Assembly: GCF_000685235.1 (NCBI RefSeq)
Contig: NZ_ARYH01000002.1
Coordinates: 310,001 to 374,000, forward strand
DNA from: Hyphomonas adhaerens MHS-3
Lineage (GTDB): Bacteria; Pseudomonadota; Alphaproteobacteria; Caulobacterales; Hyphomonadaceae
Direction: 5' to 3'
DNA: 64,000 bases
The notes under the pieces were generated by a model, which had not been told where the DNA came from, ran no database searches, and saw nothing but the letters and a program-made list of their open reading frames with translations. Shown piece by piece: positions 1 to 64,000 of this stretch; positions within the stretch are counted from its first letter, which is position 1, and every line of letters starts with the position of its first letter. Position numbers and translations under genes: made by a program.

Positions 1-663
1 TTCGAAGAAGCCCCATCGCCCGAACTGACCCAGGCGCAGCGCGAAGAGATCGGCATGATCTGCGCGAAAGCCATGGAAAAGCTCGGCTATCGCGGCGCAG
101 GTACGATTGAATTCCTCTACGAAGATGGCCGGTTCTATTTCATCGAAATGAACACACGCCTGCAAGTGGAGCATCCGGTGACCGAAATGATCACCGGGAT
201 CGACCTCGTTCGCGAGCAGATCCGTATCGCCGAGGGCAAGAAACTGTCGTTCCGCCAGGAAGACGTCCTGCTTGTCGGCCACGCGATTGAGTGCCGGATC
301 AACGCCGAACACCCCGAAACCTTTGTGCCTTCACCGGGCCTCATCACGGATTTCCATGCGCCGGGCGGGCCGGATGTCCGCCTCGATAGTGCGGTCTATG
401 CCGGGTATCGCATCCCACCGCATTACGACTCGCTCATTGGAAAGCTGATCGTCCACGGCCGCACCCGGCGGGAATGCCTGATGCGGCTGCGTCGCGCCCT
501 GTCCGAAATGGTCGTTGGCGGCGTTCACACCACGCTGGATCTACACCGGCGCCTGGTTGAAAACGAAGACGTCCAGAACGGTAACTACAACATCCACTGG
601 CTGGAGAAGTTTCTCGCCGACAACAAGATCGTTGAAGAAGACAGTCCTGAGAAAAAGGCCTGA
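1..663 (+). CDS. accC: Biotin carboxylase, C-terminal part (gene starts before the window)
   Basis: Carboxylates the biotin carried on AccB, the first half-reaction of acetyl-CoA carboxylase in fatty-acid synthesis; cytosolic. The reading frame is open from base 1, so only the last 220 residues are present. The biotin carboxylase signature NTRLQVEHPVTE lies at about residues 51-62 of this fragment and is followed by the C-terminal lobe (GHAIECRINAE). The alpha carboxyltransferase gene accA is 60 kb away at the other end of the window, so the enzyme's genes are dispersed. aat follows after 17 bases. Confidence 0.95.
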   Translation, partial: FEEAPSPELTQAQREEIGMICAKAMEKLGYRGAGTIEFLYEDGRFYFIEMNTRLQVEHPVTEMITGIDLVREQIRIAEGKKLSFRQEDVLLVGHAIECRINAEHPETFVPSPGLITDFHAPGGPDVRLDSAVYAGYRIPPHYDSLIGKLIVHGRTRRECLMRLRRALSEMVVGGVHTTLDLHRRLVENEDVQNGNYNIHWLEKFLADNKIVEEDSPEKKA

Positions 664-680
664 CGCGACACACAAGTCCA

Positions 681-1385
681 ATGGACACAGGCCCGGCAGC
701 TTCTCCATATAGGGGCATGTCTGCACGGTTCGGCACAAATGACCTTCTCGCCTGCTATCGCCGGGGCGTCTTCCCCATGGGCGACGCCCGCGATGATCCG
801 AATCTGTTTCTGGTGGACCCTGACATGCGGGGCATCCTGCCGCTGGACGGGTTTCATATACCGAAACGACTCAAGCGGCGTGTGAAACAGGAGCCCTATC
901 GCGTGACCGCTGATACGGCTTTTTCACGTGTCATGGAAATGTGCGCCGAGAGCTCAGACGGCCGTGAAACGACCTGGATCAACTCCACCATCCTGAACCT
1001 CTACAGCGCCCTTCACCGTGAAGGATACGCGCATTCAATCGAATGCTGGGACGATTCCGGAAAACTGGTGGGCGGGCTTTATGGTGTCGCGCTTGGCGGA
1101 GCCTTTTTCGGCGAAAGCATGTTTTCCCGCGCAACCGATGCCTCAAAGATTGCGCTCGTGCATCTTGTTGCGAGGTTGATCGAGGGGGGCTTCACCCTGC
1201 TGGATGCGCAGTTCCATAACCCGCATCTGGAACAATTCGGTCTGGTCGAAATTCCACGCGCTGACTTCAAGCGCCGGCTAAAGATGGCCCTGGAAATCAG
1301 AGCAGACTTTTACTGCGGGCGGTCCGGATCATCCGGCAACTTCACCGGTTCAGGAGCCGTGCAGCGAATCACCCAGATGTCATAG
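681..1385 (+). CDS. aat: Leucyl/phenylalanyl-tRNA--protein transferase
   Basis: Adds Leu or Phe from charged tRNA to proteins with N-terminal Lys or Arg, making N-degrons for ClpS/ClpAP. The 234-residue protein has the family motif CYRRGVFPMG near the N-terminus and a FHNPHLEQFG stretch near residue 178. The start is ambiguous: ATG at 681 or ATG at 717 (MSARFGTNDLL); neither has a convincing ribosome binding site. The last 25 residues lie beyond the usual core end and overlap the convergent DUF2155 gene by 76 bases, so the tail is probably a read-through extension under little constraint. Confidence 0.92.
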   Translation: MDTGPAASPYRGMSARFGTNDLLACYRRGVFPMGDARDDPNLFLVDPDMRGILPLDGFHIPKRLKRRVKQEPYRVTADTAFSRVMEMCAESSDGRETTWINSTILNLYSALHREGYAHSIECWDDSGKLVGGLYGVALGGAFFGESMFSRATDASKIALVHLVARLIEGGFTLLDAQFHNPHLEQFGLVEIPRADFKRRLKMALEIRADFYCGRSGSSGNFTGSGAVQRITQMS

Positions 1386-1774
1386 ACCGGGTGCTCCAAC
1401 GCGCTGAGGCCCGGTGAAGATGCGAACATCCAACCAGAGAACAATTCCGGATTTTCCTCACTCACCGTCTCCACGGCGTTGGCATCGATTGCCGCATCCA
1501 TGGTTTCCACAGCGACTGGTTGCGTGGAGAAAACCTTGAGAAATGCCGCGCTCTCCGGCGCTTCTTCCGGAGGTGTCTGGTAGCAGACCTCCAGTTCCAC
1601 TTTCAGAGAGCCGAAGACAACGGGTTGCCCGACAACGACTTCAATATCGGTAGACCGTCCGGTGATTTTGTCGAGCGCACGCAGCGTTGCCTTGTCTTTC
1701 TGGACATAGGTTGCGGCGTGTGCCGCTCCCACCAGTCCTGCGACGACAGCAACCGCGGCAAGTGCTCGAAACAT
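1310..1774 (-). CDS. DUF2155 domain-containing secreted protein
   Basis: A 154-residue alphaproteobacterial protein of unknown function. It has a signal peptide (MFRALAAVAVVAGLVGAAHA) and then the DUF2155 core, which carries a conserved Cys near VCYQTPPE, the segment FSGWMFASSPGLSALEHPVYD and a late Cys (IRCTAPE). It is therefore likely periplasmic, with a possible disulfide. The start is taken at ATG 1774, which overlaps the mlaD stop as TGATG; GTG 1777 is an alternative. The gene overlaps the end of aat on the other strand. It sits last in a minus-strand ndufA12-mlaD-DUF2155 unit. Confidence 0.85.
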   Translation of the reverse strand: MFRALAAVAVVAGLVGAAHAATYVQKDKATLRALDKITGRSTDIEVVVGQPVVFGSLKVELEVCYQTPPEEAPESAAFLKVFSTQPVAVETMDAAIDANAVETVSEENPELFSGWMFASSPGLSALEHPVYDIWVIRCTAPEPVKLPDDPDRPQ

Positions 1775-2304
1775 CACTGATCTCCATCCAGAGGATAAGC
1801 CTCATCCGCAGCAGGTGCAGGTTCCGAGGCAGCCCCGGATTCCCCGCCGCCATTTCCGCCGCCTGAGGCAAATGATGCAAACAGGGTCAACAGATCCACG
1901 CTGCCGCGGGTATATTGGATTTCGCCTGAGCCATCCTGCGGAATATTGTCAAAGCTGCCACCGGGCTCCAGAGCCACATAGGCACCGCCCAGCAGCCCAT
2001 CTGTCGAAATGCGCGCATCCGTGTCCTCTGGCAGCTGCCATTTCTTGTCCAGGCTCATCGTCATGACAGCTTCGAAGCGCTTGGGGTCACCTTCAATGGC
2101 TTTGACCACGCCAGCCTTCACACCTGCGATTCGAACGTCGGACCCGCGCTCGATGCCGCTGATATTATTGAAGCGGGCTTCGAGTTCGTACCTGTCCGGT
2201 CCTGCGGAGGCTTTCCCGCCGCGCGCGATGGCGAACCAGAGGAAAACACCGGCGACAACGACGACAATCGCACCAACCAGGGTTTCAAACATCGACTCAC
2301 GCAT
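1774..2304 (-). CDS. mlaD: MlaD-family MCE protein (phospholipid trafficking)
   Basis: Inner-membrane anchored substrate-binding subunit of the Mla system, which moves phospholipids between inner and outer membrane. The 176-residue protein has one N-terminal transmembrane helix (about residues 9-27), then a single MCE domain with FNNISGIERGSDVRIAGVK and STDGLLGGAYVALEPGG, and a Gly/Ser/Ala-rich tail. The start ATG 2304 overlaps the ndufA12 stop by 8 bases; an upstream in-frame start would run through that gene. The partners mlaE and mlaF are not in this window. Confidence 0.88.
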   Translation of the reverse strand: MRESMFETLVGAIVVVVAGVFLWFAIARGGKASAGPDRYELEARFNNISGIERGSDVRIAGVKAGVVKAIEGDPKRFEAVMTMSLDKKWQLPEDTDARISTDGLLGGAYVALEPGGSFDNIPQDGSGEIQYTRGSVDLLTLFASFASGGGNGGGESGAASEPAPAADEAYPLDGDQ

Positions 2305-2689
2305 CAGGAGACCACGCTTCGTAGTCGCCAGTTGCCTTCTGACGGTGACCACCACCAGACAGGCTCCCCTTGGGCTTGGTTGCCCAAGGTGTACCGGTCA
2401 TGTTCGGTTTGTGATCGGTTTCCCAGTCCCGGCGCGTAAGTGGCGACTTGGTCGGCGCCTCATCAACGGTGTGGTGCAGCCATCCATGCCAGTCTGCCGG
2501 AACCTTGGACGGTTCTGCGAGGCCCTTGTACATCACATAACGGCGGCGGCGGCCTTCGAGTGAGGGCTTGCGTTCCTCAAAGTAACGGTTGCCGTATTCG
2601 TCGGTGCCGACGAATGTGGAGCGTCGCCCGATATCGAACGCTGCGCCGAGCGTGTGGCCGCTCCACCAGGTAAAGAGTTGCTTCAGCAT
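2297..2689 (-). CDS. NDUFA12-type accessory subunit of NADH:ubiquinone oxidoreductase
   Basis: Homologue of the mitochondrial complex I subunit NDUFA12 (B17.2), an accessory subunit at the junction of the matrix arm and the membrane, found in Alphaproteobacteria. The 130-residue protein reads MLKQLFTWWSG, then GTDEYGNRYFEER and RRRRYVMYKG, then WHGWLHHTVDEAP, all typical of the family. I chose ATG 2689 because family members begin here; the frame is open 12 residues further. It is separate from any nuo operon and heads the unit with mlaD and DUF2155. Confidence 0.9.
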   Translation of the reverse strand: MLKQLFTWWSGHTLGAAFDIGRRSTFVGTDEYGNRYFEERKPSLEGRRRRYVMYKGLAEPSKVPADWHGWLHHTVDEAPTKSPLTRRDWETDHKPNMTGTPWATKPKGSLSGGGHRQKATGDYEAWSPDA

Positions 2690-2879
2690 CGTATGGCCTG
2701 TCCTGCCGTGAGTTGATGTCCGCAATATGGCGGCTCAGGGGCAACTAATCCATACCGCCGCCGCAGGCAATGCGCCGCAATTTCCCTCATGCTTAAGAGA
2801 CCGTGGTTGTTGCGCAGCGCTTGCCCCGAAGGGGTTCAAGGGTCACGCTGGTCCGAGTGATTCGCTGGGGAGATATGGC

Positions 2880-5150
2880 ATGGACGATATGCGTATAACG
2901 GAAATCCTGACTGCAGCCGTATCGGATGGCTTGCTGTCGGAACCGGCTTCGCTTTCCGAGATGTTCAGAGGTGCGGGAAGACAGCGCAGACCGCTGACTC
3001 CCGAATCGCTCAAGGCAACGACCGCCGCATACTCTGCCGCCGCACTGGTCAGCGTCTCCCAATTGGCTTCAGCGGAGATTCTCGAGCGGTTCGGGGACGC
3101 TCCCCTGAATGCCGACCTCGCTGAAGCGCTTGCTGCAGGTTTACCTCAGGATGTGCTGGAAGAAGCCCTCAGACAGCCAGGAGGGTTCCAACGCACCGCC
3201 GACGCCCTGCGTGCTGCAGCTGTGAGCGCAGCCGCCCCCGCACCAGCGGTTTTCCAGCCCGAAACGCTTGATCCGGTTCTGGAGCAGCTACTGGTCGAAT
3301 CCATGCGCGAAGGTGCGGAGATCATCCTGACCCATGAGGTGATGCCTGCCGCCGGCACAACAGCGCGCATCGTTGATGTCGCGATGGCTGTGGGACCTGA
3401 CGGGATTGAAGCAGACTATCTCTGCGAGGCGCTCGAAGCTGCGGCAGAAGAAATGACGGAGGGCGCGATCATCGTCGCCGGCCTGTCCGCTGCTGTCATG
3501 TCTTTGGGGATCGACTACGCGTCACCAGAGGGCAGCTCTGTCGCAGCCGCTCTTTGTTCGCTTGTCCGCTCGGGCGCCACCGGAGCGGCGTTCACAGCCT
3601 CACAGGCAAAGACACTGGGTCTTGAGCCGCGAAAGGCCTCAGGCAAGCGCACCTGCAGCGTGCTTTTGCTACCAGTTGCGGATCTGGGTGCCTTCCTCCC
3701 CGATTGCGAAAGCCACGGCACAGCTCCGCTCGCGACCGTGCTGGCATACGGAGATGAAAGCCCAACCCTTTCGCGCGCCGGACGCCTCGGTATTGCCCAT
3801 CACGCGCCAGAACGCCTGCCCATGGCTTTGGAACGGATCGCGGAGTCCGGCGAATCTGACCTCGATCGAGCGCTGGGTCTGGATCGGCTTCGGGATCGCG
3901 GCTTTACCGATGTTGCGCTCGACAAGGTTTCCCGTGCGCTGGGTGAAGGCCTGCCCTTGAACGCCGCATTCTCGCGCTGGGTGCTGGGCGACGAAATCAT
4001 TTCGACCGATCTCAAGCTCGCGCCGGAAGAATTCGACGCGGATGGTGGTGGGCTCCTCTCTGCCATCGGGTTTTCGCGCAAGGATATCCAGACGGCTGAA
4101 ACAACCATCTCAGGCGAATACGGAGATGCCACCGCCGACATCATGGCTGATTGCGGCCTTCAGGTTGGCGCCTCTCCGGAAGCGGAAATCGAATTCGCCA
4201 CTGCGTGCGCCAAAGCCCTCGGCGGAAATGTTGTGGTCTCTGTCGACGGACGTGGCGGACTGGATATGGCTGAAACGGCGCTCGCTGCTGGCTTGTCGGT
4301 TCAACTGATTGGACATCGCGCACCGCCCAATGATGACGTGCGTGACCGCATGGAGCACATCACAGCCCTGGCAGAAGAAATTGCCACGGAGGCGGACACA
4401 CCACCTGCGCTTTCCCAGAATGCCCTGTCAGCTGAGGGAGCTGCCCGCACGCGCCTGCCGGACCGCCGCAAGGGCTACATCCAGAAAGCATCGGTCGGAG
4501 GGCACAAAGTCTACCTGCACACCGGGGAGTTCGAAGATGGCTCACTGGGTGAAATCTTCATCGACATGCACAAGGAAGGCGCCGCTTTCCGAAGCCTGAT
4601 GAACAATTTCGCGATCGCAACCTCCATCGGCCTTCAATACGGCGTGCCGTTGGAAGAATTTGTCGATGCCTTTGTGTTCACCCGGTTCGAACCGGCAGGG
4701 GCCGTCACCGGCAATGACCGCATTACGCGCGCAACATCGATTCTGGATTACATCTTCCGGGAACTGGCCGTTTCGTACCTCGGCCGTGATGACCTGGCCG
4801 AAGTCGATGTCACGCACGATGGCCTCGGACGAGGCGAAGGAGATGGAACCCGAACCGAGCCAGCCCCCTTCACCGAGGAAGCGGCCCAGATCATTTCCCG
4901 CGGCTTTTCGCGGGGCCAATTGCCGGACAATATCGTGATCCTTGACCGGAAAAGAGCTCAGAAACTGGCCGATGAGGAAGCTGAAGCTGCAGAAGTTGCA
5001 GCAGAAGTCGAAGAATCGGAAGATCTCAATGCGCCAGACTACCTTGGTGACGCCTGTCCGGTTTGCGGAAGTTTCACGCTGTTCGAGATAAGCGAAGACG
5101 GCGACATCGAGTGCGATACCTGTGGCGAGGAATCCCGGAAACATAGGTAA
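2880..5150 (+). CDS. NrdJ-derived TSCPD-domain protein, probable ribonucleotide reductase pseudoenzyme
   Basis: A 756-residue protein whose residues 526-644 closely match the C-terminal domain of alphaproteobacterial class II (B12) ribonucleotide reductase NrdJ ([52 protein letters not shown]). It ends in a two-CxxC ribbon (Cys726/729/745/748), also as in NrdJ. From about residue 150 to 510 the protein appears colinear with NrdJ but eroded: [12 protein letters not shown] (207) matches the MTMGIAYDSPEG region, PVADLG (265) stands where PTGTIG is expected, and [10 protein letters not shown] (341) and AIGFSRKDI (395) also align. The NPCSE active-site motif is absent. The start ATG 2880 has GGGGAG 7 bases upstream; the frame is open back to 2727. 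The alignment is from memory; catalysis is unlikely and the role is unknown. Confidence 0.75.
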
Positions 5151-5269
5151 TTCCGGCCGATTTCCGCACGACAAACGGTCATGGCAAATCTGCAACACCT
5201 GTGGCCATGAAACAGTGGTTACAGCTTGTTCAGTTTTGGCACGCAAAACAAAGCGGTATCCAAATAGGC

Positions 5270-5986
5270 ATGAACCGAGTTTTGCTCAGCCTTGCCACGC
5301 TTGCTTCTGCGACCGCTTTCGACGCGATCGCGCAGGAGACAGCTCAGCCGAGCCAGCCCGTCGCCTGGGCGCCGAGCTATGTCGGCTCATGCGGCGGGTG
5401 CAACCTTTCTGGACGCAATCTGACGGGATGGACGCTCAGCGGCGCAAATTACCGTGAAGCAAACCTCGAATACGCGTTCATGCGCGGAACACATGCCAAG
5501 GAAACCAATTTCGAAGGCATCCACGCGACCGGCGCAGACATGCGCGCTGCAATCCTTACGTCGGCCAAGCTATCGGGTGCCAATCTCGAGAACGCGCGCT
5601 TGCAGGCGGTTCAAGCATCTGGCGCCGAATTCAAGCAGAGCATACTTGTCGGCACCAATCTTCAGAAAGCCATGTTGGTCGGCGCGAATTTCGCCGCTGC
5701 GAACCTGGCGACAGCCTCTCTGGAAGGTGCTGACTTTTCTGGAGCGAACCTGTCCGGTGCTGACCTGAGCGGAACGATCATGATGTCCGCAATCTTCAAT
5801 GGCGCCAACCTGTCCTTGTCAAAATTCGATGGTGCCAATGTTCAGGGCGCCTCTTTCAAGGACGCCCGGTTCGTCGGCGCCAACCTGACCGGCCTCATCG
5901 GCTGGCGAGAGGCCAATTTCGAAGGCGCTTGCGCATCGAACAGCACGCTTCTTCCACTCGGCCTGCACTTGTCAGACTGCGAATAG
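5270..5986 (+). CDS. Secreted pentapeptide-repeat protein
   Basis: A 238-residue protein with a signal peptide (MNRVLLSLATLASATAFDAIAQ), a short CGGC-containing N-terminal segment, and then roughly 30 tandem A(N/D)LXX repeats (for example GADFSGANLSGADLSG) that should fold as a right-handed quadrilateral beta-helix. Two Cys near the start of the mature protein and two near the C-terminus could cap the helix by disulfides. The start at 5270 was chosen because it gives the clean signal peptide. The gene follows the NrdJ-like gene by 119 bases on the same strand, so co-transcription is possible. Function unknown. Confidence 0.8.
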   Translation: MNRVLLSLATLASATAFDAIAQETAQPSQPVAWAPSYVGSCGGCNLSGRNLTGWTLSGANYREANLEYAFMRGTHAKETNFEGIHATGADMRAAILTSAKLSGANLENARLQAVQASGAEFKQSILVGTNLQKAMLVGANFAAANLATASLEGADFSGANLSGADLSGTIMMSAIFNGANLSLSKFDGANVQGASFKDARFVGANLTGLIGWREANFEGACASNSTLLPLGLHLSDCE

Positions 5987-6011
5987 ACCCCGCCCACATG
6001 ACATCAAAGAG

Positions 6012-6041
6012 AGCCCGCCAGGATGATGACCCTGGCGGGCT
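6012..6041. terminator. Hairpin between convergent pentapeptide and aspS genes
   Basis: Perfect 11-bp inverted repeat, agcccgccagg and cctggcgggct, with an 8-base loop, lying between two convergent stop codons. The T runs on both sides are short (tctg; tctcttt), so it is a plausible bidirectional terminator of moderate strength. Confidence 0.65.
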
Positions 6042-6047
6042 TCTGAT

Positions 6048-7880
6048 TCATGACTTTATCTGCGGTGCCAGTCGGATGTTGAGCTCACGCAGTTGACGCT
6101 CGTCCACCGGGCTTGGCGCACCCATCATGAGGTCACGCGCCTGACCATTCATCGGGAACAGGGTGACGTCCCGGATATTCTCTGCATCTGCGAGGAGCAT
6201 CACGATACGATCAACCCCCGGCGCGATGCCGCCGTGCGGCGGAGCCCCGTGACGGAAGGCGTTCAACATGCCACCAAACTCGGTTTCGACCACTTCCGGA
6301 CCGTATCCGGCCATGTCGAATGCTTTCAGCATGACATCCGGACGATGGTTCCGGATGGCGCCGGACGACAATTCGATTCCGTTGCAGACGATGTCGTACT
6401 GGAAAGCCTTGATGTCGAGGATTTCGTCATCCGTCTTGGCGGCCTCCAGCGCCTCCATACCGCCTTGAGGCATTGAGAACGGGTTATGACTGAAGTCGAT
6501 CTTCTTGGCGTCTTCGTCATATTCAAACATCGGGAAATCGACGATCCAGCAGAAGCGGAAAACCCCCTGCTCGATCAGTTCCAGCGTTTCGCCGATCTTG
6601 TTGCGCGCGGCGCCAGCCAGCTTGTACGCATCGTTTTTCTTGCCTGCAGAGAAGAACACGCCGTCACCAGCGCCCAGACCCAGATGCTGCAGCAGGGCTG
6701 CGAGATGGTCCGGATCGAAATTCTTCAGCGCAGGGTCCTGACTATCAACGCCGCCACCGTCGGCCTCTTTCAGACGAGCATAGCCCAGCCCCGGCGCCTG
6801 CATCTCTTTCTTGGCCCATTTATCCATCTCATCGAAGAATTTGCGGGACTTCTCGGCAGCCGCTTTGGGCGCCGGGATAGCAACGACCTTTCCGCCGCCT
6901 TTGATAATTTTGGCAAAAATGCCGAAACCGGTCTTCTCTTCATCCTTGAAGAACTCGGTCACGTCCGACAGTTCCAGCGGGTTGCGCAGGTCTGGTTTGT
7001 CGGAACCGTATTTGGCCATCGCTTCGGCATATGGAATATGCGGGAATGGCTCTGACGGCACGGTTCGGCCTTTGTCGTCCCAGTCGGCAAATTCCTCGAA
7101 CACACCGCGCATGACTGGCTCGATCGCGTTGAACACGTCTTCCTGGGTCACGAAGCTCATTTCGATATCGAGCTGGTAGAATTCGCCCGGCGAACGATCC
7201 GCCCGGGCATCCTCGTCGCGGAAGCAAGGCGCAATCTGGAAATACCGGTCGAAGCCCGACACCATGAGCAACTGCTTGAACTGCTGTGGCGCCTGCGGCA
7301 GCGCATAGAATTCACCAGGATGCAGGCGCGAGGGCACGAGGAAGTCCCGTGCACCTTCCGGGCTCGACGCGGTCAGAATTGGGGTCTGGTATTCAGTGAA
7401 GCCCTGATCGACCATCCGGCGGCGCAAGCTGGTGATTACGTCGCTGCGCAGCGTCATGTTCTTGTGGAGCGTCTCTCGGCGCAGATCGAGATAACGGTGC
7501 TTCAGGCGGATGTCTTCGGGATAGTCCGGCTCCGCGAAAACCGGCAGCGGCAATTTTTCGGCAGCGCTTTCGACAATGAGCGTTTCCGCCGGCAGCTCAA
7601 CCTCACCGGTTGGCAGCTCAGGATTCACTGCTTCTGCATCGCGAGCGATGAGCTTACCTGTCACGGTCAGGACACTTTCCGCCGTGGCGCGCTTTGCTTC
7701 TTCGTAGAAAGACGCGTTCGGATAGACGACGACCTGCGTCAGGCCATAATGATCACGCAGGTCGATAAACAGGGCCCCAGCGTGCTCACGGCGGCGATGC
7801 AGCCAGCCTGACAGCTTGACGGTTTCTCCCACATGGGTCTTGCGAAGCTCCCCGCAGGTATGGGTGCGATAGGCATGCAT
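6048..7880 (-). CDS. aspS: Aspartate--tRNA(Asp/Asn) ligase
   Basis: Charges tRNA with aspartate in the cytosol. The 610-residue bacterial-type enzyme has an OB-fold anticodon domain ([19 protein letters not shown]), class II motif 2 ([11 protein letters not shown]), the GAD insertion and motif 3 ([14 protein letters not shown]). His33 in RRREHAG occupies the position of His31 in the Pseudomonas aeruginosa nondiscriminating enzyme, where Escherichia coli has Leu. Together with gatC, gatA and gatB in this window, this suggests it also makes Asp-tRNA(Asn) for amidation. The start ATG 7880 is the family start ([13 protein letters not shown]). Divergent from rnd. Confidence 0.96.
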
Positions 7881-7973
7881 CGGATCAGTCTCCGGAAAGG
7901 TCGGTCCAGTAAATGTAAACGGGAGGCAATCACCTCTCGCATTTGTTCTGGCGATGCGATACGCAAGCCCGCG

Positions 7974-9140
7974 ATGACTGACAACACCCTGACTCCCATT
8001 ACTGAGCAGTCGGCCCTTGAAGATTTCTGCGGAAAACTGGCCGAAAGCGATTTTATCTGCGTCGACACCGAGTTTCATCGGGAGACAACTTATTGGCCGG
8101 AACTCTGCCTGGTCCAGGCCTCCTCACCCGACGTCGAAGGCCTGATCGACCCCCTGGCCGAGGATCTGGACATCGGTCCATTCCTGAATCTCATCGCCGC
8201 AGACAATCGCGTAAAGGTTTTTCATGCGGCCCGTCAGGACATTGAAATATTCAACCGGCTGATCGGCCATCCCCCTGGTCCGATCTTTGATACCCAGATC
8301 GCTGCCATGGCTCTCGGCTACGGAGACTCGATCTCCTATGACAATCTGGTCCAGCGGGTCCTGAGACGCCAGATCGACAAATCCAGCCAATTTACAGACT
8401 GGATGCGCCGTCCCCTGTCCCAGAAACAACTCGTTTATGCGCTCGGCGATGTCACCCACCTGCGCGACGCGTATCTGATCATGCGGGAAAAGCTGGAATC
8501 CAGTGGCCGCCTTCCCTGGGTTCAGGAGGAAATGGCGGACCTTGAAGATCCGGCCAAATATGACACCGACCCGGACAAGGCCTGGCAACGCCTGAAACTG
8601 CGGACCCAGAAGAAAGACTATGCAGCCCTGATTGTCGCGGTGGCAGCCTGGCGTGAGCAACTGGCACAGCTACTCGACAAACCACGCCGCAGGATCCTGA
8701 AGGATGACGCCATCCAGGAAATTGCCAGCCAGAAGCCGCGAAGCGAGAACGACTACAACCAGCTTCGCGCGGTGCCGAACGGTTTTATCCGGTCAAAACA
8801 CGGACAAGGCCTGATGGATGCTGTGCAGGCCGCGCTCGACAACCCTGCCGAATACGCCCCCGAACTGGAGCCTCGCCGCCAGAACGCTCAAATTCCGGCA
8901 GGCGCGCCAGAGCTTCTGAAAGTCCTGCTCAAGCATGTTTCCGAAGAAAACGACGTTGTCCCCCGGCTGATTGCAAACGCTGCTGATATCGACCGGATCG
9001 CGCGCGGTGAAACATCAGACGATATTGCGGCCATGAATGGCTGGCGATACGAGATGTTCGGAAGCAAGGCGCAGGCTCTGCTCTCGGGCAAACTTGCGGT
9101 CTCGTTCGAAGGCGGACAGGTTCGTCTGTTCGACGTCTGA
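7974..9140 (+). CDS. rnd: Ribonuclease D
   Basis: 3'-to-5' exoribonuclease that trims tRNA 3' ends and other structured RNAs. The 388-residue protein has a DEDD exonuclease domain, with Asp31 and Glu33 in [20 protein letters not shown] and the later [20 protein letters not shown]-type helical segments follow ([21 protein letters not shown] region near residue 240, then a weaker second copy). The start ATG 7974 gives the usual length. It runs divergently from aspS with 93 bases between them, and its stop lies 2 bases from the ppx stop. Confidence 0.93.
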
Positions 9141-9142
9141 TC

Positions 9143-10624
9143 TTAGTCGATGCGAATATCCGGTTGAAGGCGCAGGGCATTGGCCGTTTGCGCGAGACGC
9201 CGTGACACGGTTTCAGAAATCATGGCCTCGTCGGCTTTGCGCACGCTGAGGCACAATTTTTCGCCATCCCGAGACAGTTTAGCCCGGCGTAATATCGGTC
9301 CAGACCGGCCTGAAAAGATCGCACCAAGCCGCATGGCGCTGCCCAATTGCTTGGCGCGTTCAGCTTGCGGCTCCGAAGTAAGGCCAACATAGTCGCCAGG
9401 CCGCTTGAAATCTTTCTGGTATCTGCATCCTACGGCATAGGCGATCATCGCCCGCTCCGCGTGGGTGACGCCTGCATAGGGGGCTCGCAGCGCCTGATCG
9501 TACGCCATCTGCGCCCTGTGATCGGGATGGAAGCGTCCGGCGCTGTCCGACATCATGCAAGCGGCCCGCTCAATCCGGACATCGGCAGCGGGAGATCCAA
9601 AGAGGTCTGCTTCCGGTGCGAAGGCTGGCGCGATGAATTCATGAAGCGCTTGCCCGAAAGCAATCTGGTTATGATCAAGCCGGACAAATGCGATGACACC
9701 ATCGAGGAGCGGATCTGAGACGGCCGCACCGGTCATATCCGTCAGCACACCCTCACGCAGGCCGGCCGACGATATGGAAACACCGTCGAGTTTGCTGATG
9801 GATAGCAGCTCTTCAAGAACGATTGCCGCAATCGGCATATGTTTTGCCCGGCGCTTGTCGATCGATTCCAGCTTGGAACGTGAGGCGGTATTGGTCAGTG
9901 AATCGATACATAGCTTCGCTGTGCGGGCGATCTGCCCCGGATTCATCTGATAGCCATGCAAGACCTGCAAGGCGTAGTTCTCCATCTCCATGTTCACCTT
10001 GGCAAATGTGCGCCATGCACCGCCCACGGCGAAGAACCGGCCCTTTGCGCCGGAGAGCACATCGGATTTCTTGAGTTCGGAACGTATGGCTTTGCGAAGG
10101 TCCTTCACGTCATTTCCGACCTCCATCAGCGACAGAGGGCCGAGCATGAGGCTCTCGCCCTTCTCTTTGCCCTTTCCGACCTGCTTGAACTCAAGACTGG
10201 AGCCGCCCAGGTCTCCGATGACTCCAAGCGGCTCGTGGAAGCTGGCCTGGACACCCAGCGCAGACAAACGAGCTTCATCTTCGCCAGAAAGAACCGAGAC
10301 CGGACGGCCGAGAACCCTGTTTGCCTTACGGATGAAGTCCGGCCCATCCTCGGCCGCTCTGACCGCAGCGGTGGCCACCGCCATGAAATTTCTGAGGTTC
10401 AACGCCTTCAGGATAGCCCGGTACCGCGCCAGCGCGGACAATGCCGAATCCTGTCCCGGTCCTGACAGTTTACCCGTTTTCGAAAGCCCGACGCCGAGTC
10501 CGGCCATTACCTTCTCATTGAAGGTTGGAAGGATCGACGCACCCAGAAGATCGAATATAACAAGGCGCACCGAGTTAGACCCAATATCGATGATCGCGGC
10601 CCGATGTGAATTCGGGAAAGGCAT
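9143..10624 (-). CDS. ppx: Exopolyphosphatase (Ppx/GppA family)
   Basis: Hydrolyses terminal phosphates from inorganic polyphosphate; GppA-type pppGpp hydrolysis is an alternative activity that cannot be excluded by eye. The 493-residue protein has the ASKHA fold with AAIIDIGSNSVRLVIFD at the start and GDLGGSSLEFKQV at about residue 138, then an HD-like C-terminal half. The start ATG overlaps the ppk stop by one base (TAATG), so it is translationally coupled to the enzyme that makes its substrate. Confidence 0.92.
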   Translation of the reverse strand: MPFPNSHRAAIIDIGSNSVRLVIFDLLGASILPTFNEKVMAGLGVGLSKTGKLSGPGQDSALSALARYRAILKALNLRNFMAVATAAVRAAEDGPDFIRKANRVLGRPVSVLSGEDEARLSALGVQASFHEPLGVIGDLGGSSLEFKQVGKGKEKGESLMLGPLSLMEVGNDVKDLRKAIRSELKKSDVLSGAKGRFFAVGGAWRTFAKVNMEMENYALQVLHGYQMNPGQIARTAKLCIDSLTNTASRSKLESIDKRRAKHMPIAAIVLEELLSISKLDGVSISSAGLREGVLTDMTGAAVSDPLLDGVIAFVRLDHNQIAFGQALHEFIAPAFAPEADLFGSPAADVRIERAACMMSDSAGRFHPDHRAQMAYDQALRAPYAGVTHAERAMIAYAVGCRYQKDFKRPGDYVGLTSEPQAERAKQLGSAMRLGAIFSGRSGPILRRAKLSRDGEKLCLSVRKADEAMISETVSRRLAQTANALRLQPDIRID

Positions 10625-12795
10625 TACCCCTTACTCCCTTTCGGCTGCAATCGCGGCGGCAAGCTCACTTCCAGCGCGCTGCCTCTGCCCGACAGGCTGG
10701 GATTGTCCATAAAGTAGTGGTGGGCTGAAAATCCCTTGCCTTCCGAATCCGGCTTCGCTCGCTCGTACGAGCCATCTTCATGCATGAGCCAGCTCTGCAA
10801 TTCATCGTTCAGGTTCGCGACCATGATCTGGTTCATCACCTGACGGTGAACGGTTGGATTCTCCACAGGCACGAGTGCCTCGACGCGCCGGTCCAGATTG
10901 CGGGGCATCCAGTCGGCCGATGAGATGAACACCTTTGCTTTTGGCGATGGCAATGCCTCACCGTTCGCACAGCAAAGTATACGCGAATGTTCCAGGAAGC
11001 GGCCTACAATACTTTTTACACTGATGTTCTCTGATATGCCGGCGACACCGGGCCTGAGACAGCAAATACCACGCACCACAAGGTTGATCGGCACACCCGC
11101 CTGACTTGCCTTGTAAAGCGCATCAATCACATCACCGTCGACCAATGAATTCATTTTCGCCCAGATACCGCTCGGCTTCCCCTTCCTGGCTGCGCTTGCC
11201 TCAGCTTCAATCAGTTTGATGAGGTCCGTTTTCAGGTTAAGCGGCGACATCGAAATCTTTTCGAGTTCCGGCCCGACCTCAGGCGGCTCCCGGTACGCCG
11301 TTACGAAGTTGAAAAGCCGGTTTGCATCGCGCCCGAGGGCGGGGTCTGCCGTGAACAATGATAGATCGGTATAGATCTTTGCATTCACGGGGTGATAGTT
11401 GCCCGTTCCGAAGTGCGTATATGTCCGCAGCTCGTTGCCTTCCCGGCGAACCACCAGCGACACCTTCGCATGGGTCTTGTACTCAATAAATCCGTATACG
11501 ACCTGTACGCCAGCCCGCTCCAGGTCTCGTGCGAGCCTCAGGTTCGCTTCTTCGTCAAACCGCGCCTTGATTTCGACCAACGCTGTGACGTTCTTGCCAT
11601 TTTCAGCCGCCTCAACAAGTGCAGCGACGATGGGTGAATTGTTTGTTGTCCGATACAGAGTTTGCTTGATCGCAACAACCTGCGGGTCAGCGGCGGCCTG
11701 CCGGATAAATTCGACGACAACATCGAACGTTTCAAACGGATGGTGGACCAGAATGTCCTTCATCCTCACAGCCGCAAAACAATCCCCACCCATTTCACGA
11801 ATCCGCTCGGGATAGCGTGGCTCATAGGGTGGGAATTTGAGGTCCGGTCTGTCGTCGACGATCAACTCCGATAGCTGTGCCATTCCCAGTATGCCGTCAT
11901 ACAGGACGACGTCTGCATTCTCGGCGCCGATTTCCCGCGTAATAAATTCGCGCAGGTGCTGCGGAGCGCTGGACTGCATACGCAACCGGACGATCCGTCC
12001 ACGCCGGCGTTGCTTCAGAAGCACTTCAAATTCGCGGATGAGGTCTTCGGCTTCTTCCTCGATTTCAATATCGCTGTCGCGCACGATCCGGAAAAGGCAA
12101 CGGCTCTGTTCCTTGTAGCCAGGGAAAAGGTCACTGATGAACAGACCGATCACATCTTCAAGAGGGATAAAGCGCAGCACACCTCTTTGTTTGCTTGGTA
12201 GTCTGATGAAACGGCGCACGAAAGCGGGCAGTGGCACAATGCCGATATGCCCTTCATCGCCATGCTTCGACACAAGATCCAGCGCGATGGAGAAGCCGAG
12301 GTTCGGGATGAATGGAAATGGGTGGGCCGGGTCAACCGCCAGCGGTGTCAGCACTGGAAAAATATGGCTGCGGAAAAACTCATCCAGATCGGACAGGTCT
12401 TTCTTGCTCAGATCTCCAGCTGACAGCACATGGATTTTCTCGGTTTCGAGTTCGTCCTTCAACTGCCGCCAGCGGGTCAGTTGTTCGGCGATCAGCTTGA
12501 GAGACAGTTCTTCTATCTGCTCGACCTGTATCGTCGGCGTCAGCCCCTCCTGACTTGGCCGGGTGACCCCTGCGCGCACCTGTTCCCTGAGACCGGCATA
12601 GCGGACCATTTCAAATTCATCGAGATTGCTCGCCGAGATCGACAGAAAGCGCAGCCGTTCCAGCAAGGGATGGTTCGGATTCGCCGCCTCTTCCAGAACG
12701 CGCCGATTGAACTCCAGCCACGAAAGCTCCCGATTCAGAAACCTGTCGGGGGATGCCATCAGTTGCTTCGCCGTCTTGGCCACCCGTTCAGCCAT
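10624..12795 (-). CDS. ppk1: Polyphosphate kinase 1
   Basis: Reversibly polymerises the ATP gamma-phosphate into polyphosphate. The 723-residue protein has the PPK N-terminal domain ([20 protein letters not shown]), the middle domain, and two phospholipase D-like catalytic domains. The first carries [16 protein letters not shown] with the presumed phosphohistidine, the second [20 protein letters not shown]. Its length is normal for the family. It is the first gene of a ppk-ppx pair, 29 bases downstream of hdaA on the same strand. Confidence 0.95.
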
Positions 12796-12824
12796 GGAAT
12801 TCCCCTTTGTCGGCCCCGGTCGTA

Positions 12825-13550
12825 TCAGCTCGATGACGGTTCGTCTGGCGCCGCCAGCCCCATCGCCTCCAATACCTCTTTTGCCAGAGGAACAGAAGGC
12901 GCGCGTCCTGTCGTTGTGACACCGTGACTTAGCTTTTCCGCAAACGTCTCAATGGCTTCGTAAGTGAGATCAAGACGTGGGGCCAGATAGGCGATCACTT
13001 CAGGTTCAAGCTTCAGGTAGTGGCGGCCGGCGGCGGCTTCGAGCCGACCGATCAGCATCGCTTCATCGGGCGGCAAGACCTCCACAATTGGCATGGAGTT
13101 CAGACGTGACTTCAGATCTGCCGAACTCACTCGCCATTGGGACGGGCTGCTGGACGAAGCAAGAAGCAACCGGCCACCTTCCTTGGTAACCTGATTGATG
13201 AAAGTCAGCAGCTTTTCATTCGCTGCAACCGTGTCTGCATTATCCACAGCAACGAACGTTCCGGCGAGGTCACCCAATTGGGACGCCTTGCGCCTGGAAA
13301 AATCGTTTGAGGTAAAATAGGTGCCGCCGGTTTCTTCGCACCATGCGCGAAGTAGCGTTGTCAGACCGGAATACCGCGGGCCCGTCACGCAAAATACCGG
13401 CATTGGCCAATTCGCCGGCTGGCGAATGATACTGACGGCCGCCTGATTGGCAGGGGTCACGACCAGAGCATCAAACCTCAGCGGCTTCGCCGGAAAGGCG
13501 AAGCTCATCTGGTCTGGTTGTCCGGTTGGTAGGGCTGGCCGCTTGTTCAC
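12825..13550 (-). CDS. hdaA: DnaA inactivator HdaA
   Basis: Stimulates DnaA-ATP hydrolysis after replication start by binding the DNA-loaded sliding clamp. The 241-residue protein has a clamp-binding motif near the N-terminus (Q14-M-S-F-A-F) and a single DnaA-like AAA+ domain. The Walker A region ([16 protein letters not shown]) and the Walker B-like FVAVDNAD are both degenerate, as in the alphaproteobacterial family; the lid follows. It starts with GTG, overlapping the DUF2066 stop by 4 bases (GTGA). A perfect DnaA-box 9-mer lies inside the gene but is probably chance. Confidence 0.9.
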
Positions 13551-14569
13551 GGAACTCCTGCAGCTGAAACTGCCGAACGGAGCACCCAGCCCGCGCGCGG
13601 CTCATCTCCAAGCGCCACACCCCGTTGCAACAGGTCATTCTGCAGACGCTGCGGGTCTCCCAAATAGGCAAACGTCACCACAGCACCATCGCGCGCGACC
13701 GCTGTCGTCCTGAAATCAGAGACCAGCGGCGAGCGGGCCAAAGCGCCACGCAGAGTGTTCCATTCCGCAAGAGAGGTATAGCGAACCGTCGCCTTCGCCT
13801 GAGTCCGGTCCCCGCCCCGGATGATGGACGCACGCTTCCAGTTCTCTTCGAGCAGACCGACAGTCGCGGCCACTGCATCTTCAAGTGTCGATGCAGGTGC
13901 AGTCGTGCCGACCACCTCGGTTCCCGCAGTTGTGACGATGGAAACGCTGACACGCCATGTGCCTTCACGGCCAATCAGTTCGGCCAGTATGGCGCGCCGT
14001 GCCCGCAGGCTGCCCGCTTCCGGTGAGAGCGCATACCAATCGCTATAGCTGGTATAGCCCGTCAGGTTTGACGTGACATAAGGCGCCAGCGCGCCAGGAT
14101 CAGCCGGCCCCATTGCTTCATGCCAGGCCTCTTCAAGGTCAGCGGAGGCTGCCAGCGGAACCATCAGGCTGAGCGGCGCTTGCGTATCGACATAAGGCAC
14201 TTTCAGCCCATCCAGATGCGCCCGCACCATACGGGGATTGTAGACGACCCGCAGGATACCTTTGTAGCGGCCAGCACCGGCCGTTTCTTCCTGAACATCT
14301 ACAGCCGCCGAAAGCCTGTTCGCCAGTTCGCCATCAATTGGAATTCCTCCTGCGGCGATGCGGTCTTCGTACAAGGTTATTTTGTCGATGAGCTTCCGGG
14401 CTCCGGCGAGCCGGGCCGAAGCCATGGCCTGCTCCCGTGCCTGGATCAGCGTCGGTGCGGTCTCGTCCACCTCGAGGTTCGGGATTGTATAGACATCCTG
14501 CGTGTCAGCTGCAGCACTGGAAATCGCAAACAAGGCTGCGAGCATGGAAGCAAGAAGCATACGAATCAT
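13547..14569 (-). CDS. DUF2066 domain-containing periplasmic protein
   Basis: A 340-residue protein of unknown function that is common upstream of hdaA-like genes in Alphaproteobacteria. It has a signal peptide ([21 protein letters not shown]), then [20 protein letters not shown] and the mixed alpha/beta DUF2066 core. The start ATG 14569 is supported by AGGAGG 9 bases upstream and by the signal peptide. It is the first gene of a minus-strand DUF2066-hdaA-ppk-ppx run and is divergent from purM, with about 107 bases between them for both promoters. Confidence 0.85.
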
Positions 14570-14676
14570 GGTCTGAGACCTCCTCGGTTGGCGACCTTGT
14601 AGCAAGTCCGGTGCGGGGCTGGAACCGCGCACGGCACTGGCAGAGTCGAATTCCCCATGCTAACGCGCGAGTCATC

Positions 14677-15702
14677 ATGAGCGACCCTTCCAAGACTTCC
14701 CTTTCTTACCGCGATGCTGGTGTCGATATTGAGGCAGGCGAGCGGCTTGTCGATGCCATCGGCCCACTGGCCAAAGCCACACGCCGTGCCGGTGTGATGG
14801 GCGGGCTGGGCGGCTTCGGCGCCCTGTTTGATCTCAAGGCCGCCGGCTATTCCGACCCGGTCCTCGTTTCGGGCACAGACGGCGTTGGCACAAAGCTGAT
14901 GCTGGCTTTTGAGACCGGCATCCACAACACCGTCGGCATCGACCTGGTCGCCATGTGCGCCAATGACGTGCTGGCGCAGGGCGCAGAACCCCTGTTTTTC
15001 CTTGATTATTTTGCCACAGGCAAGCTTGAGGAAGGCATCGCGGAAGCGGTTGTCTCCGGCATTGCCGAAGGCTGCCGCCTATCTGGCTGTGCCCTGGTCG
15101 GTGGTGAGACGGCAGAGATGCCCGGCATGTATCCGCCTGGCCACTACGATCTGGCCGGATTCGTAGTTGGCGCTGTCGACCGGGACAAGCTTCTGCCACG
15201 CATGGATACGATGACAGCGGGTGATCTGCTTATTGGCATCGCGTCATCCGGGCCGCATTCGAATGGTTATTCCCTGATCCGCCGGATCGTGGAGCGTGAA
15301 GGCCTGTCCTATGACAGCGCTTCGCCCTTCTCCAACACGACGCTTGGCGAAGCACTGCTGACGCCGACCCGGCTGTATGCCGAGGCTGCTTTGCCGCTGA
15401 TCCGGAAGGGCCTGGTCAAAGGCCTCGCCCACATTACCGGCGGCGGGCTGACCGAGAACACGCCGCGCATGTGTCCGGACCATCTGGCGCCGGTGATCGA
15501 GCGGAAAGCCTGGACGCCCCCGCCAGTGTTCGAGTGGCTGCAATCTGCAGGGAACGTTACAGAAGACGAGATGCACCGGACCTTCAATATGGGGGTCGGT
15601 ATGGTCTTCGCCGTGGCGCCTGAGGACGCCGACACGGTTTGCGCAGCGCTTCAGACAGCAGGGGAAGCTCCGGTCATTCTGGGGCGCCTTGCGTCCGCAT
15701 GA
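14677..15702 (+). CDS. purM: Phosphoribosylformylglycinamidine cyclo-ligase
   Basis: ATP-dependent ring closure of FGAM to AIR, step 5 of purine synthesis. The 341-residue protein begins [19 protein letters not shown] and contains the AIRS signature [16 protein letters not shown] (about residue 65) and [17 protein letters not shown], both typical. The start ATG 14677 was chosen over the long upstream extension because family members begin here. It overlaps purN by 4 bases (ATGA), a standard purMN pair. Confidence 0.96.
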
Positions 15703-16292
15703 AACGCCTGAAACTCGCCATTCTGATTTCCGGGCGAGGCTCCAATATGGAGGCGCTGCTGCGCGCCGCAGAGGATCCGGCTTACCCTGCCCAGCCCGTT
15801 CTGGTGGCCTCCAACCGGCCGGATGCGAAGGGGCTTGAAACGGCGGCTTCTGCAGGAATTGCAACAGCATCCGTCGATCACAAGATCTATGGCAAGGACC
15901 GTGAAGCGTTTGAGCGCGCCCTCGATACGGAACTTGAAAAGGCTGGGACGGAGATCATTGCCCTTGCGGGCTTCATGCGCGTGTTGACGCCGTGGTTCGT
16001 AGGCAAGTGGCAAGGCCGGATGGTCAACATCCACCCATCGCTCCTGCCGAAGTACAAAGGCCTCCACACCCACCAGCGCGCCCTTGATGCGGGTGATACC
16101 GAGGCCGGCGCCACCGTCCACTGGGTCAGCCCCGGCGTGGATGATGGCGAGATCATCCAGCAGGCGAGGCTGCCCATCCTCCCCGGCGACACAGCCGACA
16201 GCCTCGCCGCCCGGCTCTTGCCGGTCGAGCACAAGCTCTATCCCGAAGCGCTGGCAAAAGCTTGTGCAACGCTACAGGCATCCAACTCGTAA
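15699..16292 (+). CDS. purN: Phosphoribosylglycinamide formyltransferase
   Basis: Transfers the formyl group from 10-formyl-THF to GAR in purine synthesis. The 197-residue protein has the N-terminal [12 protein letters not shown], the catalytic [18 protein letters not shown] (Asn/His) and [13 protein letters not shown] (Asp). Translationally coupled to purM. No clear terminator follows; 158 bases separate it from the next gene, a different functional class. Confidence 0.96.
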
Positions 16293-16450
16293 CCAGACGG
16301 CTTGAGAGCTCACAGGGCGGAAGCGTATTCGCGCTTGACGCGAAGACCACTTCAACCTGATCCTCGTATTTTCGGGGTGCGGGATCATTTCCAAGTGTTG
16401 TGATTGAGTGGTCTTTGCTCGCCAAAACTCAATGCAGATTGGGGGATCAA

Positions 16451-17266
16451 ATGACGGCCACCCGTGACCTCGCCAAGCACGCCTGTGAAACCTATTATTT
16501 TCACGCTGCCATCGGCATGGATGTCGTCGAAGACAGCTTCTGCTCGTCACTGCAGGATACGGAGCGCCCCGACGTTTGGGATCGTAATCGCATTTTTGAT
16601 ATCACAGCCCGGACAGGCGCCGAGATCGACAAGACAATAGCCTTTGCATCAGCCAAAGCGAACCTGGTGGGCTATTCTTACATTTCTACAACACCCTTCA
16701 CGTCACCAGCTGTTATCGCCCGTCTTTTGCTGGACGATTATCAGGAGCGAACGCCCGTCATCCAGATGGTGCTTCAAGGTGAATTAGCGGCAAGTCGACC
16801 ACCGGGGTTTAGGATCCAGCCGGTTTCGACTGATCGCGACTGGCGCCTGCTATATGAGCTTGTTTGTGCAGATCATTCCGAGGGCGCGCGAACACAGGGG
16901 CATATCCTTGACGCTCAGGTCACGCGTGGAATCGTTGACGGTTACCGTGGAAAGGCAGGCCCCTGCCAATTCTTCCTGGCCTCTCTTGATGAAGAGCTTT
17001 GCGCCTATGGCTCAGCCACCACAGCCCCAAATGGTATGGGAATGGTCGAAGACCTGTTCACGCTGCCCTCCTTCAGACGGCAGGGGGTTGCGACAGCTTT
17101 AATATCCGCGTGTGTTGAACATCTCCGGCAAAACGCCTGTGAAGACATTCTCATCGGCAGTTTGGCGACAGAGCCACCCAAAGCACTTTATCGAAAGATT
17201 GGCTTCCAGCCGGTCTGTGTCACGAGGTCATTTCTCAAGCAAGATCCAAAGGACGCGTCTATTTAA
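16451..17266 (+). CDS. GNAT-family acetyltransferase with an unassigned N-terminal domain
   Basis: A 271-residue protein. The C-terminal half (about 120-265) is a GNAT fold, with the acetyl-CoA loop FRRQGVATALISAC and the family ending EPPKALYRKIGFQPV; the substrate is not predictable. The first 110 residues (HACETYYFHAAIGMDV...) match nothing I recognise. The start ATG 16451 has GGGGGA just upstream. Base composition looks more AT-rich than purMN before it and ndk after it, which may indicate acquisition. It faces ndk convergently. Confidence 0.72.
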   Translation: MTATRDLAKHACETYYFHAAIGMDVVEDSFCSSLQDTERPDVWDRNRIFDITARTGAEIDKTIAFASAKANLVGYSYISTTPFTSPAVIARLLLDDYQERTPVIQMVLQGELAASRPPGFRIQPVSTDRDWRLLYELVCADHSEGARTQGHILDAQVTRGIVDGYRGKAGPCQFFLASLDEELCAYGSATTAPNGMGMVEDLFTLPSFRRQGVATALISACVEHLRQNACEDILIGSLATEPPKALYRKIGFQPVCVTRSFLKQDPKDASI

Positions 17267-17282
17267 AGCGCGTAGACCCAAG

Positions 17283-17312
17283 AAAAAGGGCCCAACCTTG
17301 CGGCCGGGCCCT
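17283..17312 (-). terminator. Rho-independent terminator after ndk
   Basis: On the minus strand, agggccc and gggccct form a 7-bp stem around a 12-base GC-rich loop, followed by a T5 run. It lies 40 bases past the ndk stop. The plus-strand side lacks a T run, so it serves ndk. Confidence 0.7.
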
Positions 17313-17350
17313 CTCTGAATTTTCGTTGCCCCGAAAGGCTGCTGCCAGCC

Positions 17351-17773
17351 TTAGCCGGCGATGTCGGCTTCGGAGAAGAATTGCGCGATTTCGATCGCGG
17401 CGTTCTCTTCCGAGTCGGAGCCATGAACCGAGTTCTCGCCGATCGACTTTGCGTAGAGTTTCCGGATCGTGCCGTCCGCGGCATCAGCCGGGTTCGTAGC
17501 GCCCATCACTTCGCGGTATTTCGCGACGGCGTTTTCACCTTCCAGAACCTGAACGACCACCGGACCGGAGGTCATGAATTCGACCAGCTCGCCAAAGAAC
17601 GGACGCTCGGAGTGGACGGCGTAAAAGCGTTCGGCCTGTTCCTGGGTCATCTTGATGCGGCGCTGGCCGATGATGCGCAGGCCAGCCTTTTCGATAACGG
17701 CGTTGACGGCGCCGGTCAGGTTACGCTCGGTCGCGTCGGGCTTGATGATGGAAAAAGTGCGCTGGACAGCCAT
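17351..17773 (-). CDS. ndk: Nucleoside diphosphate kinase
   Basis: Transfers the ATP gamma-phosphate to NDPs, balancing nucleotide pools. The 140-residue protein has [14 protein letters not shown] at the start and the active-site signature [12 protein letters not shown] with the phosphorylated His. The ATG 17773 is the family start and an AGGAA sequence lies upstream. Single gene followed by a terminator. Confidence 0.97.
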
Positions 17774-17919
17774 GGGAGGGTTCCTGTTGTGCGGAAATTG
17801 GAATGTTGGCGGGCCTATAGCGGCGCCCGCCCGCAGGGGCAAGGACAGAGCGCCGCGCTTGCACACACTTTCATCAGGGCGTAGGGCCGAGCCAGTCTAT
17901 CAATCCGAAAGTCCCCTCC

Positions 17920-18255
17920 ATGAGTGCCCTGCCACCCTGCCCGAAATGCCAGTCTGAATTCACGTATGAAGACGGACCGCTACTGATCTGTCCCGAGTGC
18001 GGACACGAATGGTCAGCGGATTCGGCGGCAGACTCTGACGAGAAAGTCGTGAAGGATTCCAACGGGAATCCACTGGCGGACGGCGACACCGTCACGGTGA
18101 TCAAGGACCTCAAGATCAAGGGCAGCTCCCAGGTCGTGAAACGCGGCACCAAGGTGAAGAACATCCGCCTCGTCGATGGCGACCACGACATCGACTGCAA
18201 GATCGACGGCATCGGCCAGATGGGTCTCAAATCCGAGTTCGTGAAGAAGGCCTAG
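17920..18255 (+). CDS. yjdM: YjdM/PhnA-family zinc ribbon protein
   Basis: A 111-residue protein with an N-terminal zinc ribbon (CPKC...CPEC, Cys at about 7, 10, 24 and 27) and the PhnA C-terminal SH3-like domain ([28 protein letters not shown]). It has historically been named for alkylphosphonate use, but the true role is unclear and no phn genes lie nearby. Its last 4 bases overlap the convergent holC stop (ctag palindrome). Confidence 0.9.
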
Positions 18256-18725
18256 ACGCCCGCTTCCTTCCAGCCGCCGCTGCCGGTCTGCTGGAAATAG
18301 CGCGTGACGAGGCCGGCATCTTTCGCCGCCTTGAAAGCTTCGCGCGCGGCGCCGCGGGCGTCCATGTCGCCATCGTCGAACATCATCATGCAGCGGGTAT
18401 AAGGCGCATCGACCGGCGCCTTCACACCGTCCATCAGGAACAGGGCCGCCGCGCCATTTACATTGTCTGCCTTCGCGGAGATCAGCACCGGCTGGCGTGA
18501 CGCATCAAGGCCTGGTGCCTCAGCCTGGCCGTGCGGCAGGAAAGACTGATCGTCATAGGTCCAGAGAACCGCATCGAGCGCGGCCCGCCGGTCTGCGTGG
18601 GGGCTAACGGCAAGGACGCGCCAGCCCACTTCAAGACATTTGGACATGAGGGGCGCCGCCGCCTGCTCCAGCGTGGTGCGGGAGAGGTGGTAAAACCACC
18701 ATTCAGGCTTCGGCGCCTCGCTCAA
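18252..18725 (-). CDS. holC: DNA polymerase III chi subunit
   Basis: Clamp-loader accessory protein that links the holoenzyme to SSB. The 157-residue protein shows the chi pattern [43 protein letters not shown] and [22 protein letters not shown]. The start codon is TTG at 18725; no nearer ATG would keep the family N-terminus. Located 3 bases after the pepA stop on the same strand, so it is coupled to pepA, the same order as pepA-holC in Escherichia coli. Confidence 0.88.
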
Positions 18726-18728
18726 ACC

Positions 18729-20192
18729 CTATGCCTCGTAATTGTCGGCAATCCAGCGATCCAGCAGGCGCGGACCGAAGCCGGACGCCCAGCTGACATC
18801 GAACGCCGCTTTTTCACCCTCGACCCAGGCCGCGCCTGCGATGTCGATGTGCGCCCATTTCACGCCATCCTTCACAAAGCGCTTCAGGAACTGCGCCGCG
18901 ATGATCGACCCCGCCGCACGGCCGCCGATATTGCGCATGTCAGCGAATTTCGACTTCAGCAGTGAGTCATATTCCGGACCCATCGGAAGGCGCCAGACGC
19001 GCTCCCCCTCTGTCAGGCCGGCCTTGGTCAGTTCATCGGACAGGTCGTCGCTGTTCGTGAACAGACCCGCATGGTGATGGCCGAGCGAGACAACAATGGC
19101 GCCGGTCAGCGTCGCGAGATCGACGATCGCTTTCGGCTTGAACTTTTCCTGCGCGTACCAGAGCACATCGCAAAGAACGAGGCGGCCTTCGGCATCCGTG
19201 TTCTGGACTTCGATGGTCTGGCCGGAAGCGGATTTCAGAATGTCACCCGGGCGGATCGCGTTGCCGTCCGGCATGTTCTCGACGAGGCCGATGAGGCCCA
19301 CGGCATTGACCTTCGCCTTGCGCTCGGCCAGCGCCTTGATTGTGCCGGTCACTGCGGCGGCACCGCCCATGTCACCGCGCATGTCTTCCATGCCCGGGCC
19401 CGGCTTCAGCGAGATGCCGCCCGTATCAAAGCAAACGCCCTTGCCGACCAGGATCACCGGATCCTCGCCGTCCTTGCCGCCATTCCAACGCATGATGCCG
19501 AGCTGGCTTTCCTTGACGGAGCCCTGCCCCACGCCAAGCATGGAGTTCATGCCGAGCTTGGCCAGTTGCTTCTCGCCGAGAATTTCGACTTCAACGCCGA
19601 TCTCGGACAGTTCCTTGATCTTGGCGGCGAAGCTTTCGGGATAGAGATCGTTCGGCGGCATGTTGACCAGGTCGCGCGCCAGCATCGTCCCTTCAGCCGC
19701 CGCGTTCAGCGGCGCAAAGGCGGCCTTGGCAGCTTTCGTATCGTCCACCACGAACGAAATGGCGGTGAGGCTCGGCTTTTGGTCTGGCTTCAGCTTTGTG
19801 AAATAATCGTCGAACCGATAGGCGGCGAGCTTTGCGCCAAGGCCCATCCGGGCCGCGTCCTCTGCCGATCCGGCATGGATCGCCATGGATTTGAAGCCGC
19901 TCATGTTGAACGCCTTGACCAGATTCGCACCAAGGCCCTCCAGGACGCGGGCATCCCGCTTCTTGGGCTTGCCGCCGCCGATCAGGATCGCGCGGCGCGC
20001 TTCGGCGCCTTTCGGCAACACGATAACAGCCTGCTGGTCCTTTTTCCCGGTGAACCGGCCATCAATCGCGGCAGACAGCAGGCCGCCCGTTGATTTGTCC
20101 AGAGAAGCTGCGGACTCTGGCAGGCCGCCGTCTTCATCGACGATGAATGCAAATACGTCAGCCTTGGCGGCGTCAGTGAAGGTGATTTTCAT
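18729..20192 (-). CDS. pepA: Leucyl aminopeptidase (M17)
   Basis: Cytosolic two-metal aminopeptidase that removes N-terminal residues during peptide turnover; PepA can also bind DNA in enterobacteria. The 487-residue protein has the M17 signature EVQNTDAEGRLVLCDVLWY, metal ligands in GKGVCFDTGGISLKPGPGME and DMRGDMGGAAAVTG. ATG start. It is divergent from lptF with 121 bases between them, an arrangement shared with Escherichia coli. Confidence 0.96.
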   Translation of the reverse strand: MKITFTDAAKADVFAFIVDEDGGLPESAASLDKSTGGLLSAAIDGRFTGKKDQQAVIVLPKGAEARRAILIGGGKPKKRDARVLEGLGANLVKAFNMSGFKSMAIHAGSAEDAARMGLGAKLAAYRFDDYFTKLKPDQKPSLTAISFVVDDTKAAKAAFAPLNAAAEGTMLARDLVNMPPNDLYPESFAAKIKELSEIGVEVEILGEKQLAKLGMNSMLGVGQGSVKESQLGIMRWNGGKDGEDPVILVGKGVCFDTGGISLKPGPGMEDMRGDMGGAAAVTGTIKALAERKAKVNAVGLIGLVENMPDGNAIRPGDILKSASGQTIEVQNTDAEGRLVLCDVLWYAQEKFKPKAIVDLATLTGAIVVSLGHHHAGLFTNSDDLSDELTKAGLTEGERVWRLPMGPEYDSLLKSKFADMRNIGGRAAGSIIAAQFLKRFVKDGVKWAHIDIAGAAWVEGEKAAFDVSWASGFGPRLLDRWIADNYEA

Positions 20193-20313
20193 GTGTGGAA
20201 TCTCCGTTTGAGACGGAAACTAAGCATCGACGCGCGCAGCGCAACTCGTTAGGCAGGGAAAATATGCCCGTTAACTGCCAGTTTCTGCTTTATTTCCCGG
20301 CACGTGACATACG

Positions 20314-21456
20314 ATGACGAAAGTCCAGTCATACCTGTTCTATGAAGTCCTCCGGGCGGTCGCGATCATTGTTGGTGGCCTCGCCCTGCTGGCGCTTCTG
20401 GCGCAGGGCCTTTCGCGGACCGATCTGATCCTCGAAAACCGGCAATCGGCGCTGACTTATTTCTATATCGTGATGCTGGGGTCACCTCAGATCATTGCGC
20501 TTCTGACACCGCTGGCCCTGTTCGTGGCCGGTGTCTGGTCTCTCAACCGAATCCACAAGGACAGCGAGATTGTCGTTGCGCAGGCCGCCGGCATGACCCG
20601 TTGGCAGATCGCCTCGCCCATCTTGCGGCTGGCTGTTCTCTGCGCCATCGCGCATCTGAGCGTGAACTTGTGGGTCCAGCCGCTGGCTCAGCGGGCGATG
20701 CGGGAAACCGTGGCCGTGGCGCGTGCCGATCTCGCCGCCGCCCTGATCCGTCCCGGCCAGTTCACGACCAATGGCGACCGGCTGACCTTTTACGCCCGCG
20801 AACAGGTGGCCGGCGAGCTTCGCGGCGTTCTCATCTCCGACATGACCGATCCGGTCTACCCGACGGACATCCTGGCCCGTAGTGCCGCGCTCGTGAACGT
20901 GGATGGCCGCCCCACCCTGCTGCTGCGCGATGCCATCAGCATGCAACTGGACGAAAACCAGCAACTCTCCATTCTTGAATTCGCTCAATACCCCTTCGAC
21001 CTGAGTGAATACATGAAGGAGGATTCCGATCTCGCCCTGAAGGCATCGGACAAATTCCTGCATGAGCTCTTCTTCATCGACCGGACCAACTTCTTTGAGA
21101 TGAAGGACGCAGACACATTGCTGGCCGAAGCGAATACGCGCCTGACAACACCGCTGCTGAACATCGTCATGGCGCTCATAGCCATTGTTGCCGTGCTGGG
21201 CGGAGATTTCAGCCGGAAAGGGTACGCCAAACGGATTGCGATCTCCTCTGCAGCGGCGATCACGGTCCTGATCGTGCAATTGACTGCTCAATCAGCTGCG
21301 GCGGATGATCCATCCATGAATGTGCTGCAATGGATCCTGCCGATCAGCATCATGTCCGGCCTCAGTTATGTTTATTTCTCCCGGGGACGGCACCTGGGAA
21401 GCGTGGAACGACCGCAAATAGACCTGTTCCGCGGCGCCGGGGGGGCAAACGCCTGA
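20314..21456 (+). CDS. lptF: LPS export permease LptF
   Basis: Inner-membrane permease of the LptB2FG transporter that extracts lipopolysaccharide. The 380-residue protein has about six transmembrane helices: two or three near the N-terminus (FYEVLRAVAIIVGGLALLAL), a periplasmic beta-jellyroll (about 130-270), and three at the C-terminus. The helix-3 region contains the family segment MTRWQIASPILRLAV. Its stop overlaps the lptG start (TGATG). The ATPase gene lptB is not in the window. Confidence 0.93.
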   Translation: MTKVQSYLFYEVLRAVAIIVGGLALLALLAQGLSRTDLILENRQSALTYFYIVMLGSPQIIALLTPLALFVAGVWSLNRIHKDSEIVVAQAAGMTRWQIASPILRLAVLCAIAHLSVNLWVQPLAQRAMRETVAVARADLAAALIRPGQFTTNGDRLTFYAREQVAGELRGVLISDMTDPVYPTDILARSAALVNVDGRPTLLLRDAISMQLDENQQLSILEFAQYPFDLSEYMKEDSDLALKASDKFLHELFFIDRTNFFEMKDADTLLAEANTRLTTPLLNIVMALIAIVAVLGGDFSRKGYAKRIAISSAAAITVLIVQLTAQSAAADDPSMNVLQWILPISIMSGLSYVYFSRGRHLGSVERPQIDLFRGAGGANA

Positions 21457-22577
21457 TGCCGTTTGGGTCCCGTATCCAGTTTTATATCCTGCGCGAGTGC
21501 CTGTCTGGCCTGGTGCTGGTTCTGGGCATCCTGCTCATTGCGATCCTGATGATCGACGTGGTGGAGCAGCTGCGGACCGTCGGCGGCGATGTCAGCCTGG
21601 GCCTGCTCGGCGCACTCAAGCTCTCGCTGCTGAAATTGCCTCAGATCATGGAACAAACCCTGCCCTTCGCGCTGCTGGTGGCCTCCATGATGGCGTTCAC
21701 CCGCCTGAACCGGAGGTCGGAACTCTCCATCATCCGCGCAAGCGGGATCTCCGCCTGGCGGTTCCTGGCGCCTGTGATTGTGCTTGGCCTGGCTGTCGGC
21801 ATCGCCACCACGACCATTCTGAACCCGATTTCAGCCAGACTGACCGAGTCATTCGAAGTCACGCGCGCCAATATCCTGGACAAGGGCCGGACAGCCATGG
21901 CCGTGTCGGACACAGGCGTCTGGCTGCGGCAGGGCGACGATACGAGCCAGATCGTGATCCATGCCCAGCATGTCGACCAGGGCGGCGTTGTGTTGCGGAA
22001 CGTGAAGATGATCGAGGAAGAGCGCCTCTATTCCGGTAGCCAGCCGACAAGCGACTTCGCCTTCGCCCGGCGCATCGATGCCCAGCGCGCCACCCTGCGG
22101 GACGGGTTCTGGCAACTCGAAAACGTGATCGAGAACATTCCGAACCAGCCCGCGGAGCGGAAAGCAAACCTCGCCATCCCCTCTTCGCTGGACGCCGTGA
22201 CGCTGTTCGACAAATTCGCATCCCCCAACACGATCGGGTTCTGGCGGCTGCCACGTTTCATCAACCAGACCCAGTCCGCAGGCCTCGACGCATCACGCTA
22301 CCGCATGCGCTGGCATGCCCTCCTGGCCACGCCCGCCCTGTTCGTCGCCATGGGCCTCATTGGCGCAGTTGTTTGCCTGCGGTTGCAGCGCATGGGCGGC
22401 ACATCGCAGTTGCTGGCAATCGGCACTCTGGCCGCTGTCGGGCTCTATTTCTTCACGCAATTTTCGACCAGCCTGGGAGCCACAGGTGCAGCGCCGCCTA
22501 TAGTTGCCGCCTGGAGCCCGCCGCTTTTTGTGCTGTTCTGCACGTTGGCCTACATCGCCTACCGGGAAGACGGCTGA
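21456..22577 (+). CDS. lptG: LPS export permease LptG
   Basis: Partner permease of LptF in the LPS transporter. The 373-residue protein has the same architecture: N-terminal helices (YILRECLSGLVLVLGILLIAI), the coupling segment RRSELSIIRASGISAWRFLAP, a periplasmic domain, and C-terminal helices ending with FTQFSTSLGATGAAPPIVAAW. The ATG overlaps the lptF stop by one base. Confidence 0.94.
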   Translation: MPFGSRIQFYILRECLSGLVLVLGILLIAILMIDVVEQLRTVGGDVSLGLLGALKLSLLKLPQIMEQTLPFALLVASMMAFTRLNRRSELSIIRASGISAWRFLAPVIVLGLAVGIATTTILNPISARLTESFEVTRANILDKGRTAMAVSDTGVWLRQGDDTSQIVIHAQHVDQGGVVLRNVKMIEEERLYSGSQPTSDFAFARRIDAQRATLRDGFWQLENVIENIPNQPAERKANLAIPSSLDAVTLFDKFASPNTIGFWRLPRFINQTQSAGLDASRYRMRWHALLATPALFVAMGLIGAVVCLRLQRMGGTSQLLAIGTLAAVGLYFFTQFSTSLGATGAAPPIVAAWSPPLFVLFCTLAYIAYREDG

Positions 22578-22645
22578 CACGCATCCAGCCTTGACATGGC
22601 CTCGCCGACGCGGCCATCACTCGCGCCCTTGGAGAGGTACCCTAT

Positions 22646-25231
22646 ATGAAACTTGTCGTCGTCGAGTCGCCCGCGAAGGCCAAAACGATCAACAAATACC
22701 TCGGCAAGGACTATAAGGTCCTGGCCTCGTACGGGCATATTCGGGACCTTCCCTCGAAAAATGGCTCCGTCGACCCCGATAATGATTTCGAGATGGTCTG
22801 GGAGGCCGACTCGAAATCGTCCAAACGCATCTCGGACATAGCCAATGCGTTGAAAGAGGCTGACACGCTGATCCTCGCGACCGACCCGGATCGTGAAGGG
22901 GAAGCCATTTCCTGGCACCTGATCGAGGCGCTGAAGAAGCGCCGCGCCCTCAAGAAGGACGTTGCCGTCGAGCGCGTCGTGTTCAACGCCATTACCAAGA
23001 ATGCCGTCACGACCGCGATGGAGCATCCGCGCCAGATCGATGCCGAACTGGTCGATGCCTACCTCGCCCGCCGGGCGCTGGACTATCTCGTCGGATTCAA
23101 TCTCTCACCTGTGCTGTGGCGCAAGCTGCCCGGCTCCCGTTCTGCTGGCCGTGTGCAGTCGGTTGCCCTGCGTATCGTTTGCGACCGCGAGAACGAAATC
23201 GAGATGTTCAAGCCGCAGGAATACTGGACTGTGGCGGCAGACCTGCGCGCGCCAGACGGAACAGACTTCCAGGCGCGCCTCCACGCACTGGACGGGAAGA
23301 CGCTCAAGAAGTTCACGCTTGGCGACAAGGGCGAGGCCGACAAAGCCCTCGAAGCGGTTCGCTCGGGCGGTTATTCGGTCAGCTCGGTCGAAGCAAAGCC
23401 GGTCAAGCGAAACCCGGCCCCGCCCTTCATCACCTCCACGCTGCAGCAGGAAGCCTCCCGCAAGCTGGGCTTCACGGCCAAACGCACCATGCAGGCCGCG
23501 CAGAAGCTCTACGAAGAGGGCCGCATCACCTATATGCGTACCGACGGCGTCAACATGGCAGAGGAAGCCTATGTGGCTGCCCGCTCCATGATCCAGACCA
23601 ATTATGGCGCCCGCTACCTGCCGGAAAAGACCCGCTACTACTCCTCCAAGGCCAAGAACGCTCAGGAAGCGCACGAAGCCATCCGCCCGACCGACTTCAA
23701 TCAGCGTCCGGAACAATACAGCGGCGACGATGACCAGCGGAAACTTTACACGCTGATCTGGCGGCGCGCTGTCGCCTCCCAGATGGAAGCGGCCGTCTTC
23801 GAACGCACCACCATCGACCTGCTGGCAAAAGACCAGCGCGCCCAACTCCGTGCCAGCGGGCAGGTCCTGGTGTTTGACGGCTTCATCAAACTCTACACAG
23901 AGGGCCATGATGCCGGCGACGATTCGGACGATGACGAGAACCGCCTGCCCAAGATGACCGAAGGCCAGCATGCGGACCTGCTGAAAGCCGACTCAACCCA
24001 GCACTTCACCACGCCTCCGCCGCGCTATACCGAAGCGTCGCTGGTCAAACGCCTGGAAGAGCTCGGCATCGGCCGCCCATCGACCTATGCGTCGACATTG
24101 TCGACGCTGGAAGACCGCGGATATGTGCGCATTGAGAACAAATCCCTGGTCCCGGAAGACAAGGGTCGGCTCGTCACGGCATTCCTGGAGAATTTCTTCC
24201 AGCGCTATGTCGAATATGATTTCACGGCCGGTCTCGAAGAAAAGCTCGACATCATTTCCGATGGCAAGCTCGACTGGAAAGCCTTCCTGCGCGACTTCTG
24301 GACTCAGTTCGCTGAAGATATCGGCCAGACCAAGGACCTACGGGTTACCCACGTTCTGGACGCCCTCAACGAGGCCCTCGCGGCACACGTCTTCCCGGAT
24401 CATGATGCGGACGGCAACGTCATCGAGCAGCCGCGGCTTTGCCCGCTCTGCAAGGAAGGCGAACTGTCCATCAAGGTCGGCCGGTTCGGCGCCTTTGTCG
24501 GGTGCTCGCGTCATCCGGATTGCAAATATACCCGCCAGTTCTCGTCCGATGGCGAAGAAGCCGGCTTTATCGATCCCGATGGCAACGAACTCGGCGTGCA
24601 CCCGGAAACGGGCGAAACCGTCTGGCTGAAGAGCGGGCGTTTCGGGCCTTATGTCGAAATGGCCAATGGTGAGAAACCGAAACGCTCCTCGCTGACCAAG
24701 AACGACACGCCTCAGACCCTGACGCTGGAACGCGCCGTCGAACTTCTGTCCCTGCCTCGCGAAGTCGGTCAGCACCCGGAAGATGGCGAGATGATCTATG
24801 CGAACTTCGGCCGCTTCGGGCCTTACGTTCAGCATCTCAAGACCTATGCGAACCTGAAAGACCCCGCCGACGTCTTCAATATCGGCCTCAACCGTGCCGT
24901 GGCGCTGATCGAGGACAAGAAAGCGCGCGGCTCCAAGCGCGGCGGCGCAACACCGCTGAAGACGCTGGGCGAGCATCCAGACGGCGGCCCGATCGAAGTC
25001 TATGAGGGCCGCTATGGTCCTTATGTGAAACACGCCAAGACCAACGCCACCCTGCCCAAGGATGTGACGCCGGACGCCGTGACGCTGGAACAGGCCATCG
25101 AACTGATCAACGCCAAGGCATCAAAGGGCGGCAAGAAGAAAGCCCCGGCCAAGAAACCCGCTGCCAAGAAGAAGGCGCCCGCGAAGAAGAAGGCTCCGGC
25201 CAAGAAGGCTGCAAAGCCTGACGAAGGCTGA
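22646..25231 (+). CDS. topA: DNA topoisomerase I
   Basis: Type IA topoisomerase that relaxes negative supercoils. The 861-residue protein has a Toprim domain (VVVESPAKAKTINKYLG; ATDPDREGEAISWHL), the catalytic Tyr in EGRITYMRTDGVN at about residue 300, one zinc ribbon (CPLCKEG...CSRHPDC, about 603-630), and three repeats of the GRFGPYV type (about 670-800). The tail is built of PAKK-like repeats (residues about 830-857) and strongly basic, histone H1-like. GGAGAGG lies 8 bases before the ATG. In many relatives topA follows dprA; here dprA is 21 kb away. Confidence 0.96.
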   Translation: MKLVVVESPAKAKTINKYLGKDYKVLASYGHIRDLPSKNGSVDPDNDFEMVWEADSKSSKRISDIANALKEADTLILATDPDREGEAISWHLIEALKKRRALKKDVAVERVVFNAITKNAVTTAMEHPRQIDAELVDAYLARRALDYLVGFNLSPVLWRKLPGSRSAGRVQSVALRIVCDRENEIEMFKPQEYWTVAADLRAPDGTDFQARLHALDGKTLKKFTLGDKGEADKALEAVRSGGYSVSSVEAKPVKRNPAPPFITSTLQQEASRKLGFTAKRTMQAAQKLYEEGRITYMRTDGVNMAEEAYVAARSMIQTNYGARYLPEKTRYYSSKAKNAQEAHEAIRPTDFNQRPEQYSGDDDQRKLYTLIWRRAVASQMEAAVFERTTIDLLAKDQRAQLRASGQVLVFDGFIKLYTEGHDAGDDSDDDENRLPKMTEGQHADLLKADSTQHFTTPPPRYTEASLVKRLEELGIGRPSTYASTLSTLEDRGYVRIENKSLVPEDKGRLVTAFLENFFQRYVEYDFTAGLEEKLDIISDGKLDWKAFLRDFWTQFAEDIGQTKDLRVTHVLDALNEALAAHVFPDHDADGNVIEQPRLCPLCKEGELSIKVGRFGAFVGCSRHPDCKYTRQFSSDGEEAGFIDPDGNELGVHPETGETVWLKSGRFGPYVEMANGEKPKRSSLTKNDTPQTLTLERAVELLSLPREVGQHPEDGEMIYANFGRFGPYVQHLKTYANLKDPADVFNIGLNRAVALIEDKKARGSKRGGATPLKTLGEHPDGGPIEVYEGRYGPYVKHAKTNATLPKDVTPDAVTLEQAIELINAKASKGGKKKAPAKKPAAKKKAPAKKKAPAKKAAKPDEG

Positions 25232-25310
25232 TCTACCGCCAGACAGAGACAGTCTCCACATTTCCGCTTCAGCCAGCGGACGCTATGCCCCTGGCGACGG
25301 GAGGTAAGCA

Positions 25311-25811
25311 TCATTTTGGCGGTTGATAGAGTCCAAAATCTAGCTGCATTAGACGTGCTAACTGCTTAGCGATGGCGAACGTTGCCGCCTCCCTGTCTTC
25401 AATGCCGCTGACAATGACAGCATACTGCTTGCTAAGGTGAAAATGAAACCAATCCATCTTTTCAATTGGATCAACAAAGATTGGAATTTGTTTCACGCGG
25501 CGCCCCGCGCTAAAATCTACTTCTTTTCTGCAGTATTCTGAATTGTTTGAAGCTTCTGTACAGAAGATGATTTGATATTCGACCTGCTTGAGTGACGCGA
25601 TGATCTGATCATCAATTCGGCCAACAGTCAGAATCTCCTTGTCTATGAAAGTCTGGACATCAAGCACTTTTAGAATGGAGTTGACTTCGTCCACATATCT
25701 AGCGTCGTCGTGAGCGTACGTAAGAAATGCCGAAGTTCGAAATACCCGTTGCTCATGCTGCTGGACGAGCGCATGAGCATCAACAATGGGTGGTGGCAAA
25801 TCGATTGGCAT
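25311..25811 (-). CDS. Stand-alone TIR-domain protein
   Basis: A 166-residue protein that is almost entirely one TIR domain: box 1 AFLTYAHDDARYVDEVNSIL (from residue 28), the loop TFIDKEILTVGRIDDQII, and NSEYCRKEVDFS with Glu97 at the position of the catalytic glutamate of NAD-cleaving TIR domains. No signal peptide, helix or second domain is seen. It may hydrolyse NAD or signal in defence or stress; partner genes are missing. GC content is visibly below that of topA and rnr on either side, and the gene runs against both, suggesting insertion. The start ATG 25811 has a weak ribosome binding site. Confidence 0.75.
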   Translation of the reverse strand: MPIDLPPPIVDAHALVQQHEQRVFRTSAFLTYAHDDARYVDEVNSILKVLDVQTFIDKEILTVGRIDDQIIASLKQVEYQIIFCTEASNNSEYCRKEVDFSAGRRVKQIPIFVDPIEKMDWFHFHLSKQYAVIVSGIEDREAATFAIAKQLARLMQLDFGLYQPPK

Positions 25812-25952
25812 TTAATAGTTCCGAACTCGAAACGACTCTCGACTTATCCTGGTTAGGATTTTGTAAATTTGGCGCGAATTTGGTTAATTTGCTGACTAGG
25901 AAACACCGGCCAACCGCAAATCCCCCGCGCAATTCGGCGCGATTCGGCCTAT

Positions 25953-28232
25953 ATGGCGGTCATGACATTCCCTGACCGCCAGACTGTTCTGGACTTTCTT
26001 CGCGAGAACCCAAGCGCCACCACCAAGCAGGAAATCGCCCGCGGCCTCAAGCTGAAGGGCAAGGAACGCACGATTTTGCGTGAAATCCTGAAGGAAATGG
26101 AGGGCGACGGCACCCTGGAGCGCACCGGCAAACGCGCCTGGGCGCAAGCTGACCGGCCACCGCCCACCGGCGTTGTTGAATTCACGCATCTCGATGATGA
26201 TGGCGAGCTGATCGGCAAATCCGTTGGCGACAATGGCCTGTTCGGGCCGGAGATCCGCTATGCCGGCCCGTCCGGAAAGCCGAAGGCCAAGGCCCCCGCC
26301 GTGGGAGACCGTGCCCTCTGCAAGATCTCAGAGCGCGATGGCGAGTGGCTCGCACGCGCCATCACCGTTTTCGAGAAACGCCTGTCCGACAAGCTGGTCG
26401 GCCTCTACAGCCAGACCCAACGCGGCGGGAAGGTTGTGCCCTCCTCCCGCAAGGAAAAGCGCGAATTCGTCATTCAGGAAGCTGACCGCAATGGCGCCGA
26501 GGAAGGCGATCTCGTCATCGCCGAACCGAAGCCCGTCGGCCGACGGCAATACGGCCCGGCCTTTGGTATCGTCACAGAAGTCATCGGCCACATAACCGAT
26601 CCACGCTCGGCCAGCCTGCTGGCCATCCACGCGCACGACATTCCAACGGAGTTTCCGGAGGACGCGCTGGAACAGGCGCGCGACCCGAAACCGGCCGCTG
26701 CGGAACGCGAAGACCTGACGGCGGTTCAACTGATCACCATCGACCCCCACGACGCCCGGGATCATGACGACGCCGTGTGGGCAGAACAGCTGGACGATGG
26801 ATGGCGCGTGATCGTCGCCATCGCGGATGTGGCGGCTTATGTCACCGAAGGTTCGCCGCTCGACAAGGAAGCCCTGAAGCGCGGCAACTCCACCTATTTC
26901 CCCGACCGCGTTGTGCCCATGCTTCCGTTCGAACTGTCGGCGGATGAGTGTTCCCTCCGGGAAAACGAGCTGCGCCGGTGCATGGCCGTGGAAATGGTGT
27001 TCGATAAATCCGGCACCAAGCGCAGCCATCGCTTCATCCGTGGGATGATGAAGTCTGCCGCCAAGCTCTCCTATGAAGAGGCTCAGGCCGCGATTGACGG
27101 CAAGCCGGGCGGCAAGGCGGAGGAGTTGCTGGACAGCGTCCTGAAGCCGCTCTGGGGCGCCTATGCGGCCCTGACGAAGGCGCGCGACAAGCGCAGCCCG
27201 CTGGACCTTGACCTGCCGGAACGCCGGATCGTCTTTGACGAGGAGGGCGAGGTTCAGGGCATCGTCGCCAAGGAGCGGCTGGATGCCCACCGTCTGATCG
27301 AGGAGTTCATGATCCAGGCGAACGTGGCCGCCGCCGAGTCGCTGGAGAAAGCGAACAGCCCGCTGGTCTACCGCGTCCACGATGTGCCGAGCGACGCCAA
27401 GATCGCCGCCTTTGCCGACTTCCTGCAGACCATCGACATCAAGTGGCACATCGGTGAGCGCCCGCAGACGCAGCGCTTCAACAAGCTGCTCCAGGATATT
27501 CGCGGTGGGGTCTATGACGAGATGGTCACCCAGATGGTGCTGCGCTCTCAGGCGCAGGCGATTTATTCGGAAGAGAACCTCGGCCATTTCGGCCTGAATC
27601 TGGCGAAGTATGCGCACTTTACCTCGCCGATCCGCCGTTACGCAGACCTGATCGTCCACCGCGCCCTGATCCGGGCGCTGAAACTCGGGCCGGACGGGTT
27701 GAGCGACCAGAATGCTGTGCGGCTGGAAGAAATCGCCGAGCACATCTCAACGACCGAACGCCGCTCCATGGCAGCGGAGCGGGAAGCCACGGACCGCTAC
27801 CTCGCCATTTTCCTGGCGGATCGGGTCGGTGCGGAGTTCGAAGGCCGCATCATGGGCGTTACCGGCTCCGGCCTGTTTGTGGCGCTTGCCGGGTCTGGCG
27901 CGGACGGGTTCGTACCGATTTCATCCATTTCCGACGACTATTGGGTGCTCGACCAGGCGGCGATGGAAATCTACGCGCGCGGCAGCGGCAAAACCTATTC
28001 CATGGGCCAGACCGTGCGGGTGCGCCTGAAGGAAGTCACGCCGCTGCAGGGCGGCCTCCTGCTGGAAATGCTGTCGGAGCCCCAGCCTGCCCCCAAGGGC
28101 CGCGCTGAGGCGCGCAAGGCGGCGGACGCTGGCGGACGTTCCCCTCGCGGCAGGGGTGGACCTCCCCGCCGCGGCAAGCCCAAATTCAACAAGAAGACGC
28201 TGCCCAAGCACAAAAGGAAGAGCCGGAAATGA
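25953..28232 (+). CDS. rnr: Ribonuclease R
   Basis: Processive 3'-to-5' exoribonuclease that degrades structured RNA. The 759-residue protein has an N-terminal winged-helix region (about 1-65), cold-shock domains, the RNB catalytic domain (TIDPHDARDHDDAVWAE with the metal-binding Asp cluster, about 265-282), an S1 domain (about 625-705), and a basic Arg/Lys/Gly-rich tail. The start is ATG 25953 or ATG 25962. Its stop overlaps the NUDIX gene start by 4 bases. Confidence 0.95.
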   Translation: MAVMTFPDRQTVLDFLRENPSATTKQEIARGLKLKGKERTILREILKEMEGDGTLERTGKRAWAQADRPPPTGVVEFTHLDDDGELIGKSVGDNGLFGPEIRYAGPSGKPKAKAPAVGDRALCKISERDGEWLARAITVFEKRLSDKLVGLYSQTQRGGKVVPSSRKEKREFVIQEADRNGAEEGDLVIAEPKPVGRRQYGPAFGIVTEVIGHITDPRSASLLAIHAHDIPTEFPEDALEQARDPKPAAAEREDLTAVQLITIDPHDARDHDDAVWAEQLDDGWRVIVAIADVAAYVTEGSPLDKEALKRGNSTYFPDRVVPMLPFELSADECSLRENELRRCMAVEMVFDKSGTKRSHRFIRGMMKSAAKLSYEEAQAAIDGKPGGKAEELLDSVLKPLWGAYAALTKARDKRSPLDLDLPERRIVFDEEGEVQGIVAKERLDAHRLIEEFMIQANVAAAESLEKANSPLVYRVHDVPSDAKIAAFADFLQTIDIKWHIGERPQTQRFNKLLQDIRGGVYDEMVTQMVLRSQAQAIYSEENLGHFGLNLAKYAHFTSPIRRYADLIVHRALIRALKLGPDGLSDQNAVRLEEIAEHISTTERRSMAAEREATDRYLAIFLADRVGAEFEGRIMGVTGSGLFVALAGSGADGFVPISSISDDYWVLDQAAMEIYARGSGKTYSMGQTVRVRLKEVTPLQGGLLLEMLSEPQPAPKGRAEARKAADAGGRSPRGRGGPPRRGKPKFNKKTLPKHKRKSRK

Positions 28233-29029
28233 ACCGCGCCACCTCATCCGCCGCAAAGACCGAACCAGGCACGCCGGCGTCATCTGAAGACAAGGCTAAG
28301 TCCGGTATGGTCATGATCAAGTCCGCCTTCGACAAGGAAAGCGACGACGAAGTCATCATCAAAGACCAGAAATCGCCGCGCCCGAAGGATGCTGCCACGC
28401 TGATCCTGGTCCGCCGCGACGCCGCACAACCTCGCGTCCTGATGGGCAAGCGCTCCGGCGGTCACGTCTTCATGCCGGACAAATATGTCTTCCCCGGCGG
28501 CCGCGTGGACCCGGACGACGGCCGCGCCGTCTCATGGTGCGAATTGCGGCCCGAAGTGGAGGCAAAACTGCGGATCAGCGCAAGGCGCCAACCGCGGGCT
28601 TTTGCGCTGACGGCAATCCGGGAAACCTTTGAAGAAACAGGACTTTTGGTTGCCCGGCCGGCAGAAATGCCTGCGTCTGCGCCGAAAGGCTGGGACCGGT
28701 TTCATGAGCTGGACGCCGCGCCTCACCTCTCACCGTTCACCTTTATCGGCCGCGCCGTCACGCCCCCCTACCGTCCGCGCCGCTTCGACGCCCGATTCTT
28801 CATGGCCGATGCCGAAGAGGCCCTGATCGACGAACGGCCGCCCGTGGACGGCGCAGAGCTGTCAGACCTGCAATGGGTAACGCTGAAAGACGCCCATGAC
28901 CTCGACTTGCCGAGCGTCACCCGCTTCATGCTGGACGAGATTGATGCCCGGCTGAAAACAAAGGACTACAAGGAAGGCACGCCATTCCTGCGCTGGACCC
29001 GCTCCGGCCATAGTACAGAGCGGCTGTAG
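28229..29029 (+). CDS. NUDIX hydrolase with interrupted Nudix box (NUDT19-like)
   Basis: A 266-residue diphosphohydrolase. The Nudix fold starts at AATLILVRRD, and the box is split: VFPGGRVDPDD (about 90-100) is separated by some 35 residues from AIRETFEETGLLV (about 130-142). This inserted arrangement is seen in the NUDT19/CoA-diphosphatase-like branch, so a CoA-type substrate is possible but unproven. The first 45 residues are low-complexity and charged. Coupled to rnr by an ATGA overlap. Confidence 0.85.
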   Translation: MNRATSSAAKTEPGTPASSEDKAKSGMVMIKSAFDKESDDEVIIKDQKSPRPKDAATLILVRRDAAQPRVLMGKRSGGHVFMPDKYVFPGGRVDPDDGRAVSWCELRPEVEAKLRISARRQPRAFALTAIRETFEETGLLVARPAEMPASAPKGWDRFHELDAAPHLSPFTFIGRAVTPPYRPRRFDARFFMADAEEALIDERPPVDGAELSDLQWVTLKDAHDLDLPSVTRFMLDEIDARLKTKDYKEGTPFLRWTRSGHSTERL

Positions 29030-29044
29030 AACGGTAACGGGTGC

Positions 29045-29073
29045 TTGACTTCGCCCGCGCACCCCGCCATTAA
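29045..29073 (+). promoter_or_regulatory. Possible sigma-70-type promoter for rpmG
   Basis: TTGACT and CATTAA are separated by 17 bases in the 87-base gap before rpmG. The spacing is ideal and the -35 box is 5 of 6, but the -10 box is weak. Confidence 0.4.
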
Positions 29074-29116
29074 GCCGCTTTCCGATTTCAGACGCTAGCA
29101 CAAGCGAGCCCGCGCC

Positions 29117-29284
29117 ATGGCAAAACCCGCCACCATCAAAATCCGCCTCAACTCGACGGCTGACACCGGCTTCTTCTATGTGACGAAGAAGAACCCGCGC
29201 AACATGACCGAAAAGATGGTCCAGCGTAAGTACGATCCGATCGTCAAGAAGCACGTCGAGTTCAAAGAAGGTAAAATCAAGTAA
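29117..29284 (+). CDS. rpmG: 50S ribosomal protein L33
   Basis: A small 55-residue protein of the large ribosomal subunit near the E site. It reads [20 protein letters not shown] and then [20 protein letters not shown], the usual L33 pattern. It has no Cys, so it is the zinc-free form. It is followed 27 bases later by a strong terminator, and is probably transcribed on its own. Confidence 0.97.
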
Positions 29285-29311
29285 TCACTTGATCCTTTTG
29301 AGCTTTTGAAA

Positions 29312-29339
29312 AGCCCGCTCCTCACCGAGCGGGCTTTTT
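29312..29339 (+). terminator. Rho-independent terminator after rpmG
   Basis: A 9-bp perfect stem, agcccgctc and gagcgggct, with a 6-base loop and a run of five T. A TTTT run also follows on the minus strand, so it may serve the convergent MFS gene too. Confidence 0.88.
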
Positions 29340-29341
29340 CA

Positions 29342-30562
29342 TTACAGCTCATCCCGGTGCAGGTAGCGCGCCTTGCGGATGGCAGGAAACAAGAACGACC
29401 ACGCAGCCGCCACACCGATTGCCGCCGCTCCTCCGGCGACAACCGTGAAGACGGCACCGAGGAAATGCGCCATGAAGCCTGCCCGGGCTTCTCCCAATTC
29501 ATTCGAGGCGCCAAGGAACACTGAATTCACTGCATTTACCCGGCCGCGGACTTCATCCGGCGTCCAGAGCTGCAGCAGGATTTCGCGAATATAAACCGAC
29601 ACCATGTCGAACGCGCCGATAAGCGCCAGAGCCAGGATCGACAGCCAGGCCAGTGTAGATGCGCCGAACACCATGGTCGCGAGGCCGAAAAGCGCCACGC
29701 AGACGAACAGGATGATGCCCGCATGGTCCTTGATTGGAAAGGCGGTGATGATCCCGATCATGACGACGGCGCCAACACCGGGAGCCGCCCGCAAGAGGCC
29801 CAACCCTGATGGGCCGAGCTCCAGTATATCCCGCGCATAGATCGGAAGCAGAGCAACGGCACCGCCGAGCAGGACAGCGAACAGATCGAGCGAGATCGCA
29901 CCGAGAACGACTTTCTCTTTCCAGACATAGGAGAAGCCACCCAGCAGGGTTTTGAGCGTGGTGGGCTCTCTGGAGCTTTTCTGGGCAGGTTTCGGTATGG
30001 TGAGAATGGTCACGCCCGAAATCAGGAAAAGACATACCGCCGTACCGTAAGCGATCGGCGCACCGAGCCCATAGATCAGGCCACCCAGCACAGGCCCGAG
30101 AATCGAAGCCAATTGCCAGGACGCCGTGATCCACCCCACCGCGTTCGCGAAATCCTCTTTGGGGACAAGATTGACCGCCAGGCTGGACGATGCGGGCGAA
30201 TAGAATGCCCGCGCGACTCCAAACACCGTCAGCGCGCCCAGTACCCATATCGGGTCGAAATGGCCGGACAGCGCGAGACCGAGGATGGCGATGGCGCACG
30301 CCATCTCGACAAACACCGCGAGGCCCATGACATTCCGGCGTCCAAACCGGTCTGCGGTCACACCGGTTACTACCACCAGGATCAAAGCGGGCAGGAATTG
30401 GACCAGTCCGATCCAGCCGAGCAATGCCGCATTCTGGGTCAGATCGTAGATCTGCCAGCCCACCGCCACCGAAACAATCTGGGTGCCCAGAGACGTGCAG
30501 AACCGCGAAAAGAAATAGCGGCTGTAGGCTGAATGCCGGAACGCAGAAAACCTGTCAGACAC
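29342..30562 (-). CDS. MFS exporter (EntS-like, MFS_3 family)
   Basis: A 406-residue inner-membrane transporter with about 12 hydrophobic helices. The MFS motif between helices 2 and 3 is recognisable (GVTADRFGRRNVMGL), and LWTPDEVRGRVNAVNSVF near residue 350 is typical of the EntS/MFS_3 exporters. The substrate is unknown. I favour the GTG start at 30562 (VSDRFSAFRHSAYSRYF), with AGGGG upstream; the frame is open to an ATG at 30607. It follows pleD on the same strand after about 54 bases. Confidence 0.82.
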   Translation of the reverse strand: MSDRFSAFRHSAYSRYFFSRFCTSLGTQIVSVAVGWQIYDLTQNAALLGWIGLVQFLPALILVVVTGVTADRFGRRNVMGLAVFVEMACAIAILGLALSGHFDPIWVLGALTVFGVARAFYSPASSSLAVNLVPKEDFANAVGWITASWQLASILGPVLGGLIYGLGAPIAYGTAVCLFLISGVTILTIPKPAQKSSREPTTLKTLLGGFSYVWKEKVVLGAISLDLFAVLLGGAVALLPIYARDILELGPSGLGLLRAAPGVGAVVMIGIITAFPIKDHAGIILFVCVALFGLATMVFGASTLAWLSILALALIGAFDMVSVYIREILLQLWTPDEVRGRVNAVNSVFLGASNELGEARAGFMAHFLGAVFTVVAGGAAAIGVAAAWSFLFPAIRKARYLHRDEL

Positions 30563-30616
30563 GCCTTTTCCCCTGAGCTGATCGCCGTCTGTGGGGACAG
30601 CTGGCACTCAAGTCAA

Positions 30617-31984
30617 TCAGGCGGCTGTGCTCTCGACCCGGTTACGGCCGGTCGTCTTGGCCTGGTACAGCGCCTGATCCGCCCGTTTCGTGAGATCGGC
30701 GATGGTGTCCTGCTCGCCAGTGATCGTCGACACACCCACACTGACCGTGATCTGAATCCTGAGCGCTGCCCTGCCGACAATGAATGGCGCCATTGCAACG
30801 GCCCGGCGGATTCGTTCTGCCGCCGCACAGGCCAGGTCACCCGGCGTTTCCGGCATGATGACCAGGAATTCTTCTCCGCCCGGACGGCAGACAATATCCA
30901 TTGGCCGTACATTTTCGCGCAAGCGGGTTGCGATCTCCTGCAGCACCTCGTCCCCGGCATCGTGGCCGTACGTATCGTTGACGGACTTGAAGTGATCGAT
31001 GTCCGCCATCATTACAGAGACTGGACGCCCGCCCATGACGGAGCGCTGCATGAACTGGTGCAGCTGACTCATCATGTATCGGCGATTGTAGAGGCCGGTC
31101 AGCTGGTCGATCACCGACAGCTCCAGTCCTTTATCCACGCGGCGCCGGAGCATCTCGATATATCGCGCCCGGCGGGCCTGCGTGCGGACACGCACGAGAA
31201 GTTCCTGTTTGTCGACTGGCGTGAGGATGACATCGCTGGCACCGATCTCGAGTCCCTTGGCAGCGCGCTCGCGATCCTCAGGATCACAGATCAGCAGGAT
31301 GGATACCGCGCGGGTCGCTTCCGTCACCTTGAAGTGCGCACAGAGTTTTAGCGCGTCAAAGGACTTGCTCGGAAGCGACAGGATCATGAGATCCACGCCA
31401 AGACGGGACAGATCCCCCATGGTGCCCGCTTCAGCCAAAGTCACGACCGTATGGCCGGCTTCTCGCAGGACCGCCGCGAGCCTCGCGGAGGCTCTGGGGT
31501 TGTCATCGACAATAAAAATGCGTGCAGGCTGGTCGGACTCTTCCTTCGTGGATTCGAGATCAAGTCCTCCACCAAGTCCATTGGCCTGTCTCTGGCGCAG
31601 TTCCGAAGCCACCGCATTATAGCGCATCAATGCGCCCACCCGGGACATCAGCGCAAAATCATCGACCGGCTTTGTCAGGAAGTCCTCGGCGCCAGCATCA
31701 AGGCCGCGGACCCGGTCTTCCGTATCGCTGAGGGCGGTCACCATGACGACCGGAATGAACGCGGTCGCGGGATCTTCCTTGAGGCGGCGGCAGACCTCGT
31801 AGCCATCCATGCCAGGCATCATCACATCGAGCAGAATGATATCCGGCAATTCCTTCCGGGCGACTTCAAGCGCCTGAGGGCCGTTCTCCGCCTGGATGAC
31901 CGTATAGTATTGTGCTTCGAGCTTGGCCTGCAAAAGGCGCCGGTTAGCCTCGATGTCGTCGACGACAAGGATCCGCGCGCTCAT
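30617..31984 (-). CDS. pleD: Response regulator / diguanylate cyclase PleD
   Basis: Makes c-di-GMP at the stalked pole during the swarmer-to-stalked transition in Caulobacter-type cells. The 455-residue protein has REC1 (1-120, phosphoacceptor Asp53), REC2 (about 155-275), which lacks the acceptor Asp (MILSLPSKS) as expected of the dimerisation adaptor, and a GGDEF domain with GGEEF at 369-373. The inhibitory RxxD site is R360-P-M-D363, correctly five residues ahead. The ATG overlaps the divK stop by 4 bases, giving a divK-pleD operon. Confidence 0.96.
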
Positions 31985-32370
31985 GCTGCTTCCTTCGGCA
32001 TGAGTGATTCCACGGCCTTGATGAAGGTCATGATCTGGATCGGCTTGGAGAGGTACCCCTCACAGCCGGCTTCCCGCACACGCTGCTCATCGGCCCGCAT
32101 GGCAAAAGCCGTCACTGCAAGCACCGGGATGTGGGCGACTTTCTCGTCATCCTTCAGCCAGCGCGTGATATCCAGCCCCGAAACTTCCGGCAGCTGGATG
32201 TCCATGATGATCAGATCCGGCTGCTCCCTGCGAGCGATCTCAACCGCTTTCGCGCCGTCGCGGCACTGATAGGTTTCGTACCCATAAGCGTCCAACAGGT
32301 CGCAAAACAGGCGCATGTTGAGTTCATTGTCCTCAACAACCAGCACTTTTCTGGTTTTCGCGTCTGCCAT
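31981..32370 (-). CDS. divK: Single-domain response regulator DivK
   Basis: Cell-cycle regulator that, when phosphorylated, redirects the DivL-CckA pathway and so lowers CtrA activity. The 129-residue receiver domain has the acidic pair VVEDN, phosphoacceptor Asp57 in [13 protein letters not shown], and the conserved Lys in GYLSKPIQ. No output domain. It is first in an operon with pleD. A CtrA-like box lies 68-82 bases upstream, consistent with CtrA control of divK as known in Caulobacter. Confidence 0.95.
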
Positions 32371-32437
32371 TTTTCCCCACGTTTACGAGCGATTCGGAGC
32401 GGACCTTACCGTACCAGACCAGCTATACGGCAAAAGC

Positions 32438-32452
32438 TTAACGGGTGTTTAC
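32438..32452. promoter_or_regulatory. Near-consensus CtrA binding site
   Basis: TTAA, 7 bases, TTAC; the CtrA consensus is TTAA-N7-TTAA, so 7 of 8 positions match. It lies in the 133-base divergent region between divK and dinB, 68-82 bases from the divK start. It is the only good match I found in an intergenic region of the window. Confidence 0.5.
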
Positions 32453-32480
32453 GGGTCTCTTCAGATTGCCGCCAGATCCG

Positions 32481-32495
32481 GAACATGGCATGAAC
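32481..32495. promoter_or_regulatory. LexA (SOS) box of the alphaproteobacterial type
   Basis: GAAC, 7 bases, GAAC: a perfect match to the direct-repeat LexA operator of Alphaproteobacteria (GTTC-N7-GTTC on the other strand). It ends 8 bases before the dinB start codon, where a bound repressor would block transcription or initiation of the lesion-bypass polymerase. Confidence 0.75.
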
Positions 32496-32503
32496 ACGGG
32501 ATT

Positions 32504-33778
32504 ATGAGCCTGTTGTGCCGGGACTGTTTTCATTTTGACCGCTTAGACGGTGATTCCTGCCCGAGCTGCAGTAGCCGACGCATTGTTTGTCATTCCGGGC
32601 TTCAAAATCTCGGCGTCGCGCACATCGATTGCGATGCATTCTTCGCGGCAATCGAAAAAAGAGACAATCCGGACCTGAAGGACAAACCCATCATCGTCGG
32701 TGGCGGTGAACGCGGCGTGGTGCTCACTTGCTGCTATATCGCGCGGCTTTATGGCGTCCGGTCGGCGATGCCCATGTTCCAGGCCCTGAAACTTTGCCCG
32801 GAAGCCACCGTTGTGAAGCCGAGCCGCCACAAGTATTCTGAAGCCGCGGCCGTCGTGCGGGAGAAAATGGAAGCGCTCACCCCACTGGTGCAACCCGTCT
32901 CGATCGATGAGGCCTATCTGGACCTGACGGGCACAGAGGCGGTTCACAAGGCACCGCCAGCTGCCTCCCTTGCCCGGCTGGCCGCAGAAATCGAGGAAGA
33001 GCTTCACATCACGGTGTCGATCGGTCTCTCGTCCAACAAGTTCCTGGCCAAAACCGCCAGCGAACTGGACAAGCCGAGAGGGTTCGCTGTCATCTCACCG
33101 GACGAGGCCGAAGCTCTGTTGGCCCCCCGCCCGGTTGGCTTTCTTCACGGTGTGGGGCCGAAATTCGCCGCGAAGCTGGAACGGGATGGATTTGAAACGG
33201 TGGGAGACATTCAGCGCGCAGACCTCAAGGCGCTTATTGGCCGGTATGGCGAAACCGGCATGTGGCTGAAACGTGTGTCCCATGGACAGGACAATCGCCC
33301 CGTCCGCACAGATGAAGAGCGCAAATCGGTCTCGACGGAAACGACCTTCCGAACCGACATCGCAGATCCCGCTGCGCTGGAAGACCAGCTCTGGAAACTC
33401 TGCGTGAAAACGTCTGACCGCGCCAAACAGATCGGGGTCGTTGGCGCCGTCATCACACTCAAACTCAAAACCTCCAACTTCAAACCTCTCACACGGCGTG
33501 TGTCCCTGTCAGAGCCTACTCAGATCGCGCAGTCGATTTTTCGTGCGTCCCGACCGCTCCTGGCCCGGGAGGCAGACGGCCGCCGAAAATTCCGGCTGAT
33601 CGGCATTGGACTTTCTGAACTCTCTGCTCATCGCGCGGACGAAACCGACCTGCTCGACCCTCGGATTGCCCGGCGCGCAGCCGCAGAGCGCGCATCGGAT
33701 GCGGCTCGCGCAAAATTCGGCGCCGGCGCCGTCATGACCGGCCGGACAGCCCGCATGGATCATAAACCCGAGGAATAG
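32504..33778 (+). CDS. dinB: DNA polymerase IV (Y family)
   Basis: Error-prone lesion-bypass polymerase. The 424-residue protein has the N-terminal zinc-ribbon extension common in Alphaproteobacteria (Cys5, Cys8, Cys19, Cys22). The palm follows, with metal-binding HIDCDAFFAAIE (Asp42) and SIDEAYLDLTG, then helix-hairpin-helix (LHGVGPKFAAKLERDGF) and the little-finger domain. The ATG 32504 retains the ribbon. A perfect LexA box sits directly upstream, so SOS induction is expected. Confidence 0.95.
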   Translation: MSLLCRDCFHFDRLDGDSCPSCSSRRIVCHSGLQNLGVAHIDCDAFFAAIEKRDNPDLKDKPIIVGGGERGVVLTCCYIARLYGVRSAMPMFQALKLCPEATVVKPSRHKYSEAAAVVREKMEALTPLVQPVSIDEAYLDLTGTEAVHKAPPAASLARLAAEIEEELHITVSIGLSSNKFLAKTASELDKPRGFAVISPDEAEALLAPRPVGFLHGVGPKFAAKLERDGFETVGDIQRADLKALIGRYGETGMWLKRVSHGQDNRPVRTDEERKSVSTETTFRTDIADPAALEDQLWKLCVKTSDRAKQIGVVGAVITLKLKTSNFKPLTRRVSLSEPTQIAQSIFRASRPLLAREADGRRKFRLIGIGLSELSAHRADETDLLDPRIARRAAAERASDAARAKFGAGAVMTGRTARMDHKPEE

Positions 33779-33850
33779 TCGCATGACGCTTGCGGCCTCG
33801 AGCGGTGTGCGGCAAGTCTGCGGCAGCTGAACCAAACTGGAGATATTTCC

Positions 33851-34312
33851 ATGAGCACCCCTGAAGAACGCCTCGACGCCCTCGGCATTGCGCTTCCCGA
33901 GCCGATGAAGCCGGTGGCCACTTACGTGCCCTACGTCATGACCGGGAACCTGCTGTTCATCTCTGGTCAGGTCAGCGCAAGCGCGGAGGGCCGCATGATC
34001 GGCCGGCTGGGTGAGAACATGGAACTCTCCGCTGGCCAGCAAGCCGCCAGGCAGTGCGGAATCAATCTCATTTCCCAATGCAAGGCCGCCCTGGGAGATC
34101 TGTCACGCGTGAAGCAGGTTGTGAAACTCGGCGGATTCGTGAACGCCCACCCAGATTTCAAAGACATCCCGCAGGTCATCAATGGCTGCTCCGACCTGAT
34201 GGTCGAAGTCTTCGGCGATGCCGGCCGGCACGCCCGTTCAGCAGTCGCCTGCCCGGTGCTTCCGCTTGGTGTCGCCGTTGAAGTCGATGCCATTATCGAG
34301 TTTACCGGCTAG
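33851..34312 (+). CDS. RidA/YjgF-family protein
   Basis: A 153-residue member of the Rid family, whose best-known role is hydrolysing reactive enamines/imines from PLP enzymes. It has GNLLFISGQVSAS, VKLGGFVNAHPDF, and the signature RSAVACPVLPLGVAVEVDA, in which the Arg corresponds to the carboxylate-binding residue. The longer form (about 150 residues) places it in a Rid subgroup other than archetypal RidA, so the exact substrate is open. GGAG precedes the ATG. It is 2 bases from the next gene. Confidence 0.88.
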   Translation: MSTPEERLDALGIALPEPMKPVATYVPYVMTGNLLFISGQVSASAEGRMIGRLGENMELSAGQQAARQCGINLISQCKAALGDLSRVKQVVKLGGFVNAHPDFKDIPQVINGCSDLMVEVFGDAGRHARSAVACPVLPLGVAVEVDAIIEFTG

Positions 34313-34314
34313 CC

Positions 34315-35049
34315 ATGGCCACGCCGTTCGATCCCCGCAAGTTCCGCTACGCGCACCGCGGTCTTTGGTCGGCAAATGGCCCGCCGGAGAACTCTCTTGA
34401 AGCCTTCCGGCGCGCGCGCATGGCCGGTCTGGGCATCGAATTCGATGTCCGGCCGGCACGCGACGGCACACCGGTCGTGTTCCATGACGATACGCTCGAC
34501 CGGATGACAAAACGCTCCGGCAAGACGGAAGAGCTGAATTCGAAGGAATTGAGCCGACTTTCACTTGCCGACACATCGGAACGACTTCCGGCGTTTGTCG
34601 AACTTCTTCGCATCTGGCCCTATCAGCTTCCGCTGCTGACCGAACTCAAGATCGACGGCAAAACAGATCCCGAAGCCTTCGCCCGCCGGGTCGGTGACCG
34701 TCTGGCGCATTGGAAAGGTTTCGCGGCGGCGATGAGCTTTTCCGAAAAGGCGGTCCGCGCGTTGCCTATGGGGCTGATGCGTGGCCAGCTGATCGGAGCC
34801 GCGGCCAAAGTAGGTGAAGACATTTTCGACGGCGTTCTCGAACGAGCCGTTCAGGACAGGGTCGACTACCTTGCAGTCCATACATCTGACATCGAACGTG
34901 CAGCCCTCAAATCGCAGGGCAGCAATCTGCCCATCGTTGTCTGGACGGTGCGCAGCGAAGACGAGCTTGAGCGCTGCAAGGCGCAGAACGCTGCGGTGAT
35001 TTTCGAACATATGGATCCGGAACTGGTCTCACGGCGGCTGAACACCTAG
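34315..35049 (+). CDS. ugpQ: Glycerophosphodiester phosphodiesterase
   Basis: Cleaves deacylated phospholipid headgroups to glycerol-3-phosphate and an alcohol. The 244-residue TIM barrel has catalytic and metal residues in YAHRGLWSANGPPENSLEAF, IEFDVRPARDGTPVVFHDD and LTELKIDG. No signal peptide, so it is cytosolic like UgpQ. It lies in a tight same-strand run with the RidA-like gene (2-base gap) and the FemAB-like gene. Confidence 0.9.
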   Translation: MATPFDPRKFRYAHRGLWSANGPPENSLEAFRRARMAGLGIEFDVRPARDGTPVVFHDDTLDRMTKRSGKTEELNSKELSRLSLADTSERLPAFVELLRIWPYQLPLLTELKIDGKTDPEAFARRVGDRLAHWKGFAAAMSFSEKAVRALPMGLMRGQLIGAAAKVGEDIFDGVLERAVQDRVDYLAVHTSDIERAALKSQGSNLPIVVWTVRSEDELERCKAQNAAVIFEHMDPELVSRRLNT

Positions 35050-35059
35050 ATTGGAAGCC

Positions 35060-36223
35060 ATGGACGAAACGAACTTCCGTATCGACATCGTCACCGGGCT
35101 TGAAGAAGTCGATCCTGACGAGTGGAATGCCGTCGCAAATCCTCCGGGCATGCGCCGGGATCCGTTTCTAAGCTGGGAGTTTCTTGAGGCGCTGGAAAGC
35201 TCAGGCGCGGCCACGCCCGAAACCGGATGGATTCCGCGCCACATTCTTGTGCGCGATGCGAATGATGTTCTGCGCGGCGCCATGCCGCTTTATGGCAAGA
35301 CCCATTCGCGCGGGGAGTTCGTCTTCGATCATTCCTGGGCCGACGCCTTCGAACGCGCAGGCGGGACCTACTATCCGAAACTGTTGAGCGCCGTGCCCTT
35401 CACGCCGGTCACCGGCCGCCGGCGCCTCACGGCCCCCGGCCCGGACGAAGCCCGGATCAAGGCCCTGCTGCTGAACGCGGCGGTCAGCTTCGCCGAGCAG
35501 AACAAACTCTCGTCACTGCACATCAACTTCCTCGAAGAAGAAGATTCTCAATCCCTGATGCTCAACGGCATGCTTTGCCGGACTGATCAGCAATTCCACT
35601 GGTTCAATGACGGGTATGAGAGCTTCGACGATTTCCTGTCGGTTCTATCGTCATCGAAACGTAAGAACCTTCGCAAGGAACGCGCGAAAGCCCAGGCTGG
35701 CCTCGAATTCCTCCACCTTCGCGGCGACGATATCACGGAAGAGCATCTCGACCGGTTCTTTGAGTTCTACCTTGATACCGGCAGCCGAAAATGGGGGTCG
35801 CCATACCTGACCCGCCTGACCTTCTCCCTCCTCCGGGAGCGCATGGCAAACGACATGCTCATCATCTTTGCGATGGAAGACGGAGAAGCGATTGCCGGGG
35901 CGCTGAACCTGATCGGCTCTGACACGCTGTACGGCCGGTACTGGGGCACGCTCGATCCGCGCCCGATGCTGCACTTCGAAACCTGCTACTATCAGGCAAT
36001 TGATTATGCCATCGCCAACAAGCTGGCAGTTGTCGAGGCGGGTGCACAGGGCGGCCACAAACTGGCGCGCGGTTACGTCCCGGTACTGACTTATTCAGTC
36101 CACTGGATCGCTCATCCTGGCTTGCGGGATGCCGTGGCGGATTATCTGGAGCGCGAACGCGCCGCTGTTGAACACGATCTGGACTACCTGAACGAGCGAA
36201 CGCCGTTTAAGAAGGGCGAATGA
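35060..36223 (+). CDS. FemAB-like GNAT-fold protein (DUF482)
   Basis: A 387-residue protein of the PF04339 'peptidogalycan biosynthesis/FemAB-like' family. Family segments are FVFDHSWADAFERAGGTYYP, KLLSAVPFTPVTGRR, SSSKRKNLRKERAKAQAG and FETCYYQAIDYAI. It is predicted to have an acyltransferase fold; the substrate is unknown and a true cell-wall role is not shown. The start is taken at ATG 35060 (MDETNFRIDIV); TTG 35051 is an alternative. It overlaps the next gene by 4 bases. Confidence 0.82.
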   Translation: MDETNFRIDIVTGLEEVDPDEWNAVANPPGMRRDPFLSWEFLEALESSGAATPETGWIPRHILVRDANDVLRGAMPLYGKTHSRGEFVFDHSWADAFERAGGTYYPKLLSAVPFTPVTGRRRLTAPGPDEARIKALLLNAAVSFAEQNKLSSLHINFLEEEDSQSLMLNGMLCRTDQQFHWFNDGYESFDDFLSVLSSSKRKNLRKERAKAQAGLEFLHLRGDDITEEHLDRFFEFYLDTGSRKWGSPYLTRLTFSLLRERMANDMLIIFAMEDGEAIAGALNLIGSDTLYGRYWGTLDPRPMLHFETCYYQAIDYAIANKLAVVEAGAQGGHKLARGYVPVLTYSVHWIAHPGLRDAVADYLERERAAVEHDLDYLNERTPFKKGE

Positions 36224-36630
36224 GCCCCAGATCTACATTCGGCACCTACTTGATGATGGAAGAAGCACTGATCGTTGCGTCCCTGCTGACCGATGGCGGC
36301 TTCAACGCCACGGTAGACAATTATGGCCACACATCCATCAATCCCTTTTACATCCCTGCGCTGGGTGGCATCAGGATCAGCATTCCGACCAGACAGCTGA
36401 AAGCTGCCCGGGAGTATGTGCGGAACATGAAGGACACTGCGGCAGTCCGTGTGGAAGAAGCGCTGCAGGAACCCATTATCTACGTTGTCCCCAAGCGCAT
36501 ACGATGGCGGGCATGGGCAATGGTTTTGATTTCCCTTGATCCTCTGATCATTCTCGCCGGAATGGCATTGATCTGGAAACACCGAACAAGCGATGACGAA
36601 AAACACATGACAATTCTAGAAAGGCCCTAA
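36220..36630 (+). CDS. DUF2007-like protein with one C-terminal transmembrane helix
   Basis: A 136-residue protein. Residues 10-70 resemble the DUF2007 'putative signal-transducing' domain (EEALIVASLLTDGGFNATVDN, then GGIRISIPTRQLKAAREYV), a small ferredoxin-like fold. One membrane helix (about 98-119) follows. Function unknown. It is coupled to the FemAB-like gene by ATGA and ends 1 base before the HIT gene. Confidence 0.65.
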   Translation: MSPRSTFGTYLMMEEALIVASLLTDGGFNATVDNYGHTSINPFYIPALGGIRISIPTRQLKAAREYVRNMKDTAAVRVEEALQEPIIYVVPKRIRWRAWAMVLISLDPLIILAGMALIWKHRTSDDEKHMTILERP

Positions 36631-36631
36631 A

Positions 36632-37066
36632 TTGACGCTTCACGACTCTTACGACCCGAACAACATTTTTGCGAAAATCATCAAAGGCGAAATGCCGAGC
36701 ATCAAGGTGTATGAGGACGAAGTCGCCCTCGCCTTCATGGATGTCTTCCCTCAAAGCGAAGGGCATACGCTGGTGATCCCGAAGCTGGTTCAGGCCCGGA
36801 ACCTCCTCGACATGCCGTCAGACTATCTCGGCCAATACATGCTGAAGGTGCAGAAAGTCACCCGCGCTGTCGAGAAGGCCCTTACGCCAGACGGTCTGAT
36901 GGTCAGTCAGTTCAATGGTGCCCCGGCCGGTCAGACCGTCTACCACCTGCATTTCCACATCATACCGCGCTGGGAAGACAAGCCGCTCGGCCGCCATGCC
37001 GAAGGCGGCATGGCGAAACCGGAGGAACTGGAACCAATCGCGGAGAAAATCCGGGCGGCACTCTGA
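36632..37066 (+). CDS. HIT-family nucleotide hydrolase
   Basis: A 144-residue histidine-triad protein that likely hydrolyses AMP-linked phosphoramidates (Hint type). It has [20 protein letters not shown] at the N-terminus and the triad HLHFHIIPRW at about residue 105. It starts with TTG at 36632, preceded by AAGG 7 bases upstream; there is no ATG before the core begins. Convergent with gatB, 4 bases apart. Confidence 0.92.
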   Translation: MTLHDSYDPNNIFAKIIKGEMPSIKVYEDEVALAFMDVFPQSEGHTLVIPKLVQARNLLDMPSDYLGQYMLKVQKVTRAVEKALTPDGLMVSQFNGAPAGQTVYHLHFHIIPRWEDKPLGRHAEGGMAKPEELEPIAEKIRAAL

Positions 37067-37070
37067 CGCC

Positions 37071-38582
37071 TTAGAGGCCGAGTTTCGCTTTCAGAATATC
37101 GTTGACGGCTTTCGGGTTGGCCTTGCCGCCCGAAGCCTTCATCACCTGCCCGACAAACCAGCCCATGGTCTTCGGCTTTTCCTTCACCTGAGCAACCTGC
37201 TCCGGATTGGCGGCAATGATTTCGTCAACGACTTTTTCGATCGCGCCGGTGTCCGTCACCTGCTTCAGGCCATGCTTTTCGACGATGTCCGCCGGCTTGC
37301 CTTCGCCCGCGATCATCCGTCCAAAGACATCCTTGGCGATCTTACCACTGATCGTGTCATTGGAGATCAGTTCGATCAGGCCGCCGAGATCAACCGCTGA
37401 GACCGGGCTTTCGGACAGCTCCAGGTCTTCCTTGTTGAGATAACCGAACAACTCCTGCGTGACCCAGTTGGCCGCAAGTTTTGCATCGCGTCCCTTGGCG
37501 ACTTCCTCAAAGAAGGCAGCTTTTTCGGCTTCTGCCGTCAGAACACCCGCATCGTAGCGCGACAGCCCATAGTCTGCTTCGAAACGCGCACGCTTCTCGT
37601 CCGGCAGTTCCGGCAGGGTCGAGCGGATTTCCTCGATCCAGGCTTCTTCCACTTCCAGCGGCAGAAGGTCCGGATCCGGGAAGTAGCGGTAGTCGTGCGC
37701 ATCTTCCTTGGAGCGCATCGACCGGGTCTCGCCCTTGTTCGGATCGAACAGGCGGGTTTCCTGATCCACCTTGCCGCCGCCTTCGATGATCTCGATCTGG
37801 CGCCGCGCTTCATACTCGATGGCTTGCTGAATGAAGCGGAACGAGTTCATGTTCTTGATCTCGCAGCGCGTGCCGAGATGGCCGAAATCCCCCGTCTCGC
37901 GGTATTTTTCGTACTGGCCAGGCTTGCAGACAGACACGTTCACATCGGCGCGAAGGTTGCCCTTCTCCATGTCACCATCGCAGGTGCCGAGCGCGATGAC
38001 GATGGCGCGCAGCTTCTTCACATAAGCGGCCGCCTCTGCCGGTGTCCGTACGTCCGGACGGGAGACGATTTCCATCAGCGCCACGCCGGACCGGTTGAGA
38101 TCCACATAGGTGGAATTCGGATCCATGTCGTGGATGGACTTGCCTGCATCCTGCTCCAGGTGCAGGCGCTCGATCCGGCACGGGAACGAATAGGCTTCGC
38201 CGCCATGTGCCGGTTCCACGTCCACTTCAATTTCGCCCTCGCCGACGATCGGATGCGCGAACTGGCTGATCTGATAGCCCTGCGGCAGGTCGGGATAGAA
38301 ATAGTTCTTACGGTCAAAGCGGCTGTAGTGATTGATCTGAGCCTTCAGGCCGAGACCCGTGCGGATCGCCTGCTCGACACAGTACCTGTTAATGACCGGC
38401 AGCATGCCCGGCATGGCCGCATCGACCAGAGACACATTGCAGTTCGGATCGGCGCCAAATGCGGTTGCGGCCCCGGAAAACAGCTTCGCATTGGAGGCAA
38501 CCTGAGCGTGGACTTCGAGGCCCATCACAAGTTCCCAGTCACCTGTGTCGCCCTTGATTGTGTAGGGAGTGCGTACAGACAT
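37071..38582 (-). CDS. gatB: Asp-tRNA(Asn)/Glu-tRNA(Gln) amidotransferase subunit B
   Basis: Kinase/transamidase subunit of GatCAB, which amidates mischarged tRNA. The 503-residue protein has the GatB catalytic core ([56 protein letters not shown]) and the C-terminal tRNA-binding YqeY-like tail ([20 protein letters not shown]). Its partners gatA and gatC are downstream on the same strand orientation but separated by other genes. Confidence 0.97.
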
Positions 38583-38783
38583 GCTTTCCTCGATTGGTCA
38601 CAGCAGAATCCAGACCTTTTACTCCCCTGCGGACGGCCCTGTCGAGCCGTGCTGACACCGCACAAGGCACTGAAATATCCGGTTTTATGGACTTCGTGAA
38701 AACTAGGGGGTTTTCCTAGGTCCCGATGTGCGGCAAATTTACCCGACTGCTTCGGGAGGAAGCGAGAAGGGGAAAACAAAAAA

Positions 38784-39170
38784 ATGCTCTTCAAAATGAT
38801 CCTTGATGGCGCCAGCGACGACGAACGCCATATTGCGCAAGGCTTTCTGCGCCACATCATTGCCGGGTTCGCCATCGGTCTGATTTTCGGCGGGACCATG
38901 TTTGGCGCCCTGTTCCTGACGCTCGGCAAGCTCGACATGAACATTCCGATCCTGTTCATCCTGGCCATGCTGCTTCAGTTCGGTCCGATCGGCGGGCTGA
39001 TCGGTGCGGGTGTTCACGTTACCCGGATTGCAGATCGTGGTGATAAAGAAACAGATGATGATGAGCTGCGCGGCGGCACGAAAGCACCTGTGGTCAGCAC
39101 CACAGACGCAACGCCAGCCAGCAAACGCAAGAAAGCTCCTAAAGCTTCCCCTGTTCCTTCGCTCGCCTGA
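38784..39170 (+). CDS. Small two-helix membrane protein, unknown function
   Basis: A 128-residue protein with transmembrane helices at about 25-48 and 54-77, both glycine-rich, and a charged Thr/Lys tail. I recognise no family. A purine-rich stretch (gggagg, then aagggg) precedes the ATG. The last 32 bases overlap the convergent gene on the other strand. About 200 bases separate it from gatB, divergently. Confidence 0.6.
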   Translation: MLFKMILDGASDDERHIAQGFLRHIIAGFAIGLIFGGTMFGALFLTLGKLDMNIPILFILAMLLQFGPIGGLIGAGVHVTRIADRGDKETDDDELRGGTKAPVVSTTDATPASKRKKAPKASPVPSLA

Positions 39171-39600
39171 CCCGTTCTGCCCGGGCAGCCATCCGGTCCT
39201 TGATCGGTGATGCCTGGGAAACACGCTCCGGCGGAGCTTCATCGGATTCCGGTTTTTCTTCCGGCTCAGGCTCGGCCTCCAGCTTGCCTTCCGAAATCAG
39301 CTTTTTCCGCCGCGCAGCCACGCGCGCAGCCCGCGCAGACTGGGCGGCCGAAGGCTTGGATGAGAAGATTCCACCAGATTTACCGCCCGTCTTGTCCAGA
39401 CTTGCTCCGCGCGACTGATCCCGGCGTTTCAATATCCCGTTGATCCGCCAGGAGACGTAGCCAGCGACCAAAACGGCCGCGAAAACCATCGGCGTCATGG
39501 CGGGATCCATAAGGCTGTAGCCGTTCTGCGCCAGCATCCCAGCCATCAAAAGAAGCGCAATCAGGAGCAGCGCTCCGAATAATACGAGAAAGCGGGTCAT
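39139..39600 (-). CDS. Small membrane protein with charged tail, unknown function
   Basis: A 153-residue protein with helices at about 4-24 and 35-53, then a long hydrophilic region rich in Ala, Arg, Glu and Ser (AARVAARRKKLISEGKLEAE) that could form a coiled helix. No family recognised. It lies 10 bases downstream of gatA on the same strand, so it is probably co-transcribed with gatA. Confidence 0.6.
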   Translation of the reverse strand: MTRFLVLFGALLLIALLLMAGMLAQNGYSLMDPAMTPMVFAAVLVAGYVSWRINGILKRRDQSRGASLDKTGGKSGGIFSSKPSAAQSARAARVAARRKKLISEGKLEAEPEPEEKPESDEAPPERVSQASPIKDRMAARAERVRRAKEQGKL

Positions 39601-39610
39601 GGCTTAAAGC

Positions 39611-41083
39611 CTACCACCACTTCTCCGGTCTGGCCACGAAACCGGCTGCACGTTCCAGCTCACCGCCAACGCGGAAACAGGCTGACTCGTCCAATGCTTT
39701 GCCGATCACCTGAAGGCCCAGTGGCAGGCCATCGGCTGACAGGCCGGCGGGCACCGAAATACCAGGCAGGCCGGCAAGGTTCGTGGTCACCGTGAAGACG
39801 TCGTTGAGGTACATTTCCACCGGATCACCGCTCTTTTCGCCAAACGCAAACGCTGGCGAAGGACAGGTCGGCGTCAGGATCGCATCGCAGCTTTCAAAGG
39901 CATCAACGAAATCGTTCAGGATCTTGGTGCGCACCTTTTGCGCGCGCAGGTAATAGGCATCGTAGTAACCTGACGAGAGCACATAGGTCCCGATCATCAG
40001 GCGGCGCTGGACTTCCCGGCCAAACCCGTTGGCCCGGGTGTCTTCATACGTCTCGGTCAGATTCTCGCCGGCGACACGTGTGCCGTAGCGCATACCGTCA
40101 TAGCGGGCGAGGTTCGACGATGCCTCTGCCGGGGCCACGATGTAATAGGCGGGCAAAGCGTATTTTGTATGCGGAAGGCTGATATCGATAATCTCAGCAC
40201 CGGCAGCTTTGAGCCACTCAATGCCCTGGTTCCAAAGCGCATCGATCTCTTTAGACATGCCGTCCATCCGGTATTCCTTCGGAATGCCGATACGCATGCC
40301 TTTTACGCCCTTTGAAACGTCCGCGCGCCAGTCTGGCTTCTCGACGTTGAGGGATGTGGAATCCTTCGGGTCATGGCTGCACATCACGTCCAGGAGGATC
40401 GCGGAGTCTTCAACCGTCTTCGCGATCGGGCCCGCCTGATCGAGAGAGGACGCAAATGCCACCATGCCCCAGCGGCTGGCCCGGCCATAAGTCGGCTTGA
40501 TCCCCACCGTGCCGGTAAATGATGCAGGCTGACGGATAGAGCCGCCGGTATCGGAAGCCGTCGCCGCAAGGCAAAGGTCGCCGGAGACAGCTGAAGCCGA
40601 CCCGCCGGAGGAACCGCCCGGGGTCAGGCCGGCATTGTCACCCTTCCGGCGCCATGGATTGATCGGCGGCCCGAAGCGGGACGTCTCATTGGAAGACCCC
40701 ATGGCAAACTCGTCCATATTGAGCTTGCCGAGCATAACCGCCCCCTCGTCCCACAGGTTCTGCGTGACGGTCGACTCATAGGTGGGGGTGAACTCTCCGA
40801 GAATGTTGCTGCAGGCCGTCGTGCGGACACCCTTGGTGCAATAAAGGTCCTTCACGCCGATGGGGGCGCCTTCCAGCCTGCCACCTTCCCCTTTTGCGAG
40901 GCGGGCGTCGGCCTTGTCAGCCATTTCCAACGCCTTGTCTGGCGTCTCCACCACATAGGCGTTCAGGATCCGCGAGCCTTCAATGGTCTGAATGAAGTCC
41001 TGCGTGATCTCCCGGGACGAGAATTTCTTCGCCTTCAGGCCGTCCAGGGCGTCTGCAAGGGTCAGCTTCGTCAGATCGGTCAT
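39611..41083 (-). CDS. gatA: Asp-tRNA(Asn)/Glu-tRNA(Gln) amidotransferase subunit A
   Basis: Glutaminase subunit of GatCAB that releases ammonia from glutamine. The 490-residue amidase-signature protein has the catalytic Lys in [17 protein letters not shown], the Ser region [17 protein letters not shown] and the nucleophile Ser in [16 protein letters not shown]. Usual length. ATG start. gatC lies 650 bases away, separated by an oppositely oriented lipoprotein gene. Confidence 0.97.
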
Positions 41084-41222
41084 CGTAGCAGGTCTCCGGC
41101 AATTCTGCCCGCCTGCTATGACGGCTTGTGCCGAAAGTTCAAGTCTCTGTGAAAGCGCTTGTCAGGCAGATATCAGTTCGTCACACCATAATGAGGCTGG
41201 ATTTGACCAGAAGGAGACCGCT

Positions 41223-41693
41223 ATGCGCCCAAGTCTGACCCTAGCCAGTACATTGCTCATCCTCACTGGATGCGCCTCAACCGGCAGTTCGGAACGAGAA
41301 CCTGCAGGGATCGCGAAATACGCCGATGACCCTCGTCTCGGTGAGGAAGTCAATCGTATCTGCTTCGCCAGCAATATTGACAGTTTCGGGAATAACACCC
41401 GGGATACGTTCACAGTGAGAGAGGGCCGTGATCACTACCTGATCGAGGTCTTTGGCACCTGCGCGCCTCTTGAACATGCCGTCACCATGAAGATTGGTGC
41501 ATCGACCGGCTGCCTGACCAATGGCGACAGAATCATCGTGTCTGACTCACTCATGCCCCGGCGAGACCAGCCTTTCAGCACGGCGCGCTGCGTTGTGAAA
41601 TCCATGCACAAATGGGACCCGAAAGCAGAGAAAACCCCGGACGAATCTGACACGGACTCGGCGGACTCTGACGGCGCCTCCGAAGAATCCTGA
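41223..41693 (+). CDS. Small lipoprotein, DUF6491-like
   Basis: A 156-residue predicted lipoprotein with lipobox LTGC (Cys17). The mature part shows a pattern like that of the alphaproteobacterial DUF6491 family: NRICFASNIDSF, HYLIEVFGTCAPLEHAV, CLTNGDRIIVSD. Three Cys besides the lipid-modified one could form disulfides. It ends in an acidic Asp/Ser tail. AAGGAG lies upstream of ATG 41223. Function unknown; it sits between gatA and gatC on the opposite strand. Confidence 0.75.
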   Translation: MRPSLTLASTLLILTGCASTGSSEREPAGIAKYADDPRLGEEVNRICFASNIDSFGNNTRDTFTVREGRDHYLIEVFGTCAPLEHAVTMKIGASTGCLTNGDRIIVSDSLMPRRDQPFSTARCVVKSMHKWDPKAEKTPDESDTDSADSDGASEES

Positions 41694-41731
41694 TCGATTA
41701 CGGGAAATTCGCTGCCGAGGCGGTGTAACGC

Positions 41732-42019
41732 CTATTCGACAGACTTTGGCACCACGAAGAAACCATCCTCGGTGCGTGGGGCATTTGCGAGAACCTGGTC
41801 CGGAATGTTGCCATCCGTCACCACGTCTTCCCGCATCGGCAGTTTGGTTTCGACCACGGACGTCATCGGCTCAACGCCGGAGATATCGACTTCGTTCAAC
41901 TGGTCGATCCAGCCAAGAATCCCGTTCAGCTCACCAGCCAGTTCTTCAAGGTGAGCCTCATCGACGGCGATCCGTGACAGGCGCGCAACCTTGCGAACAT
42001 CGTCCTTGGTGACACTCAT
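41732..42019 (-). CDS. gatC: Asp-tRNA(Asn)/Glu-tRNA(Gln) amidotransferase subunit C
   Basis: A 95-residue stabilising subunit of GatCAB that wraps around GatA. It has the family pattern [36 protein letters not shown] and [14 protein letters not shown] start. Divergent from ruvX, with 74 bases between. Confidence 0.95.
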
Positions 42020-42093
42020 GGGAACTCTCCGGAATTGCTGAAGCCGGAATACGCCATAGGCAACGCCCCATCAAGGCGCTATGTGGGCTCCCC

Positions 42094-42552
42094 ATGTCAG
42101 TCGTTGATATCGCCGAATTTCCTTCCAATGGTCCTCTCCTCGGGCTCGATCCCGGGACGAAGACTGTCGGCGTGGCGTCCTGCGATGCAATGCGCATGAT
42201 CGCCAGCCCCGTCGAGACCATTCCGAAGGGACGGAAACTGACGCCAGTGCTGGAGCGGTTGTTCCATCTCTACGATGATCGCCGGGCGGTCGGGCTGGTC
42301 CTTGGCCTGCCGCTCAACATGGATGGCAGCGAAGGGCCGCGCGCCCAATCTGTCCGTGCATTCGCATGGAACATCCTGAAGCATCGCGATGTGCCGATTC
42401 TTTTACAGGACGAGCGCTTATCAACAGCCGAGGCAGAATGGGTCATGCTGGACGCTGACCTGTCACGAAAGAAGCGCGCCGAACGGATCGACGCCTCTGC
42501 GGCGGCCATCATCCTGAAATCGGCTCTGGAACGCCTGGAGCGCGGCGCATGA
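42094..42552 (+). CDS. ruvX: RuvX/YqgF-family nuclease
   Basis: RNase H-fold protein; YqgF has been linked to 16S rRNA 5'-end maturation and RuvX to Holliday junction resolution. The 152-residue protein has the first acidic residue in [35 protein letters not shown] and [17 protein letters not shown]. Coupled to the next gene by an ATGA overlap. Confidence 0.93.
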
Positions 42553-43475
42553 GCGGGTTTCTCTACGCGCTGCTCCCGGTCATTGCGATTGTCTCTCTGG
42601 GTCATGTGCTCTCGGTTCGCAAATGGATCCCCACGGAAAGCTGGCGCGCGATTGAGCGGCTCTCTTATGTCGTCCTGTTCCCTGCCCTCATCGTCCGGAC
42701 ACTTGCGAACGCGCCCTTCGAGACGGCACCCTGGCGGTTGGCCGGGGCGCTAATCCTGGCCCAGTTCGCGCTCGCCGGTGTGGGCCTCCTCGGGCGTTTC
42801 CTGCCGAATATGCCCAGGCCGGCTGTCGGATCGGTCATCCAGTCAAACGTGCGCTGGAACACGATGATCGGCTTGTCGATCGGCAGTCTTCTGTTCGGAC
42901 AGGAAGGGCTCGCCCTGGTCACAATCGCGGCCGCTGCGATGATCCCGACCGCGAATGTCCTGTCTGTGTATGCGTTGATTGCCCATGCAGACCGTCCGCA
43001 TGGGCCGGCACCAAAGCCCCTCCTGGCCCTGGTCCGGAACCCGATCGTCCTCGCATGTATTTGCGGCCTCGGTCTGGCAGCCGCGAATATCGAGCTGCCA
43101 GAACTGCTGGACGACAGTCTGGGGATATTAGGTGACGCTGCGCTCGCGCTGGGCTTGCTGTCCGCAGGCGCGGGTGTCGACCTGTCTGCCCTTCGCCGGG
43201 CCGGACCGCGGACCTTTGGCTGGTCTCTCGTCAGACTCGTTGGCCTTCCGGTCGTTGCGGTTGGCTTTGGCCTGCTTCTGGGTCTGTCGGGTACAGCGCT
43301 CACGATCGCCGTCATCTGTGCAGCGACGCCAACGGCAACGTCCTCCTATATCCTGGCCCGTGAACTGGGTGGTGACGCACCGCTGGCGGCCAACTTGATT
43401 GCGGTCGAGACGGTGCTCGCCATGCTCACCATGCCGCTTCTCTATCTCGCGGTTACGCAGCTTCCCTTGGCCTGA
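42549..43475 (+). CDS. AEC-family transporter (auxin efflux carrier type permease)
   Basis: A 308-residue inner-membrane protein with about ten hydrophobic helices in the two-bundle AEC pattern ([19 protein letters not shown] at the N-terminus, [22 protein letters not shown] near residue 255, typical of the family). The substrate is unknown; dicarboxylates are transported by some relatives. Translationally coupled to ruvX. The pyrB start lies 55 bases after it. Confidence 0.87.
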
Positions 43476-43530
43476 GGACTTGAAGCCCGGCGGAATCGGG
43501 CCTAAACCGCGAAAAATCGAAAGGGCCTCG

Positions 43531-44478
43531 ATGACCCGGGCGGCATATCACTACAGCTTCGATCATGAGCACCTGCTCAGTATTGAAGGGCTTTCTCCTC
43601 TCGATATTACTCACATTCTGGACTTGGCTGACAGCTATGCTGAGGCCACCCGTGCCGGCATCCGGCCGGATCCGGTGTTGAAGGGCAAGGTCGTTGTGAA
43701 CCTGTTCTTCGAGAATTCCACGCGGACAATGAGCAGCTTCGAAATCGCCGCCCGCCGCCTTGGCGCAGACGTGATATCCATGCCCGTCGCAGCGTCCAGC
43801 GTGAAGAAAGGCGAAACGCTGATCGACACGGCGATGACCCTGAACGCGATGAAGCCTGACGCGCTGATCGTGCGCCACTCGGCCTCCGGCGGACCGAAAC
43901 TGCTGTCGCGCAAGGTGGATTGCGCCGTGATCAATGCAGGTGACGGGACGCACCAGCACCCGACTCAGGGCCTGCTCGACACGTTGACCATCCGGCGCAC
44001 GAAAGGCCGGATCGAAGGGCTCAAAGTCGTCATTTGCGGCGACATCGCCCACTCCCGTGTGGCCCGCTCCACAACACAAACACTCCACCTGATGGGCGCC
44101 GAAGTTCACCTCTGCGCCCCCCGGACATTGCTGCCATCGGGCACCGAGACCTGGGGGGCGGCCAGCGCCACGACAGATTTCGACAAGGCCCTGAAAGACG
44201 CCGACATTGTCATGATGTTGCGCCTCCAGCTGGAACGGATGGACGGCGCCTTCCTGCCCAGCCGACGCGAATATTTCAGCTTCTTCGGCCTGACCAAGGA
44301 TCGGCTGGCCCTGGCAAAACCGGACGCTACCGTCATGCACCCCGGCCCGATGAACCGGGGAATCGAGATTGAAAGCGCCATCGCCGACGGCGAACAGTCC
44401 GTCATTACGGAGCAGGTCGAGATGGGTGTCGCAGTGCGCGAAGCTGTCCTCCACCTCCTGGCAGGAGGCCGCGCATGA
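43531..44478 (+). CDS. pyrB: Aspartate carbamoyltransferase catalytic subunit
   Basis: Forms carbamoyl-aspartate in pyrimidine synthesis. The 315-residue protein has the carbamoyl-phosphate loop [49 protein letters not shown] and [14 protein letters not shown] 43531 is the family start. It overlaps the following pseudo-dihydroorotase gene by 4 bases, the pyrB-pyrC' layout also known from Pseudomonas, in which the two proteins form one complex. No pyrI-type regulatory subunit gene is seen. Confidence 0.96.
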
Positions 44479-45767
44479 GCCTCAGCATCTACAATGCCCG
44501 CCTGCTTGACCCGGCCAGCGGCCTCGATAAGACCGGCGCGATCTTCGTCGACCGCGGCAAGGTGAAAGATATCGCAATCGGCCAAACCACGGCCCATGCG
44601 GATGCCAAAGCGACCATTGATGCAGGCGGCCTATGCCTTGCCCCCGGACTTGTGGACCTTCGCGTGAAGACCGGCGAACCGGGCGTGGAGCAGAGAGAGA
44701 CGCTGGCAACCGCGTCGCGCTCAGCGGTCGCGGGCGGCATCACGAGTTTCGTTGTGATGCCCGACACGAAACCCGTCATCGACGACATGGCGCTCGTTCG
44801 CTTCATCACCGACCGGGCAAAAACCAGCGCGGCTGCCCGGATCTATCCCGCTGGCGCCCTTACGACCGGCCTGAAGGGCGAAGCCATGGCCGAGATTGGC
44901 CTCATGGCGAATTCCGGCGCGGTCGTTTTCACCAATGGAGACCTGCCGGTCGCCAACGCGTCGATCCTGAAACGGGCGATGGCATACGCAGCCAGCCTCG
45001 GTGCAATCATTATGTCCCGGCCAGACGAACGGACGCTTGCGGGATCCGGCGTCATGAATGCCGGTGAACTGGCGGGCCGCATGGGCCTCCCCGGCATGCC
45101 TGTCGAAGCCGAATGGATCGGCGCCATGCGGGATACGGCGTTGGCGGAAGCGACGGGCTGCACGCTCATCCTGGACCAGGTCTCCACACCCCGCACCGTT
45201 GCGTTCGCCAAGGCGGCGCGTGAGCGGGGGGCGAAGGTCTTCACGACAGCTGCCGCACACAGCTTCTTCTTTAACGAGCGTGATGTCGGCGACTACCTCA
45301 CCTACTGCAAAGTCAATCCGCCCTTCCGGGACGAAGAGACACGGCTCGGCCTGATTGATGCCTTGAAACGAGGTGAGATCGATGCCGTTGTTTCGGCGCA
45401 CGATCCTCAACCTCCTGAAGAAAAGCGCCTCCCATTTGGCGAAGCGGCATTTGGCGCGGCTGGACTGGAAACCGTGCTGCCGGCCATGCTCAGCCTTGTT
45501 CATGACGGGCCGCTGACTCTGCTGGAAGCCCTCGCACCCGTTACCTGCCGTCCTGCCGACATGTTGGGACTTCCGCAGGGCCGGCTGACACCGAATGCCC
45601 CCGCGGACATGATTCTGTTCGATCCCGGCAAGCCCTGGCTTTGCGAGCGGGAACATCTGCGCTCGCGCTCAACGAACTCTCCTTTCGATGGGCGGCGCCT
45701 TCAAGGCCGCGTATTGCGGACCTTTGTCGCCGGGGAAGAAGTCTTCGCTCACGAAAGCGTCGCCTGA
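44475..45767 (+). CDS. pyrC': Dihydroorotase-like protein, probably noncatalytic PyrC'
   Basis: A 430-residue protein with the class I dihydroorotase barrel, but the HxH zinc motif is replaced: DLRVK (Arg63, Lys65) where active enzymes have DLHVH. Other ligand sites also look lost ([23 protein letters not shown] instead of a TDHAPH-type motif). Inactive PyrC-like partners are known to be needed for ATCase assembly in Pseudomonas, and the ATGA overlap with pyrB supports the same structural role here. A true pyrC must lie elsewhere. Annotation pipelines would normally call this dihydroorotase. Confidence 0.85.
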
Positions 45768-45826
45768 GAAGGCTTGCCCGAGCGCCGATCCGTGCCTACC
45801 ACTTCAACGTGTTTCTGGAGCTGCGC

Positions 45827-46459
45827 ATGGCCGCATACCTATTATATCCGCTTGCTGCGCTGATCGGCTATCTGGCCGGCTCCATCCCGTTTGGTCTTCT
45901 GATGACCCGCGCAGCCGGTGTGGGCGATATACGCCAGATCGGCTCAGGCAACATCGGCGCAACAAATGTATTGCGAACAGGCCGAAAGGATCTGGCGCTG
46001 GCAACCCTGCTGCTCGACAGCCTCAAAGCCGGCCTGGTCGCTCTGGGATTCGGGGTCCTGAGCGGTCCGGAAGCAGGACTGATCGCCGGCGCGTCAGCGT
46101 TCGTGGGCCATTGCTATCCGGTTTGGCTGGGCTTCAAGGGCGGGAAAGGCGTTGCGACATTCGCCGGCCTGTTGCCGTTTGTCTCGCTTCCGGCATTCTA
46201 TGTTGCGGCGCCCGTCTGGCTCGCCATTTTTGCAATCACGCGCATTTCTTCTCTTGCTGCGCTGACGGCTGCAGTCCTCGTCGCCCCAGGGGCCTGGTTT
46301 GTGGAGGAACTTCAGCACAGGCCTCATAACTGGTTTGTCCTCTCCGGACTGGCTGTGTTGTCAGCTTTCGTTTTCTGGACCCATCGCACAAATCTTGGCC
46401 GCCTTCTCAAAGGCACCGAGCCGCGTTTTGGGAGCTCCAAAGCGAAACCTGACGCATGA
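45827..46459 (+). CDS. plsY: Glycerol-3-phosphate acyltransferase PlsY
   Basis: Membrane acyltransferase using acyl-phosphate from PlsX, the first step of phospholipid synthesis. The 210-residue protein has several transmembrane helices and the three signature loops: GSIPFGLLMTRAAG, IGSGNIGATNVLRTGRKD and FKGGKGVATFAG. ATG 45827 is preceded by GGAG. The stop overlaps dprA by 4 bases. Confidence 0.95.
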   Translation: MAAYLLYPLAALIGYLAGSIPFGLLMTRAAGVGDIRQIGSGNIGATNVLRTGRKDLALATLLLDSLKAGLVALGFGVLSGPEAGLIAGASAFVGHCYPVWLGFKGGKGVATFAGLLPFVSLPAFYVAAPVWLAIFAITRISSLAALTAAVLVAPGAWFVEELQHRPHNWFVLSGLAVLSAFVFWTHRTNLGRLLKGTEPRFGSSKAKPDA

Positions 46460-47553
46460 TGTCTGACGGCGAACGCCTGAACTGGATCCGCCTTGCCAGA
46501 ACCCACGGCATCGGGCCCGTCAGCTTCTTTCAGTTGCTGCGCCGGTTCGGTTCAGCCGGGGCGGCGCTCGACGCTCTTCCGGAATTGTCGAACCGCTCTC
46601 GCAGGGCCCGGCCTCTCCAGCCACCGCCGCCAGAGCAGGTCGAGCAGGAACTGAAAGCGGTGCACCGCTACGGCGCCCGCATCGTCCTGAGTTCCGAACC
46701 GGACTACCCGCCTCTCCTGAGAGACCTTGAACCGCCACCACCTGTCCTGACCGTGCTTGGCAATACTGGCCTGGCCGCTCGCCCAACCGTCGCAATCGTA
46801 GGCGCTCGGAATGCATCGGCGGCAGGCCGAAAAATCGCGCGCAACATGGCCGCCGAGCTTGGCCAGAACGGATTTTCCATCGTGTCCGGCCTGGCGCTCG
46901 GCATTGACGGCGAAGCGCACGCCGCCAGTCTTGAGTCGGGGACGGTTGCGGTGCTGGGGGGCGCAATTGACCATGTCTATCCGCCTCAGCACCAAAGGCT
47001 CTACGCCGAGATTGCCGCTTCCGGTCTCATCGTTTCGGAAAGCCCGTTCGGATACCGGGCCAAGGCGCAGGATTTCCCGCGCCGTAACCGTATCATTACG
47101 GGCATGTCGATGGGTGTGGTCGTTGTGGAAGCGGCCGAACGCTCGGGGTCACTGATTTCAGCGCGGGTCGCAGGGGAACAGGGCCGCGAAGTGATGGCGG
47201 TGCCGGGCTCGCCACTCGATCCACGGGCTGCCGGAACAAACAGCCTGCTGCATCAGGGCGCAACGCTCGTTCGTCATGCCGATGACGTCCTTGATATTCT
47301 CGCCACATTGGATCGGCGCAGTGTTTCGGCCCCTCCTCCACGCCCGTTCGAGTACGACCCGGATGCGGGCGAGCCGAGCGAATCGGAATTGCAGCGGGTC
47401 GTCGAAGCGCTCTCTCCTCACCCCATGCCGATCGACGAAATCGCCCGCGCGAGCAGCTTGCCAGCCGCGCGCTGCGCCGCCGTTCTGCTGGAACTGGAAC
47501 TTTCCGGCGAAGCCCAGACCCTGCCGGGTGGACTGGCTGCAAAAGCCTTTTGA
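46456..47553 (+). CDS. dprA: DNA-processing protein DprA
   Basis: Loads RecA on incoming single-stranded DNA during natural transformation and protects it. The 365-residue protein has an N-terminal SAM-like domain, the Rossmann-fold core (VAIVGARNASAAGRKIARNM; VSGLALGIDGEAHAASL; FPRRNRIITGMSMGVVVVEA; NSLLHQGATLV), and a C-terminal winged-helix domain (EIARASSLPAARCAAVLLEL). Tandem ATGs at 46456 and 46459 are both usable. Coupled to plsY. topA, the usual next gene in relatives, is missing here. Confidence 0.95.
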   Translation: MMSDGERLNWIRLARTHGIGPVSFFQLLRRFGSAGAALDALPELSNRSRRARPLQPPPPEQVEQELKAVHRYGARIVLSSEPDYPPLLRDLEPPPPVLTVLGNTGLAARPTVAIVGARNASAAGRKIARNMAAELGQNGFSIVSGLALGIDGEAHAASLESGTVAVLGGAIDHVYPPQHQRLYAEIAASGLIVSESPFGYRAKAQDFPRRNRIITGMSMGVVVVEAAERSGSLISARVAGEQGREVMAVPGSPLDPRAAGTNSLLHQGATLVRHADDVLDILATLDRRSVSAPPPRPFEYDPDAGEPSESELQRVVEALSPHPMPIDEIARASSLPAARCAAVLLELELSGEAQTLPGGLAAKAF

Positions 47554-47721
47554 ACAGAGCGCACGGCTGTGGCCATGCTGCACCGGAGGCCAGCTGAAAA
47601 AGCGCTCATGCGCGCTCGGTGGCTGGACGATGCAGGGGACAGCCTCTAAGCCTCAGAAACCGAGACAGAATTCCGTATTCCGCAGCCGGCGCTGCCGGGG
47701 GCAAAACCGAGGTAGCCCGAT

Positions 47722-49914
47722 TTGGCAAATTGGTATCACTACGCTGCAGCCCTGGCGCTGGCCGCTACGCCCTCTCTTGGGGCGATGGCTGAGGAAGCCA
47801 CCACCCCCCCCGATGCCGCAGCGGCGCCCTCCGAACAGGTGGTTCTGGAAGCGGACTATGTCTACGAGTTGCGAGACGAGAACTCGATCGTTGCCGAAGG
47901 CAATGTCGAGGCGCTGTATGACGGGCGGATTTTGCGCGCGGATCGCCTGATCTACAACCGGACAACAGAGCGCGTCCGGGCCACTGGCAATGTGGTGATA
48001 ATCGACACGGACGGAAGCCAGCAATTTTCCGACGAAGTTGAAGTCGGCTCGAACCTGTCTGATGGCTATGCGATCGGTTACTCCGCACGCCTGACAGATG
48101 GGTCAACCGTTGTTGCGAGTTCAGCTATCCGCCAGCCGGGTGGCATCAACGCAATGGACCAGGTCATCTACACCGCCTGCCCGATCTGCGAAGCCAAAGG
48201 TCAGAAACCGACCTGGACGCTGCGCGCCCGCCGTGCCGTGCTGGATCAGGAATCCCAGATGATGTCGTATCGGGATGCCGTGCTGGAAGTCATGGGCATT
48301 CCGGTCTTCTACTTTCCTTACCTGGCCCACCCGGACCCGACGTCGGACCGCCGGTCAGGCTTGCTGATCCCGTCGGTGGGCCTTTCTTCCAAGCTCGGCG
48401 CATTCTATCAGCAACCCTATTATTGGGCGGTTTCAGACTCTTCCGAGTTGACGATCTCACCCATGATTTCGGCTAACGTCAATCCGATGCTGGAACTCGA
48501 TTACCGGAAGCGGTTTTATTCCGGGGCCATCAACCTCAATACCAGCCTCACGCGCGAAAAGGACTTCGACAGCGACGGCGAAAAATTCGGCGAAGAAAAA
48601 TGGCGGGGCCATCTCTATGGCAGCGGCCGGTTCGCGCTGAACAACCATTGGCAATGGGGTTTTGGCGTCGAAACGCAGACCGATGACCTTTACGATCGCC
48701 GCTACGACCTCGACGGACAAGGCGAAGAGCGCGGCATTTATATGAGCCAGCCGCGGCGCCTTTTATCCCAGCTCTACGCCGTGGGACAGGGTGACACCTA
48801 CTACACGGACGTCGCTCTGCTATCTATTCAAGGCCTGCGCGGCGGTGACGTTAATGGCAGCCTGCCAAAGGTCACGCCGCTGCTATTCAGTGAGAAATAT
48901 TGGGATTTGGGTGACTACGGGTTCGCCAGCGTGAACGCCTCAACGGCTGTGTTGCGCCGCAATGTGGGATCCGACAGCCAGCGCGTGAGTGTCGGAACCG
49001 ATTGGACCGCCTATAAAATTCTGCCGGGCGGCTTCACGTTCGAACCGTTCGCCGAATTACGCGGTGACTTCTATCAGCTGGACTCGAATTCCGCAGGCAA
49101 CGGCAATGAATCGCGCCTTGTTGGCAATGCTGGAACACGCATAGCCTACCCGATGATCCGTCCAGGCAAGACGGTCGACATCATGCTTGAACCGGAGGTC
49201 ATGGCGGCGTGGGGCACTTCGAACTCCAACGACCCGGCCATCCCGAATGAAGACGCACTGCTCTTCGAGATGGACGAAAGCGCGCTGTTCGATGCCAACG
49301 GTGTCGCCGGATACGACCTCTATGAAGGGGATGGGAAATTATCCGCAGCTTTGACGGCGAGAGCTGTGTGGAAGGATGGTCCTGAACTATCAGCGACGTT
49401 CGGCCGCCGTTGGCGTTCCCGGACTGACACTGCATTCAACACCATCTCCAACCTCGACGGCACGACATCCGACTGGATGGCCGCAGCGACAGCCGACTTC
49501 GGCCGTGCTTTGCGTATCGATACGCATGTTCGCCTTGACGATGACGGGATGCAACTGAACCGCATCGATACCCGCCTGACGACGCAAGCGAAGCGCTGGC
49601 GCGCGACGGGCCAGTACTACAAGATCAGCGAACGTCTGAACCTCGGTGGACGAGAAGAGGAAGGCATTTACCTGAGCGGCGAGATACGCGTAACGGATCG
49701 CTACTCCATCCTGTTTGGCCAGCTGAGGGATATTTCAGACAATCTCAACGTCCAGCGAGACATCGGCATTGCCTATGAAGACGAGTGTTCGCGTCTTGAG
49801 TTGGTCTTCAGCCGGACCGAATTGCAGGATCGCACGCAGGGCCCCTCGGAGAACATCCAAGTCCGTTTCTCGCTCAAAACACTCGGCCAGTTCGGATCAA
49901 GCGAGTTCGACTGA
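47722..49914 (+). CDS. lptD: LPS-assembly protein LptD
   Basis: Outer-membrane 26-strand barrel that inserts LPS into the outer leaflet with LptE. The 730-residue protein has an N-terminal OstA/jellyroll domain (VVLEADYVYELRDENSIVAEG) followed by the LptD barrel region (FYFPYLAHPDPTSDRRSGLLIP). The start is TTG at 47722: an in-frame stop lies 9 bases before it and GAGGT is 8 bases upstream. The resulting signal peptide (WYHYAAALALAATPSLGAMA) lacks the usual positive charges, so the N-terminus deserves a check. First of lptD-surA-pdxA-rsmA. The 168 bases before it hold no gene I can support. Confidence 0.92.
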   Translation: MANWYHYAAALALAATPSLGAMAEEATTPPDAAAAPSEQVVLEADYVYELRDENSIVAEGNVEALYDGRILRADRLIYNRTTERVRATGNVVIIDTDGSQQFSDEVEVGSNLSDGYAIGYSARLTDGSTVVASSAIRQPGGINAMDQVIYTACPICEAKGQKPTWTLRARRAVLDQESQMMSYRDAVLEVMGIPVFYFPYLAHPDPTSDRRSGLLIPSVGLSSKLGAFYQQPYYWAVSDSSELTISPMISANVNPMLELDYRKRFYSGAINLNTSLTREKDFDSDGEKFGEEKWRGHLYGSGRFALNNHWQWGFGVETQTDDLYDRRYDLDGQGEERGIYMSQPRRLLSQLYAVGQGDTYYTDVALLSIQGLRGGDVNGSLPKVTPLLFSEKYWDLGDYGFASVNASTAVLRRNVGSDSQRVSVGTDWTAYKILPGGFTFEPFAELRGDFYQLDSNSAGNGNESRLVGNAGTRIAYPMIRPGKTVDIMLEPEVMAAWGTSNSNDPAIPNEDALLFEMDESALFDANGVAGYDLYEGDGKLSAALTARAVWKDGPELSATFGRRWRSRTDTAFNTISNLDGTTSDWMAAATADFGRALRIDTHVRLDDDGMQLNRIDTRLTTQAKRWRATGQYYKISERLNLGGREEEGIYLSGEIRVTDRYSILFGQLRDISDNLNVQRDIGIAYEDECSRLELVFSRTELQDRTQGPSENIQVRFSLKTLGQFGSSEFD

Positions 49915-50066
49915 TTCGCGCCTATCGCCCTCAAATCGCCGTGAACCCTAAATATCCGTAAGTTATCAGGGCGGACTGCGAGCCCGCGTTGCACCACACA
50001 ACAGGGATTGTATGGTCAAAATGAATACCTGCCTGCTGGTTCGCAGGCATGAATTGGAGACCTCTA

Positions 50067-51314
50067 ATGGTTCGCAAACTCGTCGCCGCCGCTGTATTTC
50101 TGGCTCTCCCCTTTGCCGGAATCGCGAATGCGCAGGACGCCGCCCCGGACGATGGCAGCCTGACGCTGGAAGGCGTTGCTGCTGTTGTGAACGATCAACC
50201 GATCTCGTTTACCGACGTCCGCGACCGGGCCCGCATGCTGCTGCTCAGCCTTGGCGGCCAGCAGCCGTCCCAGGAACAGGTTCAGCAAATTACCGGACAG
50301 GCTCTTGAGCAGCTGATTGACGAGCATCTGCAACTGGACAAGGCGGCTGAATTCGATCTGGAGATCAGCAAGGAAGAAATCGATGGGGCCGTTGAGGGTA
50401 TGGCAGCCCAGTCCGGCCTCACCGGTGCGGACCTGAAATCGCAATTGCTCGCGGCAGGGATCGATCCGTCCAGCCTTGAGGAGCAAATGCGCGCCGAAAT
50501 CGCCTGGAACCGGGTGATGAGCGGCCTGTATGGCTCTCGTATCCGGATTTCTGACAATCAGGTCGATGATGAAATCGAACAGATTCGTTCAGCTACGAAA
50601 AAGACCCAGTACAGGATTTCTGAGATCTTCCTGTTCGCACCGGACGCCGAGACCCGCACACAGGCAGAAGAAGCGGCGCGGTCGATCCTTGAACAATTGA
50701 AAGCTGGCGCTGATTTCCGCGTTGCAGCTCAACGGCTTTCTTCTGCACCCACAGCCGCGACCGGCGGCGATATGGGCTGGGTGTCCCTCGCAGATGTCTC
50801 GCCAGACCTCGCGCCTGCCATCGAAGCTGCAAGCGGCCCCGGATTGCTGGATCCGATCGTTGTCGACAATGGAGTCTACATCCTGTTCATCCAGAACAAG
50901 CGGGAACCGGCGGAAGCCACGACCAAGGTGGATCTTATCCGCCTGATTACCCGGGACGCGACAGACGAAAACCTGAAAGCAGCCATGGACCGCATTACGT
51001 CCTGCGATGACGTGCAATCCGTCGCCAACACCACACAGGGACTGCGCGCCCAGCCACTGGACGACATCAATGTTGATGAGTTGGGCCCAGAAGGAAAATC
51101 CCTGGTCGAGAACGCAGAAATCGGCCAACCGACCGATATCTTCGCTGTGAGCGGCGGGCTCGGCACCATGTATGTTTGCCGGCGCGAAGAAGGCGCTGAA
51201 GCGATCCCGTCGCGCGACGATCTCAAAAACAACCTCAAGGGCCGCGAACTGAACATGATTTCAGAGCGCGAACTGCGGAACCTGCGCCGCGACGCGACGA
51301 TTATCTACCGCTAA
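50067..51314 (+). CDS. surA: SurA-like periplasmic chaperone / peptidyl-prolyl isomerase
   Basis: Helps outer-membrane proteins such as LptD to fold. The 415-residue protein has a signal peptide (MVRKLVAAAVFLALPFAGIANA), a SurA N-terminal helical domain (GVAAVVNDQPISFTDVRDRA), and one recognisable parvulin domain (about 180-290, RISEIFLFAPD to GGDMGWVSLADVSP). A second, degenerate one may follow. ATG 50067 is preceded by GGAGA. It is placed between lptD and pdxA, the usual order in proteobacteria. Confidence 0.9.
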   Translation: MVRKLVAAAVFLALPFAGIANAQDAAPDDGSLTLEGVAAVVNDQPISFTDVRDRARMLLLSLGGQQPSQEQVQQITGQALEQLIDEHLQLDKAAEFDLEISKEEIDGAVEGMAAQSGLTGADLKSQLLAAGIDPSSLEEQMRAEIAWNRVMSGLYGSRIRISDNQVDDEIEQIRSATKKTQYRISEIFLFAPDAETRTQAEEAARSILEQLKAGADFRVAAQRLSSAPTAATGGDMGWVSLADVSPDLAPAIEAASGPGLLDPIVVDNGVYILFIQNKREPAEATTKVDLIRLITRDATDENLKAAMDRITSCDDVQSVANTTQGLRAQPLDDINVDELGPEGKSLVENAEIGQPTDIFAVSGGLGTMYVCRREEGAEAIPSRDDLKNNLKGRELNMISERELRNLRRDATIIYR

Positions 51315-51352
51315 GGCTTGCGCGCGAGCCCGTTTGGCGCGACATCCCGCGC

Positions 51353-52360
51353 GTGAGCAACCCGATGCCCCTTCCCCCCCTGGTCCTATCCATGGGCGAT
51401 CCTGCCGGTGTGGGCCCAGCCATCACGGCTGCGGCGTGGGACGCACTGAAAAACGACAGCTCATTGGCGTTCTACGTGATCGGCGCGCCGGATCTGTACA
51501 GTCAGCACTGCCCGGTACAGGAGATCTCATCGCCTGAAGAGGCGGCGGCTGCGTTCGGATCGGCGCTTCCGGTTTTTCCCATCCGCAATCTGCCCGAAAT
51601 AGCCCCCGGCAAACCGGATGCTGCTGCAGCGCCGGCCATCATCTCCGCAATCGAAACCGGGGTAGCACATGTCCGAGCGGGCAAGGCAGCAGGCCTTGTG
51701 ACCAACCCGATCAACAAGGCCTTGCTCTACGGGACGGGATTCCGGCACCCAGGACACACCGAATTCATAGCCGAACTCTGCCGCTCAGACGGCGCCGCAG
51801 CTCTGCGGCCGGTCATGATGCTGACCGGCGGCGGCCTCCGAGTTGCGCTGGCCACAATTCACCAATCGCTCGCCAGCGTGCCGGGCAGCCTGACACGGGA
51901 CAGTCTGGTTGAACTCGGCACCATTGTGCATGCCGCGCTGAAAACGGATTTCGGGATCCCCTCCCCGCGTATCGCGTTTTCCGGCCTCAACCCACACGCA
52001 GGCGAAAACGGCGCACTCGGACGCGAAGAGATCGAAATCATCAATCCGGCCGCAGAAACACTCCGCTCCCGGAATATTGATATATCGGACGCCAGACCGG
52101 GCGACACCGTTTTTGCAGAAGCCTTGTCAGGCAAGTATGACGCCGTGATTGCCATGACGCATGACCAGGGGCTGATTCCGGTCAAGACACTGGACTTCTG
52201 GGGCGGAGTGAACATGACGCTTGGCCTTCCGATCGTCCGCACCAGCCCTGACCATGGCACAGGCTATGACGCCGCCGCCGCAGGAAATCCCAGGCCCGAC
52301 AGCCTGATCGCGGCAATCAAGTCAGCGGCCATGGTCGCTAGAAACAGGCAAACCCAATGA
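51353..52360 (+). CDS. pdxA: 4-hydroxythreonine-4-phosphate dehydrogenase
   Basis: NAD-dependent step of the DXP-dependent pyridoxal phosphate pathway. The 335-residue protein has LSMGDPAGVGPAITAAAW, metal-binding His in FRHPGHTEFIAELC, FSGLNPHAGENGALGREE and VIAMTHDQGLIPVKTLDF. It begins with GTG 51353 or ATG 51365. It overlaps rsmA by 4 bases. Confidence 0.95.
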   Translation: MSNPMPLPPLVLSMGDPAGVGPAITAAAWDALKNDSSLAFYVIGAPDLYSQHCPVQEISSPEEAAAAFGSALPVFPIRNLPEIAPGKPDAAAAPAIISAIETGVAHVRAGKAAGLVTNPINKALLYGTGFRHPGHTEFIAELCRSDGAAALRPVMMLTGGGLRVALATIHQSLASVPGSLTRDSLVELGTIVHAALKTDFGIPSPRIAFSGLNPHAGENGALGREEIEIINPAAETLRSRNIDISDARPGDTVFAEALSGKYDAVIAMTHDQGLIPVKTLDFWGGVNMTLGLPIVRTSPDHGTGYDAAAAGNPRPDSLIAAIKSAAMVARNRQTQ

Positions 52361-53193
52361 GCGATCAGAACGATCCCGAGCTGACACAGGCACCGGCCCG
52401 CAAGGCGCTTGGCCAACACTTCCTGTTCGATCCCAGCATTCTGCACAGGGCAGCCACGGCAGCTGGCCCGCTTGACGGGCGGACAGTCATCGAAGTTGGT
52501 CCCGGTCCCGGCGGCCTGACGCGCGCCATCCTGAAAGAAGGCGCCGCGAAGCTGATCGCCGTCGAGACGGATCCGCGTTTCGCCTCTGCCCTGCAGGACT
52601 GGCCAGAAGCCCGGGATGGCCGGTTGATGGTCATCGAAAAAGATGCCCGGAAGGTAAAATGGGAGACCATACTGGCCGAGGCCGGTGCAGAGACACCGGC
52701 CATGATCATCGCCAACCTCCCCTACAATGTCGGAACCATCCTGCTGATTGACTGGCTGAAAGCCGGCGCATGGCGCGGAGAAATGGCGCTGATGTTCCAG
52801 AAGGAAGTCGCGCAACGCATTTGCGCCGATCCGGGAACGGAGCATTATGGCCGTCTTGCTGTCCTTGCCCATGCCGTCACCCGGCCACATATCGCCTTCA
52901 CCCTACCGCCCGGCGCTTTCAAGCCGCCGCCAAAAGTGGACAGCGCGGTCGCCGTTCTGGAACCTCTCCCGGAAAGTGAGCAGTTTCCACACCTCGACAA
53001 GCTGGAACAAGTGGCCGGCGCGGCATTCGGCCAGCGCAGGAAGATGCTTCGCGCCGGGCTGAAGCCGTTCGCCAAGAAACACGGGCTGAAAGCCGAAGAC
53101 TGGCTGAAGGACCTTGGCATTGATCCAACTGCCCGGGCTGAAACCCTGACGCAGGAAGAGTTCCGGCGCATGGCAGCATCCCTCGTCAAATAG
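52357..53193 (+). CDS. rsmA: 16S rRNA A1518/A1519 dimethyltransferase
   Basis: Dimethylates two adjacent adenines in the 16S rRNA 3'-end hairpin (KsgA). The 278-residue SAM-dependent enzyme has KALGQHFLFDPSILHRAA, motif I VIEVGPGPGGLTRAIL and the catalytic motif IANLPYNVGTIL. The C-terminal helical domain is complete (FGQRRKMLRAGLKPF). Last gene of the lptD-surA-pdxA-rsmA cluster, followed by a hairpin. Confidence 0.96.
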   Translation: MSDQNDPELTQAPARKALGQHFLFDPSILHRAATAAGPLDGRTVIEVGPGPGGLTRAILKEGAAKLIAVETDPRFASALQDWPEARDGRLMVIEKDARKVKWETILAEAGAETPAMIIANLPYNVGTILLIDWLKAGAWRGEMALMFQKEVAQRICADPGTEHYGRLAVLAHAVTRPHIAFTLPPGAFKPPPKVDSAVAVLEPLPESEQFPHLDKLEQVAGAAFGQRRKMLRAGLKPFAKKHGLKAEDWLKDLGIDPTARAETLTQEEFRRMAASLVK

Positions 53194-53195
53194 AA

Positions 53196-53230
53196 TGCGG
53201 CGTTCCGGTTTCCCGAAACGCCGCACTCTT
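53196..53230. terminator. Hairpin between convergent rsmA and katG
   Basis: A 9-bp stem, tgcggcgtt and aacgccgca, with a 12-base loop, followed by ctcttt on the plus strand. It lies 3 bases after the rsmA stop and about 20 bases before the end of katG; likely bidirectional, moderate strength. Confidence 0.65.
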
Positions 53231-53245
53231 TGAAGTATCCGCGTC

Positions 53246-55435
<2,190 letters not shown>

Positions 55436-55590
55436 TCAAGCGTCTTCAAATTCGAAACAAGGCGCGCGGCGCCTTTGCCAGTACCGGAGTGATGATCCGC
55501 TGACGGCTTGGCGCCGGCCGCGATCATCACGTCAGCATGACATTACGCCCGGCAGGAGAATAGGACCAATTGATTGCTTGACAGTTTGCT

Positions 55591-55605
55591 ATAGGTTTTG
55601 ACTAT
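55591..55605. promoter_or_regulatory. OxyR-type half-site upstream of katG
   Basis: ATAG, 7 bases, CTAT, the palindromic half of the OxyR consensus, in the 262-base gap between katG and hppA. Only one good half-site is present: the next positions at OxyR spacing are poor (TGTC...CAAT). It is 174-188 bases from the katG start, rather far, so a long leader or another element would be needed. The rest of the gap holds the hppA terminator and no gene. Confidence 0.4.
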
Positions 55606-55621
55606 ACGTTATTTTCTCCAG

Positions 55622-55657
55622 ATAAAACAAAGGCCCCGGAGCTTCCACTCCGGGGCC
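55622..55657 (-). terminator. Rho-independent terminator after hppA
   Basis: On the minus strand, a 10-bp perfect stem, ggccccggag and ctccggggcc, with a 6-base loop, is followed by tttgttttat. It lies 22 bases past the hppA stop and insulates katG from it. Confidence 0.9.
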
Positions 55658-55679
55658 TTCAACCAAAAATTCATGTTGC

Positions 55680-57833
55680 CTACATGCCGGCGAGCACAGC
55701 CAGCAGCAACAGAGCCACGATATTCGTGATCTTGATCATCGGGTTCACGGCCGGACCAGCGGTATCCTTGTAAGGATCGCCAACTGTGTCGCCCGTCACG
55801 GCAGCCTTGTGGGCTTCAGAGCCCTTGCCGCCATGATTGCCGTCTTCGATATACTTCTTGGCATTGTCCCATGCACCGCCGCCCGACGTCATCGAGATGG
55901 CGACGAACAGGCCAGTGACGATCACGCCCAGCAGCATGGCACCAAGCGCCGCAAAGGCGGCACCTTTACCCGCAATGGCCAGGATCACACCGAACAGTAC
56001 GATCGGCGACAAGACCGGTAGAAGTGACGGAACGATCATTTCCTTGATCGCTGCCTGGGTCAGCAGGTCGACGGCGCGGCCGTAATCCGGCTTCACCTCA
56101 CCTTTCATGATGCCGGGCATTTCGCGGAACTGACGGCGGACTTCTTCGACCACCGATTGCGCCGCACGTCCCACCGCCATCATCGACATGCCGCCGAAGA
56201 GGAATGGAAGGAGGCCACCGAACAGCAGGCCGACCACGACATACGGGTTGGCGATCGAGAAATCGACCGTCACGCCGGAGAAGAACGACCCTTCCGCGGC
56301 GCGCGCCGAGAAGTATTTGAGGTCCTCCGAATACGCCGCGAACAGAACCAGCGCACCAAGCCCGGCAGACCCGATGGCATAGCCCTTGGTCACGGCTTTT
56401 GTCGTGTTGCCGACAGCGTCGAGCGCATCCGTGGTTTCCCGGACTTCTGAAGGCAGTTCCGCCATTTCGGCGATTCCGCCAGCATTGTCCGTCACGGGAC
56501 CAAAGGCATCCAGCGCCACGATCATGCCTGCCAGCGCAAGCATGGTCGTTGTTGCGATGGCAACGCCGAACAGGCCAGCGAGGTTATAAGTGGCAATGAT
56601 CCCTGCGATGATGGTCAGGGCCGGCAGAGCGGTCGACTCGAGCGACACAGCAAGCCCCTGGATCACGTTCGTGCCGTGGCCGGACTCCGACGCCTTGGCG
56701 ATCGAGCGAACCGGCCGGTACTTCGTTTCGGTGTAGTACGCCGTGATAACGACGATCAGTCCCGTCACGACCAGGCCCAGAATACCGCACAGGAACAAGT
56801 CCATGCCGGTGATTTCACCCGAAAGGCCCATCGCTGCCGCAGCACCGTCCAGCACACCGAACCCTGCCGGAAGCACCTGGCTGATAACCAGCGCCAGCGC
56901 ACCAACAGACAGGACACCTGTCACGATGAGACCCTTGTAGAGGGCCCCCATGACGTCGGTTTTGCCGGGTCCGAGATTGACGAAATAAGTGCCGATGATC
57001 GACGTGATGATGCAGACGCCGCCAATGGCGAGCGGCAACAGCATGATATCGCTGATATAGGCACTGTCAGCGAAGAAGATCGCTCCGAGCACCATGGTCG
57101 CCACCAGAGTCACCGCATAGGTTTCGAACAGGTCAGCTGCCATGCCGGCACAGTCGCCGACATTATCGCCCACATTGTCCGCAATCGTGGCGGCATTCCG
57201 AGGATCATCTTCCGGGATACCGGCTTCCACCTTGCCGACCATGTCACCGCCGACATCAGCCCCCTTGGTGAAGATACCGCCGCCAAGACGCGCGAAGATC
57301 GAGATGAGCGAGGCACCGAAGCCGAGCGCAACGAGCGAATCGATGACTTCCCGCTTCTCGAGTTCATCGGTCAGGCTGAGTCCCATGACCATTGTCAGGA
57401 AGCCGTAGTAGAGAACGATGCCAAGCAGTGCGAGACCGACCACGAGCATGCCCGTGACCGCGCCCGATTTGAACGCCAGTTTGAGTCCGGCATTGAGACC
57501 GGACTTTGCCGCTTCCGTTGTGCGGACGTTGGCTTGCACCGACACTTTCATGCCAATGAAGCCGGCAGCGCCCGACAATACGGCGCCAATGACGAAGCCT
57601 AGCGGCTGCTGCCAGCTCTGGAATGCCAATCCCAGCAAGACAACGACCACGACACCAACAATTGCGATGGTGCGATACTGGCGGCCGAGATAGGCGTTTG
57701 CGCCTTCCTGGATGGCCGCAGCGATTTCGCGCATTCGCGCGTCACCCGCGGGGGCGGACTGGATCGAACGAGCCTGAATAAACCCGAACAAAACCGAGAT
57801 TACGCCCGCTGCGAGAGCGAGATAATACCACAT
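55680..57833 (-). CDS. hppA: Membrane proton-pumping pyrophosphatase, K+-independent type
   Basis: Couples pyrophosphate hydrolysis to H+ export across the inner membrane. The 717-residue protein has about 16 helices, the substrate loop [20 protein letters not shown] and [20 protein letters not shown]. Lys479 in GNTTKAV marks the K+-independent class (K+-dependent relatives have Ala there). ATG 57833 ([18 protein letters not shown]) is the family start; the frame is open 35 residues further. It may recover energy from pyrophosphate made in biosynthesis. Confidence 0.95.
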
Positions 57834-57976
57834 GAACCTTGTTTCCTTCCCTAGCCAATTCGAACCGGTTTGCCCGGTTTCTCCCTGAGCTTCCTTTGTT
57901 ATGGGTACTTTGCTGCCACCCCCTGACGTCAGGTGCAAGATGCCTCACGTTTCGAGCGAGTCAGGCAGGACCCGGT

Positions 57977-58912
57977 TCAGCCATGCTCGAAGCCGAGAGT
58001 TTCCGGTAAGTTAACGGCGGTACCGTCCATCAACGCCGTCAGGCCAGTTCCTGGCGCGAAAGTTCCGATGCGCGTTATCCGAAGGCCACCTTCCGTAGCG
58101 TCAGCCTGAATCTTGGGGGTGGCCGACTCAGGCGCTGAAAACAGGACCTGATAGTCGTCTCCCCAGGAAGCAAGCGCCAGGCGTTCTTCAAGGTCCGGCG
58201 CCCCGCCCGCGAAAGGTACGGCGTCCAGATCCACCCTTACGGACAGGCGCGAGGCCGCCGCAAACATGCGGGCGTCCCCCAATAGTCCGTCAGAGACATC
58301 CATAGATCCGGTCGCGTATGCCTGCAGCATGTCGGTAATCCGCAGAGGCGCCAGCACCGGCTCTCTGTAGGCGGCAATATGCGGGTCGTCCGCGCGGCCT
58401 TCCCTGAGTGCCCGGTAGCCCCGGCACGCCGCACCGATCTCTCCGGTAACCCACAGGGCATCTCCAGCTTGCGCCCCGCTACGTCTGACGGGACCGTCCG
58501 GCCCGCACTGGCCGGTCAGCGTGAGGGACAGGAACAGGCCCTGAGGGCTCGCTGTCGTATCGCCCCCCACAAGCCGGGCGCCCCAGTCCGCCAGTTCGGT
58601 GCCCAGCGCCCCAGCGAACCGGGCGAGGTCCCCTTCTGGCCGCCCGTGCGGCCAGCCCAGCGTCAACAGGGCCTCAAGCGGCCGCGCTCCTTTGGCGATG
58701 ATGTCTGACACGTTTGTCCGGACGAGCTTGCGGGCCACACTCTCAACCGGATCGTCAGGGAAGAAATGCACGCCCTCAACCAGCGCATCGACGGTGGCAA
58801 TGATGCGGCCGTTCCCCGTCGACAGCTCCGCCACATCATCGCGCAAGGCATCAGCGCCCTGCGCTGTGGCCAGCGGAGCAAAGTATCGGGAGATCCAGTC
58901 GCGTTCACCCAC
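57977..58912 (-). CDS. thiL: Thiamine-monophosphate kinase
   Basis: Phosphorylates TMP to thiamine pyrophosphate. The 311-residue PurM-like protein has DDVAELSTGNGRIIATVDALV, EGVHFFPDD, RLVGGDTTASPQGLFLS and MDVSDGLLGDARM. The start is GTG 58912, 2 bases after the stop of the amidohydrolase gene; the longer open frame would run back into that gene. No TPP riboswitch is seen. Confidence 0.93.
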   Translation of the reverse strand: MGERDWISRYFAPLATAQGADALRDDVAELSTGNGRIIATVDALVEGVHFFPDDPVESVARKLVRTNVSDIIAKGARPLEALLTLGWPHGRPEGDLARFAGALGTELADWGARLVGGDTTASPQGLFLSLTLTGQCGPDGPVRRSGAQAGDALWVTGEIGAACRGYRALREGRADDPHIAAYREPVLAPLRITDMLQAYATGSMDVSDGLLGDARMFAAASRLSVRVDLDAVPFAGGAPDLEERLALASWGDDYQVLFSAPESATPKIQADATEGGLRITRIGTFAPGTGLTALMDGTAVNLPETLGFEHG

Positions 58913-58914
58913 GC

Positions 58915-60663
58915 CTATTCGGTTACCTGTTCTTCCAAAGGATGTTTCACACCATCCAGCACCACACCCCATACAGGAATGGACTCCCAATCGGCGCCCG
59001 CGGTGTCCAGCGGATTGACGCCAAGCACGGTGAAATCCGCGCGCTTGCCGGGTTCGATGGAGCCGATTTCGGCCTCCAGGCCGAGCACCCGGGCCGCATC
59101 CAGCGTGATCGCGTCCAGCGCCTCATAGGGCGTTAATGCCATCTCCGCTTCATAAGCGCTGCCTTCCCGGGTCGCACGGGTGATGTGCACACCAGCGGCG
59201 CGCAACGGGTACGGGGGCGCCAGCGGTGCATCGCTGTGCACCGCAACGGGGACGCCTGCAGCGGTCAGAGCCCCCAACGGCGAAATCCACTTCGCCCGGA
59301 CATCGCCAAGCGGTCCGGCATATTCATTCGCCATGTAGAAAACATAGTGGCTGGCGGCCGAGAGGCTGGCGTTCAGTCGACCGGCCGCTTCCACCTGTTC
59401 CGGCGAGAACAGGCCGCCATGCTCGATGACGAAACTATTATCGGGTCCGTCACCTTCGCGCAGGATTTGAAGCGCTTTCAGCGTCGCGCCCTGGGCGGCA
59501 TCGCCATTGGAATGGATGTTCACGCCGAGACCGGCGGCCCAATAAGGTTCAATCGCCGGAACAATCCCGTCCGGCCCGGCAACCCAGAGGCCTTCGGTCC
59601 CCTTGGACTGGCCGGTCAGATAGCCCGGCGGTGAAAGCCGCATGGTCTGGCTGTAGAACGCGCCGTCGGTGAAGAACTTCACGCGCGGCAGGACGGGCGC
59701 TGGCGTGTCGCGGGCGCCGCTGACCATGTCGAGGACGGCCTGGACTCTTCCATCCCCAAAGGTCCGCTCCAGGGCCTGGTATTCCGGCACAAGATAGAGA
59801 TGATACCCCGCCTCCTGCGCGCTGCCCCAATTGGCGCGGATATTCGCATCTTCCATGTCCCAGCCGAATAGACCGTAAGCCATCTCGGCGGTCGTCGTAA
59901 CGCCCGCCTGTCGCAACATGGAGGAGAATCCGTGAAAGCCTGCCGTCACATTGTCCGGCGCCAGGATCACCCCGGCAAACGACTGGATCACCAGCAGAGC
60001 GGCATCCTCATAGATCCGGCCGGTCAGCTCGCCGTTTTCGTCGAGGTCAACACCATGGAATTTCTGCGCGAGGGCGGGCGTAAAGCCTGCGGTCTCGATC
60101 GCGGCACTGTTCAGGTAAAAGTCGTGCGAAGAATAGTGCCACACGATCAATGGCTGATCCGACGTAATCGCGTCGAGATTCGCCCTAGTCAGGCCTCCGT
60201 GCACAAGATTGTGGTAGCCGTACACAACGACCGGCGCGTCCGGACCGGCCGCCGCCACGATGTCCGACAACGCGGAAAGAAAGGCCTCCCGGTTTGGCAG
60301 GCCGGCTTTCATTCCGTGCGGCGTCGCCATCGGCCAGGGCGGCGTAATCGGCAGATTGTACTGAAGTGCCCCCAGCACAACATGAACATGCGGATCGATC
60401 AGCCCCGGAACGATCACTGCATCCCGGAATTCCGTATCCACATTCGCTGCCGGCATGGCGCCTTTCAGGTCTGCCACGGTTCCGGTGGCAATGATCCGGT
60501 CACCGGAAACAGCAACGGCTTCCGCCACGCCGCCCTCAGCGGCCATGGTGACCACCGCCTCCGCCGGATAGATCACAACGCCTTCACCCGCATCCGGATC
60601 TGGCGATGACGGCGCAGCGCACGCAGCGGCCATTGCCGCTGCAGCCAGCATCATGCGTTTCAT
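58915..60663 (-). CDS. Amidohydrolase lipoprotein (YtcJ-like)
   Basis: A 582-residue metal-dependent hydrolase with a lipoprotein-type signal (MKRMMLAAAAMAAACAA, candidate Cys15). The barrel keeps metal residues in IDPHVHVVLG, VKFFTDGAFYSQTM, NIHSNGDAAQGATLKALQ and VHSDAPLAPPYPLRAAG, and closes with SIEPGKRADFTVL. The substrate is unknown; relatives act on amides or formyl groups. ATG 60663 is preceded by GGAGGAGGG, a very strong ribosome binding site. It sits between accA and thiL and is tightly coupled to thiL. Confidence 0.85.
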   Translation of the reverse strand: MKRMMLAAAAMAAACAAPSSPDPDAGEGVVIYPAEAVVTMAAEGGVAEAVAVSGDRIIATGTVADLKGAMPAANVDTEFRDAVIVPGLIDPHVHVVLGALQYNLPITPPWPMATPHGMKAGLPNREAFLSALSDIVAAAGPDAPVVVYGYHNLVHGGLTRANLDAITSDQPLIVWHYSSHDFYLNSAAIETAGFTPALAQKFHGVDLDENGELTGRIYEDAALLVIQSFAGVILAPDNVTAGFHGFSSMLRQAGVTTTAEMAYGLFGWDMEDANIRANWGSAQEAGYHLYLVPEYQALERTFGDGRVQAVLDMVSGARDTPAPVLPRVKFFTDGAFYSQTMRLSPPGYLTGQSKGTEGLWVAGPDGIVPAIEPYWAAGLGVNIHSNGDAAQGATLKALQILREGDGPDNSFVIEHGGLFSPEQVEAAGRLNASLSAASHYVFYMANEYAGPLGDVRAKWISPLGALTAAGVPVAVHSDAPLAPPYPLRAAGVHITRATREGSAYEAEMALTPYEALDAITLDAARVLGLEAEIGSIEPGKRADFTVLGVNPLDTAGADWESIPVWGVVLDGVKHPLEEQVTE

Positions 60664-60727
60664 GGGGCCCTCCTCCCTGCCTGATACAGAGAAGCGTGGC
60701 GTGCGAATGCGTTCAAGGCAAGCGCGA

Positions 60728-61687
60728 TCAGAGGCCTTCCCGGCCGATGGCATAGAAACGGTCCGCTCGCTGCCGGCGCAGTTCCGCCGGAGTCAGGCCA
60801 TCCAGTTCCTTCAACGCTTTCTCCAGCGCTTTGGACGCTGTCGCCATGGCACGCTGCGGATCGCGATGGGCGCCGCCGACCGGCTCTTTCACGACATCGT
60901 CGATCACTTTGGTCCGGAGCAGGTCCGGCGCGGTGATCTTCATCGCGTCTGCCGCATCCTTGGCCTTGCCTGCGTCGCGATACAGAATGGACGCGCAGCC
61001 TTCCGGCGAGATCACCGAATAGATGGCGTGCTCCATCATCAGAACCTTGTTGGCCGCCGCGATACCGATGGCACCACCGGACATGCCTTCACCGATGATC
61101 AGCGTCACGAATGGCACGCCCAGCGTCAGCCCCCGCTGCGTGCCGCGCGCAATAGCTTCCGCCTGCCCGCGTTCCTCACCGCCCTTGCCCGGATAGGCAC
61201 CGGCCGTATCCGGAAAGCTCAGGACCGGCAGATTAAACTTCTCGGCCAGGTCCATCAGGCGCACAGCCTTCCGGTATCCTTCCGGGTGAGCCATGCCGAA
61301 ATTGTGCCGCAGGCGCGTCTCAGTGGTGCGCCCTTTCTCGTGGCCCATAACAACCACAGGGCGCCCCTTGAAGCGGGCCAGCCCGCCGATCACGGCCTCG
61401 TCGTTCCCGTAGACCCGGTCACCCGCGAGTTCCTCGAAATCTTCGAAAACGTTCTCGATAAAGTCACTGAAATGCGGCCGATCCGGATGGCGCGCCACCT
61501 GCGTCTTCTGCCAAGCGCTGAGATCCGAATAGGTATCTTTCAGCATCTTCTGAGACTTGGCTTTCAGCTTGGTGAGTTCGTCCGAAAGGGACGGTCCGTC
61601 CTTGCGGCCCGACAGCGTTTCCAACTCGGCGATCTTGGATTCCAATTCCGCCAGCGGTTTTTCGAATTCGAGATATGAAACTTTCAT
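60728..61687 (-). CDS. accA: Acetyl-CoA carboxylase carboxyltransferase subunit alpha
   Basis: With AccD, moves the carboxyl group from biotin to acetyl-CoA to make malonyl-CoA. The 319-residue protein has the usual N-terminal coiled region (YLEFEKPLAELESKIAELET), then VVVMGHEKGRTTETRLRHNF, SFPDTAGAYPGKGGEERGQ and GMSGGAIGIAAANKVLMMEH. ATG start. It lies 44 bases from the tadC stop on the same strand. Confidence 0.97.
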   Translation of the reverse strand: MKVSYLEFEKPLAELESKIAELETLSGRKDGPSLSDELTKLKAKSQKMLKDTYSDLSAWQKTQVARHPDRPHFSDFIENVFEDFEELAGDRVYGNDEAVIGGLARFKGRPVVVMGHEKGRTTETRLRHNFGMAHPEGYRKAVRLMDLAEKFNLPVLSFPDTAGAYPGKGGEERGQAEAIARGTQRGLTLGVPFVTLIIGEGMSGGAIGIAAANKVLMMEHAIYSVISPEGCASILYRDAGKAKDAADAMKITAPDLLRTKVIDDVVKEPVGGAHRDPQRAMATASKALEKALKELDGLTPAELRRQRADRFYAIGREGL

Positions 61688-61731
61688 GGGCGCAAACTAG
61701 CAATCGCAGACTGACTCGCCTAGTGCCGAGA

Positions 61732-62673
61732 TCAGAAGAGAACGCCTTGCATTTTCGCAACGGCTGGCAGGATAAGAACGCCCAGAAGCACCGGAAAAAC
61801 GAACAAAATCAAAGGAAGCGTAAGCTTTGCAGGCAAAGCCATGGCCTTTTCTTCTGCCATAAGGATCCGCCGCTGGCGCATATCTGCAGAGAAGATCCGC
61901 AAAGTGGCACCCAGACTTGTCCCCATTTCCTCCGCCTGACGCAGCATCGTCGCCAGGGATCCGGCCTCTTCGAGGTTCATCCGATCCGCAAAGGACCGCC
62001 AAGCCTTTTTCCGCGATTTACCTGCCCGCAGCTCCAGTGACAGGGTTTTCATATGCCCGGCGATAATTGGATGGCGTGTCTCCAGTTCCTCGCCCACGCG
62101 CTGAACCGACGCATCAAGGCTCAGCCCGGCTTCAACGCACGCCACCATCAGGTCCATCATGTCCGGAAAGCCGAGCGAGCACAGGCTTCGCCGGGCAGAA
62201 ATCAGGTGGTCCACATAGAAAGATGGCCCGACAAGGCCGATGATCAGCAGGCCGACGCTGCCGAACAGCGGCACGGTTGGTGGAAAGCCGCCAAGATAGG
62301 GTAACGCGATCAGCAGGGCGATTTGCGGAACGATCACGCAAACGATCCGCGCGAGGTAGTATTGCCCGACAGCGCTGGAATGCGTGAGCCCGGCCAGCGC
62401 CAGACGCGCCCGGACCTCGCTGACCTTCTCTTCGTCGGTCGGCGCCACCTTGTTGGAAACCTGCAGCACCAGATTGTCGACCGGGCTGACATGTTTGTGC
62501 GGTTCCATGAACTGAGTGCCACGACGTTCCAGGCGGCGCTCGACTTCTTCCTTGGCCTTCGCGTTCCGCCAGACTGAAAGAAGGCCGGGCACAGCGACGG
62601 CAACCGCCACGGCAAGCATGGCTGCCGGCAACCAGATTTCCGAGAGGGGAAGACGATCGAACATGCCTCTCAT
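61732..62673 (-). CDS. tadC: Tad pilus assembly membrane protein TadC
   Basis: Type II secretion F-family inner-membrane protein of the tight-adherence (Flp) pilus machine. The 313-residue protein has an N-terminal helix (EIWLPAAMLAVAVAVAVPGLL), two helices near residues 105-150, the T2SSF domain (MDLMVACVEAGLSLDASVQR; MLRQAEEMGTSLGATLRIFS) and a C-terminal helix. The start ATG 62673 overlaps the tadB stop (TGATG); GTG 62676 is an alternative. Confidence 0.9.
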   Translation of the reverse strand: MRGMFDRLPLSEIWLPAAMLAVAVAVAVPGLLSVWRNAKAKEEVERRLERRGTQFMEPHKHVSPVDNLVLQVSNKVAPTDEEKVSEVRARLALAGLTHSSAVGQYYLARIVCVIVPQIALLIALPYLGGFPPTVPLFGSVGLLIIGLVGPSFYVDHLISARRSLCSLGFPDMMDLMVACVEAGLSLDASVQRVGEELETRHPIIAGHMKTLSLELRAGKSRKKAWRSFADRMNLEEAGSLATMLRQAEEMGTSLGATLRIFSADMRQRRILMAEEKAMALPAKLTLPLILFVFPVLLGVLILPAVAKMQGVLF

Positions 62674-63656
62674 CACATCTTGAAGTTGATCATTTTGCGC
62701 ATGACCATGTTGCCAATGAACATCCAGACGAACAGTCCCGCGAACGAATTGCGGACCAGCGGCTTGCCGATCACATCGCCATAGAATTCCGGACGCAGCA
62801 GGTGAATGGCCAGCATCACGATAAACGGCGCAGCCGTCAGGATCATCGCCGAGGTCCGACCTTCAGACGAAGCAGCCCGCACCTTTAGGCGCATGGTCTG
62901 CCGCTCACGGATGGTTGAGGCCAGCGCTTTGAGAAGTTCGGTCAGGTTGCCTCCGGTCTTTTCCTGCAGGCGAACCGTTGCCGCAAACAGTTCGATGTCT
63001 GGATCCCCTGCCCGCTCGGCCATCCGCTGAACCGCATTGGTCAGCGACATGCCGTAGGAGACTTCATCAGCAGCCATACCGAATTCAGTTCCGATCGGGT
63101 CCGGCATCTCACGCGCCACAAGCGCAATGGCCGTCGCGACCGGGTGCCCCGCCTCCAGGCTGCGGCAGGCGATCTGCATCGCATCCGGCAGCTGTTGGGC
63201 GAGCTTCTTCATTCGCTTCCCGGCAATCATTTTCAGCGCGATGATCGGGGCCAGTGCAAAGATGCCGAACGCGATACCGAAAGTCGTCAGAAGGCCTCCA
63301 ACCATTTTCAGGTAAACGAAACCCGCAAGCAGGCCCGCGCCGCCCGACATGGCGAACCAGCGGGCCGGCTGATAAGGCAGGCCTGAGCGTACAACAAGCT
63401 GGTTGAACCACTCCAGCGGCATCGCGAAGTTGCCAAACTCGTCCAGGCCACGGCTCTTGCGCAGCTCGACCATGGCTTCGCTCGTACTTTCGAAGCGCTC
63501 CTTGAACTGAAGCCGCTGGTTGACGATCCGTTGCGTCTGCGCCGTTGAGAACAGGCCCATCACGGCCTGCAGCGCCAGGAATATGGCGCCGATCGCCATG
63601 ATCATGGGGATCATGATGGTCAGGCTGATACTGGAAAGATCCGGCAGGCCGAACAC
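62673..63656 (-). CDS. tadB: Tad pilus assembly membrane protein TadB
   Basis: Second inner-membrane platform protein of the Tad machine, partner of TadC. The 327-residue protein has helices at the N-terminus (IMIPMIMAIGAIFLALQAVM) and middle, and a T2SSF domain (MQIACRSLEAGHPVATAIAL; LQEKTGGNLTELLKALASTI). It starts with GTG 63656, preceded by AGGAGG. Nine bases follow the tadA stop. Confidence 0.9.
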   Translation of the reverse strand: MFGLPDLSSISLTIMIPMIMAIGAIFLALQAVMGLFSTAQTQRIVNQRLQFKERFESTSEAMVELRKSRGLDEFGNFAMPLEWFNQLVVRSGLPYQPARWFAMSGGAGLLAGFVYLKMVGGLLTTFGIAFGIFALAPIIALKMIAGKRMKKLAQQLPDAMQIACRSLEAGHPVATAIALVAREMPDPIGTEFGMAADEVSYGMSLTNAVQRMAERAGDPDIELFAATVRLQEKTGGNLTELLKALASTIRERQTMRLKVRAASSEGRTSAMILTAAPFIVMLAIHLLRPEFYGDVIGKPLVRNSFAGLFVWMFIGNMVMRKMINFKM

Positions 63657-63665
63657 GCTGACCTC

Positions 63666-64000
63666 CTAGAATCGCGTTGACGGATCGAACATGCCCGGCG
63701 GCATGTGCACGCCGCGGCGTTCCATCTCGTCCAGAAATTTCGGCCGCAGGCCGGTCGCAGCGAAATGCCCCTCAACCTTGCCCTCATCCGTTGTGCCCGT
63801 CCGGACGAACTGGAAGATCTCCTGCAGCTGAACCACAGACCCTTCCATTCCGGTGACTTCAGCGATGGACATCACACGGCGCGACCCGTCCGAGAGACGC
63901 GACGCCTGGACGATGAAATTCACAGCCGAAGCAATCTGGCCACGGATGGCATGTTCGGAGATCTTCATCCCGCCGATCATCACCATCTGCTCAAGGCGCG
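63666..64000 (-). CDS. tadA: Tad pilus ATPase TadA/CpaF, C-terminal part (continues past the window)
   Basis: Secretion ATPase that powers Flp pilus assembly and retraction. Only the last 111 residues are visible, running off the end of the window: EQMVMIGGMKISEHAIRGQI, VQASRLSDGSRRVMSIAEVT and the family ending DEMERRGVHMPPGMFDPSTRF. Order tadA-tadB-tadC matches the classic operon; upstream pilus genes should follow beyond base 64000. Confidence 0.92.
   Translation of the reverse strand, partial: RLEQMVMIGGMKISEHAIRGQIASAVNFIVQASRLSDGSRRVMSIAEVTGMEGSVVQLQEIFQFVRTGTTDEGKVEGHFAATGLRPKFLDEMERRGVHMPPGMFDPSTRF

Follow-up and report, generated by a model that had tools for sequence, protein, structure and literature searches.

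A probable non-catalytic descendant of the class II ribonucleotide reductase NrdJ, with a conserved TSCPD domain, in Hyphomonas and other Caulobacterales

Results

We studied a gene at positions 2880..5150 (forward strand) of the window, which is the whole 64,000-nucleotide stretch of Hyphomonas adhaerens MHS-3 DNA that was analysed. The open frame encodes a protein of 756 amino acids that is an eroded orthologue of NrdJ, the class II ribonucleotide reductase (RNR). We consider it quite likely that this protein descends from NrdJ, has stayed at the nrdJ locus, and is no longer catalytic; that NrdJ had two functions; and that the TSCPD domain was kept while the reductase barrel decayed or disappeared. 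As far as sequence comparison can establish them, the orthology, the loss of catalytic and redox residues, the predicted fold, the purifying selection, and the recurrence of reduced forms are all well founded. The TSCPD domain is the recognizable common core of every surviving form that we found.

The gene and its homology to NrdJ

The earlier note described a long open gene with a ribosome-binding site. Indeed, GGGGAG at 2867..2872 (forward strand), read directly from the DNA, lies 7 nt before the ATG. (There is a second in-frame ATG upstream, at 2727; the alignment of relatives begins at about 2880.) The genome has no second match of the protein's kind. All 25 Hyphomonas genomes examined have a match, which contig ends split in two cases, and the close named relatives are mostly from Hyphomonas. 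Relatives are annotated as "TSCPD domain-containing protein", "hypothetical protein", or "ribonucleotide reductase."

The sole Pfam match above its cut-off in this protein is TSCPD (PF12637; residues 538-630, E = 2.5e-9, 37.8 bits, cut-off 22.8 bits). PF02867 (Ribonuc_red_lgC; cut-off 23.9 bits) did not match the protein at E up to 1, and a search of the protein's own genome with PF02867 gave nothing at the 2880-5150 locus. The NCBIfam model for NrdJ, PRK07562, matches the C-terminal part (E = 4e-92, 309.5 bits), short of its cut-off of 1737 bits. When profiles of 58 eroded relatives and six full NrdJ were compared, residues 164-756 aligned to 522-1269 with a probability of 100 and E = 1e-108. 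By these scores, the homology to NrdJ is well beyond chance. Both searches bear out the earlier note's proposal of an eroded class II RNR relative, and the alignment agrees with the colinearity it described from about residue 150. The note also called the N-terminal half "shortened or unrecognisable"; it is shortened, but it does not seem to be unrecognisable or unrelated. In a structure predicted from the eroded sequences only, residues 1-480 cover the whole RNR barrel in a shortened form, so the barrel fold is predicted to be retained. The TSCPD domain of the window's protein was modelled with pLDDT below 50.

All parts of the gene described here are on the forward strand. The shrunken barrel (2880..4409, residues 1-510) lacks the finger-loop motif. 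PVADLG (3672..3689, residues 265-270) stands in the position of PTGTIG. A conserved helical insert (3888..4100, residues 337-407) is dense in invariant columns across the 58 eroded relatives and has a weak match to 7b9p 749-826 (E = 0.04). The near-invariant TSCPD (IscU-like) domain, PF12637, spans 4446..4796 (residues 523-639). It is followed by a conserved 17-residue tail motif (4893..4943), which is common to full NrdJ and partly present in the SAR11-type protein (see below), and by a Zn ribbon (5055..5126) in which four structural cysteines are present and two redox cysteines are gone.

The locus is that of nrdJ. Upstream are genes for biotin carboxylase, leucyl/phenylalanyl-tRNA transferase, DUF2155, MlaD, and NDUFA12; downstream, a pentapeptide-repeat gene is accompanied by one for a class II tRNA synthetase, read here as aspS. 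In the window, the NDUFA12-family gene is at 2297..2725 (reverse strand) and is an upstream neighbour of both full and eroded nrdJ. The pentapeptide-repeat protein is encoded at 5201..5986 (forward strand), and such a gene lies downstream of many full and eroded nrdJ. We fetched and classified 60 loci of the order, picked to spread over genera: at least one of the shared upstream neighbours lies beside 44 of the 47 eroded genes and 9 of the 13 full nrdJ. Because the neighbours are the same as those of full nrdJ, the eroded gene is an orthologue that was altered in place rather than a stray copy. The pentapeptide-repeat gene (5201-5986) accompanies full and eroded nrdJ across families, and in one genome, G026, a TPP riboswitch is close to the locus (L069 1509-1636).

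Lost motifs and retained cysteines

Each of the 13 full NrdJ from the order carries both NPCSE and PTGTIG and has six cysteines in its tail. At all 47 eroded loci, as in the window, both motifs are absent and there are exactly four tail cysteines; the earlier note was right that the catalytic marks are gone. NPCSE is present at 61 of 80 named loci, with six cysteines in the last 60 residues (60 loci) or seven (one locus); 17 lack NPCSE and have four; and two that are cut at the 5' end have six.

We then compared alignment columns between 70 full NrdJ (13 from the order, plus the named ones whose frames exceed 1150 aa, 57 of 61) and 48 eroded sequences. The PTGTIG loop is present in 70/70 full NrdJ and absent from the window and the eroded loci of the order. 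The column of the radical cysteine (in the finger loop, N-x-C-x-E) holds a cysteine in 0/48 eroded sequences. Of five barrel columns checked where cysteine is conserved in full NrdJ, four have it in 0-1 of the 48 and the fifth in 10. At the tail, the four zinc columns are cysteine in 48/48 eroded sequences and the two redox columns in 0/48. (For the NrdJ of Stackebrandtia, the accessible text of PMC5704485 proposes Cys-920, 923, 936, and 939 as the zinc ligands and gives Cys-933 and 945 as the redox pair.) Neither NPC-x-E nor P[TS]GT[IL] occurs in any of 241 proteins (P0001-P0241: the window's protein and those listed by two homology searches). In the last 45 residues, 229 of these 241 have four cysteines, eight have five, one has six, one has two, and two have none. 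In length, the eroded protein falls some 430-510 residues short of full NrdJ from the order.

Conservation and selection

In the full set, 330 barrel columns are conserved at 95% or more, and only 4 of them stay so in the eroded set. In the TSCPD domain, 63 of 120 columns share one residue between the two sets, conserved in each at 95% or more. The mean identity of the four barrel parts is 0.63-0.74 in full NrdJ versus 0.21-0.30 in the eroded proteins. For the TSCPD domain, mean pairwise identity reaches 0.83 among the first 60 rows of the full set and 0.86 among the eroded proteins; for the tail it is 0.44 and 0.42. In the active enzymes compared, too, no region is under tighter constraint than the TSCPD domain. 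Judging from these alignments, conservation is inverted in the eroded proteins: the barrel decays and the TSCPD domain is kept.

Ratios of dN/dS (by the Nei-Gojobori method) agree, with the caveat that they are approximate because several pairs are near synonymous saturation and genomes are shared between pairs. Across 14 eroded pairs from Hyphomonas, dN/dS is 0-0.036 for the TSCPD domain, 0.044-0.221 for the barrel remnant (13 defined), and 0.009-0.149 for the tail (11 defined). Across seven pairs of full NrdJ, it is 0.012-0.055 for the TSCPD domain and 0.085-0.241 for the barrel (6 defined each). The ratios are far below 1 wherever they were defined, as expected if the gene is maintained and not decaying, which was the earlier note's view.

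These data bear on two other explanations. First, the gene could be a dispensable relic that is being lost. The divergence of the barrel fits with this, as does the fact that 12 of the order's 200 genomes have no TSCPD match. But we found no inner stops in the gene in 25 Hyphomonas genomes (two cut by contig ends), dN/dS is far below 1 in each defined region, the constraint on the TSCPD domain equals that in active enzymes, and the SAR11-type genomes keep the domain at sizes of about 1.0-1.5 Mb. Ordinary decay is therefore very improbable. Second, the protein could still be active, as an unorthodox reductase or some other enzyme built on the same barrel with different residues. The remnant is still under selection (dN/dS of 0.044-0.221) and its predicted fold is retained. 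But the radical cysteine column is without cysteine in 48/48 eroded sequences, barrel identity is just 21-30% across eroded families, and the SAR11-type form has no barrel, so we give this idea very little credence.

Distribution in the order and companion reductases

To judge from the names of relatives, the order is Caulobacterales, and family f2 is Caulobacteraceae, including Caulobacter. Of the order's 200 genomes, 188 have a TSCPD match. Some of these matches lie within a separate short class II RNR, which is the only TSCPD match in some genomes (G025 is one). Genus g11 (family f4) has no TSCPD match in 7/7 genomes of the set. Among the 60 loci, full NrdJ occurs in family f5 (10/10) and in genera g4 and g33 of f4; the eroded form occurs in f1, f2, and f3 and in genera g7, g21, and g25 of f4. 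The tree of the TSCPD domain requires two changes, and a single change is not rejected.

The earlier note expected the gene to co-occur with another RNR, and it does. An NrdA-type chain is present in all 41 genomes of the order set (class I was read from length and match pattern). NrdB was found in 40 of the 41; the match is weak in G032, and the genome where it was missed, G010, is 85% complete.

Could the eroded protein assist a class II reductase instead? Split reductases, NrdJa plus NrdJb, exist (accessible parts of PMC9669993 and PMC5704485), and the eroded protein resembles NrdJb in having an IscU-like domain and a Zn finger that are not part of a complete catalytic chain. Its TSCPD domain and Zn-ribbon tail might be lent in trans to a catalytic chain that has no tail, and there is a potential recipient in the window's genome: a class II-like RNR with a 582-aa frame and NPCGE that lacks the six-cysteine tail (G000:C4:49139-50536, L037). 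But a separate class II-like RNR is present in just 8 of 25 Hyphomonas genomes; in the other 17, no other class II-like catalytic RNR, and so no NrdJa-like partner, was seen (G009 has only a fragment, in a 109-aa frame). Also, the tail redox pair is gone in 48/48, leaving four tail cysteines, while the accessible text of PMC5704485 states that activity with TCEP required all six. Unlike NrdJb, the eroded protein has a fused barrel remnant (the SAR11-type form is without it). A helper of this kind is very unlikely.

Reduced forms beyond the order

We searched 143 genomes of the class for the TSCPD domain and found matches in 93. Of these, 86 are in frames of 1028-1364 aa, which were classed by length alone (some may be cut by contig ends), and seven are in shorter frames. 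Two of the seven are from Caulobacterales. The others are in G216 (301 aa), G281 (278), G227 (530), G325 (565), and G282 (667); besides G281, these are four more reduced genomes, in three other families. All five reduced genes are next to nrdJ neighbours, and all five genomes encode an NrdA-type chain. (G216 has an additional RNR chain, with an 854-aa frame.) The frames of 530-667 aa are half-reduced NrdJ from other alphaproteobacterial lineages (L265 and L266 from G227 and G325; L267 from G282), and their proteins should be useful as intermediates. The TSCPD domain is more divergent in these three genomes (42-53% identity), so the constraint on it differs between lineages.

G281 has a one-contig genome of 1.21 Mb with a stand-alone TSCPD protein at L264 7391-8224, at the nrdJ locus. 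(For its family, f76, the locus position was checked in this genome.) Two "Candidatus Pelagibacter" proteins that are named ribonucleotide reductase share 87-90% identity with this protein; the names suggest that f76, and f115 from the same order, are SAR11 families. The 120 relatives listed for it are 266-283 aa long, and 120/120 lack NPC and the Zn ribbon. For every second one of these, mean identity is 0.93 in the TSCPD domain, 0.66 in the N-terminal linker, and 0.78 in the tail. The TSCPD-only protein was found in 56 of 60 f76 genomes (once in two pieces), which are about 1.0-1.5 Mb in size, and was unmatched in four.

The two families differ in their reductases. In f76, an NrdA-type chain is the only RNR found in 37 of 40 genomes; none was found in the other three, which still carry the stand-alone TSCPD protein. 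In f115, 17 of 18 genomes have NrdJ and no NrdA, and no RNR was found in one. The TSCPD domain lies inside NrdJ frames of 1196-1216 aa in 17 f115 genomes and in a fragment in the 18th. Within one order, then, the only RNR found swaps from NrdJ (f115) to an NrdA-type chain (f76). This reductase switch left the TSCPD domain in place.

NrdR-box-like pairs and the possibility of regulation

We compared upstream regions to an NrdR consensus. Matches of 13-16 out of 16 were found at 11 of 11 nrdA or nrdB loci scanned (15 were fetched), and none of three short class II loci had a match of at least 12/16. Upstream of nrdJ, we asked for two boxes 30-34 nt apart with p ≤ 0.033 (60 shuffles each, with a floor of 0.016). 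Such pairs precede 21 of 61 nrdJ loci, where about two are expected by chance, although related genomes are not independent. By group, the counts are 10/11 in f2, 6/14 in f3, 3/9 in the rest of f1, 1/9 in f4, and 1/10 in f5. There were no pairs in the window or at seven other Hyphomonas loci (0/8). Full nrdJ account for 2 of the 21 positives (2 of 13 loci). Mainly for Caulobacteraceae, these motifs suggest that the gene is connected with the RNR regulon. The pairs before the eroded gene in that family hint at a link between the protein and dNTP or DNA metabolism, which we consider somewhat less likely than not.

Does the eroded protein regulate the reductase? The shrunken barrel or the TSCPD domain could bind NrdA (or NrdB) and adjust how active it is, or how it oligomerises, according to the dNTPs present. 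This would fit with the NrdA-type chain in 41/41 genomes of the order set and all five reduced-form genomes, and with the NrdR-box-like pairs at 10/11 loci of Caulobacteraceae. Also, according to the accessible part of PMC5704485, the cysteine-rich C-terminal domain of another NrdJ mediates dATP- or dGTP-induced oligomers. On the other hand, the part that has diverged most is the barrel, where the dimer contacts of an RNR would lie, and a close relative of this TSCPD domain is within the NrdJ of f115, where genomes had no NrdA that we could find (17/18). Since the TSCPD domain occurs in f115 without any NrdA that we could find, its original partner is unlikely to have been NrdA. We consider regulation of NrdAB possible as a derived role and unlikely as the ancestral one; as an explanation for the eroded protein, it is improbable, though less so than the other alternatives. 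Similarly, the earlier note's suggestion that the protein pairs with or regulates the reductase is disfavoured by the pattern of change: the barrel decays, the TSCPD domain is kept, and the SAR11-type order keeps that domain with NrdJ or NrdA alike.

Discussion

We favour the explanation that the eroded protein is a non-catalytic descendant of a two-function NrdJ. Alphaproteobacterial NrdJ most likely combines a ribonucleotide-reducing barrel with a C-terminal TSCPD domain that has a function of its own under strong selection. Where dNTPs could come from class I NrdAB, the active site of the barrel would have been lost and the barrel would have shrunk, as in Caulobacterales (Hyphomonas and Caulobacter). 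In the SAR11-type family, the barrel would have vanished, with the TSCPD domain retained. We infer that the TSCPD domain serves for docking or oligomerisation by binding to a conserved partner, whichever RNR is used, and that in Caulobacterales the barrel remnant and the Zn ribbon form its scaffold. We lean towards the view that its function is conserved and unrelated to making deoxyribonucleotides, and that the dead-barrel or stand-alone form is kept in Caulobacter and SAR11 once a class I RNR does the reducing. The split-NrdJb, decay, and new-enzyme readings fit worse.

The closest known system is NrdJ itself (PRK07562; 7b9p and 7b9q from R. sphaeroides). The eroded protein shares its locus, its predicted barrel, the insert, the TSCPD domain, and the Zn ribbon, and is colinear with it from residue 164, but it lacks NPCSE, PTGTIG, almost all of the conserved barrel cysteines, and the tail redox pair. 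Some herpesviruses have catalytically dead R1 homologues, in which an RNR large subunit is kept for a non-catalytic role. Unlike the eroded NrdJ, these are viral relatives of class I enzymes, and a different part is retained. Stand-alone TSCPD proteins are also present in Firmicutes (TIGR03905); these are short and have the domain outside of an RNR. We know of no orthology between them and the nrdJ locus. In the literature searched, we found no description of a dead NrdJ. The accessible parts of PMC9669993 and PMC5704485 describe a C-terminal extension of class II RNRs, an alpha+beta domain followed by a Zn finger, and treat this tail as part of the active enzyme; in the eroded forms, by contrast, two redox cysteines are gone and the catalytic domain is dead or absent. 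In the accessible text of PMC9669993, the role of the IscU-like domain, which is probably Pfam's TSCPD, is given as not yet reported. The retention of this domain without its RNR by streamlined marine bacteria hints at a second job, and its function is open to direct test in Caulobacter, a genetic model.

In Caulobacter the label of the gene is B12-dependent ribonucleotide reductase, and in the SAR11-type group it is ribonucleotide reductase, but these genes do not appear to encode reductases. For instance, CCNA_01966 from C. crescentus, which we equate by name with the eroded gene of Caulobacter, is listed as NrdJ in the accessible part of PMC6538847, with B12 use in nucleotide reduction and dNTP production. 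Because the labelled genes appear not to encode reductases, inferences of this kind about B12 use for dNTP synthesis would need correcting. A protein from a metagenome-assembled genome named Caulobacter vibrioides (P0123) is 884 aa long, has neither NPCSE nor PTGTIG, and has four tail cysteines.
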